Assembly (NCBI GenBank): GCA_016218345.1
Contig: JACREH010000041.1
Coordinates: forward strand, 1-40,884
Source of the DNA: Gammaproteobacteria bacterium
GTDB lineage: Bacteria; Pseudomonadota; Gammaproteobacteria; Acidiferrobacterales; UBA6901
Reading direction: 5' to 3'
Length of the DNA: 40,884 nt
Part shown: piece by piece, positions 1-40,884 of the stretch
How positions within the stretch are numbered: position 1 is the stretch's first letter
Layout: every line of letters starts with the position of its first letter
The notes under the pieces: generated by a model
Database searches by the model: none
The model's input: the letters and a program-made list of their open reading frames with translations, nothing else
Told to the model about the DNA's origin: nothing
Position numbers and translations under genes: made by a program

Positions 1-1187
1 AGGGCCTTGTCGTCCGGGTGGCCGGTGTTCAGCGGGCGTGCCCAGACCACGGTCCAAGCGCCGTTCGCCCAGTTGCCCTTGACGTCGGTGTTGTCGGCGG
101 CCGACCCCTTGGCATCGGCGCGGTTGACGTAGTACTGCGGCAGCAGATCGCCTTCCTTCCAGCCGGCGGCCGGGTCGAACGGCACCGCGGTTTGCCCGAC
201 CACCAGTACCTGCGGCCCCTTGGGATCGCGCATGGTGTCGGCGCTGATCGCCTTGGCCCCGACCTTGGCGGCGTCGAACATGTACTTGGGCTGCTGCGTG
301 TCCTTGTCCAGGTTGGAACTGAACATGTTCTTGCCTTCGTCGAAGTTGCGGTACTCGAGGACGTAGCCGTCGTCGGCCATGCCCGCCGGGTTGGAGCGGT
401 GCGCGCGCCACTGCATGAGCTCGACGAACCGGCCGGCGGCCTTGAGCGTGGCGATCTCCTCGGGAGACTTGGTCTTGTCCCAGCTCGTTCCGTCGGTGCG
501 TGTTTCCGGCAGGTACTTGCGCACGTCGGTCTTCTTCAACGTCTGGCCGAGCAGCGGGTTGGCCTTGACGGCATCGGCGGAAGCCACCTTGGCGGTGTCG
601 CGCATGCCGTCGTGGCAGGTGAGCCAGCAGCCCTGCTGCTTGAAGCGCGGAACCTTGCCGTCGTCGAGCATGATGGACAGTCGGTCCTCGTAGACCGCCG
701 GGATCTTGCCCTCCTGCACCGGTTTGTCGAGGCGCGGCTGGCCGTACTTCTTCCACTCCTTACCGTCGAACCGGTAGAACGGGTAGGCCGTGCCGGGAAA
801 ATTATTCTTGGTCTTCCACTCGAAGCGCCAATAAAGGTTCTTGTCGTCGTACGCGGCCTGCACCTTGAGGTCGATAGTCGGCTGTTTGCCGTCGAGCTTG
901 GCCGGTTCGAGACGCTGGCCGGACACGGTCAGCTTGCCGATATCCGCCTCTTCGTCCGCGTGACAGAAGACGCAGGCCGTACCCTCGATGACTTTTCGGC
1001 GCGCGGTTTTCTTGTGCTCCGGCCCGACCAGCCACTCGTAGGTGGATTGCCCCGGATAGAACAGCTTGACCGACTTGGCCGGAACCTTCGACCAATCGGG
1101 CGGAGCGGCCGCGGGCAATCCCGCGGCACCGACCGCGGCCGCCAGTCCGGCTCCGGCGACGATCGTTAACTTTGCATAGTTACCCAT
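1..1187 (-). CDS. EB_dh-type periplasmic cytochrome c (partial, 3' end outside window)
   Basis: Secreted c-type cytochrome of the ethylbenzene-dehydrogenase-related heme-binding family, probably an electron carrier in a periplasmic respiratory chain. The first 395 codons are visible and the reading frame runs off the window start. An N-terminal hydrophobic stretch ending near residue 28 (GLPAAAPP) looks like a Sec signal peptide. A canonical CVFCH heme motif lies at residues 72-76. A second, unusual CWLTCH motif (CX3CH) lies at 187-192, after the EDRLSIML segment typical of this domain. The later GWKEGDLLPQYYVNR and GAWTVVWARPLNTG segments also fit the family. The start is fixed by GGAGG about 6 nt upstream. 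The gene follows atpC on the same strand after 132 nt that hold an FNR box. I am confident of the fold family; the electron partners are unknown. Confidence 0.8.
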   Translation of the reverse strand, partial: MGNYAKLTIVAGAGLAAAVGAAGLPAAAPPDWSKVPAKSVKLFYPGQSTYEWLVGPEHKKTARRKVIEGTACVFCHADEEADIGKLTVSGQRLEPAKLDGKQPTIDLKVQAAYDDKNLYWRFEWKTKNNFPGTAYPFYRFDGKEWKKYGQPRLDKPVQEGKIPAVYEDRLSIMLDDGKVPRFKQQGCWLTCHDGMRDTAKVASADAVKANPLLGQTLKKTDVRKYLPETRTDGTSWDKTKSPEEIATLKAAGRFVELMQWRAHRSNPAGMADDGYVLEYRNFDEGKNMFSSNLDKDTQQPKYMFDAAKVGAKAISADTMRDPKGPQVLVVGQTAVPFDPAAGWKEGDLLPQYYVNRADAKGSAADNTDVKGNWANGAWTVVWARPLNTGHPDDKA

Positions 1188-1266
1188 GGCACACCTCCGA
1201 GTTCGGTTTCAACCGGGACATCGCCATGTGACACTGATGTCGTGCCCGGGCAGGAAAGCTTGAGCG

Positions 1267-1272
1267 ATGGTA
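1267..1272 (-). promoter_or_regulatory. Candidate -10 box of the FNR-dependent cytochrome promoter
   Basis: Read on the minus strand this is TACCAT. Its centre lies about 31 nt downstream of the FNR-box centre. This places a start site near 1259 with the activator at about -41.5, the class II geometry known for FNR. The hexamer itself matches TATAAT at only four of six positions. Confidence 0.4.
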
Positions 1273-1293
1273 GTAGCTCGGGCCCGGACAATT

Positions 1294-1307
1294 TTGATCT
1301 AGATCAA
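1294..1307 (-). promoter_or_regulatory. Perfect FNR/Anr box
   Basis: The sequence TTGATCTAGATCAA is an exact match to the FNR/Anr consensus TTGAT-N4-ATCAA and is fully palindromic. It lies in the 132-nt gap between the atpC stop and the cytochrome start, about 107 nt before the cytochrome ATG on the minus strand. It suggests oxygen-responsive activation of the cytochrome gene. A CRP-like protein (TGTGA-N6-TCACA) would fit less well. Confidence 0.75.
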
Positions 1308-1319
1308 GGGCCGAAGGTA

Positions 1320-1748
1320 TCAGCGCATTCGATTGCGCGTGCGCAGTTCGTCGATGCTACGCAACAGGGCGATTTCCAGTTCCAGTTCGGTCTTGAGGCG
1401 CGTGTAGTCGGCCGGGGAGAGCGCGGCCTTCATGGCCTGTTCGGTGCGGAGCTTGGCGGCGCGCGCCGCCGACTCGTCCAGTTCCGGACCGCGCAACAGG
1501 GTATCGGCCAACACCGTCACGGCCTGCGGGTGCACCTCCAAATACCCGCCGGACACGAAGAACGACTCGTCGTAGTCCGGCTCGCGCTTGACGCGCACCA
1601 AACCGGGTTTCAGCCGTGCCAGCAGCGGCGCGTGGCGCGCCAGCACACCGATCTCGCCCAGCACCGTCGGCGCCACCAGCAGGTGGGCGGTGCCGGAAAA
1701 GATTTCTTCTTCCGAGCTGACGATGTCGACGTGAAAGGTTAACGGCAT
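1320..1748 (-). CDS. atpC: F-type ATP synthase epsilon subunit
   Basis: Epsilon subunit of F1, part of the central stalk and an inhibitor of ATP hydrolysis, on the cytoplasmic side of the membrane. The 142 residues match the usual bacterial length. The N-terminal beta-sandwich is clear (FHVDIVSSEEEIFSGTA, then GEIGVLARHAPLLARLKPG and FFVSGGYLEVHP), followed by the two-helix C-terminal domain from about residue 90. Oddly, no other ATP synthase gene is adjacent. Upstream is the divergent rtcA and downstream a cytochrome gene, whereas atpC normally ends an atpIBEFHAGDC operon. It may be the only epsilon, moved away from the operon, or the partner of a second ATPase encoded elsewhere. No strong ribosome site is seen; the start follows family alignment. 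Confidence 0.9.
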   Translation of the reverse strand: MPLTFHVDIVSSEEEIFSGTAHLLVAPTVLGEIGVLARHAPLLARLKPGLVRVKREPDYDESFFVSGGYLEVHPQAVTVLADTLLRGPELDESAARAAKLRTEQAMKAALSPADYTRLKTELELEIALLRSIDELRTRNRMR

Positions 1749-1869
1749 GGGCGAGCCTGGCGCGGGTTGTCGCTCATCATACTAAAAGCGGTGTACTTAC
1801 TATAGGTCAAGCATCGGCAACAATGCCGTGTTGACATCCCGCCGGGCATCCGGTCTACCATGACCCCGC

Positions 1870-2898
1870 ATGCGCGAGATCGACGGTTCCTACGGCGAGG
1901 GCGGCGGCCAGTTGGTGCGCACCGCCTGCGCGCTCGCCGCCATTACCGGCGAGCCGCTCACGCTTTCCAACATCCGCGTGCGTCGTACGCCACCCGGGCT
2001 TGCGCCGCAACACCTGACCGCGGTACGGGCGGTCGCGTCCATGTGCGACGCCGAGGTCGAAGGCTTGGCGGTGCGCTCCCGGGCGCTGAGCTTTCGTCCC
2101 GGCCGACCGCGCGGCGGCCGGTTCGTGTTCGATGTCGGTACCGCCGGCAGCATCCCACTGGTGGTGCAGGCGGTGTTGCCGGTGGCGCTGGCCAGCGGGG
2201 CGCCGGTGCGGATGCGCCTGATCGGCGGCACCGACATACGGGCCGCGCCGCCGCTCGATTACCTGCGCCATGTGTTTCTGCCGCTGCTCGCCGGACTCGG
2301 GCTCGAGGTGAAACTCACGCTCGTGCGGCGCGGTTATTACCCGCGCGGCGGCGGCGAGGTCGAGATCGAGGTGCAACCGGGCCGTCCGCGCGCGTTGCAA
2401 TTGGAAACGCCCGGGCCGCTCCGGGAGATCGCCGGCATCGCGCATGTCGCGAATCTGCCGGCACACATCGCCGAGCGCATGCAGCACGCCGCGCGCCAGG
2501 TACTGTCGGCCTATCCGCCGGCGGCGATCGAGGAACAAGTATTGGGTCGCGATCGGGCGATCGGCCCGGGCGGGGCGATCGTGCTGTGGGCGCGCACCGC
2601 GCACAGTGTGCTGGGCGGCGCGGCGGTGGCGCAACGCGGAGTGCCGGCCGAGCAGATCGGCGCGGACGCGGCGCATGCCTTGCTCGCGGAACTCACGGCC
2701 GGCGCGGCGCTCGACATCCACGCCGCCGACCAGATTCTGATCTATCTCGCCCAGGCGCGGGCTGCCTCGGTAATCACGGTGCGCGAGCTGTCGTCGCATG
2801 CCCGCAGCACGCTGTGGTTGTTGCAACAGTTCCTGCCGCTGCGCGCGCAAATCGCCGCGCACAACGGCCTGACGCGAGTGGAACTCGCGCCCGGTTAG
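1870..2898 (+). CDS. rtcA: RNA 3'-terminal phosphate cyclase
   Basis: ATP-dependent enzyme that converts an RNA 3'-phosphate to a 2',3'-cyclic phosphate through an enzyme-AMP intermediate. The protein is 342 residues, the normal size. It opens with the family signature IDGSYGEGGGQLVRTACALA. It also has the GxxxxRGGG-type loop (RRGYYPRGGGEVEIEV, near residue 155) and the C-terminal RELSSHARSTLWLLQQFLP segment, whose histidine is the adenylated nucleophile in this family. The start is set by alignment because no ribosome site precedes it; an ATG three codons upstream (1860) is in another frame. No rtcB or rtcR is adjacent, so the usual sigma-54-controlled rtcBA arrangement is absent here. Confidence 0.92.
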   Translation: MREIDGSYGEGGGQLVRTACALAAITGEPLTLSNIRVRRTPPGLAPQHLTAVRAVASMCDAEVEGLAVRSRALSFRPGRPRGGRFVFDVGTAGSIPLVVQAVLPVALASGAPVRMRLIGGTDIRAAPPLDYLRHVFLPLLAGLGLEVKLTLVRRGYYPRGGGEVEIEVQPGRPRALQLETPGPLREIAGIAHVANLPAHIAERMQHAARQVLSAYPPAAIEEQVLGRDRAIGPGGAIVLWARTAHSVLGGAAVAQRGVPAEQIGADAAHALLAELTAGAALDIHAADQILIYLAQARAASVITVRELSSHARSTLWLLQQFLPLRAQIAAHNGLTRVELAPG

Positions 2899-2925
2899 CA
2901 AGGGAGTTGATAAAATCCAAAAGCG

Positions 2926-3043
2926 GTCATTGCGAGGAGCCGAAGGCGACGAAACAATCTTCCAACGCCTTGATTTTTCGATACGGAGATTGCTTCCCGC
3001 CGTGCTTCGCTCGCGGCTAACGGCAATAAACACTCGCAACGAC
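2926..3043. repeat. Dispersed inverted repeat, GTCATTGCGAG family, copy 1
   Basis: Imperfect inverted repeat between rtcA and rsmE. The left arm starts GTCATTGCGAGGAGCCGAAG and the right arm contains GGAGATTGCTTC and ends CTCGCAACGAC. A second copy lies at 7534-7606. The rest of the 240-nt gap shows no gene. Confidence 0.75.
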
Positions 3044-3138
3044 ACAAAAAGCGTCTTACCAAATCCGGATAGGTCTTTACAACCGGGAACCTAACGAATA
3101 ACAATCCTGTTTTCGCCGCCTCGGACATTCCCCCCTTT

Positions 3139-3870
3139 ATGACTATTCCACGCTTTTATTGCCCGATAGCGTTGGCGGCGGACAGCCGCATCGACCTGCC
3201 GAATGCGCCAGCGCATCACGCCGTGCGTGTGTTGCGTCTCAATGTGGGCGATGCCGTGATCCTGTTCAACGGCCAGGGTGGCGAGGCGCACGCTGTGATC
3301 GAACAATCCGATCGCAATCGCGTCACGGTCTTGGTACAGGCGCTGCATGCCGTTGAACGCGAATCGAGTTTGGCGGTGACGCTCATTCAGGCGCTTTCCA
3401 GTACCGACAAGATGGACCTAGTGATTCAAAAGGCTGTTGAGCTCGGGGTCGCGCGCATTCTGCCGGTCGTCACCGAGCGCAGCGTGGTACGGTTGAGCGC
3501 CGAGCGTGCCGCTAAGCGCCTGGAACATTGGCAAGGCGTGGTGATCGCCGCCTGCGAACAATGCGGCCGCAACCGCCTGCCGGACGTGGCGCCGCCCGCG
3601 CCCTTACGCGAGCGCTTGGCCGAGGCGCAGCGCCTGCCGGAGCGCTGGATATTGTTGCCCGGGGCCGGGCGCGCACTGCGCACGCTGGCCAAGCCGCAAG
3701 GCGAACTCGCGCTGCTGGTCGGTGCCGAGGGTGGCTTCACGCAGGGAGAGCAAGACGCCGCGTTGGCGCAGGGCTTCACGCCCATTCAACTCGGCCCGCG
3801 GGTGCTGCGCACCGAGACCGCCGGCTTGGCGGCGCTTGCCGCGATCCAGGCGTTATGGGGTGATTTCTGA
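3139..3870 (+). CDS. rsmE: 16S rRNA m3U1498 methyltransferase
   Basis: SPOUT-class methyltransferase that makes N3-methyluridine at position 1498 of 16S rRNA in the assembled small subunit. The 243 residues are the typical length. An N-terminal PUA-like domain contains HHAVRVLRLNVGDAV. The knot domain follows: KMDLVIQKAVELGV near residue 95, AACEQCGRNRLP, LLVGAEGGFT near 195, and the C-terminal LGPRVLRTETAGLAALAAIQ, which forms the SAM-binding trefoil knot. It starts a same-strand run with the YIP1 gene and bioB, but the gaps of about 110 and 140 nt leave it open whether they share a transcript. No good ribosome site is visible at this ATG, which is nevertheless where family members begin. 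Confidence 0.94.
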   Translation: MTIPRFYCPIALAADSRIDLPNAPAHHAVRVLRLNVGDAVILFNGQGGEAHAVIEQSDRNRVTVLVQALHAVERESSLAVTLIQALSSTDKMDLVIQKAVELGVARILPVVTERSVVRLSAERAAKRLEHWQGVVIAACEQCGRNRLPDVAPPAPLRERLAEAQRLPERWILLPGAGRALRTLAKPQGELALLVGAEGGFTQGEQDAALAQGFTPIQLGPRVLRTETAGLAALAAIQALWGDF

Positions 3871-3978
3871 GCGGTTTAACTCCCGGCCAAATAAGAGTAA
3901 CCTGATTTCACCGGGGGGATGGCGCCGCACGGCATCAACCGGTATCGGCACCCAAAAAACAACCAAGAGGAGCAGAGC

Positions 3979-4590
3979 ATGTCACTCATTGAGCGCGCCA
4001 AGAATATTCTGCTGCAACCCAAGAAAGAATGGCCGGTGATCGACGGCGAAACCACCGACACCGCGAGCTTGTACACCGGTTATATCATGCCGTTGGCGGC
4101 GATCGGCCCGGTGGCCGGGGCCATCGGCATGTCGGTGTTCGGGATGTCCCTGCCGTTCATGGGTACCTTCCGCCTGTCGCCCGGCACCGCCATCATCCAT
4201 GCCGTGGTGTCGTACGGCCTGGCATTGGCGATGGTCTATGTGTTGGCGTTGATCATCAACGCCCTGGCGCCGACCTTCGCCGGAAAGCAAAATCTCAATC
4301 AGGCGCTCAAGGTGACGGCCTATGCCATGACCGCCGCCTGGGTGGTGGGGATTTTCTCGCTGATCCCGATGCTGGGGATCCTCGGACTGTTGGGCGGGCT
4401 GTACAGTTTGTATCTGCTGTATCTCGGCCTGCCGGTGCTCATGAAGGCGCCGCAGGAAAAGGCGCTGGCCTACACAGCGGTGGTGATCGTCTGCGGGATC
4501 GTGCTGTCGGTCATTGTCTCGTGGGCCAGCGGCATGATGCTGGCCGGCAGCATGCCGCATCCGGTCATGCCGCAAATTAACATTAGATAA
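3979..4590 (+). CDS. YIP1-family integral membrane protein
   Basis: 203-residue inner-membrane protein of the bacterial YIP1 family, whose exact role is unknown. The N-terminus ([21 protein letters not shown]) is the cytoplasmic lead-in typical of these proteins. About five hydrophobic segments follow, near residues 36-55, 70-95, 115-140, 145-165 and 170-190. This start was chosen over an in-frame ATG 60 nt upstream because AGAGGAG lies just ahead of it and because homologues begin with the ERxxxI-P-xxEW segment. It sits between rsmE and bioB with no evident functional link to either. Confidence 0.85.
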
Positions 4591-4608
4591 GCACGACGCC
4601 GTTATTCG

Positions 4609-4635
4609 CCCGCCCCGAGCGCAGCGCGGGGCGGG
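4609..4635 (+). other. GC-rich hairpin between the YIP1 gene and bioB
   Basis: A perfect 9-bp stem, CCCGCCCCG with CGGGGCGGG, encloses a 9-nt loop. It lies about 20 nt after the YIP1 stop. There is no following T-run, so it is not a standard intrinsic terminator; it could slow transcription or protect a 3' end. Confidence 0.45.
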
Positions 4636-4729
4636 GTTCGTGGTCAACCATCCGCCCGCCGAGAAGTTGACAAGCCCCGTCGTTTGCCCTACTTTCCCGG
4701 CCCTCGACGTTTCCTCGGAGTCCTTGTCC

Positions 4730-5713
4730 ATGTCGTACAGCCTTGCGGATATCAACGGCCTGTTCGCGCAACCGTTCAACGATCTGTTGTTCCAGGCGCA
4801 CACCGTTCACCGCCGCCACTTCGATCCGAACGCCGTGCAGGTCAGCACGCTGCTGTCCATCAAGACCGGCGGCTGTTCCGAGGATTGCGGCTATTGCTCG
4901 CAGTCGGCGCGCCATCACACCGGCCTTGAAAGCCAGACGCTGATGCAATTGGACGCGGTGCTGGACGCGGCGCGCGCGGCGCAGGCGCGCGGCGCCACGC
5001 GCTTCTGCATGGGCGCCGCCTGGCGCGGCCCGAAGGACAAGGACCTCGCGCCGGTGCTCGACATGGTGCGCGCGGTCAAGGCGCTCGGTCTGGAAACCTG
5101 CGCGACGCTCGGCATGCTCAGGGACGGCCAGGCCGAACAACTCGCCAACGCCGGCCTCGATTACTACAACCACAATCTCGACACCGCGCCCGAGTTCTAC
5201 GGCGAGGTGATCCACACCCATTCCTTCGACGACCGTCTCGACACGCTCGGCAAGGTGCGCGACGCCGGCCTGAAGGTGTGCTGCGGCGGCATCGTCGGTC
5301 TGGGCGAAGCGCGCGCCAGCCGCGCCGGGCTGATCGCCCAACTGGCCGCGCTCGACCCGCCGCCCGAGAGCGTGCCGATCAACCTGCTGGTGCGCATCCC
5401 CGGCACGCCGCTCTCGGACATTCCCGCCCTCGACCCGATCGAGTTCGTGCGCACCGTCGCGGTGGCGCGCATCTGCCTGCCGACCAGCATGGTGCGCCTG
5501 TCGGCCGGCCGCCAGGAGATGCCGGAGTATTTGCAGGCGCTGTGCTTTTTTGCCGGCGCGAATTCGATTTTCTACGGCGACAAGCTGCTGACCACGCCCA
5601 ATCCGGACACCGACCGGGACCGGGCGCTGTTCGAGAAACTCGGGTTGCACCCGCTGGAGCCGGGAGGCGCGGGCGAAACGCCGCGCGCTGTAAACGTACG
5701 CAGCGTTCTATAA
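4730..5713 (+). CDS. bioB: Biotin synthase
   Basis: Radical-SAM enzyme that inserts sulfur into dethiobiotin to give biotin. The 327 residues from this start fit the family. The radical-SAM triad CSEDCGYC is at residues 49-56. Ligands of the auxiliary 2Fe-2S cluster are present: Cys in [12 protein letters not shown], Cys in [10 protein letters not shown], Cys in [13 protein letters not shown] and Arg in SMVRLSAGR. An in-frame ATG 90 nt upstream was rejected because CGGAG lies 9 nt before this ATG and the extra residues are not conserved. Usually bioB heads a bioBFHCD cluster, but no other biotin gene is here. Its stop is one base from the stop of the convergent gene. Confidence 0.95.
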
Positions 5714-5714
5714 A

Positions 5715-6485
5715 TTACCCGGTAGCGGCCGATACGTAGCTGACCAGCTCGGTCAGATTGCCGCCGGTGACATCGGGAGCCATCCCAAGCTCTTCGACCG
5801 GCGCATTCAGGCGATTTACCCAGAAGGTCCTGTAGCCGAACCATTTGGCGCCCGCCGCGTCCCAGCCGGCAAACGGCACGAAAAGAATCTCTTCGCGCTT
5901 AAGCTTGAACGCATCGATCGCCATCTGGTACGCGCGCGGATCGGGTTTGTAGGTTTTTAACCTGTCCGTGCTCAGGACGTGGTCGAAGATTCCTTCCAGG
6001 CCGGCGCTCTTGATGGCAGCGGCGAGCATGTGGGGCGTGAAGTTGGACAGGATCGCCAGCCGGATATTCGCTTCTTTCAGTGACTTGAGCGCCGGCAGCA
6101 CATCCGGCCATGCCTTAAGCCCGAGATAGGCCTCCATCAGTTGGTTGCGCTTTTCCGGCGTCAGGTCGAGCTTCAGCGATTTGGCGGCGAATACTAATGC
6201 GTCTTCCGTCGCCCGCCAAAAATCGGCGTACTGATTCGACAGCGCGCGCAGCCACTGGTACTCGAACTGCCGCACGCGCCAGGCATTGCTCAGCTCCGCG
6301 CCTTTGCCCGGAAACAACTGCTCGGCCAGTGCAAAAATCGGCCTGGGGTCGAACACCGGAAATGCATCGAAGGCGATGCCTCGGATTCTCGGCTGGATGG
6401 CGGCATGGGTCGTTGCCAATTCGGTGGCGCCGGATACCGTGGCCGCGGCAAGGAAGCCGAGAAAACTGCGTCTATCGATCGTCAT
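5715..6485 (-). CDS. Tat-exported haloacid dehalogenase type II-like hydrolase
   Basis: 256-residue HAD-superfamily protein closest to L-2-haloacid dehalogenases. HAD motif I is GIAFDAFPVFDPRP near residue 37, with the nucleophile Asp in FDA. Motif II is LAILSNFTP near 145, motif III KTYKPDPRAYQ near 178, and motif IV PFAGWDAAGAKWFGYRTFWVNR near 205. The unusual part is the N-terminus, MTIDRRSFLGFLAAATVSGA, a clear twin-arginine signal followed by a hydrophobic stretch. The enzyme is therefore probably folded with its metal and exported to the periplasm, while most relatives are cytoplasmic. AAGGAG lies 6 nt before the ATG. The substrate is unknown. It converges on bioB with a one-base gap. 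Confidence 0.85.
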   Translation of the reverse strand: MTIDRRSFLGFLAAATVSGATELATTHAAIQPRIRGIAFDAFPVFDPRPIFALAEQLFPGKGAELSNAWRVRQFEYQWLRALSNQYADFWRATEDALVFAAKSLKLDLTPEKRNQLMEAYLGLKAWPDVLPALKSLKEANIRLAILSNFTPHMLAAAIKSAGLEGIFDHVLSTDRLKTYKPDPRAYQMAIDAFKLKREEILFVPFAGWDAAGAKWFGYRTFWVNRLNAPVEELGMAPDVTGGNLTELVSYVSAATG

Positions 6486-6763
6486 GTCAATCTCCTTGGT
6501 GGGGTTCTAACTCATTGTCCCGGGCGAATCTCGGCATGGGTAGGCAGGGGGATACCGAATCTCGGGTCTTCCACTAGGACGTATTGGACGGCGGTTTCTT
6601 ACCGGATAATTTCTCGGATACGAGGGAATAAATCCAGGCATATCGTCTTTCATGAAGCGGGTTGTACCGGTTGATTGTCCGCCCTCCTGGCCAACGGTCG
6701 GCGCGACCACTACCGGCCGGGGGAGCCGCCCGGCGCCGTTGCTATTCGCTCTCGTCCCTGTTT

Positions 6764-7498
6764 TTAGCCCGACGCCAGTTGGTGCGCCAGCCGCGTGGTT
6801 TCGGGCAGCCGATAACGCGGCGTGCAGCGCAGCACGTAGTCAATGGCGGTCGCCAGACCGACGCGATGACCGATCGAGACATACACCGGTCTGACGCCGG
6901 CGCGGGTGCGCAACGCCGCGCCGATGATTTCGGATCGTACCTGTGGTGTGCCACGGCTCGCCTCCCTCTCCCTTCGGGAGAGGGAATGAGGGTGAGGGCC
7001 ACGGGGTATGACTACGTCCTTCAGCGCCGCCCACGCGCCGCGTTGTTCCCCGAGTTGGTCGTGCCTGCCGATCAGCAGCGACTTGGCGACGCCGATGCTC
7101 GGCAGCCCGGTAAGCACGCCGAGATGACAGGCCAGCCCGAAGCGGCGAGGATGCGCCAGCCCCTGCCCATCGCACAGCAATAAATCCGGTCGGGTGCGGA
7201 GCTTGGCGAGCGCCGCCAGCACCGCCGGCGCTTCGCGGAACGACAGATAGCCCGGCACATACGGAAAGCGCGTGCGCCGCCGCGCCACCACCTGCTCGTG
7301 CAGTTCCAGCCCGGGGAATGTCAGCACCACGACTGCGGCGCGCGTGATCGCGCCGTCATCTTCGAAACCGACGTCGATGCCGGCGACAAACCGCACCTTG
7401 CCGAGTTTGTCGGCGGCGATCACCCGTCCGCGTAACTGTTCCTGCACGGCGCGCGCCGCGCTCACGGTGCGGGGCCAGGCGGGACGACGGGTAGTCAT
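6764..7498 (-). CDS. nfi: Endonuclease V with an in-frame repeat insertion
   Basis: Deoxyinosine-specific repair endonuclease, which nicks the second phosphodiester 3' of hypoxanthine. The 244 residues exceed the usual 220-225. Catalytic residues are Asp42 (GIDVGF), Glu89 (YLSFREAP), Asp110 (LLCDGQG) and His211 (GHRVG). [12 protein letters not shown] and [14 protein letters not shown] are family signatures. The extra length lies at about residues 163-186, between WAALKD and [12 protein letters not shown], where E. coli Nfi has only a few residues. The middle of it ([15 protein letters not shown]) is encoded by a copy of the CCCTCTCCC-type intergenic repeat. The catalytic core is intact, so activity may be retained with an enlarged surface loop. 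No clear ribosome site is seen. Confidence 0.9.
6958..7001 (-). repeat. CCCTCTCCC-family palindromic repeat inside nfi
   Basis: On the plus strand CCCTCTCCC-TTC-GGGAGAGGG forms a hairpin, followed by AATGAGGGTGAGGGCC. The unit resembles the intergenic copies at 8329-8369, 37851-37901 and 39779-39843. It sits in frame in the nfi coding region and encodes residues of about 166-181. Confidence 0.8.
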
Positions 7499-7533
7499 AT
7501 TGTCCTGACAAGTGAAATTTCAACAAGCCGGCT

Positions 7534-7606
7534 GTCATTGCGAGCGAAGCGAAGCAATCTCGTAATCAATAGGGTTGGAGGTTGCTTCGCTATCGCTCGC
7601 AACGAC
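7534..7606. repeat. Dispersed inverted repeat, GTCATTGCGAG family, copy 2
   Basis: GTCATTGCGAGCGAAGCGAA on the left and TTGCTTCGCTATCGCTCGCA on the right pair almost perfectly around an AT-rich centre. It fills the gap between the nfi start and the end of the phosphodiesterase gene. It is shorter and more regular than the copy at 2926-3043. Confidence 0.85.
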
Positions 7607-7633
7607 AACAAACGACTTAATTTCCGAGCTTCC

Positions 7634-8191
7634 TTAAGGACGAGTCACCTTCTTAGGTGTCACTGCACGGGTATCGCCCGGCAGCGGCACCGCCTGGATG
7701 GCGAATTCCATTTTTTCCAGGTCACCGAGGATATAAGTCGGCGGCGCGCCGATCCCGGCCACGGTGCCGGGGTCGAGGCGCAGGCTCTCGCCGCCCGTGA
7801 CGGCCTTGACCCGCTCGATGACGGCGCGGTGTTCGTGGCCGTTGCACACCAGGTCGTAGTCGCCGGTGAGCGCCATGGCCTTGGCGTAATGCGGGTAGTG
7901 CACCATGAAGATACGCCGGCCGTGCAGGGTGAACGCGCCGTCCTGGCCGTAATAGCGGATCAGGCCATTCGACTCATGGGCGATGCGCGCCAGGTGAAAC
8001 AGATCGCCGGTGTTGTTGCCGTGCACGACGTGGATCGGCAGGCCGAGTGGCGTAATGGCGTGCAAGGTCGACGGCGCGACCAGGTCGCCGCAATGCAACA
8101 CCGCTTGCGCGCCGCGCGCCTTGGCGTCGGCGACCGCCGCCGCCAGATGGCCGCGGTGGTCGTGGGAATCGGAGACGATGCAGATTTTCAT
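7634..8191 (-). CDS. YfcE/MJ0936-family metallophosphoesterase
   Basis: 185-residue calcineurin-like phosphodiesterase. The di-metal motifs are in order: DSHDH near residue 8, HCGDLV near 34, VHGNN near 55, MVHYPHYAK near 90 and CNGHEHRAV near 110. The last is the GHTH box with Glu in place of Thr. The family includes YfcE and MJ0936 phosphodiesterases; the natural substrate is unknown. The start at MKICIVSDSHD is set by alignment. A TTG seven codons upstream is in frame but has no better ribosome site. It lies downstream of hppA on the same strand but behind a strong terminator, so it is probably transcribed on its own. Confidence 0.88.
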   Translation of the reverse strand: MKICIVSDSHDHRGHLAAAVADAKARGAQAVLHCGDLVAPSTLHAITPLGLPIHVVHGNNTGDLFHLARIAHESNGLIRYYGQDGAFTLHGRRIFMVHYPHYAKAMALTGDYDLVCNGHEHRAVIERVKAVTGGESLRLDPGTVAGIGAPPTYILGDLEKMEFAIQAVPLPGDTRAVTPKKVTRP

Positions 8192-8284
8192 AACAGCAGA
8201 TACAAGTAGCAAGATTCAGGTGGAAATTCGAGCAGGGTTCCCCAGGAATTATATATCCGATCTGGAACGAGGCCCTGGGATTTT

Positions 8285-8315
8285 CAAAAAGAAAAGGGCC
8301 GGCTTGCGCCGGCCC
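8285..8315 (-). terminator. Intrinsic terminator of hppA
   Basis: On the minus strand GGGCCGGC-GCAA-GCCGGCCC (8-bp perfect stem, tetraloop) is followed by TTTTCTTTTT. It lies about 70 nt after the hppA stop and has the classical terminator layout. Confidence 0.85.
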
Positions 8316-8328
8316 TGAATATGATGAG

Positions 8329-8369
8329 GCCCTCGCCCCTTACCCTCTCCCGCAAGGGGAGAGGGGGAG
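8329..8369. repeat. CCCTCTCCC-family palindromic repeat
   Basis: CCCTCTCCC-GCAA-GGGGAGAGGG hairpin preceded by GCCCTCGCCCCTTA. It lies between the hppA stop and its terminator, so it would be part of the hppA transcript 3' end. Confidence 0.8.
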
Positions 8370-8383
8370 TGATCAAGAATCTC

Positions 8384-10420
<2,037 letters not shown>

Positions 10421-10494
10421 ATCGATCTCCTCCCAACGTGGAAACTAACTGACGGTTGTAAACGAACGTTACCCACTCCCAACTTAATTAAGTC

Positions 10495-10604
10495 GTCATT
10501 CCGGCGAAAGCCGGAATCCAGGTTTTGAAAAATCATCGGTCGTCAGGCCGATTCTGGATGCCGGCTCCCCGTTCTAGCCGGGGACAAGCTTCGCTGGCAT
10601 GACG
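10495..10604. repeat. GTCATTCCGGC-family double-hairpin repeat, copy 1
   Basis: The left hairpin is ATTCCGGC-GAAA-GCCGGAAT. A centre containing ATCGGTCGTCAGGCCGAT follows. The right arm is GGATGCCGGC...GCTGGCATGAC, whose loop is enlarged by a module of about 25 nt with its own hairpin (CCCCG-TTCTAGC-CGGGG). Copy 2 at 35875-35984 carries the same module inverted in the opposite arm. It lies in the leader of hppA. Confidence 0.85.
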
Positions 10605-10611
10605 GCATTAC

Positions 10612-10662
10612 TACTTGTTCAGTACTTCCCTAAGTAAGCCTTGTCTTAATCAGAGGTTCCCT
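10612..10662 (+). repeat. Fragments of the modular hairpin repeat
   Basis: Pieces CTTGTTCAG and CTTCCCTAA (end module) and TTAATCAGAGGTTCCC (start module) of the element at 14038-14287 occur here in altered order. The last piece supplies the final codons and stop of the 75-aa ORF on the minus strand. Confidence 0.55.
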
Positions 10663-10873
10663 TGTCCTGGATCGCGAGCCCGCCGGTGAAGCGCGTACCC
10701 GGTTCGAATCCGAATACCGCATCGAGCCGGCACTCGCGGATCAGTTGATCGACTGCCGCCTGGCCGTGCTCGCGGCTGATCTCGGACAGAATCAGCTTGG
10801 CCGAATTACCGTTGTAAAAGCCGCCGAAGTCGGCCTGTACCTTGAGCAATTCCTTGGCCTTGTCCAAAGTCAT
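10646..10873 (-). CDS. Conserved-looking 75-aa protein between pfp and hppA
   Basis: Small soluble protein of unknown function. It begins MTLDKAKELLKVQADFGGFY and continues with NGNSAKLILSEISREHGQAAVDQLIRE, a helical, charged pattern, then LDAVFGFEPGTRF. There are no cysteines besides the one in ECRLD, no membrane segment and no signal peptide. Codon use resembles its neighbours and the composition looks like a real gene. The last codons (KGTSD and the stop) derive from a repeat fragment, so the C-terminus may have been altered by a repeat insertion. Its position between pfp and hppA on the same strand suggests a link to PPi metabolism, but this is inference only. No ribosome site is evident. 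Confidence 0.6.
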   Translation of the reverse strand: MTLDKAKELLKVQADFGGFYNGNSAKLILSEISREHGQAAVDQLIRECRLDAVFGFEPGTRFTGGLAIQDKGTSD

Positions 10874-10886
10874 TTATGAATATTTG

Positions 10887-10963
10887 TCGCAGAGCCGCAA
10901 AGACGCAAAGGTTGTTAAATTCAGTTTTTTCTATATTTCTTTGCGCCTTCGCGTCTTTGCGTC
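10887..10963. repeat. GACGCAAAG-family inverted repeat, copy 1
   Basis: The left arm GCCGCAAAGACGCAAAG pairs with the right arm CTTTGCG...CGTCTTTGCG across a T-rich centre. It lies between pfp and the 75-aa ORF. Related repeats are at 27594-27717 and 34660-34740, and a remnant of its right end at about 37914-37938. Confidence 0.8.
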
Positions 10964-10969
10964 AAACGA

Positions 10970-12241
10970 TCATAATTTAAATTCGCTAAGCTTCTTCTTG
11001 ACGGCGACGTTCTTGAGCCGCACGTATTGCGGCATGCCGTTCTTGTAGGGCGGGTAGTCCTCGCCCTGGATGAGCGGCTCCAGATACTGCCGGCACTTAT
11101 TGGTGATGCCGAATCCGTCGTCGGTGATGAAGTCCTTGGGCATCATCTTCTCGACGTTCGCCACCTTGGCGAGCGGCGCCGCGCCGATGGCCCACTTGTA
11201 CGGTTTGCTCGACTTGCGTACCACGATCGGCATCATCGAGTTCTTGCCCTTGAGCGCCAGCTCGACTGCCGCTCTTCCCATGGCATAGGCCTGGTCGACG
11301 TCGCTCTTCGAGGCGATGTGGCGCGCGGCGCGCTGCAGATAATCGGCCACGCCCCAGTGATACTTGAGATTCAGGCCTTCCTTGACGATCGACGCCACCA
11401 CCGGCGCGACGCCGCCGAGCTGGGCGTGACCGAAGGCGTCGCGCAGGCCCTGGTCGGCGAGGAACTTGCCGTCGGCGCTCTTCACGCCCTCCGACACCAC
11501 CACCGTGCAATAGCCGAACTTCTTGACGTGGGCGTCGACCTTGGCCAGGAACTTAGGTTTGTCGAAGCTCACTTCCGGGAACAGGATGACGATCGGGATC
11601 TCGGTGTCCTTGGTCGAGGCCAGGCCGCCGGCGGCCGCGATCCAGCCGGCGTGCCGGCCCATGACTTCGAGGATGAACACCTTGGTCGAGGTCTTGGCCA
11701 TCGAGGCGACGTCGAAGCTCGCCTCGCGGGTCGAGACGGCGATGTACTTGGCGACCGAGCCGAAGCCCGGGCAGTTGTCGGTGATCGGCAGGTCGTTGTC
11801 CACGGTCTTGGGCACGTGGATCGCCTGGATCGGGTAGCCCATGGTCTCGGACAGTTGCGAGATCTTGAGGCAGGTGTCGGCCGAGTCGCCGCCGCCGTTA
11901 TAGAAGAAGTAACCGATGTTGTGGGCCTTGAACACCTCGATCAAGCGGTCGTACTCGCGCTTGTTGGCCTCGAGGCTCTTGAGTTTGTAGCGGCACGAGC
12001 CGAACGCGCCGCTCGGCGTGTGGCGCAGCGCCTTGACGGCCGCCGCCGATTCCTTGCTGGTGTCGATCAGGTCCTCGGTGAGCGCGCCGATGATGCCGTT
12101 GCGGCCGGCGTACACCTTGCCGATCTTGTGCTTGTGCTTGCGCGCGGTCTCGATCACGCCTGCGGCCGAGGCGTTGATGACCGCGGTCACGCCGCCGGAT
12201 TGGGCGTAAAAGGCGTTCTTCTTGATAACTTTCTTGGCCAT
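10970..12241 (-). CDS. pfp: PPi-dependent 6-phosphofructokinase
   Basis: Cytoplasmic enzyme that reversibly phosphorylates fructose 6-phosphate with PPi instead of ATP. The 423 residues belong to the long bacterial PPi-PFK group. The phosphate-donor loop is NGGGDSADT (residues 115-123). Asp occupies the position that is Gly in ATP enzymes (GGDGS). The second motif is PKTVDND (144-150), with the Lys typical of PPi specificity. FILEVMGRHAGW is the substrate-binding segment. A weak GGAG lies 11 nt before the ATG. With hppA it makes a PPi cycle: the reverse reaction yields PPi that the pump can use. Related enzymes also handle sedoheptulose phosphates in the Calvin cycle, so that role is possible here. 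Confidence 0.93.
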   Translation of the reverse strand: MAKKVIKKNAFYAQSGGVTAVINASAAGVIETARKHKHKIGKVYAGRNGIIGALTEDLIDTSKESAAAVKALRHTPSGAFGSCRYKLKSLEANKREYDRLIEVFKAHNIGYFFYNGGGDSADTCLKISQLSETMGYPIQAIHVPKTVDNDLPITDNCPGFGSVAKYIAVSTREASFDVASMAKTSTKVFILEVMGRHAGWIAAAGGLASTKDTEIPIVILFPEVSFDKPKFLAKVDAHVKKFGYCTVVVSEGVKSADGKFLADQGLRDAFGHAQLGGVAPVVASIVKEGLNLKYHWGVADYLQRAARHIASKSDVDQAYAMGRAAVELALKGKNSMMPIVVRKSSKPYKWAIGAAPLAKVANVEKMMPKDFITDDGFGITNKCRQYLEPLIQGEDYPPYKNGMPQYVRLKNVAVKKKLSEFKL

Positions 12242-12271
12242 ACAGCGGGACTCTCCGGTTGATTTTTGAAA

Positions 12272-12632
12272 TTAGCGGGCGGGGCGGCTCGCGCCCATGG
12301 CGGCTTGGCGCTCATGATCGGCTTGGACCTGTAACAGCACCGTGACGCATTGCTGGAGGTCGTCGTAGACCTCGCGGCCGGTGCCGAATTGCTCGCGCGG
12401 CGAGTAGAAAAACTGACAACGGTAGTGACCGGGACCGACCTTGCAGACCACGAAATTGGCGTCGCGCTCGCTCCAGAACACCGTCGGGCACGGAGTCAGC
12501 GCCGGCGACGGGGGGGTCGAGGCGCAGGTCGGTGTCGGCCCGCTGGGTCTCGATCGACTTGCCGTAGCGCTTCTCCAGGGCGGCGTCGATAATCGCCAAC
12601 TCGGCGTCGCTGAAATCGGGTATCTGGGTCAT
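12272..12632 (-). pseudogene. Small conserved gene split by a frameshift in a 7-base homopolymer
   Basis: Two overlapping frames read as one protein of about 120 residues. The N-terminal part is MTQIPDFSDAELAIIDAALE through LRLDPP. The C-terminal part, in the next frame, is CPTVFWSERDANFVVCKVGP through YDDLQQCVTVLLQVQADHE. The break coincides with a run of seven C on the coding strand (12510-12516). Removing one C joins them as LDPPSPALTPCPTVFW with no stop. The total span is 361 nt, one base more than 120 codons. This could be a sequencing error, a real null mutation or phase variation. Its function is unknown. It lies just upstream of pfp on the same strand and may have shared its transcript. 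Confidence 0.7.
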
Positions 12633-13095
12633 GACCGTGGTGAACGAAGTCGCGGGGTCGGTGAAAGTCGCGGGCTAGATTAACCGAATTTTCCCGTGGG
12701 TACAGGACAAAGATTCAATCGTCGGATAGGGGATATTTATGGCGCGCGAAAACTCGCCGTCCGGCAAAGTTTTTTCGAGACCCGGTACCTGTTTCGCGGT
12801 CTGGAAATGTCGGCCCCCTTTCGCCCACACGACCATTGACGCCGGGGGTGGCAGCGGGTAGTTTAGCGCCACAAAAAAAGCAGGCGCAGGGCGTCGTCGC
12901 ACGTACCCCGTCCACCGCGGTCCCGGGCCAAGTTCTTAAAATCATTCGGCTTTTTGTCCGGCCGGGGCCGGATTTGCGGTTCGGGTGGCTGGCGACCGAG
13001 TACAGTGCCGAGAAACAGGTTTTTCAGGACCCCGTTACGCGGGGAAGTGTTCCGAACCACGGCGGTTATGGCAACCGTCAAAGCGAGAAAAAACG
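12633..13095. other. Intergenic region with no supported gene
   Basis: 463 nt between the divergent frameshifted gene and adk. Short open frames exist on both strands but none shows family features or a ribosome site. It should contain the promoters of both flanking transcripts. One short hairpin, CCCCG-TTACG-CGGGG, lies near 13030. Confidence 0.6.
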
Positions 13096-13980
13096 ATGCG
13101 AATCATACTATTGGGGGCGCCGGGTTCCGGCAAGGGGACGCAGGCGAAACTGCTGGTCGAGAAATACCGGATTCCCCAGGTCTCGACCGGCGATCTGCTG
13201 CGCGAACAAGTGGCCGCCGGCACCGATCTCGGCAGGAAGGCCAAGGCCGCCATGGATGCCGGACAGTTGGTGACCGACGACGTGGTGCTGGGCATGATCC
13301 AATCGCGCCTTGCCAAGCCCGACGCCAAGGCCGGTTTCATTCTCGACGGTTTCCCGCGCAACATTCCGCAGGCGCAGGCGCTCGACGCCATGCTGGCGCG
13401 CCTCGGTCAGCCGCTGCAACTGGCGCTGCTCGTGGACGTCGATACCGAGGTGTTGCTGAAGCGCCTCACCGGCCGGCGCACCTGCGGTTCGTGCGGCGCG
13501 ATCTACAACATCTATTTCACCCCGCCCAAGACCCAGGGCAAGTGCGACAAGTGCGGCGGCAGCCTGCAGCACCGCTCCGACGACAACGAGGCGACGGTCG
13601 GCAAGCGCCTGAAGGTGTACACCGAACAGACCGCGCCGCTGATTTCCTATTACAAGGCGCAGGGCAAGCTGCGCACCGCGCGCGGCGTCGGCAAGGTCAA
13701 CGACATCTTCAAGACCATCAGCGACATCATCGAGGCGCAGATGCGGCCGCTCGCCGGCATCGATCTGGGTGGCGGCAAGCCGTCCGCCAAGGCGGCGCCC
13801 GCCAAGGCCAAGCCCGCGGCCAAGAAACCCGAAGTCAAGAAGCCGGTGCCGGTCAAGAAGGCGCTGAAAAAACCTGCGCCGAAGAAGGCCGCCAAGAAGG
13901 CCCCGGCCAAAAAACCCGCGAAGAAGAAGCCGGCGCCGAAGAAGAAAAAGGCCGCCGCTAAGCCCAAGAAAAAGAAGTAA
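13096..13980 (+). CDS. adk: Adenylate kinase with lysine-rich histone-H1-like tail
   Basis: Catalyses ATP + AMP = 2 ADP in the cytoplasm. Residues 1 to about 220 are a normal long-form adenylate kinase: P-loop GAPGSGKGT (8-16), AMP site STGDLLRE, FILDGFPRN and the lid domain. The lid holds four cysteines at 130, 133, 150 and 153, so it probably binds zinc. From about 231 to 294 the protein continues with a tail made almost only of Lys, Ala and Pro (such as KKPAPKKAAKKAPAKKPAKK), like histone H1 or AlgP tails. Typical Adk is 214-218 residues. The tail is in frame with no intervening stop and is followed by a terminator, so it is a genuine extension. The start is set by family alignment; an in-frame ATG 37 codons upstream was rejected. 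Confidence 0.95.
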   Translation: MRIILLGAPGSGKGTQAKLLVEKYRIPQVSTGDLLREQVAAGTDLGRKAKAAMDAGQLVTDDVVLGMIQSRLAKPDAKAGFILDGFPRNIPQAQALDAMLARLGQPLQLALLVDVDTEVLLKRLTGRRTCGSCGAIYNIYFTPPKTQGKCDKCGGSLQHRSDDNEATVGKRLKVYTEQTAPLISYYKAQGKLRTARGVGKVNDIFKTISDIIEAQMRPLAGIDLGGGKPSAKAAPAKAKPAAKKPEVKKPVPVKKALKKPAPKKAAKKAPAKKPAKKKPAPKKKKAAAKPKKKK

Positions 13981-13999
13981 GCGTTTGCAGTAACTTCAA

Positions 14000-14022
14000 G
14001 GCCCGGGAAACCGGGCCTTTTT
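14000..14022 (+). terminator. Intrinsic terminator of adk
   Basis: GGCCCGG-GAAA-CCGGGCC followed by TTTTT, 20 nt after the adk stop: 7-bp perfect stem, stable tetraloop and T-run. Confidence 0.9.
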
Positions 14023-14037
14023 GTTCTAATATTGTAG

Positions 14038-14287
14038 GGAGCCTCTGATTAAGTCAGAGGTTCCCGTCCGGCCAGGAGGGCCGGGCATTTTTCAAACACG
14101 CAAGTGTTTAAATATTAAAGCAAGACGAACGAAGCGCAGCGAAGTAGGGCTACTTCTGTGAAGCAAAAACGAAAACCACGTTTTTCGTTTTGTGACGTAC
14201 AGGATGTACTAATGCCGCGGGTGCATGGATGCGCGGGAGCGGCCGTGTCTGAACAAGCCAGGGAGGGACTTGTTCAGACCTTCCTTA
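14038..14287 (+). repeat. Modular hairpin repeat, copy A (about 250 bp)
   Basis: Chain of hairpins: CCTCTGA/TCAGAGG at 14042-14060; CCGGCC-AGGAG-GGCCGG at 14068-14084; AAACAC/GTGTTT near 14095-14110; a CAAAACG-rich stem near 14164-14191; GTAC-AGGAT-GTAC at 14197-14209; GCCGC...GCGGC at 14214-14243, with an inner loop ATGGAT; GTCTGAACAAG/CTTGTTCAGAC at 14247-14279. It is nearly identical to 18938-19186, with a few substitutions and a one-base indel. It fills the gap between the adk terminator and hemB. No open frame of note is inside. Confidence 0.9.
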
Positions 14288-14288
14288 G

Positions 14289-15335
<1,047 letters not shown>

Positions 15336-15371
15336 CGACCCGATCCAGCCCGGTGCTCGCGCCGGATGACC

Positions 15372-16094
15372 TCAAGGCTTCCTGGGTTTTCCGAGGATCT
15401 CCCGCTCGATCTGTTCCAGGCTGATGTGGCGCACATCCTTGCCCTTGATGAAATAGATCACGTATTCGCAGATGTTGCGCGCATGATCGCCGATGCGCTC
15501 CAGGGCGCGCGCCGCCCAAATCACGTTCAACATGCGCGAGATGGTGCGCGGGTCTTCCATCATGAAGGTGATCATCTGGCGCATCACCCCCTCGTATTCG
15601 CGGTCCACCTGCAGGTCCTCGCGCGCCACGCGCAACGCCGCCTCGACATCGACGCGCGCGAACGCGTCCAGGGCGTCGTGCACCATCTGGCGCACGTGGT
15701 TGCCGAGGGTCTGGATCTCGGCGTAGTTGTTCTTGGGGCGTTCTTCGCCGGCGAGCCGCACCGCCATGTGCGCGATCTTTTCGGCCTCGTCGCCGATGCG
15801 CTCCAGGTCGGTGATGGTCTTGATTACCGCCACCACCAGGCGCAGGTCGCTGGCGGTCGGCTGGCGCCGGGCGATGATCTGGTTGCATTCCTCGTCGATG
15901 GTGACCTCGAGCTTGTTGACCTTGTAGTCGTCCTTGGCGACGGCGTCGGCCTGGGCGGTGTCGCCGTTGGCGAGCGCGGCCAACGCCAGGGTGATTTGTT
16001 GTTCCACCAGGCCGCCCATCTGCAGCACTTTGCTGCGGATGTCTTCCAGTTCGGCGTTGTACTGGCGCGAAATATGGGTGTGGATCGGCTCCAT
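15372..16094 (-). CDS. phoU: Phosphate transport regulator PhoU
   Basis: Cytoplasmic, membrane-associated negative regulator that links the Pst transporter to the PhoR kinase. It is 240 residues with two repeated three-helix PhoU domains. Each domain carries the metal-binding E-R-I-G-D pattern: [17 protein letters not shown] near residue 90 and [18 protein letters not shown] near 195. AGGAG lies 8 nt before the ATG. It is the last gene of the pst operon, 25 nt after pstB. It normally keeps PhoR in phosphatase mode when phosphate is plentiful. Confidence 0.96.
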
Positions 16095-16119
16095 TTAAAA
16101 TCTCCTGTGTCTGACCGGA

Positions 16120-16950
16120 TCAGCCATAGCGGCCGGTAATATAATCTTCGGTACGTTTGTTGGACGGGTTGGTGAATATGGTGTTGGTGTCGCCGAACTC
16201 CACCAGCTCGCCCAGGTGCATGAAGGCAGTATAGTCCGAGACGCGCGCCGCCTGCTGCATATTGTGCGTGACGATCAGGATCGTGAGTTTGTTCTTGAGC
16301 TCGGCGATCAGCTCCTCGATGCTGGCGGTGGCGATCGGGTCGAGCGCCGAGGTCGGCTCGTCGAACAGCAGGATTTCCGGATCGGTGGCCAGGGCGCGCG
16401 CGATGCACAGTCGCTGCTGCTGGCCGCCGGACAGGTTGAAGGCCAGGTCCTGGAGGCGGTCCTTGACCTCGCTCCACAGCGCCGCGCCGCGTAGCGCCTG
16501 CTCGACCTTGTCGTCCACGATCGACCGCTTCTTCACGCCGCGCACCCGCAGCCCATAGGCGACGTTCTCGTATATCGACTTGGGGAACGGGTTGGGCTTC
16601 TGGAACACCATGGAGACACGCATGCGCACCTCGATCGGGTCCACTTTCGGACCGAGGATATCGGTGTTGTCCGGTTGGACGACGATCTCGCCCTCGTAAC
16701 GGTTGCCCGGGTAGAGGTCGTGCATGCGGTTGAAGCAACGCAGGAACGTGGATTTCCCGCAGCCGGAAGGACCGATCAACGCCGTGACCTGATTCTCCGC
16801 GAGCGTGAGGTTGATCTGCTTGAGCGCCTGCACGCTGCCGCCGTAGAAAAAGTTCAAACCTCGTACCTCGGCCTTGGCTTTTTCGGCGGTTGGCGCGGCA
16901 TCGGTCGCAGTCATGGCGACTGCTGGGATCGGGGTATCGAGCTTGGTCAT
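16120..16950 (-). CDS. pstB: Phosphate ABC transporter ATPase
   Basis: ATP-hydrolysing subunit of the high-affinity phosphate importer PstSCAB. It has Walker [11 protein letters not shown]-loop [24 protein letters not shown] signature LSGGQQQR, Walker [14 protein letters not shown] and the switch His in [10 protein letters not shown]. It is 276 residues from this ATG. Two in-frame GTG codons 9-12 nt upstream overlap the pstA stop and could also serve. About 25 residues precede the ABC domain, slightly longer than usual. It lies 5 nt after pstA and 25 nt before phoU, clearly in the same operon. Confidence 0.95.
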
Positions 16951-16955
16951 GGATA

Positions 16956-17879
16956 TCACCACTTGATGCGTTTGCGGTAACGGTAGCGCAGCCAGATGGC
17001 GAAGGCGTTCATCGCCAGCGTCATGACGATGATCACCACGCCGGCCGCGGCCGCGTTGGTCAGGAAGGCCGCCTCGGGGCGCGACAGCCAGTTGAACATC
17101 TGAATCGGCATGACCGTGAACGGTGCGAACAGCCAGTCGAACGACAGGAACGGCGCCTCAGCCTTCAGCGGCGCCGGCGGCAGGAAGGCGATGAAGGTGA
17201 GCGCGCCGATGGTGATCACCGGCGCGGTCTCGCCGATGGCGCGCGCCAGACCGATGATCACGCCGGTGAGAATGCCGCCGGTCGAGTACGGCAGCACGTG
17301 GTCGGCGACCGTCTGCCACTTGGTGGCGCCGAGCGCATAGGCGGCCTCGCGGATCACGCCCGGCACGGCGCGGATCGCCTCGCGCGTGGCGACGATCACG
17401 ACCGGCAGGATCAGGAGCGCAAGCGTGAGCCCGGCCGAGAGTATGCTCTGGCCGAAGTCGAGCGCATACACGAACAGGCCGAGCGCCAACAGGCCGTACA
17501 CGATCGACGGCACACCGGCGAGGTTGGAGACGTTGATCTCGATCAGGTCGGTCACCCAATTGCGTGGCGCGTATTCTTCGAGATAAATGCCGGCGGCGAT
17601 ACCGAGCGGCACGGCGGTCAGCGCCGTGACCAGCATGACCAGCGTGGTACCGACCCAGGCCGAGAGGATGCCGGCCTGGCCGGCGCGGCGCGACGGGAAG
17701 GAGGTGAAGAAATCCCACGACAGGCGCGGCAGGCCGTCGATGGCGAGGTCGAGAAACAGCGCAAACAGCGTCATCACCCCGACCAGCATGGCGATCAGAC
17801 CCACGATCGCGAACATCTTGTCCCAGCGTTTGTGCCGGACGATGAGCGCGCGGATTTCCCGGACGTTTTGCGGTTCCAT
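16956..17879 (-). CDS. pstA: Phosphate ABC transporter permease PstA
   Basis: Inner-membrane permease of the PstSCAB importer. It is 307 residues starting [20 protein letters not shown], with six main hydrophobic segments. The permease (EAA-type) loop [21 protein letters not shown] lies near residue 190 and contacts PstB. The start was chosen by family alignment; this frame stays open upstream, but those residues belong to another frame of pstC. The pstC stop is 2 nt upstream and pstB follows after 5 nt. Confidence 0.95.
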
Positions 17880-17881
17880 TT

Positions 17882-18799
17882 CTAATATGCCTGACGGAAG
17901 CGTTTGCGCAGCAGGTGGCCGACGATGTTGAAGAGCAGCGTCATGAGCAGCAGCACCAGGCCGGCGGCGAAGATGCTCTGGTAGCCGATCGAGCCGTGCG
18001 GCAGGTCGCCGAGGCTCACCTGCACGATATAGGTGGTGATGGTGGCGGCCGGCTCCATCGGGTTCCAGGTGAAATTGGGCTGCTGGCCGGCGGCCACCGC
18101 CACCACCATGGTCTCGCCGACGGCGCGCGAGATGCCGAGGATATAGGCGGCGACGATGCCGGAGGTCGCGGCCGGCGTCACCACGCGCAGCGCCGTCTGG
18201 AAGCGCGTTGCGCCCATGGCGTATGAGCCCTCGCGGATGTGCATCGGCACGGCGCGCATGGCGTCCTCGGACACCGACGATACGTATGGGACGATCATGA
18301 TGCCGATCACGATACCGGGCCCGAGCATGTTGAAACCCGGAAGATTCGGTAGGACCGTGGCCTGTAGCAGCGGCGTGACGAACAGCAAGGCGAAGTAACC
18401 GAACACGATGGTGGGCACGCCCGCGAGCAGTTCCAGGACCGGTTTGACCGTCTCGCGCACCGTATGCGGGGCAAATTCGCTCAGGTAAATGGCGATCACC
18501 GTGCCGAGCGGCACGGCCACCAGCAGCGCCACGCCGGAGGTGACGAGCGTGCCGGCCACGAGCGGCATGATGCCGTAATGAGCGTCGGAAAACAGCGGCG
18601 TCCACTGGGTATCGGTCAGAAAATCCTTCAACGAGACGTGCTCGAAAAAGCTCCATGACTCGTAAATCAGGATCGCGATGATCGCCACGGTAATCATCAC
18701 CGCCGAGAACGCCGCCAGGAACAGCACCGACTCGATCAGCCGCTCGCGCCAGTGGCGCAGCGGACGGTGGGCGAAGCGGGAGGCGGGCTGATCGGTCAC
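17882..18799 (-). CDS. pstC: Phosphate ABC transporter permease PstC
   Basis: Inner-membrane permease partner of PstA. It is 305 residues from GTG (MTDQPASRFAHRPLRHWRER). Six hydrophobic segments follow a basic N-terminus. The REGSYAMGATRFQTALRVVTP loop near residue 190 is the PstB-binding element. The frame is open about 60 codons further upstream, but that part runs through a terminator and is not permease-like, so the GTG next to the first conserved residues was preferred; the ribosome site is weak. It is separated from pstS by 391 nt holding a terminator and a modular repeat, which is unusual for this operon. Confidence 0.92.
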   Translation of the reverse strand: MTDQPASRFAHRPLRHWRERLIESVLFLAAFSAVMITVAIIAILIYESWSFFEHVSLKDFLTDTQWTPLFSDAHYGIMPLVAGTLVTSGVALLVAVPLGTVIAIYLSEFAPHTVRETVKPVLELLAGVPTIVFGYFALLFVTPLLQATVLPNLPGFNMLGPGIVIGIMIVPYVSSVSEDAMRAVPMHIREGSYAMGATRFQTALRVVTPAATSGIVAAYILGISRAVGETMVVAVAAGQQPNFTWNPMEPAATITTYIVQVSLGDLPHGSIGYQSIFAAGLVLLLMTLLFNIVGHLLRKRFRQAY

Positions 18800-18885
18800 A
18801 GGGTGGTTCCCGGAATTGATGCGGCGATGATAAAAACGAATTATGACAATTCTGTTACCGCCGGGGCAATCGCTGAAAATACCCG

Positions 18886-18912
18886 AAAAAAAAGGGGCGC
18901 CAGTGGCGCCCC
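18886..18912 (-). terminator. Intrinsic terminator between pstS and pstC
   Basis: On the minus strand GGGGCGCC-ACT-GGCGCCCC is followed by eight T. It lies after the pstS stop and before pstC, so it should end or reduce transcripts from the pstS promoter. It would explain strong expression of the binding protein relative to the permease genes. Confidence 0.88.
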
Positions 18913-18937
18913 TTGAGGTACTGCGCTTGGCGGCTAG

Positions 18938-19186
18938 AGAACCTCTGATCAAGTCGGAGGTTCCCGTCCGGCCAGGAGGGCCGGGCATTTTTCAAACACG
19001 CAAGTGTTTAAATATTAAAGCAAGACGAACGAAGCGCAGCGAAGTAGGGCTACTTCTGTGAAGCAAAACGAAAACCACGTTTTTCGTTTTGTGACGTACA
19101 GGATGTACTAATGCCGCGGGTGCATGGATGCGCGGGAGCGGCCGTGTCTGAACAAGCCGGGGATGGACTTGTTCAGACCTTCCCTA
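18938..19186 (+). repeat. Modular hairpin repeat, copy B (about 249 bp)
   Basis: Nearly identical to 14038-14287 over its full length. The differences seen are a C for T and G for A in the first hairpin, one A fewer in the A-rich stem, and a changed loop in the last hairpin (CCGGGGATGGA instead of CCAGGGAGGGA). It is inserted between pstS and pstC. Its GGA-loop strand is opposite to pst transcription. Confidence 0.9.
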
Positions 19187-19190
19187 GTGC

Positions 19191-20189
19191 TTAGTGTTTG
19201 GCCTCGCGCTTCAGTAGATCCTCGATCCTGACGCCTACCTCGGCCACACCGCCGAAGACGGTGCCGATCTTGCCGTTCTTGAAGTTAGCGGCCGCCAGTG
19301 TGTACGCCTTGTCCGGCAGCGGTACATACTTCACTTCCTTGACCAGCGTCGGTGCCTGCTTCAGGTAGAACTCGACGAAGCTCTTGATCTCGGGCCGGGC
19401 CGCGCTCTTGGTGTTGACGTAGATGAAGATCGGGCGCGACAGCGGTTGGTAACTGCCGTTCATGACGGTATCGAGCGCCGGCAGCACCGCCGGCTTGCCG
19501 TCTTTCTCGACGATCGCCACGGCCTTGAGCTTGTCCTGGTTCTCGACATAGTAGGCCAGGCCGAAATAACCGATGGCGTTCTTGTCGCGCGCCACGCCCT
19601 GCACCAGCACGTTGTCGTCCTCGCTGGCGGTGTAGTCGCCGCGGCTCGCCTTGGCCTTGCCGTTCACGGCTTCGGTGAAGTAATCGAAGGTGCCCGAGTC
19701 GGAGCCGGCGCCGAACAGCGCCAGTTTGGCATCCGGCCACTTCGGGTTGATCTCGCTCCACTTCATGATCTTGCCCTGCGCCGCCGGCTCCCACATTTTC
19801 TTGAGCTCGGCCACGGTGATGCTCTTCAGCCAGCCGTTGTTCTTGTTGATCACCACGGTCAGCGCGTCGTAGGCCACCGGCAGTTCGATGTACTGGATGC
19901 CGGCCTTGTTGCACGCCTCCATTTCCTGCTTGAGAATCGGGCGCGAGGCGTCGGCGATGTCGATCTCGCCGCGGCAGAACTTCTTGAAGCCGCCACCGGT
20001 ACCGGAGATGCCGACAGTTACTTTCAGGCCCTTGTTGGCCTTCTGGAAGTCCTCGGCCACCGCCTCGGTGATCGGGAATACCGTGCTCGAGCCGTCCACC
20101 TTGACGAGCTTGTCCGCGGCCTGGGCCGCTAGCGCGCCGGCCACGAGCGCGGCGACGCCGAATGCAGCGAATAGTTGCTTGAATTTCAT
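19191..20189 (-). CDS. pstS: Periplasmic phosphate-binding protein PstS
   Basis: High-affinity phosphate receptor that delivers phosphate to PstCA. It is 332 residues with a Sec signal peptide of about 24 residues ([20 protein letters not shown], then AAQA). Phosphate-contact segments are [35 protein letters not shown] and [19 protein letters not shown] lies 6 nt before the ATG. It belongs to the SphX/PstS long-spacer type with two Cys in the mature chain (Cys in KKFCRG and EACNKAG), which may form a disulfide. A Pho-box-like sequence is upstream and a terminator downstream. Confidence 0.95.
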
Positions 20190-20234
20190 GAAAATCCTCC
20201 GGCAAAGGGTAGTAATGGTGTTGCGGGTGTAACT

Positions 20235-20240
20235 ATTACA
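20235..20240 (-). promoter_or_regulatory. Candidate -10 box of pstS
   Basis: Minus-strand TGTAAT, a five-of-six match to TATAAT, lies 7 nt after the last Pho-box-like unit. This fits PhoB-activated promoters, in which Pho boxes replace the -35. Confidence 0.4.
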
Positions 20241-20247
20241 GTCGAAT

Positions 20248-20276
20248 GTGACGGCGTGATTAAGCCGGCATGACGG
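20248..20276 (-). promoter_or_regulatory. Pho-box-like site upstream of pstS
   Basis: On the minus strand CCGTCAT and CCGTCAC, each six of seven to CTGTCA(T/C), are 22 nt apart. That is two helical Pho repeats, with a weaker unit GCTTAAT at the intermediate 11-nt position. Location and phase fit PhoB binding; the middle unit is poor. Confidence 0.45.
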
Positions 20277-20322
20277 TTACGTGAAACCGCACGGCCGGAG
20301 TTGCCGCTACCGTCCATGGGCT

Positions 20323-21618
20323 TCACCGGGGGACCACGCGCGCCGCCGGGAACCGGCAGCTGAAGGTGCTGCCCTTGCCGGGTTCGCTCGCGATGTCGAG
20401 GACGGCATCGTGGCGGACGAGCACGTGCTTGACGATCGAAAGCCCCAGGCCGGTGCCGCCGGTGGCGCGCGAACGCGCGCTGTCGACGCGGTAAAAGCGC
20501 TCGGTCAGGCGCGGGATGTGCTCGGGCGCGATGCCTGTACCGCTGTCGCGCACCGAGAAATACGCGCCGTCCGCGCTCGCTTGCCAGCGTAATTCGATGT
20601 TCCCGCCCGGAGGGGTGTATTGCACGGCGTTGTTGATGAGATTGGAAAACGCGCTGCGTAATTCTTCCGGGTCGCCGAGCAGTGTCAGGCCGGTATCCGC
20701 CTCGAGCGTGATGCGATGGCGGCGCTCGCCGCTTAACAGCGTAGCGGTGTCCTTGAGCGAGCCAAGCAGCGCCGGCACGTCCACCGGTTCGTCGTGACGG
20801 GACGGTGGGGTGGTCTCGAGTTTCGAGAGCGTCAACAAGTCGTCGACCAGACGCTGCATGCGCAGCGCCTGTTCGTGCATGACGGCGAGATGCTTCTCGA
20901 GCTCCTCGGCGCGCGGTTGTTTCATGGCCCGCAGGGTTTCGAGGAAACCGCTCAACACCGTGATCGGCGTGCGCAGCTCATGCGAGACGTTGGCCACGAA
21001 ATTGCGGCGCATCTGCTCCAGCAGCAACAGCCGGGTCACATCGCGCCCGATAATAAGCTTCTGGCTGGCACCGAACGGAATGATCTGCAACAGGACGGTC
21101 TTCCGGGGGTTGGCCGGCGAGGACAACTCGATCGGCTCGGAGAACACCCTGGAGCGCAAATACCCAGCGAACTCCGGGCTGCGCAGCAAGTTGCCGAGGC
21201 GCAGGCCGCCGTCGCGCGGATAGGTGATGCCGAGCAACAACCCCGATGCCGGGTTGGCCCATTCGATCTCGTCGTTTTGCGAGACGATCACCACCGCGTC
21301 GGGCATGGCCGCGGCGGCGTTCTGGAAACGCTCGACCATGCCGGCCAGGCGATCCTCGCGTGTTTCGGCCTGTCTGACGAGCTTGCGAATCTCCTTGAAC
21401 ACGTCGCCCCATATGCCTTCGGCGTCGGGAATCTCGGCGCCACCGCGCGCGAATAACCAGCGTTGCAATTGATGCAGACGGTACAACACTACGGCGATAT
21501 ACCCGCCGAAGACAACGACCGCCGACAGGAACGGATGATCGGTGGCCAGCCCGAGCAACAACGCCCCGAGCGCCACGAACGCCACCACCCAGATTTCTCG
21601 CCACAGATTTGGATGCAT
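20323..21618 (-). CDS. phoR: Phosphate regulon sensor kinase PhoR
   Basis: Inner-membrane histidine kinase that phosphorylates PhoB when phosphate is scarce. It is 431 residues. Two N-terminal membrane segments near residues 9-48 have almost no periplasmic loop, as in other PhoR proteins that sense through PstSCAB-PhoU. A basic segment and a PAS domain follow (about 95-190, with AMPDAVVIVSQNDEIEWAN). The H-box is NFVANVSHELRTPITVLSGF, with the phosphorylated His. The N-box is NLINNAVQYTPPGG and the G-boxes are RDSGTGIAPEHIPRLTERFY and GGTGLGLSIVKHV. It lies 203 nt downstream of phoB on the same strand. Confidence 0.95.
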   Translation of the reverse strand: MHPNLWREIWVVAFVALGALLLGLATDHPFLSAVVVFGGYIAVVLYRLHQLQRWLFARGGAEIPDAEGIWGDVFKEIRKLVRQAETREDRLAGMVERFQNAAAAMPDAVVIVSQNDEIEWANPASGLLLGITYPRDGGLRLGNLLRSPEFAGYLRSRVFSEPIELSSPANPRKTVLLQIIPFGASQKLIIGRDVTRLLLLEQMRRNFVANVSHELRTPITVLSGFLETLRAMKQPRAEELEKHLAVMHEQALRMQRLVDDLLTLSKLETTPPSRHDEPVDVPALLGSLKDTATLLSGERRHRITLEADTGLTLLGDPEELRSAFSNLINNAVQYTPPGGNIELRWQASADGAYFSVRDSGTGIAPEHIPRLTERFYRVDSARSRATGGTGLGLSIVKHVLVRHDAVLDIASEPGKGSTFSCRFPAARVVPR

Positions 21619-21738
21619 GCGTTATTGACCCGGTACGATGATTCTTGAACGAAGGCGGTTGGCGAAAAGCATTTTCCGGCCTGGGTGACGACACGGATGT
21701 GCCGGGTCGATAACGAAAAGTATCATAAATGATTTTTC

Positions 21739-21830
21739 GATTATTGAGGCGGCCAGACGGCCTCGATCCAGGGCCATGGCAAAATAGACCATCGGAAGTG
21801 GGCAAGTGGAATCATGCCGCCTCAATAATC
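21739..21830. repeat. 15-bp inverted repeat flanking the phoB stop codon
   Basis: GATTATTGAGGCGGC at 21739-21753 is the exact reverse complement of GCCGCCTCAATAATC at 21816-21830. The second arm includes the last two codons and stop of phoB on the minus strand. The arms are 62 nt apart with a smaller hairpin between them. Confidence 0.8.
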
Positions 21831-22514
21831 TTGACTCGAGAACCGATAACCTGCGCCGCGGACGGTCTGGACCAGGCGGTCGTGACCGCTGGCGGTGAGC
21901 GCCTTTCGCAGCCGGCGGATGTGCACGTCGATGGTGCGTTCCTCGACGTACACGTTGTTTCCCCAGACATCGTTCAGTAGACGCTCGCGGCTGTGCACGC
22001 GCTCGGGGTGGGTCATGAAAAAATGCAGCAGCCGGAATTCGGTCGGGCCGAGCTCGATCGCTCGTTTCCCGGCATGCACCCGATGGCTGGCAGGGTCGAG
22101 CGTGAGGCCGCCGCTCTCGACCGGCAGGTCGGTGCTGTGCGGCGCGGCGCGGCGCAGCAGCGCCTTGATGCGCGCCGCGAGTTCGCGGGTCGAGAACGGT
22201 TTGGTGATGTAGTCGTCGGCGCCGGTGTCGAGCCCGCGCACCTTGTCTTCCTCTTCGGTGCGCGCGGTCAGCATGATGATCGGGATATCCCGGGTGAGGC
22301 GCTCGCGCCGTAGGCGGCGCGCGAACTCCACGCCGCTCACCCCCGGCAGCATCCAATCGAGCAGGATAAGGTCGGGCGGGTCAGCCACGATCTGCGCTTG
22401 GGCTTGGGTAGTGTCCTCGGCCTCCAGGCATTCGTAGCCGGCCTCGCGCAGGCTGAGGCCGAGCATCGCCCGGATCGCCGGCTCGTCATCGACTATCAGA
22501 ATTTTGCCGCGCAT
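21822..22514 (-). CDS. phoB: Phosphate regulon response regulator PhoB
   Basis: OmpR-family transcription factor. It is 230 residues. The receiver domain (1-120) has acidic-pocket DDE near residue 10, phospho-acceptor Asp in [10 protein letters not shown] and the conserved Lys in [12 protein letters not shown]. The C-terminal winged helix (about 130-228) has [32 protein letters not shown] and the recognition segment [14 protein letters not shown]. This composition is characteristic of PhoB rather than other OmpR members. A Pho-box-like site lies about 50 nt upstream, consistent with autoregulation. It is divergent from the DUF971 gene. Confidence 0.96.
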
Positions 22515-22564
22515 GGCTGGTAAACGTCCGGTTGGCCGCGATTGATCGTTTCGACTGTCATTTC

Positions 22565-22582
22565 ATAACATAAATATTACAA
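22565..22582 (-). promoter_or_regulatory. Pho-box-like site upstream of phoB
   Basis: On the minus strand TTGTAAT-ATTT-ATGTTAT: two 7-nt units 11 nt apart, each five of seven to CTGTCAT, with an AT-rich spacer as in true Pho boxes. It lies about 50 nt before the phoB ATG. Confidence 0.5.
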
Positions 22583-22663
22583 TTTGGTTACTTGGGGGGC
22601 GCAAATCCGCCCGTCAGCGCGCTGTCCGGCCGGCAGCAACGCACCGCCTGCACCGGGAACCGG

Positions 22664-22669
22664 TATAAT
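22664..22669 (+). promoter_or_regulatory. Candidate -10 box for the DUF971-ubiE transcript
   Basis: Exact TATAAT, 26 nt before the DUF971 ATG. No good -35 hexamer sits 17 nt upstream. Confidence 0.45.
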
Positions 22670-22695
22670 TTCCGGCTCAGAAGCCAGGACTGAAT

Positions 22696-23073
22696 ATGCG
22701 CAAAAACACCGTTCGACCGACCGACATCAAACTGCATCAGAAATCCCGCCTGCTCGAGATCGCCTTCGACGACGGCCGCCATTTCAAGCTGCCCTGCGAG
22801 TATCTGCGCGCCTATTCGCCGTCGGCCGAGGTGCGCGGCCACGGTCCCGGCCAGGAGGTGTTGCAGGTCGGCAAGGAGAACGTGAACATCACCCAAATCG
22901 AGCCGGTCGGCAGTTACGCGGTGTGCCTGCATTTCGACGACGGCCATAACACCGGCATTTACTCCTGGGATTGGCTGCATCACCTCGGGGTCGATCAAGA
23001 GCAATTATGGAACGAGTATCTCACGCGCCTCGCCCAGGCCGGCCACGTCCGCCAACCCAAGCCGGTCGGTTGA
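22696..23073 (+). CDS. DUF971 (GBBH-like N-terminal domain) protein
   Basis: 125-residue protein made of a single gamma-butyrobetaine-hydroxylase-like N-terminal domain. The pattern [34 protein letters not shown] is typical of DUF971. It is followed by [37 protein letters not shown]. Homologues occur alone in many Proteobacteria, often next to ubiE, and have been linked to Fe-S or metal handling, but no firm function is known. CAGGA lies shortly before the ATG. Four bases separate its stop from ubiE, so the two are probably translated from one message. Confidence 0.9.
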
Positions 23074-23077
23074 TGGC

Positions 23078-23842
23078 ATGACCACGCCCGACAATAACCA
23101 TCGCAAGACCGCCGACTTCGGCTTCCGCCAGGTGCCGGAGGACGCCAAGGCCGGCCTGGTCGGCGAGGTGTTCACCTCGGTGGCGGATAACTACGATCTC
23201 ATGAACGACGTCATGTCGTTCGGCATCCATCGGCTGTGGAAACGGTTCGCCGTGTCCCAAGCCGGGGTGCGGGCCGGACAGCGGGTGCTCGACGTCGCCG
23301 GCGGCAGCGGCGATCTCGGCGTGCACTTCGCCCGCCAGGCCGGGCCGCGCGGGCTGGTGGTCAGCGCCGACATCAACGCCGCGATGCTGGCGCACGGCCG
23401 CGACCGGCTGATCGATGAAGGTATTGTCGCCAACGTCGAATTCGCCCAGGCCGACGCCGAACGCCTGCCGTTCGCCGACAATTATTTCGATTGCGTCAGC
23501 ATCGCTTTCGGTCTGCGTAACGTCACCCGCAAGGACCGGGCGCTGGCGTCCATGCAACGGGTGTTGAAACCGGGCGGCCGCCTGATCGTGCTGGAGTTCT
23601 CGCACCCGGTGCTGCCCGGCCTGGGCCGGCTGTACGACGCCTATTCGTTCAATGTCGTGCCGCTCATGGGCCGGTTGATCGCCCACGACGAGGCCAGCTA
23701 TCGCTACCTGGTCGAGTCGATCCGCAAACATCCCGACCAGGAGCAACTGAAAGCGCTCATGGAACAGGCCGGTTTCGAGCGGGTGCATTATTTCAATTTG
23801 AGCGGCGGGATCGTGGCGCTGCATAAGGGGTACAAGTTTTGA
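23078..23842 (+). CDS. ubiE: Ubiquinone/menaquinone C-methyltransferase
   Basis: SAM-dependent methyltransferase acting on the quinone ring in ubiquinone (and menaquinone, if made) synthesis. It is 254 residues. [34 protein letters not shown] is the UbiE N-terminal signature. The SAM site is [12 protein letters not shown] near residue 68, with acidic residue in [11 protein letters not shown], then [23 protein letters not shown] and the C-terminal [14 protein letters not shown]. It is followed by an intrinsic terminator and a long repeat-rich gap, so ubiJ-ubiB may need their own promoter here, although the gene order ubiE-ubiJ-ubiB is kept. Confidence 0.97.
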
Positions 23843-23848
23843 GGTGGT

Positions 23849-23877
23849 ATCGCCTGCGGCGATGGGTTTTATTTTTT
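23849..23877 (+). terminator. Intrinsic terminator of ubiE
   Basis: ATCGCC-TGC-GGCGAT, three G, then TTTTATTTTTT, starting 7 nt after the ubiE stop. Confidence 0.8.
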
Positions 23878-24298
23878 GCGGTTCCCGCACCGCAGGCGGG
23901 GTACTTTCTTGTCGCGACAAGAAAGTACCCAAAGAAGCGCCGCCCCTCCGGCGCGACTACCCCTGCGCTTCTCGGCCGAGGCGGGGGTTGGCCGACAGGA
24001 CTTCCATGTCCTGCGGCCAACGCGCGTATCCCATACGCGCCCCTGGCGGGCCTGATCCGCCTCGGCCTGCGATGCTCGGCGCGCCGGAAAGGGGGGAACG
24101 TCAAAACCGTAGCATCAACACCCGAACATCAAAGCCCTAAGGTTTTTGGTTTTGGAGTAGGTGTTAGGTTTAGGTGTTCGCCCCTTGAGTCGACGACGGG
24201 GCAAAATGGTTTTGGTGACTTTTGCCGAAACAAAAGTCACTCGTGCGCGCGGCGACACGCGCATCGAAAATGACATCGCCGGAGGCGATACTAAAACA
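23878..24298. repeat. Complex palindromic repeat region between ubiE and ubiJ
   Basis: It begins with a perfect 30-bp palindrome at 23900-23929 (half-site GGTACTTTCTTGTCG). A long stem follows at 23987-24021 (GTTGGCCG/CGGCCAAC continued by CAGGAC/GTCCTG, loop TTCCAT), then GCGCGTAT-CCC-ATACGCGC at 24022-24040. It ends with a GTGACTTTTG/CAAAAGTCAC inverted pair around 24217-24241 and ATCGCC-GGA-GGCGAT near 24275-24289. No convincing gene is inside. It looks like one or two nested non-autonomous repeat elements. Confidence 0.7.
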
Positions 24299-24904
24299 GT
24301 GACACTTATTATTAACACTGTCATAGAAGAACTCGGCAACCGGCTGCTGCGTCTCGATCCCGAGACGCTGGCACGTCTCGGCGAACTGCACGGCAAGGTG
24401 ATCGGCATCGAGTTGGTCGGGGCGGCGAAGACGCTGTATATCCTGCCGTCGGAGGCCGGCCTGCGGCTGCTGGCGGCGCACGACGCCGCGCCGGACGTGA
24501 TGCTGCGCGGCGAGCCGGCGGTGTTCGCGCGCCTGGCGTTCGGTGGCGCCACGACGCGCGCCGGCGAGCTTCAGATCAGCGGCGATCTCGAACTCGGCCA
24601 GCGGTTCCAGCAGGTGCTGCGCGCGCTCGACATCGACTGGGAAGAGCAGGTCGCGGGCCTGGTCGGCGACGTGCTGGCCCACCAACTCGGGCGCGTGGCG
24701 CGCGGCGCGCGTGCCTGGCAGGCGCAGGCGGTGCGCACCCTGGGCATGGACGTGCGCGAATACCTGCAAGAAGAAAGCCGGATACTGCCGACGCGGGGCG
24801 AGGTCGAGGCGTTTCTGGATGCGATCGACGGGCTGCGTGCCAGTGCCGACCGGCTCGAGCAACGCGTGGCGCGGCTGCGCACGCGGGCGGAGGCGGCGAA
24901 GTAA
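24299..24904 (+). CDS. ubiJ: Ubiquinone biosynthesis accessory factor UbiJ (SCP2 domain)
   Basis: Lipid-binding scaffold protein of the Ubi metabolon that makes ubiquinone under air. It is 201 residues from GTG (MTLIINTVIEELGNRLLRLD). An SCP2 sterol-carrier-like domain covers about residues 10-110 (IGIELVGAAKTLYILPSEAGLRLL and MLRGEPAVFARLAF). A C-terminal helical, coiled-coil-like part follows (RVARGARAWQAQAV to LEQRVARLRTRAEAA). The frame is open 46 codons further upstream, but that part is repeat DNA; a GGAGG 13 nt before the GTG is the best ribosome site. The stop overlaps the ubiB ATG by one base. Confidence 0.88.
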   Translation: MTLIINTVIEELGNRLLRLDPETLARLGELHGKVIGIELVGAAKTLYILPSEAGLRLLAAHDAAPDVMLRGEPAVFARLAFGGATTRAGELQISGDLELGQRFQQVLRALDIDWEEQVAGLVGDVLAHQLGRVARGARAWQAQAVRTLGMDVREYLQEESRILPTRGEVEAFLDAIDGLRASADRLEQRVARLRTRAEAAK

Positions 24905-26559
24905 TGCTGCGTCCGGCACAGGCGGGGCGGATGCTGCGCATCACCCAGGTGTTCGTGCGTCACGAACTCGACGAGTTCGTGCGCGCCTTGCACCTGTTCC
25001 GTCCCTATCGGTTGGTGCTGCGGTTGTGCATGCCGTGGCGCTGGCTGCGCCGGCCGACGCGGCCGCGCGCCCAGCGGCTGCGCGAGGCGCTGGAGGAACT
25101 CGGGCCGATCTTCGTAAAGTTTGGCCAGGTGCTTTCGACTCGCCCCGATCTCCTGCCGGACGACATCGCCGAGGAACTGAGCAAGCTCCAAGACCAGGTG
25201 CCGCCGTTCCCCGGCGCGCAGGCGCGCGCCGTGATCGAGCAGGCGTACGGCGCCAAACTCGAGAATTATTTCAGCGCCTTCGATCTGACGCCGATCGCCT
25301 CGGCGTCGGTGGCGCAGGTGCATATCGCCCGGCTGCACGACGGCACCGAGGTGGCGGTCAAGGTGTTGCGTCCCGGCATCGAGCCGGTGATCGAGCGCGA
25401 TCTCGACCTGCTCTACGTCCTGGCGCGACTGGCCTTGCGCTATTGGCCGGACGCCCGGCGGCTGCGCCCGCTCGACGTGGTCGACGAGTATTCCAAGACC
25501 ATCCACGGCGAACTCGACCTGATGCGCGAGGCCGCCAACGCCAGCCACCTGCGCGCCAACTTCGAAGGTTCCAGCCTGTTGTACGTGCCGAAGATCTTTT
25601 GGGATTACACCCGCCGCGAGGTGATGGTGATGGAACGCATCCATGGCATCCCGATCAGCAACGTCCAGGCGTTGCGCGACGCCGGCGTCGATCTGCGCAA
25701 GCTCGCCCACGACGGCGTGGAGATATTCTTCACCCAGGCGTTCCGCGACGGCTTCTTTCACGCCGACATGCACCCCGGCAATATCTTCGTCACGCCCGAC
25801 GGCCAGTACCGGGCGGTCGATTTCGGCATCATGGGCAGCTTGAGCGACGCCGACAAACACTATCTGGCCGAGAATTTCCTGGGGTTCTTCAATCGCGATT
25901 ACCGGGCGGTGGCCGATGCCCATCTGCGCGCCGGCTGGGTGCCGGCCGATACCCGCCCCGAGGAATTCGAGGCCGCGATCCGGGCGGTGTGCGAGCCGAT
26001 CTTCGCGAAGCCGCTGAAGGACATCTCGTTCGGCCGGTTGCTGCTGCGGCTGTTCCAAACCGCGCGGCGCTTCGACATGGAGATTCAACCGCAGCTGGTG
26101 TTGCTGCAAAAGACCCTGTTCAACATCGAGGGCCTGGGGCGCCGGCTCTATCCCGAGCTCGACCTGTGGGAAACCGCCAAGCCGTTCCTGGAGAAGTGGA
26201 CGCGTGCGCAGTACGGCCCGCGGGCGTTGTTGCGCACCCTCAAGCGCGAACTGCCGCGCTGGTGGCGGGCGCTGCCGGAATCGCCGGGAACGCTCTATGA
26301 AATCCTGCGCAAGACCGGGCGCGGCGAGCTTGAGATTCGCTGGCGCTCGCAGGAGTTGGAGCGGCTGCGCCGCGAGCTGCGCGGCAACCACCGGCGGCTG
26401 TGGCTGGCGGTGGTCGGCGGCAGCCTGGTGATCAGCGCCGCACTGCTGGCCGGAACTCCGGCGCCGCACTGGCTGGGGTTATCGGTCTGGACCTGGGTGC
26501 TGGGCGCGAGCGGCGCGGCGCTGGTCGTCCTGGCCTGGCCCGGCCGGCGGATGCGCTAA
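24904..26559 (+). CDS. ubiB: Ubiquinone biosynthesis atypical kinase/ATPase UbiB
   Basis: Membrane-associated member of the ABC1/ADCK/UbiB family, needed for aerobic ubiquinone synthesis. It is 551 residues. The family KxGQ motif is KFGQ at 72-75 within IFVKFGQVLSTRPDLLP. The ASVAQVH loop is near 138, with the usual Lys in VAVKVLRPG, catalytic FFHADMHPGN near 289 and DFG in YRAVDFGIMG near 307. Two C-terminal membrane segments lie at about 500-545. The start codon overlaps the ubiJ stop (TAATG), so translation is coupled. Confidence 0.97.
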   Translation: MLRPAQAGRMLRITQVFVRHELDEFVRALHLFRPYRLVLRLCMPWRWLRRPTRPRAQRLREALEELGPIFVKFGQVLSTRPDLLPDDIAEELSKLQDQVPPFPGAQARAVIEQAYGAKLENYFSAFDLTPIASASVAQVHIARLHDGTEVAVKVLRPGIEPVIERDLDLLYVLARLALRYWPDARRLRPLDVVDEYSKTIHGELDLMREAANASHLRANFEGSSLLYVPKIFWDYTRREVMVMERIHGIPISNVQALRDAGVDLRKLAHDGVEIFFTQAFRDGFFHADMHPGNIFVTPDGQYRAVDFGIMGSLSDADKHYLAENFLGFFNRDYRAVADAHLRAGWVPADTRPEEFEAAIRAVCEPIFAKPLKDISFGRLLLRLFQTARRFDMEIQPQLVLLQKTLFNIEGLGRRLYPELDLWETAKPFLEKWTRAQYGPRALLRTLKRELPRWWRALPESPGTLYEILRKTGRGELEIRWRSQELERLRRELRGNHRRLWLAVVGGSLVISAALLAGTPAPHWLGLSVWTWVLGASGAALVVLAWPGRRMR

Positions 26560-26611
26560 CGGGATCGACGGTCGCGGAATCCGCCGGGCTTGTGCTAGGC
26601 TTGGCACTAGA

Positions 26612-27553
26612 ATGATGTCAGCACGACGCAATGCCATCGCGACCGGCGCAGGGTTGGCCGGGTTGGTGGCGAGCGTTGTTCCGGCGCTGGCCGAACTCCC
26701 CTACCGTTACACCCTCGATCCTGGCATCGAAGCGGCCGCCGACATCGATGACGCGCTCGCCGGCCGGCGCCTGCCGATGGTCGAGGCCGCCGCCGAACCG
26801 GGCGCGCGGCTGCGCTTGCCGGGCCTCGAGCGGACCTATTTCGGGCTGGGCGACCGCTATCTGTTCGCCACCGACAAATTCCTGTTCATGCACGTCGCCA
26901 CCCCGGAAACCGCGACGGCGCGCGCCGATAACGGCCTGCCCGATCTGGTCGGCGGCATCGGCTACGGCGATGGCGGCCACCGCTTCAGCATTCCGATCGT
27001 GCACCAAACCCTGTTGTCCGAAGACCGCGTGCGTCGCCTCGACGCTTATGGGCTCGAATGGCGCGGCCGGTTCGGCGTCGGCCACGAGCTGGCGCTGTCG
27101 GCGCGGCACGGCGAATACGGCGCGCTCGACGGAGGCGGGCGCGACAGCGCCGGCAACGTCGCCCAGTTCGCCTGGAGCGGCGCGTTCGCCGGCAGTTACC
27201 GGCCGCGGCTCGTGGGCAGCGTTTTCCTGGGCGACGAAACCGCCAAGGACAAGGGGCCGAAGTGGTTCGGCCGCAAGTATTACGGTCTGAGTGTCGACGG
27301 GCGGTTCACGCCGTTCGAGAAACACACGCCATATGCCTCGTTGTACCTGCAACGCAGCGACTACGACGCGGTCGAGACGCTGACGGCGCGACGCGAGGAT
27401 TACTCGCGGCTGGCCGCGGGCTGGAACTGGCAGGTGCGGCCGAACTGGGGGCTGCGCGCCGAGGCCTACTATGTTCTGAACTCCTCGGCCCAGTCGGCCT
27501 ACGACTACGAGCGCGGCCAAATCCTGTTCAGCACGCGCTTCGATTTCAAATAA
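26612..27553 (+). CDS. Predicted outer-membrane beta-barrel protein
   Basis: 313 residues with a signal peptide (MMSARRNAIATGAGLAGLVA, then SVVPALA). A C-terminal half follows of alternating amphipathic strands rich in Tyr, Trp and Gly, ending in FSTRFDFK with the terminal aromatic-plus-one pattern of barrels. The segments RREDYSRLAAGWNWQVRPNW and GLRAEAYYVLNSSAQSAYDYERGQ resemble the barrel part of SLAM/DUF560 proteins, but no TPR region precedes it. Two adjacent ATGs (26612, 26615) are possible and the ribosome site is weak. It follows ubiB by 52 nt and may ride on that transcript; the function is not known. Confidence 0.65.
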   Translation: MMSARRNAIATGAGLAGLVASVVPALAELPYRYTLDPGIEAAADIDDALAGRRLPMVEAAAEPGARLRLPGLERTYFGLGDRYLFATDKFLFMHVATPETATARADNGLPDLVGGIGYGDGGHRFSIPIVHQTLLSEDRVRRLDAYGLEWRGRFGVGHELALSARHGEYGALDGGGRDSAGNVAQFAWSGAFAGSYRPRLVGSVFLGDETAKDKGPKWFGRKYYGLSVDGRFTPFEKHTPYASLYLQRSDYDAVETLTARREDYSRLAAGWNWQVRPNWGLRAEAYYVLNSSAQSAYDYERGQILFSTRFDFK

Positions 27554-27593
27554 AATCTCAGCGGCTCGGAGGAAGAGAGCGCTTGTAATAATT

Positions 27594-27717
27594 TTTGACG
27601 CAGAGACGCAGAGGCGCGGAGAAAGCCAAAAACGTATCGGGAGGGTACACCCAACACGTAATTCTGCTGGATCAGCTTTTTAACAAGAAACGCCTTTCTC
27701 TGCGTCTCTGCGTCAAG
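27594..27717. repeat. GACGCAGAG-family inverted repeat, copy 2
   Basis: TTGACGCAGAGACGCAGAGG on the left and CTTTCTCTGCGTCTCTGCGT on the right pair over about 24 bp with a few mismatches, enclosing about 65 nt. It lies between the convergent barrel and DJ-1 genes. Confidence 0.85.
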
Positions 27718-27745
27718 AACTCATAAGAGTTAATTTCTAACAAAC

Positions 27746-28333
27746 CTATCCCCACTCGGGGAGTTGATCCGGCGCCTGTTCCGCCGGGCGCATCAGGGCC
27801 TTTTCCACCGCATCGCGTTGTTCCTCGCCGGCCAGCACCGCGATCAATTCCAGCGCGAAATCCATGGCCGTGCCCGGTCCGCGCGAGGTCAGCACCCGGC
27901 CGTCGCGCACCACGGCACCGCGATCGAGGTGGATCTTGGGAAATTGCTCGGCGTCGAGACTGCCGGGATAGCAGGTGGCGTGCCGGCCGTCGAGCAGGCC
28001 GGCGACCGCCAGTACCTTGGGCGCGGCGCAGATCGCGGCCGTGTACTTGCCGGCGGCGGCCATGGACTTGAGCAGCGCGAGGATGCGCGCGTCGTTTTCC
28101 AGATGGGTCGCGCCCGGTTGACCGCCGGGCAACACCACCATGTCGAAGGCCTGTTCGAGCACGGCGTCGAGATCGCTGTCGGGCAGCAACACCGTGCCGC
28201 GACTGCCGGTCACCGGCCCGGGCGCGAGGCCGGCGGTGACGACCTCGATCCGGGCGCGCCGCAGCAGATCGATGAGGGTGACGGCCTCGAGTTCCTCGCA
28301 GCCCTGCGCGAGTGGAATCAGTACGCGTGGCAT
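27746..28333 (-). CDS. DJ-1/PfpI family protein (YajL-like)
   Basis: 195-residue cytoplasmic protein of the DJ-1 superfamily, which includes YajL/ThiJ. The acidic residue that tunes the nucleophile is in LAQGCEELEAV. The reactive cysteine is in AAICAAPKVLA at about residue 105, the AICAGP motif with Ala for Gly. The third signature is SRGPGTAMDFALELI. Members act as oxidative-stress or protein-repair factors; deglycase activity is disputed. The start has GGAGG 6 nt upstream; an in-frame codon nine residues earlier does not. It lies downstream of ctpA on the same strand, behind a repeat. Confidence 0.9.
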   Translation of the reverse strand: MPRVLIPLAQGCEELEAVTLIDLLRRARIEVVTAGLAPGPVTGSRGTVLLPDSDLDAVLEQAFDMVVLPGGQPGATHLENDARILALLKSMAAAGKYTAAICAAPKVLAVAGLLDGRHATCYPGSLDAEQFPKIHLDRGAVVRDGRVLTSRGPGTAMDFALELIAVLAGEEQRDAVEKALMRPAEQAPDQLPEWG

Positions 28334-28354
28334 GGCGGCCTCCAAATATGGACT

Positions 28355-28438
28355 AGCCACGGATGAACACAGATAGGACCGGAAAAAGCAAGACGATCCA
28401 GGGTGTGATATGGACCTATCTGCGTTTATCTGTGGCTG
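28355..28438. repeat. CCACGGATGAACACAGAT-type inverted repeat
   Basis: AGCCACGGATGAACACAGAT at the left and CTATCTGCGTTTATCTGTGG at the right pair around a spacer of about 30 nt. It is a common bacterial intergenic repeat type, here between ctpA and the DJ-1 gene. Confidence 0.85.
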
Positions 28439-28449
28439 AAAATAATTCT

Positions 28450-29790
28450 TTAGGAACTTTGGCCCTTGAAGATCGTGATGCCTTTCAACAGGTTGAGGGC
28501 CTCCTGTAATTGATAATCCTCGCCGCTGGTGTCGAGCTTGGCCGGTTTCTGGCCGGGTTTGGCCGGCGCGGCGCCGGCGCCTTTGTTTTCCAGGTGGCCG
28601 GTGAGATCGGCTTCTTTCAACGCCTCGTCCTTCTCGCGCTTGGTGACCTTGGCCTCTTCGGTGATGACGTCCGGTATTACGCCGGTGGCCTGAATGGAAC
28701 GCCCGTTCGGGGTGTAGTAGCGCGCGGTGGTGAGCTTGAGCGCCGAGCCATTGCTCATCGGCTGGATGGTCTGGACCGAGCCCTTGCCGAAGGTCTTGGT
28801 GCCCATGATCACGGCGCGTTTGTGGTCTTGGAGCGCGCCGGCCACGATCTCGGAGGCCGACGCCGAGCCGCCGTTCACCAGCACCACCATCGGCGCGCCG
28901 TTCAGCAGGTCGGCCGGCGTGGCGTTGAATTTCAACTGCGAGTCGGGAATACGGCCGTCGGTGTAGACGATCAGCCCCTTGGTCAGGAAGGCGTCGCTCA
29001 CCGCCACCGCGGCGTTCAGCACGCCGCCCGGGTTGTTGCGCAGATCCAGCACCAGGCCCTTGAGTTCGCCCTTGCTCTGCGACTTGAGCTTGACGAGCGC
29101 GTCCTTGAGATTGTCAGCGGTGTTGGATTGGAATTGGGTGATGCGCACATAGCCGAAGCCGTCTTCCAATGTCCGGCTCTTGACGCTCTGGATCTTGATG
29201 ACGGCGCGCGTCAGCGTGAACTTGAGCGGCTTGCTGCTGCCTTCGCGCGCGACCGTGAGCGTGATGTCGCTGCCGGGCTTGCCGCGCATGTATTTGACCG
29301 CCTCGTTGAGCGTCATGCCCTTCACCGCCTTGTCGTCCAGGCGGATGATCAGGTCGCCGGTCTTGAGTCCGGCCTTGGCGGCCGGGGTGTCCTCGATCGG
29401 CGACACCACCTTGACGAAGCCGTCCTCCATGGTGACCTCGATGCCGAGGCCGCCGAATTCGCCTTCGGTGCCGACGCGGATTTCCTTGTAGCCCTCCGGC
29501 TCGAGATAGCTCGAATGGGGATCGAGCCCGGCGAGCATGCCCTGGATGGCGTCTTGCAGGAGCTTCTTGTCGTCCACCGACTCGACGTAGTCGGACTTGA
29601 TGCGACTGAACACCTCGGTGAAGGTACGCAACTCCTCGACCGGCAGCGACTGCGTCTGCTTGGCGGACTCGCGTTCGGCCTGCACGGCGCGCTCGATGGT
29701 GATGCCGGCGCCGACAAAAATGCCCAGCACCAGGATCAGGATATAACGGGCGAGGTGCCGGTGCTTCCGGGCGGATGTGGCGGTATGCAT
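28450..29790 (-). CDS. ctpA: S41-family C-terminal processing protease
   Basis: Periplasmic, membrane-anchored serine protease that removes C-terminal residues or degrades envelope proteins, including cell-wall hydrolases in some species. It is 446 residues. An N-terminal signal anchor lies at about 16-35. The PDZ domain at about 95-180 has EGEFGGLGIEVTMEDGFVKVV and GLKTGDLIIRLDD. The catalytic Ser is in VNGGSASASEIVAGAL near 310 and the Lys in GTKTFGKGSVQ. The ATG was chosen for GGAG 6 nt upstream over a TTG four codons earlier. It lies downstream of envC and gpmI in the same direction, a common grouping in Gammaproteobacteria. Confidence 0.95.
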   Translation of the reverse strand: MHTATSARKHRHLARYILILVLGIFVGAGITIERAVQAERESAKQTQSLPVEELRTFTEVFSRIKSDYVESVDDKKLLQDAIQGMLAGLDPHSSYLEPEGYKEIRVGTEGEFGGLGIEVTMEDGFVKVVSPIEDTPAAKAGLKTGDLIIRLDDKAVKGMTLNEAVKYMRGKPGSDITLTVAREGSSKPLKFTLTRAVIKIQSVKSRTLEDGFGYVRITQFQSNTADNLKDALVKLKSQSKGELKGLVLDLRNNPGGVLNAAVAVSDAFLTKGLIVYTDGRIPDSQLKFNATPADLLNGAPMVVLVNGGSASASEIVAGALQDHKRAVIMGTKTFGKGSVQTIQPMSNGSALKLTTARYYTPNGRSIQATGVIPDVITEEAKVTKREKDEALKEADLTGHLENKGAGAAPAKPGQKPAKLDTSGEDYQLQEALNLLKGITIFKGQSS

Positions 29791-29860
29791 TGCGTTCTCC
29801 AAACACTAAATTAAATTAGGCCGCCATCCCGGTCTCTACCCTGGACATTCGGCAAGTTAG

Positions 29861-30012
29861 GGAACCTCCGAGTTATGTCGGAGGTTCTCTTGGCACAGGG
29901 ATGTGCCAACGTTTTTCAAACATACACCGTGTTTGAAAAACGAAGCAAAGCGAAAATCACACTTTTCGCTTTGCGCGTCTGAACAAGCCATGGATGGGCT
30001 TGTTCAGACCCT
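29861..30012 (+). repeat. Modular hairpin repeat, short variant C
   Basis: It starts with GAACCTCCGA/TCGGAGGTTC (29862-29887) and ends with GTCTGAACAAGCC/GGCTTGTTCAGAC around ATGGATG (29977-30009), the same terminal modules as 14038-14287. Between them are TTGGCAC-AGGGAT-GTGCCAA (29890-29909), GTTTTTCAAAC/GTTTGAAAAAC and CAAAGCGAAAA/TTTTCGCTTTG. The middle modules are related in form but not in sequence. It sits between envC and ctpA. Confidence 0.8.
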
Positions 30013-30036
30013 CATATAACCAAATTCTAGCCCTTT

Positions 30037-31197
30037 TTACGGGGTCCGGCACCATTGCAGGGGATTGCGCGGTTCGCCCTGGTGGCGGATTTCAAAATAC
30101 AACCCGGATTGCGGGTTTCCGCCGGTGTTGCCGACGCTGGCGATGACCTGGCCGGCCTCGACCCAGTCTCCGACCGCCTTGGTGAGGTTCTGGTTGTGGC
30201 CGTAAAGAGTCATGTAACCGTCGCCGTGTTCCAAAATGATCAGCAGGCCGAAGCCGCGCAGCCAGTCGGCGTATGCCACCCGTCCGCGGAACACGGCCGT
30301 GACATCTCGCCCCTCCTGGGCGGCCAGGAACAGGCCCTTCCAGCGGATATCGCCGACGTTCTTGGGGTCGCCGTAGCGGGCGAGGATGCGGCCCTTGACC
30401 GGTAGCGACAGTTTGCCGTGGAAATCCTGAAAGCGCGCCCCCGGCCCGACTGGCCCGGGTAAATTGGGTGTGGCGGCGAGCGCCTGGCTCAGTTCGCGCA
30501 GCAGCCGCGCCAGCCCCTGCTCGTCGCGCTTCAGGCGTTCGATGGTCTGTGACTGGCTGGACAGCTTTTGGTTCAGGCCGGCCAGGATCGTGCCGCGCCG
30601 CGCACGCGTCTCCTGCAGGGCCTGCTGCTGCCTGGCCTGCTCGGCGCGCAGCGCGGTCAGTTCGCGGGCGCGCTCGGTGATCTGTTTCTCGAGCGCCGCG
30701 AGCTGCGCCAGGCTGGCGCGAATCTCGTCCATGCGCGCGCTGCGCGCCTGGGTGAGGTAGCGGTAATACACGTGCACACGCGCCACGCTCGCCGGATCCT
30801 GCTGATTGAGCAGCAGCTTCAGGTATTCCTGTTCGCCCATGGCGTAGGCGGCGCGCACCTGGCTCGCCAGGCTGTCGGTGTGGGCGCGCAGCTCGGCGCG
30901 GGCGGTGCGCTCGCGCGTCTGCAATGCCTGGAGTTTACCGGCCTCAATCTTGAGTTGGATTTGTAACTGTTTTTGTTCGTTGATCAACCGGCCGATGTCG
31001 CGCTCGACCTCGCGCAGTTGGACGCGCGCCTGATCGCGTTCGCCGCGGGTCTCGTTCAGGGATTGTTGCAGCGCCTCGATGCGGCCGCGCAGTTGCTTGA
31101 GTTGCTCGGTTTTTTCCTGGTGCTCGTCCTTGGCTTGAACGGCGAGCGCCACGCCCATGGCGAGGACGAGCGACAGTCTCGCCGTCGCTCCGCCCAT
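30037..31197 (-). CDS. envC: Murein hydrolase activator EnvC
   Basis: Periplasmic activator of the septal amidases (AmiA/AmiB type) in cell separation. It is 386 residues. A signal peptide covers about residues 1-22. A long coiled coil from about 25 to 245 is rich in Gln, Arg and Glu with heptad spacing. A C-terminal LytM/M23-like domain at about 265-385 has KGRILARYGDPKNVGDIRWKG and MTLYGHNQNL. The metal-binding His-Asp set is incomplete (RWKGLFLAAQEGRDV where active enzymes have HxGxD), as in E. coli EnvC, so it is an activator and not a hydrolase. It lies 27 nt after gpmI, as in E. coli. Confidence 0.93.
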   Translation of the reverse strand: MGGATARLSLVLAMGVALAVQAKDEHQEKTEQLKQLRGRIEALQQSLNETRGERDQARVQLREVERDIGRLINEQKQLQIQLKIEAGKLQALQTRERTARAELRAHTDSLASQVRAAYAMGEQEYLKLLLNQQDPASVARVHVYYRYLTQARSARMDEIRASLAQLAALEKQITERARELTALRAEQARQQQALQETRARRGTILAGLNQKLSSQSQTIERLKRDEQGLARLLRELSQALAATPNLPGPVGPGARFQDFHGKLSLPVKGRILARYGDPKNVGDIRWKGLFLAAQEGRDVTAVFRGRVAYADWLRGFGLLIILEHGDGYMTLYGHNQNLTKAVGDWVEAGQVIASVGNTGGNPQSGLYFEIRHQGEPRNPLQWCRTP

Positions 31198-31224
31198 CAC
31201 CGGGGCCGGTCGGCGCGCATCCGC

Positions 31225-32826
31225 TCAGTCGATCTCGACGAGCGGCCGCCCGCTCATCTCCGAGGGAATGGGCACGTTCATCAGGTATAACATGGTCGGT
31301 GCCACGTCTTCCAGCGAGCCGCTCGGGGCGACGTGCGCCTTACGGCCGATGTACACGAACGGCACCGGGTTGGTGGTGTGGGCGGTGTGCGCCTGGCCGG
31401 TCTCGGGGTCGTACATCTGTTCGGCGTTGCCGTGATCGGCGGTGATCAGGATTTCGCCGCCGACCGCGCGCACCGCGTCGTGAATGCGTTGCAGACACCC
31501 GTCGATGGTCTCGATGGCCTTGACGGTGGCGTTGAAATCGCCGGTGTGTCCGACCATGTCGGGGTTGGCGAAGTTGCAGATGATTACGTCGTAGACGCCG
31601 TCCGTGACGGCCTTGACGACCTCGTCGGTCACGCGCGGCGCGCTCATCTCGGGCTTTAGATTGTAGGTCGGCACGTCGGTCGGCGACGGCACCAGGATGC
31701 GATCCTCGAATTCGAACGGCGTCTCCAACCCGCCGTTGAAAAAGAACGTCACGTGCGCGTATTTCTCGGTCTCGGCGATGCGCAGTTGGTGCTTGCCGAG
31801 CCCGGCCAGGCACGCGCCCAGCACGTTGCGCAGGCGATCGGGTGGAAACGCCACCGGGATATGGAACTCGCTCTGGTATTCGGTGAGGCTCACGAACCGC
31901 CCCAGGCGCGGGCGCACGGCGCGCGTGAAGCCGTCGAAGTTGTCCTCGATGAACGGCCGGGTGATCTGGCGGGCGCGGTCGGAGCGGAAATTCATGAAGA
32001 TCAGCACGTCGCCGTCCTCGATGCGCACGGGCGCCTCGCCCGCCGGGGCGATCACCGTGGCCTTTACGAATTCATCGGTTTCGCCGCGCGCATAGGCCGC
32101 GGCCAGCGCCGCGCTCGCCGAGGGCGCGGAGAATTCGGCCTTGGCCTGGGTGACGAGATCGTACGCCGCCTGAATGCGCGGCCAGCGATGGTCGCGGTCC
32201 ATGGCGTAATAGCGGCCGATCACCGAAGCGAAACCGCAAGCAGGCCGTCCCTGGCCCGCGGCCCTCGCCTCGGTCCCATCGGCGATCCGGCCGCAGCCCA
32301 AGGCTGTGAACTTGGCCTCCATCGCCTGAATCGAGTGGTGGGCGCTCGACGGCGGGGTGTCGCGCCCGTCCAGAAACGCGTGCAGGTACACCCGCTGCGC
32401 GCCGCGCTTCACGGCCAGTTCGGCCATGGCCTGAATCTGATCCTCGTGGCTGTGCACGCCGCCGGGCGACAACAGCCCGAGGATATGCACCGCCTTGTGG
32501 GTCTCGATGGCGAGATCGACGGCATCGGTGAGGGTCTTATTAGTAAAGAACGAGCCGGTGACGATGGCGCGGTTGATGCGGGTGTATTCCTGATAGACCA
32601 CGCGCCCGGCGCCGAGATTGAGATGCCCGACCTCGGAGTTGCCCATCTGATGCGACGGCAGGCCGACCGCGGACTCGGACGCCTGGATCAGCGTGTGGGG
32701 GTAGTGGCTCCAGAAATAGTCCCAGGTGGGCTTACGGGCCGCGGCGATGGCGTTATATCGTGAGTTCTCGCTATAGCCCCACCCGTCCATCACGATCAGG
32801 ACGAGCGGTTTGGGGGGAGCGGGCAT
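31225..32826 (-). CDS. gpmI: Cofactor-independent phosphoglycerate mutase with an 18-residue insertion
   Basis: Glycolytic enzyme that interconverts 3- and 2-phosphoglycerate using two Mn2+ and a Ser-phosphate. It is 533 residues against the usual 510-515. Metal and catalytic motifs are VMDGWG near residue 13, [15 protein letters not shown] with the nucleophile Ser64, [30 protein letters not shown] and [10 protein letters not shown]. The extra residues ([18 protein letters not shown], about 183-200) split the normally continuous [16 protein letters not shown] segment. Their coding DNA is GC-rich and hairpin-forming, like an inserted repeat. It heads a gpmI-envC-ctpA series. The ribosome site is weak. 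Confidence 0.94.
32227..32280 (-). repeat. Probable repeat-derived 54-nt insertion inside gpmI
   Basis: In-frame segment absent from usual gpmI genes. On the minus strand it contains GGCCG-CGGGCCAGGGA-CGGCC, a hairpin with AGGGA in its loop. No second copy occurs in this window, so its repeat nature is inferred from form and from the clean 18-codon insertion. Confidence 0.55.
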
Positions 32827-32847
32827 AGGTGTTTCTCAGCGTATTAG

Positions 32848-32877
32848 AATATTAGACTTTTCAAATGTACTAATATT
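32848..32877. promoter_or_regulatory. Candidate operator between gpmI and the ArsR-type gene
   Basis: Perfect 8-bp inverted repeat AATATTAG-N14-CTAATATT in the 150-nt divergent region, with AT-rich DNA continuing to the regulator gene. It could bind the dimeric regulator at 32977. It lies closer to gpmI (21 nt) than to the regulator ATG (about 100 nt). Confidence 0.4.
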
Positions 32878-32976
32878 GTATATTGTTTCCCCCTTAAAGG
32901 CAGCAGCAGTTCACGGACGAACCGGCAAGGGCGCGACAAATTATAAATTATATTTAATGGCACGAGGCTCTATCAC

Positions 32977-33303
32977 ATGAGTGCGACCGCTGAGAACGTA
33001 GTACTGATCACCAACGAGGAGGATATTCATCACGCCTCGCGTTCCTTGAAGGCCATGGCCAATCCCCTGCGCCTCAAGATCCTGTGCATCCTGGGCGGGG
33101 TGGAAGAGGTCAGCGTCCAGGACATCGTCGAGCAGGTCGGGACCTCGCAAAGCAATATCTCCCAACACCTGTCGATGTTGCGCGAGAAGGGCATCCTGGC
33201 CTCGCGCAAGGACGCCAACAAAGTGTATTATCGCATCGCCGAGCCGAGGATTTTGCAGTTGATCAGCGCCATGCGTGCCGCGTTCTGTACGTCGTCGCAT
33301 TAG
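32977..33303 (+). CDS. ArsR-family regulator, BigR/SqrR-like
   Basis: 108-residue winged-helix repressor. The helix-turn-helix is VSVQDIVEQVGTSQSNISQHLSMLREKGILASRKDANKVYYRI. There is no arsenic-type CxCxxC. Two cysteines are placed as in BigR/SqrR: Cys37 in LKILCILGG and Cys104 in AAFCTSSH. In that subgroup the pair forms a disulfide or tetrasulfide in response to sulfane sulfur and releases DNA. A rhodanese gene follows, which supports a persulfide-sensing role. GAGG lies about 9 nt before the ATG. The gene is inserted between gpmI and the yibN-type gene, a place where E. coli has no regulator. Sensing is inferred from cysteine position. Confidence 0.85.
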   Translation: MSATAENVVLITNEEDIHHASRSLKAMANPLRLKILCILGGVEEVSVQDIVEQVGTSQSNISQHLSMLREKGILASRKDANKVYYRIAEPRILQLISAMRAAFCTSSH

Positions 33304-33422
33304 GCCAAGGCGGCGGCCGTAAGCTTTACCCGGCAATTTAGCGGGTTAATTTAGAACTTACAAAAAATCGCCGGTCCGGCGAGGCCTCCGAAGCGCGCAA
33401 CATTCATCTCCCTGGATTGAAC

Positions 33423-33833
33423 ATGCAGTTTGTGATTAATAATTGGTACCTGTTCGCCGGCCTGGCGGTGGTCTCGGTGCTGCTCGCCGGGCCGACCCTG
33501 AGCCGGCTCATGCACGGCGTCCGGAACGTCGGCGCCAGCCAGGCGGTGGGGCTCATCAACCGTCAGTCGGGTGTGCTGGTGGACGTGCGCGAGCCGGCCG
33601 AGTACGGCAACGGCCGCATTCCCGAGGCGATTTTGCTGCCGCTCAGCCGCTTCCAGGAGCGCCTGACCGAACTGGAGAAATTCAAGAATCGCCCGGTGGT
33701 GCTGTATTGCCGCTCCGGACAGCGCTCCGGCCGCGCCGCCGTGCTGCTGCGCAAGCGCGGCTTCGCCTCGGTCCACAATCTGGCCGGCGGCATTCAGGCT
33801 TGGCAGGGCGAAAACCTGCCGGTGGAAAAATAA
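33423..33833 (+). CDS. yibN: Membrane-anchored rhodanese-like protein (YibN type)
   Basis: 136 residues: an N-terminal membrane segment (about 6-25, WYLFAGLAVVSVLLAGPTL) and a rhodanese domain at about 35-130. The persulfide-carrying cysteine is in VLYCRSGQRSGRAA, a CRSGxR active-site loop, and GVLVDVREPAEYGNGRIPEA is the other signature. It should transfer or relay sulfane sulfur at the membrane. It is followed after 2 nt by grxC and then secB, the gene order of the E. coli yibN-grxC-secB-gpsA locus. A TTG two codons earlier is possible, but the ATG is preferred. Confidence 0.9.
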   Translation: MQFVINNWYLFAGLAVVSVLLAGPTLSRLMHGVRNVGASQAVGLINRQSGVLVDVREPAEYGNGRIPEAILLPLSRFQERLTELEKFKNRPVVLYCRSGQRSGRAAVLLRKRGFASVHNLAGGIQAWQGENLPVEK

Positions 33834-33835
33834 TC

Positions 33836-34093
33836 GTGGCGGCGGTGCGCATGTATTGCACGCACGTATGCGGCTATTGCACGGCCGCCGCCAAGCTGCT
33901 CGAAAAGAAGGGCGTGCCGATCGAAACCATTTACGTCGACGACGAACCCGCGCGCCGCGCCGAGATGGTCGAGATCACCGGCCGCACCACCGTGCCGCAA
34001 ATCTTCATCGGCCCCCGCCATGTCGGCGGTTACCGCGAGCTGGCCCAGCTCGAGATCGGCGACCGGTTGGACGCCCTGCTGCAAGCGCCATAA
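33836..34093 (+). CDS. grxC: Glutaredoxin 3
   Basis: 85-residue dithiol glutaredoxin that reduces disulfides with glutathione. The active site is CGYC (residues 11-14, in MYCTHVCGYCTAAAKLL), where most relatives have CPYC. The glutathione-binding GRTTVPQIFIGPRHVGGYREL is complete. A GTG start five codons before the internal ATG is preferred because E. coli Grx3 has the same short lead (MANVEIY) before its active site. It begins 2 nt after the rhodanese stop. Gly in place of Pro in the active site may alter redox potential or Fe-S cluster binding. Confidence 0.93.
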   Translation: MAAVRMYCTHVCGYCTAAAKLLEKKGVPIETIYVDDEPARRAEMVEITGRTTVPQIFIGPRHVGGYRELAQLEIGDRLDALLQAP

Positions 34094-34171
34094 TCACCCG
34101 GACCGCGGTGGATATCCACCCGGAGTTTTGATAAACCATCCCCATTCCCACAGCTTCGTTAGGAAAAACTT

Positions 34172-34639
34172 ATGGCAGACAATATCCAGGAACCCGGCGT
34201 AGTGTTCAGCGTGGAAAAGCTGTATATCAAGGACGCTTCGTATGAGTCGCCGAATGTTCCGTATGCCTTTACCGAGACACAAGGACAGCCGCAACTTCAG
34301 GTGCAAATGATTATCGAGCGCAAGGCCCTGAACGAGGCCGAGGGTATGTATGAAGTGGTGTTGGCAGTGACCGCCACCGCCAAGTTCCAGGAGACCACCA
34401 TCTTCCTCGCCGAGGCCCAGCAGGCTGGTTTGTTTCGTGTCGTCGGCGTGCCGCCCCAGGACCTTCCCAAGGTCTTGGAGATCTCTTGTCCCGGCATCCT
34501 GCTGCCATTTGTGCGTGAAGTGATCAACGATATGGTCACCAAGGGAGGGTTCCCTCAGCTCCTGGTCAACCCGGTGAACTTCGAGGCGTTGTACATGCAA
34601 AAATACGGCGCCCCCCAGCAGCAGGCCGGAAATCTCTAA
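34172..34639 (+). CDS. secB: Protein-export chaperone SecB
   Basis: 155-residue tetrameric chaperone that keeps precursors unfolded and hands them to SecA. It is recognised by FSVEKLYIKDASYESPN at the N-terminus, EGMYEVVLAVTATA and ISCPGILLPFVREVINDMVTKGGFPQLLVNPVNFEALY, the last being the near-invariant SecB C-terminal core. TAGGA lies about 8 nt before the ATG. It sits between grxC and gpsA as in E. coli. Confidence 0.97.
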   Translation: MADNIQEPGVVFSVEKLYIKDASYESPNVPYAFTETQGQPQLQVQMIIERKALNEAEGMYEVVLAVTATAKFQETTIFLAEAQQAGLFRVVGVPPQDLPKVLEISCPGILLPFVREVINDMVTKGGFPQLLVNPVNFEALYMQKYGAPQQQAGNL

Positions 34640-34659
34640 GGCAATGGTATGATTTTTTG

Positions 34660-34740
34660 CCGCGGAGACGCAGAGAACGCAAAGAGAACCGACCACAATT
34701 AAACAGGTAAACAGGAAGAATACTCTGCGTTCTCTGTGCC
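34660..34740. repeat. GACGCAGAG-family inverted repeat, copy 3
   Basis: CCGCGGAGACGCAGAGAACG on the left pairs with ACTCTGCGTTCTCTGTGCC on the right with mismatches, around an A-rich centre. It lies directly after secB and abuts the hairpins at 34741. Confidence 0.75.
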
Positions 34741-34824
34741 GTACAGGGATGTACCAATGCCGCGAGCGCAGGATGCGCAGGAGCGACCGGCTCTGCGGCG
34801 AACAATATTATTCTGGTCTTTCCT
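34741..34824 (+). repeat. Modular hairpin repeat fragment in the gpsA leader
   Basis: GTAC-AGGGAT-GTAC at 34741-34754 and GCGC-AGGAT-GCGC at 34766-34778, then a tail GGTCTTTCCTAAGC resembling the end of the 14038 element. The first 12 bases match the published CsrA SELEX consensus RUACARGGAUGU exactly when read as RNA. The fragment starts 88 nt before the gpsA ATG. Confidence 0.7.
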
Positions 34825-34828
34825 AAGC

Positions 34829-35830
34829 ATGACAAACAAGCCGGTCATCGCGATATTGGGGGCCGGTTCCTGGGGCACGGCCCTGGCGTTGCTGCTGGCG
34901 CGCAACGGCCATGCGGTTTTATTGTGGGGCCACGACGGCGCGCGCATGGCGCGGCTGGCGCACGAACGCTGCAACGCCGAACACCTGCCCGGCCATCGCT
35001 TTCCGGATAATCTCTCGATCCGCGAGGATCTCGCCGAACTCGCGCGCGAGGTCGAATGCTTCGTGCTGGCCGTGCCCAGTCACGGGCTGCGCGCGGTGTT
35101 GCAGGCCATCAAACCGCAACTCTCCCCGCAGGTGATGCTCGCCTGGGCCACCAAAGGCCTGGAGCCCGGCACCGGAAAATTGATGAGCCAGGTGCTGGAC
35201 GAGACAGTGGGTGAACGCTGTCCGGGCGGCGTCATTTCCGGCCCGACCTTCGCGCGCGAGGTCGCGCAGGGGCTGCCGACCGCGATGACGGTGGCGGCGC
35301 GCGAACGCGCGCCCGCCGAGACTATCGCCCATTGGCTGCGCAACGAGCGGGTGCGCGTGTACACCAGCGACGATCTGCCCGGCGTACAGGTGGGCGGCGC
35401 GGTCAAGAACGTCATGGCCATCGCCGCCGGCATCAGCGACGGACTGGGGTTCGGTGCCAATGCCCGCGCCGCGCTCATTACCCGTGGGCTCGCCGAGATG
35501 CGGCGTCTGGGCGAGGCCATGGGCGGGCGCCCCGAGACCTTCATGGGGCTCACCGGGGTGGGCGATCTGGTATTGACCTGCACCGACAATCTGTCGCGCA
35601 ACCGCCGGCTCGGGTTGGCCCTCGGCCAGGGAGGCCGGCTGGAAACCGCCTTGGTGGAGTTGGGCCAGGTCGCCGAGGGCGTGGTCACCGCGCCCGAGCT
35701 GCGCGCGCTCGCGCAACGCCATGGCATCGAGATGCCGATCACCGAGCAGGTCTGCCGGGTGCTGTTCGACGGCCTGTCCCCGCAGGCCGCGGTCGAGGCG
35801 CTGCTCAAGCGCGAATCCCGCCAGGAATAA
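34829..35830 (+). CDS. gpsA: NAD(P)-dependent glycerol-3-phosphate dehydrogenase
   Basis: Makes sn-glycerol 3-phosphate for phospholipids. It is 333 residues. The Rossmann motif GAGSWGTALALLLARNGH is at the start, followed by SGPTFAREVAQGLPTA and GGAVKNVMAIAAGISDGLGFGANARAALITRGLAEM, with the catalytic Lys in AVKN. The ATG was chosen because family proteins begin just before GAGSWG; a codon 31 residues upstream would run through repeat DNA. The ribosome site is poor and the leader holds two strong hairpins, so translation may be regulated. Confidence 0.96.
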   Translation: MTNKPVIAILGAGSWGTALALLLARNGHAVLLWGHDGARMARLAHERCNAEHLPGHRFPDNLSIREDLAELAREVECFVLAVPSHGLRAVLQAIKPQLSPQVMLAWATKGLEPGTGKLMSQVLDETVGERCPGGVISGPTFAREVAQGLPTAMTVAARERAPAETIAHWLRNERVRVYTSDDLPGVQVGGAVKNVMAIAAGISDGLGFGANARAALITRGLAEMRRLGEAMGGRPETFMGLTGVGDLVLTCTDNLSRNRRLGLALGQGGRLETALVELGQVAEGVVTAPELRALAQRHGIEMPITEQVCRVLFDGLSPQAAVEALLKRESRQE

Positions 35831-35874
35831 GTTTTTTCCCACCCCCGCCACCTAAAGGAAGTCTGATTACTGTC

Positions 35875-35984
35875 GTCATTCCGGCGAAGCTTGTCCCCGG
35901 CTAGAACGGGGAGCCGGAATCCAGGCCTTGAAAAAACATCGGCCGTCAGGCCGATTCTGGATGCCGGCTTTCGCTGGCATGACG
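35875..35984. repeat. GTCATTCCGGC-family double-hairpin repeat, copy 2
   Basis: Same arms and centre as 10495-10604, but the 25-nt inner module (CCCCGGCTAGAACGGGG) is now in the left hairpin and inverted, while the right arm is short (GCCGGC-TTTC-GCTGGC). It lies between gpsA and mshE. Confidence 0.85.
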
Positions 35985-36095
35985 GCTTGTAATGGCCCGG
36001 ATTTTGCTTTTAACCCCGGCGTTTGCTTAACTTAGGCCAGCACAGGGGTTCAGCGACTTTATAGTCAGTATTCGGTCAACCACGGGGACAGAGCT

Positions 36096-37805
36096 ATGTC
36101 AGCGACCACGGCCAGGGCCAAAAAGATCCGTTTGGGCGATTTATTGGTCCAGCACAAGGCGATCTCGCAGGAACAACTGAACGCCGCGCTCGCGGACCAG
36201 AAGAAGAGCGGGCGCAAACTCGGCCGGGTGCTGGTCGAAAACGGCTACCTCACCGAGGACCAGCTGCTGGCGTTCCTGGCGCGCCAACTCAACATCCCGC
36301 TCGTCGATCTCAAGCGCTATAACATGAAGCCCGAGGTCGTGCGCCTGATCCCGGAAATCCAGGCGCGCCGCTTCCGGGTGCTGGCGCTCGAGGACAGCCG
36401 CGAGGGGCTGCTGGTCGGCATGGCCGATCCCACCGATATCTTCGCCTACGACGAGTTGTCGCGGGTACTGCGTCGGCCGTTGCGCTTGTCCGTGGTGAAG
36501 GAGGCCGACCTGCTCAAGGCGATCGACATGTTCTATCGCCGCACCGCCGAGATCAGCACGTTCGCCGCCGAACTCGATCAGGAAATGTCGGCCTACGACA
36601 TCGGCGAACTGGCCGAGGTCGAGGGCCTGACCGACGCGCCGGTCGTAAAATTGCTCCAGACCATGTTCGAGGACGCCGTGCAGGTCAACGCCTCGGACAT
36701 CCATATCGAGCCGGACGAAAACGAATTGCGCATCCGCTTCCGTTTGGACGGCGTGCTGCGTGTTCAGACCACCACCGAGCGGCGCATCGCCAGCGCGCTG
36801 GTGTCGCGCGTCAAGCTCATGGCCGGCCTGGATATCGCCGAGCGCCGCCTGCCGCAGGACGGCCGCCTGGCCGTGCGCGTACGTGGCCAGAACATCGACG
36901 TGCGCCTGTCGACCATGCCGGTGCAGCACGGCGAATCGGTGGTGATGCGCTTGTTAAACCAGGCGACCGGCATCCTCGACATGGATCAGTTGGGCATGCC
37001 CAAGACCATGCTCGAACGCTTCCGCCGGCTCGTGCACAACCCGAACGGCATGGTGTTGGTGACCGGCCCGACCGGCAGCGGCAAAACCACCACGCTCTAC
37101 GGCGCGCTCAAGGAACTCAACAAACCGGCGTTCAAGATTCTCACCGTCGAAGATCCGGTCGAGTACCGCCTGCCCGGCATCAACCAGATTCAGGTCAACC
37201 CCAAGATCGAGCTCACCTTCAGCCGGGTGCTGCGCTCGGCCTTGCGCCAGGATCCGGACATCATTCTGGTCGGCGAAATCCGCGATCCCGAGACCATGGA
37301 GATCGCGCTGCGCGCCGCCATGACCGGCCACTTGGTATTGTCGACCCTGCACACCAACGACGCGCCGTCGACGCTGGTACGGCTCATGGACATGGGCGCC
37401 GCGCCGTATCTGATCGCGGCCAGCCTGCGCGGCATCCTGGCGCAGCGCCTGATGCGACGGGTGTGCGAGAGCTGTTCGGAACCGTTCCAACTGGATGCCG
37501 GCATGCGCGGCGTGTTGACCGCCGAGCTGGGCGCGCAAGCCGACAAACTGCAATTCCGGCGCGGGCGCGGCTGCACCTATTGCAACGGCACCGGCTACCA
37601 GGGGCGGATCGGCGTGTACGAGTACCTGGAGTTGGACGAGGCCCTGGTCGAGGCGCTGCATTCCGGCGACCCACTCAAGTTCACCAACGCCGCCAAGCAG
37701 CAGGCCGGTTACCAGGGCCTGAAGCGCAGCGCCATCGCGCTAGCCGCCCAGGGCCACACCACGATGGATCAGGTGATGCGGGTCACTTATGGCATTGAGG
37801 AATGA
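36096..37805 (+). CDS. mshE: MSHA-type pilus extension ATPase
   Basis: Hexameric cytoplasmic ATPase that powers pilus assembly. It is 569 residues. Two tandem 24-residue MshEN units form a c-di-GMP-binding domain: residues 12-35 begin RLGDLLVQ and 41-64 begin KLGRVLVENG. The first lacks the usual Gly (Lys21) and the second begins with Lys rather than Arg. The GspE ATPase core follows, with Walker A GPTGSGKTT near 326, ASDIHIEP, Asp box EDPVEYRLPGINQIQVN, Walker B IILVGEIRDPETMEIALRAAMTGH and a four-Cys zinc site (CESC and CTYC). GGGGA precedes the ATG. mshG follows, as in Vibrio msh loci. PilB is the alternative name, less likely by context. Confidence 0.9.
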   Translation: MSATTARAKKIRLGDLLVQHKAISQEQLNAALADQKKSGRKLGRVLVENGYLTEDQLLAFLARQLNIPLVDLKRYNMKPEVVRLIPEIQARRFRVLALEDSREGLLVGMADPTDIFAYDELSRVLRRPLRLSVVKEADLLKAIDMFYRRTAEISTFAAELDQEMSAYDIGELAEVEGLTDAPVVKLLQTMFEDAVQVNASDIHIEPDENELRIRFRLDGVLRVQTTTERRIASALVSRVKLMAGLDIAERRLPQDGRLAVRVRGQNIDVRLSTMPVQHGESVVMRLLNQATGILDMDQLGMPKTMLERFRRLVHNPNGMVLVTGPTGSGKTTTLYGALKELNKPAFKILTVEDPVEYRLPGINQIQVNPKIELTFSRVLRSALRQDPDIILVGEIRDPETMEIALRAAMTGHLVLSTLHTNDAPSTLVRLMDMGAAPYLIAASLRGILAQRLMRRVCESCSEPFQLDAGMRGVLTAELGAQADKLQFRRGRGCTYCNGTGYQGRIGVYEYLELDEALVEALHSGDPLKFTNAAKQQAGYQGLKRSAIALAAQGHTTMDQVMRVTYGIEE

Positions 37806-37850
37806 CCTAGAGCGCCCAATAAAATGAGCGGATACTCCACCCTTCACGCC

Positions 37851-37901
37851 ACACCCCCTCCCATTCCCTCCCCCGGGAAGGGGGAGGGTTAGGGTGGGGG
37901 T
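37851..37901. repeat. CCCTCTCCC-family palindromic repeat
   Basis: CCCTCCCCC-GGGAA-GGGGGAGGG stem at 37867-37888 with GTTAGGGTGGGGG after it. It occupies most of the 148-nt gap between mshE and mshG. A remnant of another repeat (TTTGCGTCAAGCAATCATAA) follows near 37917. Confidence 0.75.
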
Positions 37902-37953
37902 CGAGTGCCGAATTCTTTGCGTCAAGCAATCATAATTAACGGGATTCACTAAC

Positions 37954-39192
37954 GTGCCTGTCTTCGAATACAAGGGCCGCAACCGCCGCGGCGAGGCGGT
38001 GAAGGGGCGCATCGAAGGGCTGTCGTCCGACGCCGTCGCCGTCCAGCTCTTCAACAGCGGCGTCACGCCGATCGATATCAGCGCCGCGCGTGCCGGCGGC
38101 GGCGATGTGGTGACCGGCCTGAGTCAACTGTTCGGCGAGAAGAAGGTGGAGCTCGTCGACCTGGTGCTGTTCTGCCGGCAGATGTTCAGCCTGTTGCGCG
38201 CCGGCGTGCCGATCCTGCAAGCGCTGCGCAACCTGCGCGATTCCACCCAGAACCCGAAATTGGCGCGCACCCTCGGCAGCATGCTCGAGGGCCTGGATGC
38301 CGGCCTGGATCTGACCAGCGCCGTCAAACGCCACTCGCCCGAGGTGTTTTCGCCGCTCATGGTCAGCTTGATCCAGGTCGGCGAGACCACCGGCGGTCTG
38401 GACGAGGCCTTCCAGCAACTGGCCGTGTATCTCGACCGCGAGCGCAACACCCGCGCGCGCATCGTGCAGGCCATGCGCTATCCGATGTTCGTGGTGATCG
38501 CCATCGTGATCGCACTGTTCATTATCATCCTGGTGGTGATACCGCCGTTCGCCAAACTTTATGCCGGTTTCAAGGTGGAGCTGCCGTGGGCGACTAAATT
38601 ACTGATCGGCCTGTCGGATTTCATGCAGGCCTATTGGTACGTGGTATTCGGTGCGATTGCCCTGGCGATCGTCGGGTTTCACACCTATGTGCGCACGCCC
38701 GAGGGCAGCTATAAATGGGATAAGACTAAACTCAAGTTGCCGGTGGTCGGAAAGGTTTTGTATCAGGCGATGCTGGCACGCTTCACGCGCTCGCTGGCGG
38801 TGACCATGAAGGCCGGCGTGCCGTTGGTGCAAGGCATGACGGTGGTGAGCCGCGCGGTGGACAACGACTACATCTCCGAGCGCATCGTCCAGATGCGCGA
38901 CGGCGTGGAGCGCGGCGAATCTATCACCCGCACCGCTGCCATGACCGGCATGTTCCCGCCGCTGGTGATCCAGATGATCTCGGTCGGCGAGGAGTCGGGT
39001 TCGGTGGACGATCTCATGATCGAGGTCGCGGATTACTACGATCGCGAGGTCGATTACGACATCAGCAAAATGAGCGACGCCATTCAACCCATCCTGATCA
39101 CCGTGGTCGGTGTCATGGTTTTGATCTTGGCGCTGGGCGTGTTCCTGCCGTGGTGGAACCTGATCAGCGTGTTCAAGGGCGGTGGGGGATGA
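37954..39192 (+). CDS. mshG: MSHA/type IV pilus inner-membrane platform protein
   Basis: 412-residue GspF/PilC-family polytopic protein that couples the ATPase to pilus growth. The N-terminal PVFEYKGRNRRGEAVKGRIEG is typical. Two GspF domains (about 70-190 and 270-400) carry the repeated LLRAGVPILQALRNLRD and TMKAGVPLVQGMTVVSRAV motifs, with G-E-x-T/S-G boxes (VGETTGGLDEAF, VGEESGSVDDL). Three membrane segments lie at about 175-195, 225-245 and 375-400. It starts at GTG, MPVFEY being the conserved beginning. The stop overlaps the next start (ATGA). Confidence 0.93.
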   Translation: MPVFEYKGRNRRGEAVKGRIEGLSSDAVAVQLFNSGVTPIDISAARAGGGDVVTGLSQLFGEKKVELVDLVLFCRQMFSLLRAGVPILQALRNLRDSTQNPKLARTLGSMLEGLDAGLDLTSAVKRHSPEVFSPLMVSLIQVGETTGGLDEAFQQLAVYLDRERNTRARIVQAMRYPMFVVIAIVIALFIIILVVIPPFAKLYAGFKVELPWATKLLIGLSDFMQAYWYVVFGAIALAIVGFHTYVRTPEGSYKWDKTKLKLPVVGKVLYQAMLARFTRSLAVTMKAGVPLVQGMTVVSRAVDNDYISERIVQMRDGVERGESITRTAAMTGMFPPLVIQMISVGEESGSVDDLMIEVADYYDREVDYDISKMSDAIQPILITVVGVMVLILALGVFLPWWNLISVFKGGGG

Positions 39193-39731
39193 GGCCGAGA
39201 ACGCCCGACCTATCACAGGGTTTTTCGTTACTCGAGTTGGTGGTGGTGGTTGCGATCGTCGCGGTGTTGATGGCGGTCGCGGTTTCCAAGTACCTGGCGC
39301 TGGTGGTGGATGCCGAGCGTGTGGCCATGGAATCGGTATTGAGCACCCTGCGCACCGCAGTCAACATGAAAATGGCGGAAGACATCGTAGAGGGCCGTAT
39401 CAACGACGTGCGGCTGCTGGAAAACAGCAATCCCATGGACCGGCTTTCGCAAACACCGAGTAATTATGCGGGCGAGTTGGGTGGTACGGAGACCGCCGGG
39501 GTCCCGAGCGGCACCTGGTACTTCGACCGCGCCGAGCATACCTTGGTGTATCGCGTGCATAATGTGAATTACTTTCAAACCGTACTGGAAGGCCTGCCGC
39601 GCGCGCGTTTCCGGGTTCGCGTACTGTTTCAGGATCGGGATGGCGACCGGGTGTTCGATGCCGCCAAGGACAAACTCGAAGGTGTGGTAGTGACGCCGCT
39701 CGAACCCTACCGCTGGTTGAGTTACGAGTAA
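39189..39731 (+). CDS. Minor prepilin-like protein of the MSHA locus
   Basis: 180 residues with a class III prepilin leader: QG then FSLLELVVVVAIVAVLMAVAVS, having Glu at mature position 5 and a long hydrophobic helix. It should be cut and N-methylated by the prepilin peptidase and enter the pilus or prime it. The globular part has no cysteines and ends in a region with RDGDRVFDAAKDKLEG that could bind a metal. It overlaps mshG by 4 nt (ATGA), so translation is coupled. Its position corresponds to mshF/mshB in Vibrio; which of them it matches is not clear. Confidence 0.85.
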   Translation: MRPRTPDLSQGFSLLELVVVVAIVAVLMAVAVSKYLALVVDAERVAMESVLSTLRTAVNMKMAEDIVEGRINDVRLLENSNPMDRLSQTPSNYAGELGGTETAGVPSGTWYFDRAEHTLVYRVHNVNYFQTVLEGLPRARFRVRVLFQDRDGDRVFDAAKDKLEGVVVTPLEPYRWLSYE

Positions 39732-39778
39732 GATAATTACTCCCCTTTCTTGCCGATCCAAACCATCGCCTTCCACTG

Positions 39779-39843
39779 ACTCCCCCCTCTCCCACGATAG
39801 CGGGAGAGGGATGGGGAGAGGGCGCTGGGGGGGCAGGGGAGAG
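39779..39843. repeat. CCCTCTCCC-family palindromic repeat
   Basis: CCCTCTCCC-ACGATAGC-GGGAGAGGG followed by ATGGGGAGAGGGCG and further G-rich units, between the prepilin gene and the membrane protein gene. Confidence 0.75.
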
Positions 39844-39868
39844 GGAAAAAATAGCCGAGGTTCACCGA

Positions 39869-40477
39869 ATGGATATGTTCACCACGTTACTCACAAAAAC
39901 GCTGTTGATGCTGCTAATCACCGGCAGCATGGCGGGGTTGATTGTCGGTGTCTGGATGTTGTTCCGGCCGCAGTCCTTTCTGCGCGTCAACCAGTTTCTT
40001 TCTCAATGGCATTCCACACGCAAGGCCACCAAGCCGTTGATGGTGTCCCGTCGCACCGAGCATTTTGTCTATCGCCACCACCGGCCGGTCGGTCTGCTGA
40101 TCCTGGCCGGGTCCACCTATGTGCTGTATGCGTTGGTGTATTACTACGATCGGAAAAAACTCGGCGCGGCGATATTCGGGGACGCATACTTCGCTCCGCT
40201 GGCCGAATGGCTCGTGCCGGGGTTGACCTTGGCGCTGGGGGTTGGCGTGCTGTTTGCCATGGGCATTGGCGGTTTCTTGTTGATCCGCCCGAGCCTCTTG
40301 AAGGGCTTCGAGGCCTGGGCCAACCGCTGGGTGTCGCTGCGGCGCGCTGGCCGGGTATGGGATGAGATGCATGAAGGTCCGGACCGGTTCCTGATCCGCT
40401 GGCGGCCGTGGGTGGCGGTGGCGCTGATTTTGGGCAGTTCATATGCCCTTATTCGGCTCAGCGTGTTCATACGTTAG
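39869..40477 (+). CDS. Membrane protein of unknown function in the MSHA locus
   Basis: 202-residue integral membrane protein with about four hydrophobic segments: residues 9-32, 72-92, 112-140 and 178-198. Between the first two is a basic cytoplasmic-type loop (FLSQWHSTRKATKPLMVSRR). Between the third and fourth is another (FEAWANRWVSLRRAGRVWDE). No known family motif was recognised. CGAGG lies 8 nt before the first ATG; a second ATG two codons later is possible. It sits between the minor prepilin and the major pilin gene, where Vibrio has mshF/mshB, but it does not look like either. A role in pilus biogenesis is inferred from position only. Confidence 0.75.
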   Translation: MDMFTTLLTKTLLMLLITGSMAGLIVGVWMLFRPQSFLRVNQFLSQWHSTRKATKPLMVSRRTEHFVYRHHRPVGLLILAGSTYVLYALVYYYDRKKLGAAIFGDAYFAPLAEWLVPGLTLALGVGVLFAMGIGGFLLIRPSLLKGFEAWANRWVSLRRAGRVWDEMHEGPDRFLIRWRPWVAVALILGSSYALIRLSVFIR

Positions 40478-40575
40478 CCACGGAACCCTTGGAGATACAG
40501 GGTTTTCAAGGGTTTCTTGTAATCGGCATGCCATGGTCTAGGCTTAGCCAGGGGTCAACAAGCAAATTCGGGGAA

Positions 40576-40591
40576 TGGCTTGAATCTTGCT
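40576..40591 (+). promoter_or_regulatory. Candidate sigma-54 promoter of the pilin gene
   Basis: TGGCTTGAATCTTGCT matches TGGCAC-N5-TTGCW at the key positions. GG (-24) and GC (-12) are separated by exactly 10 nt. It predicts a start near 40602 and a leader of about 123 nt. Sigma-54 control is known for pilA genes in several Proteobacteria. Confidence 0.55.
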
Positions 40592-40617
40592 CATTGATAA
40601 CCGGGAATCCCTTTAGC

Positions 40618-40679
40618 CCCCTACGGAGATGGACATGGCCGGTGGAAGCCGCTGCGGCGGTTGCCGACGGACCTAGGGG
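40618..40679 (+). other. Structured leader of the pilin gene
   Basis: The outer stem CCCCTA/TAGGGG (40618-40623 with 40674-40679) encloses GCCG-CTG-CGGC (40648-40658) and a GGC/GCC closing pair. It lies between the predicted start site and the ribosome site. It does not match the c-di-GMP-I riboswitch pattern. Confidence 0.35.
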
Positions 40680-40724
40680 ATCGAGCAACAAACGGGCTGC
40701 GGCCCATCAATCGGAGAATTACCC

Positions 40725-40884
40725 ATGAGTAAGCAAGCAGGTTTTACCTTAATCGAACTGGTGGTGGTCATTGTCGTCCTCGGTATATTGGCGGCCATTG
40801 CGTTGCCGAACTATGTCGATCTGTCGACCAAAGCCAAGGATGCGGTGAGGGATGGCACCAGGGGCGCGTTGGTTAGCGCGGCAG
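40725..40884 (+). CDS. mshA: Major MSHA-like pilin (partial, 3' end outside window)
   Basis: The first 53 codons are visible. The leader MSKQAG is followed by FTLIELVVVIVVLGILAAIALPNY, a textbook type IVa prepilin cleavage site with Glu5 and the hydrophobic helix, then VDLSTKAKDAVRDGTRGAL. A short six-residue leader and ILAAIALPNY are typical of MshA and PilA. GGAG lies 8 nt before the ATG. It follows mshE, mshG and a minor pilin in the order seen in Vibrio, which favours MshA. A long leader with a sigma-54 promoter candidate points to separate, strong expression. Confidence 0.8.
   Translation, partial: MSKQAGFTLIELVVVIVVLGILAAIALPNYVDLSTKAKDAVRDGTRGALVSAA

Follow-up and report, generated by a model that had tools for sequence, protein, structure and literature searches.

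On balance, we favour the view that a family of miniature mobile elements spreads putative CsrA dimer sites, and that those copies which are transcribed by read-through serve as distributed CsrA decoys. The element was analysed in a 40,884-nucleotide stretch of gammaproteobacterial DNA (contig JACREH010000041.1; hereafter the window), and it looks like a composite MITE, with terminal inverted repeats, YTAR duplications and a fixed hairpin order. In the host MAG (1.85 Mb, 80.6% complete), BLAST returned 64 pieces at approximately 25 element places, plus solo modules. This genome-wide count, together with the inverted-repeat ends and the 4-bp duplications, bears out the dispersed, mobile-looking repeat proposed in an initial annotation of the window. 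The terminal repeats, the target duplications, a second repeat nested in two of the copies and the wider distribution of the family had gone unnoticed there.

In the orientation that presents GGA, the slot order is YTAR-HP1-HP2-HP3-HP4-(optional HP6+HP7)-HP5-YTAR, where slot HP3 is CAAACAC..GTGTTTG and slot HP4 is GCAAAACGAAAA..TTTTCGTTTTGC (Table 1). GGA loops occupy slots HP2, HP5, HP6 and HP7 and are absent from HP1, HP3 and HP4, except for one copy in genome G007, whose left end has an unrelated alternative fold. The four GGA loops ascribed to copy A by the initial annotation are all present, namely AGGAG (14074), AGGAT (14201), ATGGAT (~14225) and AGGGAGGGA (14260); the two predicted CsrA-type sites of its HP6+HP7 module are 22 nt apart. 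Across 30 element copies, GGA lies in or beside the loop of 57 of 153 hairpins, on 33 stem sequences. In HP5 of subfamily I, the GGA strand has a C-A mismatch, which counts against the explanation that we prefer.

Table 1. Positions, in the window, of the element copies, the solo module and their hairpins.
Feature	Position	Strand	Description
Copy A	14034..14288	+	full element; flanks GTAG/TTAG, a near-match of the YTAR target duplication
HP1, copy A	14037..14065	+	left terminal hairpin on left inverted repeat GGGAGCCTCTGA; loop without GGA
HP2, copy A	14066..14086	+	predicted CsrA-type hairpin GGCC-AGGAG-GGCC
HP3, copy A	14094..14109	+	AAACAC-GCAA-GTGTTT; 3' side truncated in A and B
Nested second dispersed repeat, copy A	14119..14165	+	GCAAGACGAACG..GAAGTAGGGCT; only in A and B
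HP4, copy A	14166..14191	+	AAAACGAAAA-CCACGT-TTTTCGTTTT; without GGA
HP6+HP7, copy A	14197..14243	+	GTAC-AGGAT-GTAC, linker, GCCGC-[GTGC-ATGGAT-GCGC]-GCGGC
HP5, copy A	14247..14279	+	hairpin at the right terminus, loop AGGGAGGGA; right inverted repeat forms its 3' arm
Copy B	18933..19187	+	exact CTAG/CTAG duplication
HP6+HP7, copy B	19096-19142		module
Copy C	29857..30013	+	short form; no HP6+HP7 module
HP1, copy C	29862-29887		
HP2, copy C	29890-29909		AGGGAT loop
HP3, copy C	29910-29942		
HP4, copy C	29945-29974		
HP5, copy C	29977-30009		ATGGATG loop
Solo HP6+HP7 module	34741..34787	+	variant outer arm; between secB and gpsA

Copies A and B, whose starts lie 4.9 kb apart, are 97% identical, with direct repeats of 134 nt (97%) and 123 nt (98%), as their earlier description as near-identical implied. 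Copy C was said to keep both terminal hairpins and to exchange the middle ones. HP1 and HP5 are indeed retained (88% over 40 nt), HP2 is replaced by another GGA hairpin, TTGGCACAGGGATGTGCCAA, and the module is absent, but HP3 and HP4 are still members of the family. The gene contexts were also given correctly: hemB for copy A, pstC/pstS for copy B, ctpA/envC for copy C and secB-gpsA for the solo module. Folding of the GGA strand far exceeds that of shuffled sequences (z of -5.7 for copy A and -12.6 for copy C). The window contains 14 ANGGAN-loop hairpins with 4-bp stems, where 2.5 are expected (100 simulations, maximum 9), a 5- to 6-fold excess, and seven of the 14 fall in the 2% of the window that is occupied by elements.

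Other repeats share this DNA. The repeat nested within copies A and B is one instance of a second dispersed repeat, GACAAGACGAACGCAGCGCAGCGGAGTAGGGCTTC, which occurs as 1-6 tandem copies often ending just upstream of an ATG start (loci L022, L023, L024, L028, L029 and L030, on host contigs C92, C100, C3, C78, C41 and C83), and has relatives in other genomes, e.g., nested in the module of L092. An inverted pair of a further repeat, AGCCGGAATCCAGG..CTGGATGCCGGCT, is located at 10498-10610 and 35868-35969, 25 kb apart and 91-93% alike.

The ends of the element are those of a MITE. The terminal inverted repeats are GGAACCTCTGA..TCAGACCTTCC, along with two other end types, and the host alone has all three kinds (GGAACCTCTGA.., GGGAACCTCTA.. 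and CAGGTTGTTGAAAAA..). Each kind brings matching changes in HP1 and HP5, with HP2-HP3-HP4 and the GGA loops unchanged. The 4-bp YTAR target duplications are exact in 16 of 22 copies, compared with 6.0 by permutation, the 22 being those copies with both ends in a list drawn up by hand. The same design is found in G007, which belongs to the same order but to another family, and in G136, G391 and G325, of the same class and another family; replacement of stems and ends with retention of GGA was seen in three lineages. The carrier G325 also has an IS with a DDE_Tnp_1 transposase, similar ends (GRGACCTCTGAA) and a TATA duplication, while no DDE_Tnp_1-type transposase was found in the host MAG (80.6% complete). 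YTAR is, we assume, the target of the IS5 group, and from the ends we infer that an IS5-type transposase mobilises the element.

The HP6+HP7 module, GTGCAGGATGCAC-N-AATGCCGC-(hairpin)-AGCGGC, also occurs solo, in tandem arrays and inside other repeats. The scan pattern for it constrained the first hairpin alone, which makes the inner loop a free test: it contains GGA in 46 of the 48 modules with the outer arm that were selected in this way. When modules were parsed blind to the loop letters, 86 of 92 had GGA in both loops, on more than 20 stem sequences; shuffles gave 0-2, and most of the non-GGA exceptions look like chance parses. A(N)GGAN is present in HP6 of 86/88 modules and in HP7 of 86/88, nearly always with C-G closure, so that the loop consensus is C-A(N)GGAN-G, where N is free and only the positions tolerated by CsrA vary. 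The two sites are 21-23 nt apart in 80 of 87 modules. The stems, by contrast with these fixed loops, vary with compensation (92 double-change cells versus 19.6 on shuffling, in a module set that was itself picked by pairing). Random loops among other copies, which the initial annotation had named as an argument against its CsrA reading, were thus not what was encountered. G-U pairs and A-C mismatches on the GGA strand stand at 34:15, although related sequences weaken the p value; the excess of G-U favours the GGA strand as the RNA strand.

The published rule for CsrA includes the SELEX consensus RUACARGGAUGU, an ANGGAN hexaloop, the CsrB repeats CAGGA(U/A/C)G, and bridging of two sites at 10-63 nt with an optimum above 18 (PMC7652899). 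The module has the A(N)GGA loop with a C-G closing pair, and its spacing lies inside 10-63 nt and above 18; by sequence, both loops and spacing conform to the CsrA/RsmE rule. Three clusters, L055, L066 and L078 (G007:C22, G008:C41 and G024:C195), pack several GGA-hairpin modules into approximately 500 nt of a single strand. Among these modules are a variant with the outer arm GTGTCGC..GCGAC and the CGACTCCATGGATGGAGGAGGTAGAG type, and the number of sites is CsrB-like.

The pattern scan detected the module in Acidiferrobacterales, Ca. Muproteobacterium, deep-groundwater gammaproteobacteria, Ferrimonas, Mariprofundus and a Spirochaete. A covariance model of the module, R1, was used to search samples of genomes from the class and the phylum, and found it in 91 of 370 and 31 of 398 genomes, respectively; csrA, scored by PF02599, was present in 323/370 and 198/398. 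In the phylum sample, own genome excluded, the module occurs in 30 of 198 csrA-positive and 0 of 199 csrA-negative genomes (Fisher p = 3e-10), a co-occurrence which is confounded by phylogeny and amounts to a failed refutation rather than a proof. All 48 genomes of the class sample with at least five modules (own excluded) have csrA, as does each of the 20 genomes that were traced through module loci, including a Spirochaete. Within the class sample, and leaving the own genome aside, five sparse carriers have no csrA match; for at least three of them (G214, G373 and G402), csrA is present in sampled genomes of the same family. No csrA was found in the host MAG either. This was not taken as true absence, since contig C81 ends inside alaS, and in G001, G002 and G005, the three relatives examined, csrA lies approximately 1.7 kb downstream of that gene, which places the expected csrA beyond the contig end. 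The genomes of the closest relatives are mostly without the element, and plasmid and phage collections gave no match to the module. One carrier, G007, has twelve CsrA-family matches and is also rich in these elements. The complete 5.4-Mb genome G574 gave ten R1 matches, weak (32 bits) and closely alike, which may belong to a distinct family of repeats with a similar shape.

Relative to the neighbouring genes, which were called by a simple codon-usage script, the GGA strand is sense to both in 7 cases, sense/antisense in 7, antisense to both in 9 and antisense/sense in 2, i.e., without bias. The mixed orientation pointed out initially is therefore real. No promoter-like site was found in copy A, which sits just after a terminator, and an intrinsic terminator lies downstream of only 2 of 127 modules. 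With unbiased orientation and no promoter found, a fixed cis role is unlikely, and mobility is favoured over it, as the initial annotation had argued; RNA of the element, where made, would come mainly from read-through. The copies on contigs C28 and C27 are probably transcribed, because each is preceded by a stop codon and followed downstream by a GC-rich hairpin with a T-run. The end of an element often coincides with a stop codon, which a YTAR target (TAG, TAA) would lead one to expect.

A stand-alone sRNA gene of the CsrB/RsmZ type was rejected on the missing promoter-like site in copy A, the scarcity of terminators and the lack of an Rfam CsrB/Rsm match, and a reading as attenuator or sRNA gene was likewise rejected for most copies, with a terminator after only two of the modules. 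At the gathering threshold, no Rfam family was detected in the window, and 14 module loci gave no match except two tRNAs and one Xoo5. A weak match to anti-hemB (E value 0.013) combines the upstream terminator with HP1/HP2; we ascribe it to chance. Modules adjoin or interrupt tRNA-like sequence in L106 (2200-2700), L158, L095 and L088. In L106, three 144-nt tandem units of module plus hairpin/T-run follow a tRNA gene (Rfam tRNA match 2622-2694), and in L127 (3919-4133), from a Lysobacterales MAG, a module begins 45 nt past an Rfam Xoo5 sRNA match.

The main rival to the decoy reading is a selfish mimic. On this view the loops are kept because the element profits from CsrA binding, e.g., through protection or silencing of the read-through RNA that spans it, and the CsrA pool of the host is hardly affected on balance. 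The absence of orientation bias, the insertion at stop codons, the recent near-identical copies and the retention of GGA loops while ends swap between transposon types all agree with it. However, both GGA loops are also kept in modules that have no terminal repeats, whether solo or in tandem arrays, which fits a role independent of transposition, and we regard the mimic as unlikely, if still worth serious consideration. Far less room is left for the copies as local cis-regulators, each a UTR switch through which CsrA controls the neighbouring gene. Copies do lie near the ends of genes, and some fall between a stop codon and a terminator, but half are antisense to the gene they touch, the neighbours (hemB, pst, ctpA/envC, gpsA) are unrelated, and the scarcity of the element in the closest relatives speaks against it as well; we consider this very improbable.

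REP elements are read by their stems, and REPs flank rayt genes. If the present repeats were of this kind, moved by a Y1 (RAYT) transposase, the GGA loops would be the mark of that enzyme and not of CsrA. Y1_Tnp genes are present in 21 of 23 carrier genomes tested, and inverted module pairs occur. Only one module was found, though, among 32 scanned stretches around Y1 genes (up to ~5 kb, some overlapping), the stems of the module vary while the loop is fixed, and the composite has two-sided 4-bp duplications, whereas single-strand transposition makes none. The REP/RAYT reading is thus largely refuted for the composite element and is improbable overall.

In the decoy mechanism that we propose, a miniature mobile element with IS5-like ends and YTAR duplications would move by DNA transposition, often into stop codons. 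One strand, transcribed chiefly by read-through from neighbours, would fold into a string of hairpins, of which four slots are predicted high-affinity sites of the CsrA/RsmA type and HP6+HP7 would serve a single CsrA dimer as a preformed platform of two sites. Each transcribed copy would add CsrA sites and so act as a small distributed decoy; in sense orientation it may give a CsrA-bound 3' UTR. More tentatively, and with less confidence than in the decoys themselves, the family could be viewed as a cross-phylum class of mobile DNA with a two-site CsrA platform as cargo. By moving, it would alter how many CsrA sites there are and where they lie, its jumping sponge sites tuning or parasitising the global Csr regulon. 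CsrA is among the most connected bacterial RNA-binding regulators, and its activity is set by the number of competing sites. If the proposal is true, transposition lets the number of CsrA sites evolve, a large set of unannotated intergenic repeats is accounted for, with R1 as a sequence model to find them, and whether repeats buffer global regulators becomes a direct question of binding.

No description of such elements was found in the open-access literature searched, and the known systems each share part of the design. Like CsrB/CsrC, RsmX/Y/Z, Aln1a-c of Alteromonas (PMC5864184) and Pf1-3 of Pseudoalteromonas (PMC11882849), the element has strings of hairpins, A(N)GGA loops and the spacing of a CsrA dimer, and the module arrays L055, L066, L078, L210 and L211 resemble these sponges. 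The sponges, however, are single-locus genes with their own promoter and terminator, whereas the element is mobile and dispersed, ends in inverted repeats and duplicates its target. The candidate CsrA-binding RNAs TwoAYGGAY (RF01731) and Bacillaceae-1 have similar paired GGA-loop hairpins (PMC4333381), but differ in taxa and structure and have no reported mobile-element anatomy; identity with TwoAYGGAY was rejected, as its covariance model gave no match up to E 10 on 14000-14320. REP/BIME sequences are likewise intergenic hairpins, sometimes in inverted pairs, but the element does not flank Y1 transposase genes, conserves the loop and not the stem, and has two-sided duplications. With IS5-type MITEs it shares terminal inverted repeats, a short YTAR-like duplicated target and many near-identical intergenic copies, and to these it adds CsrA-type loops in fixed slots and ends that are exchanged between transposon types around a constant core.
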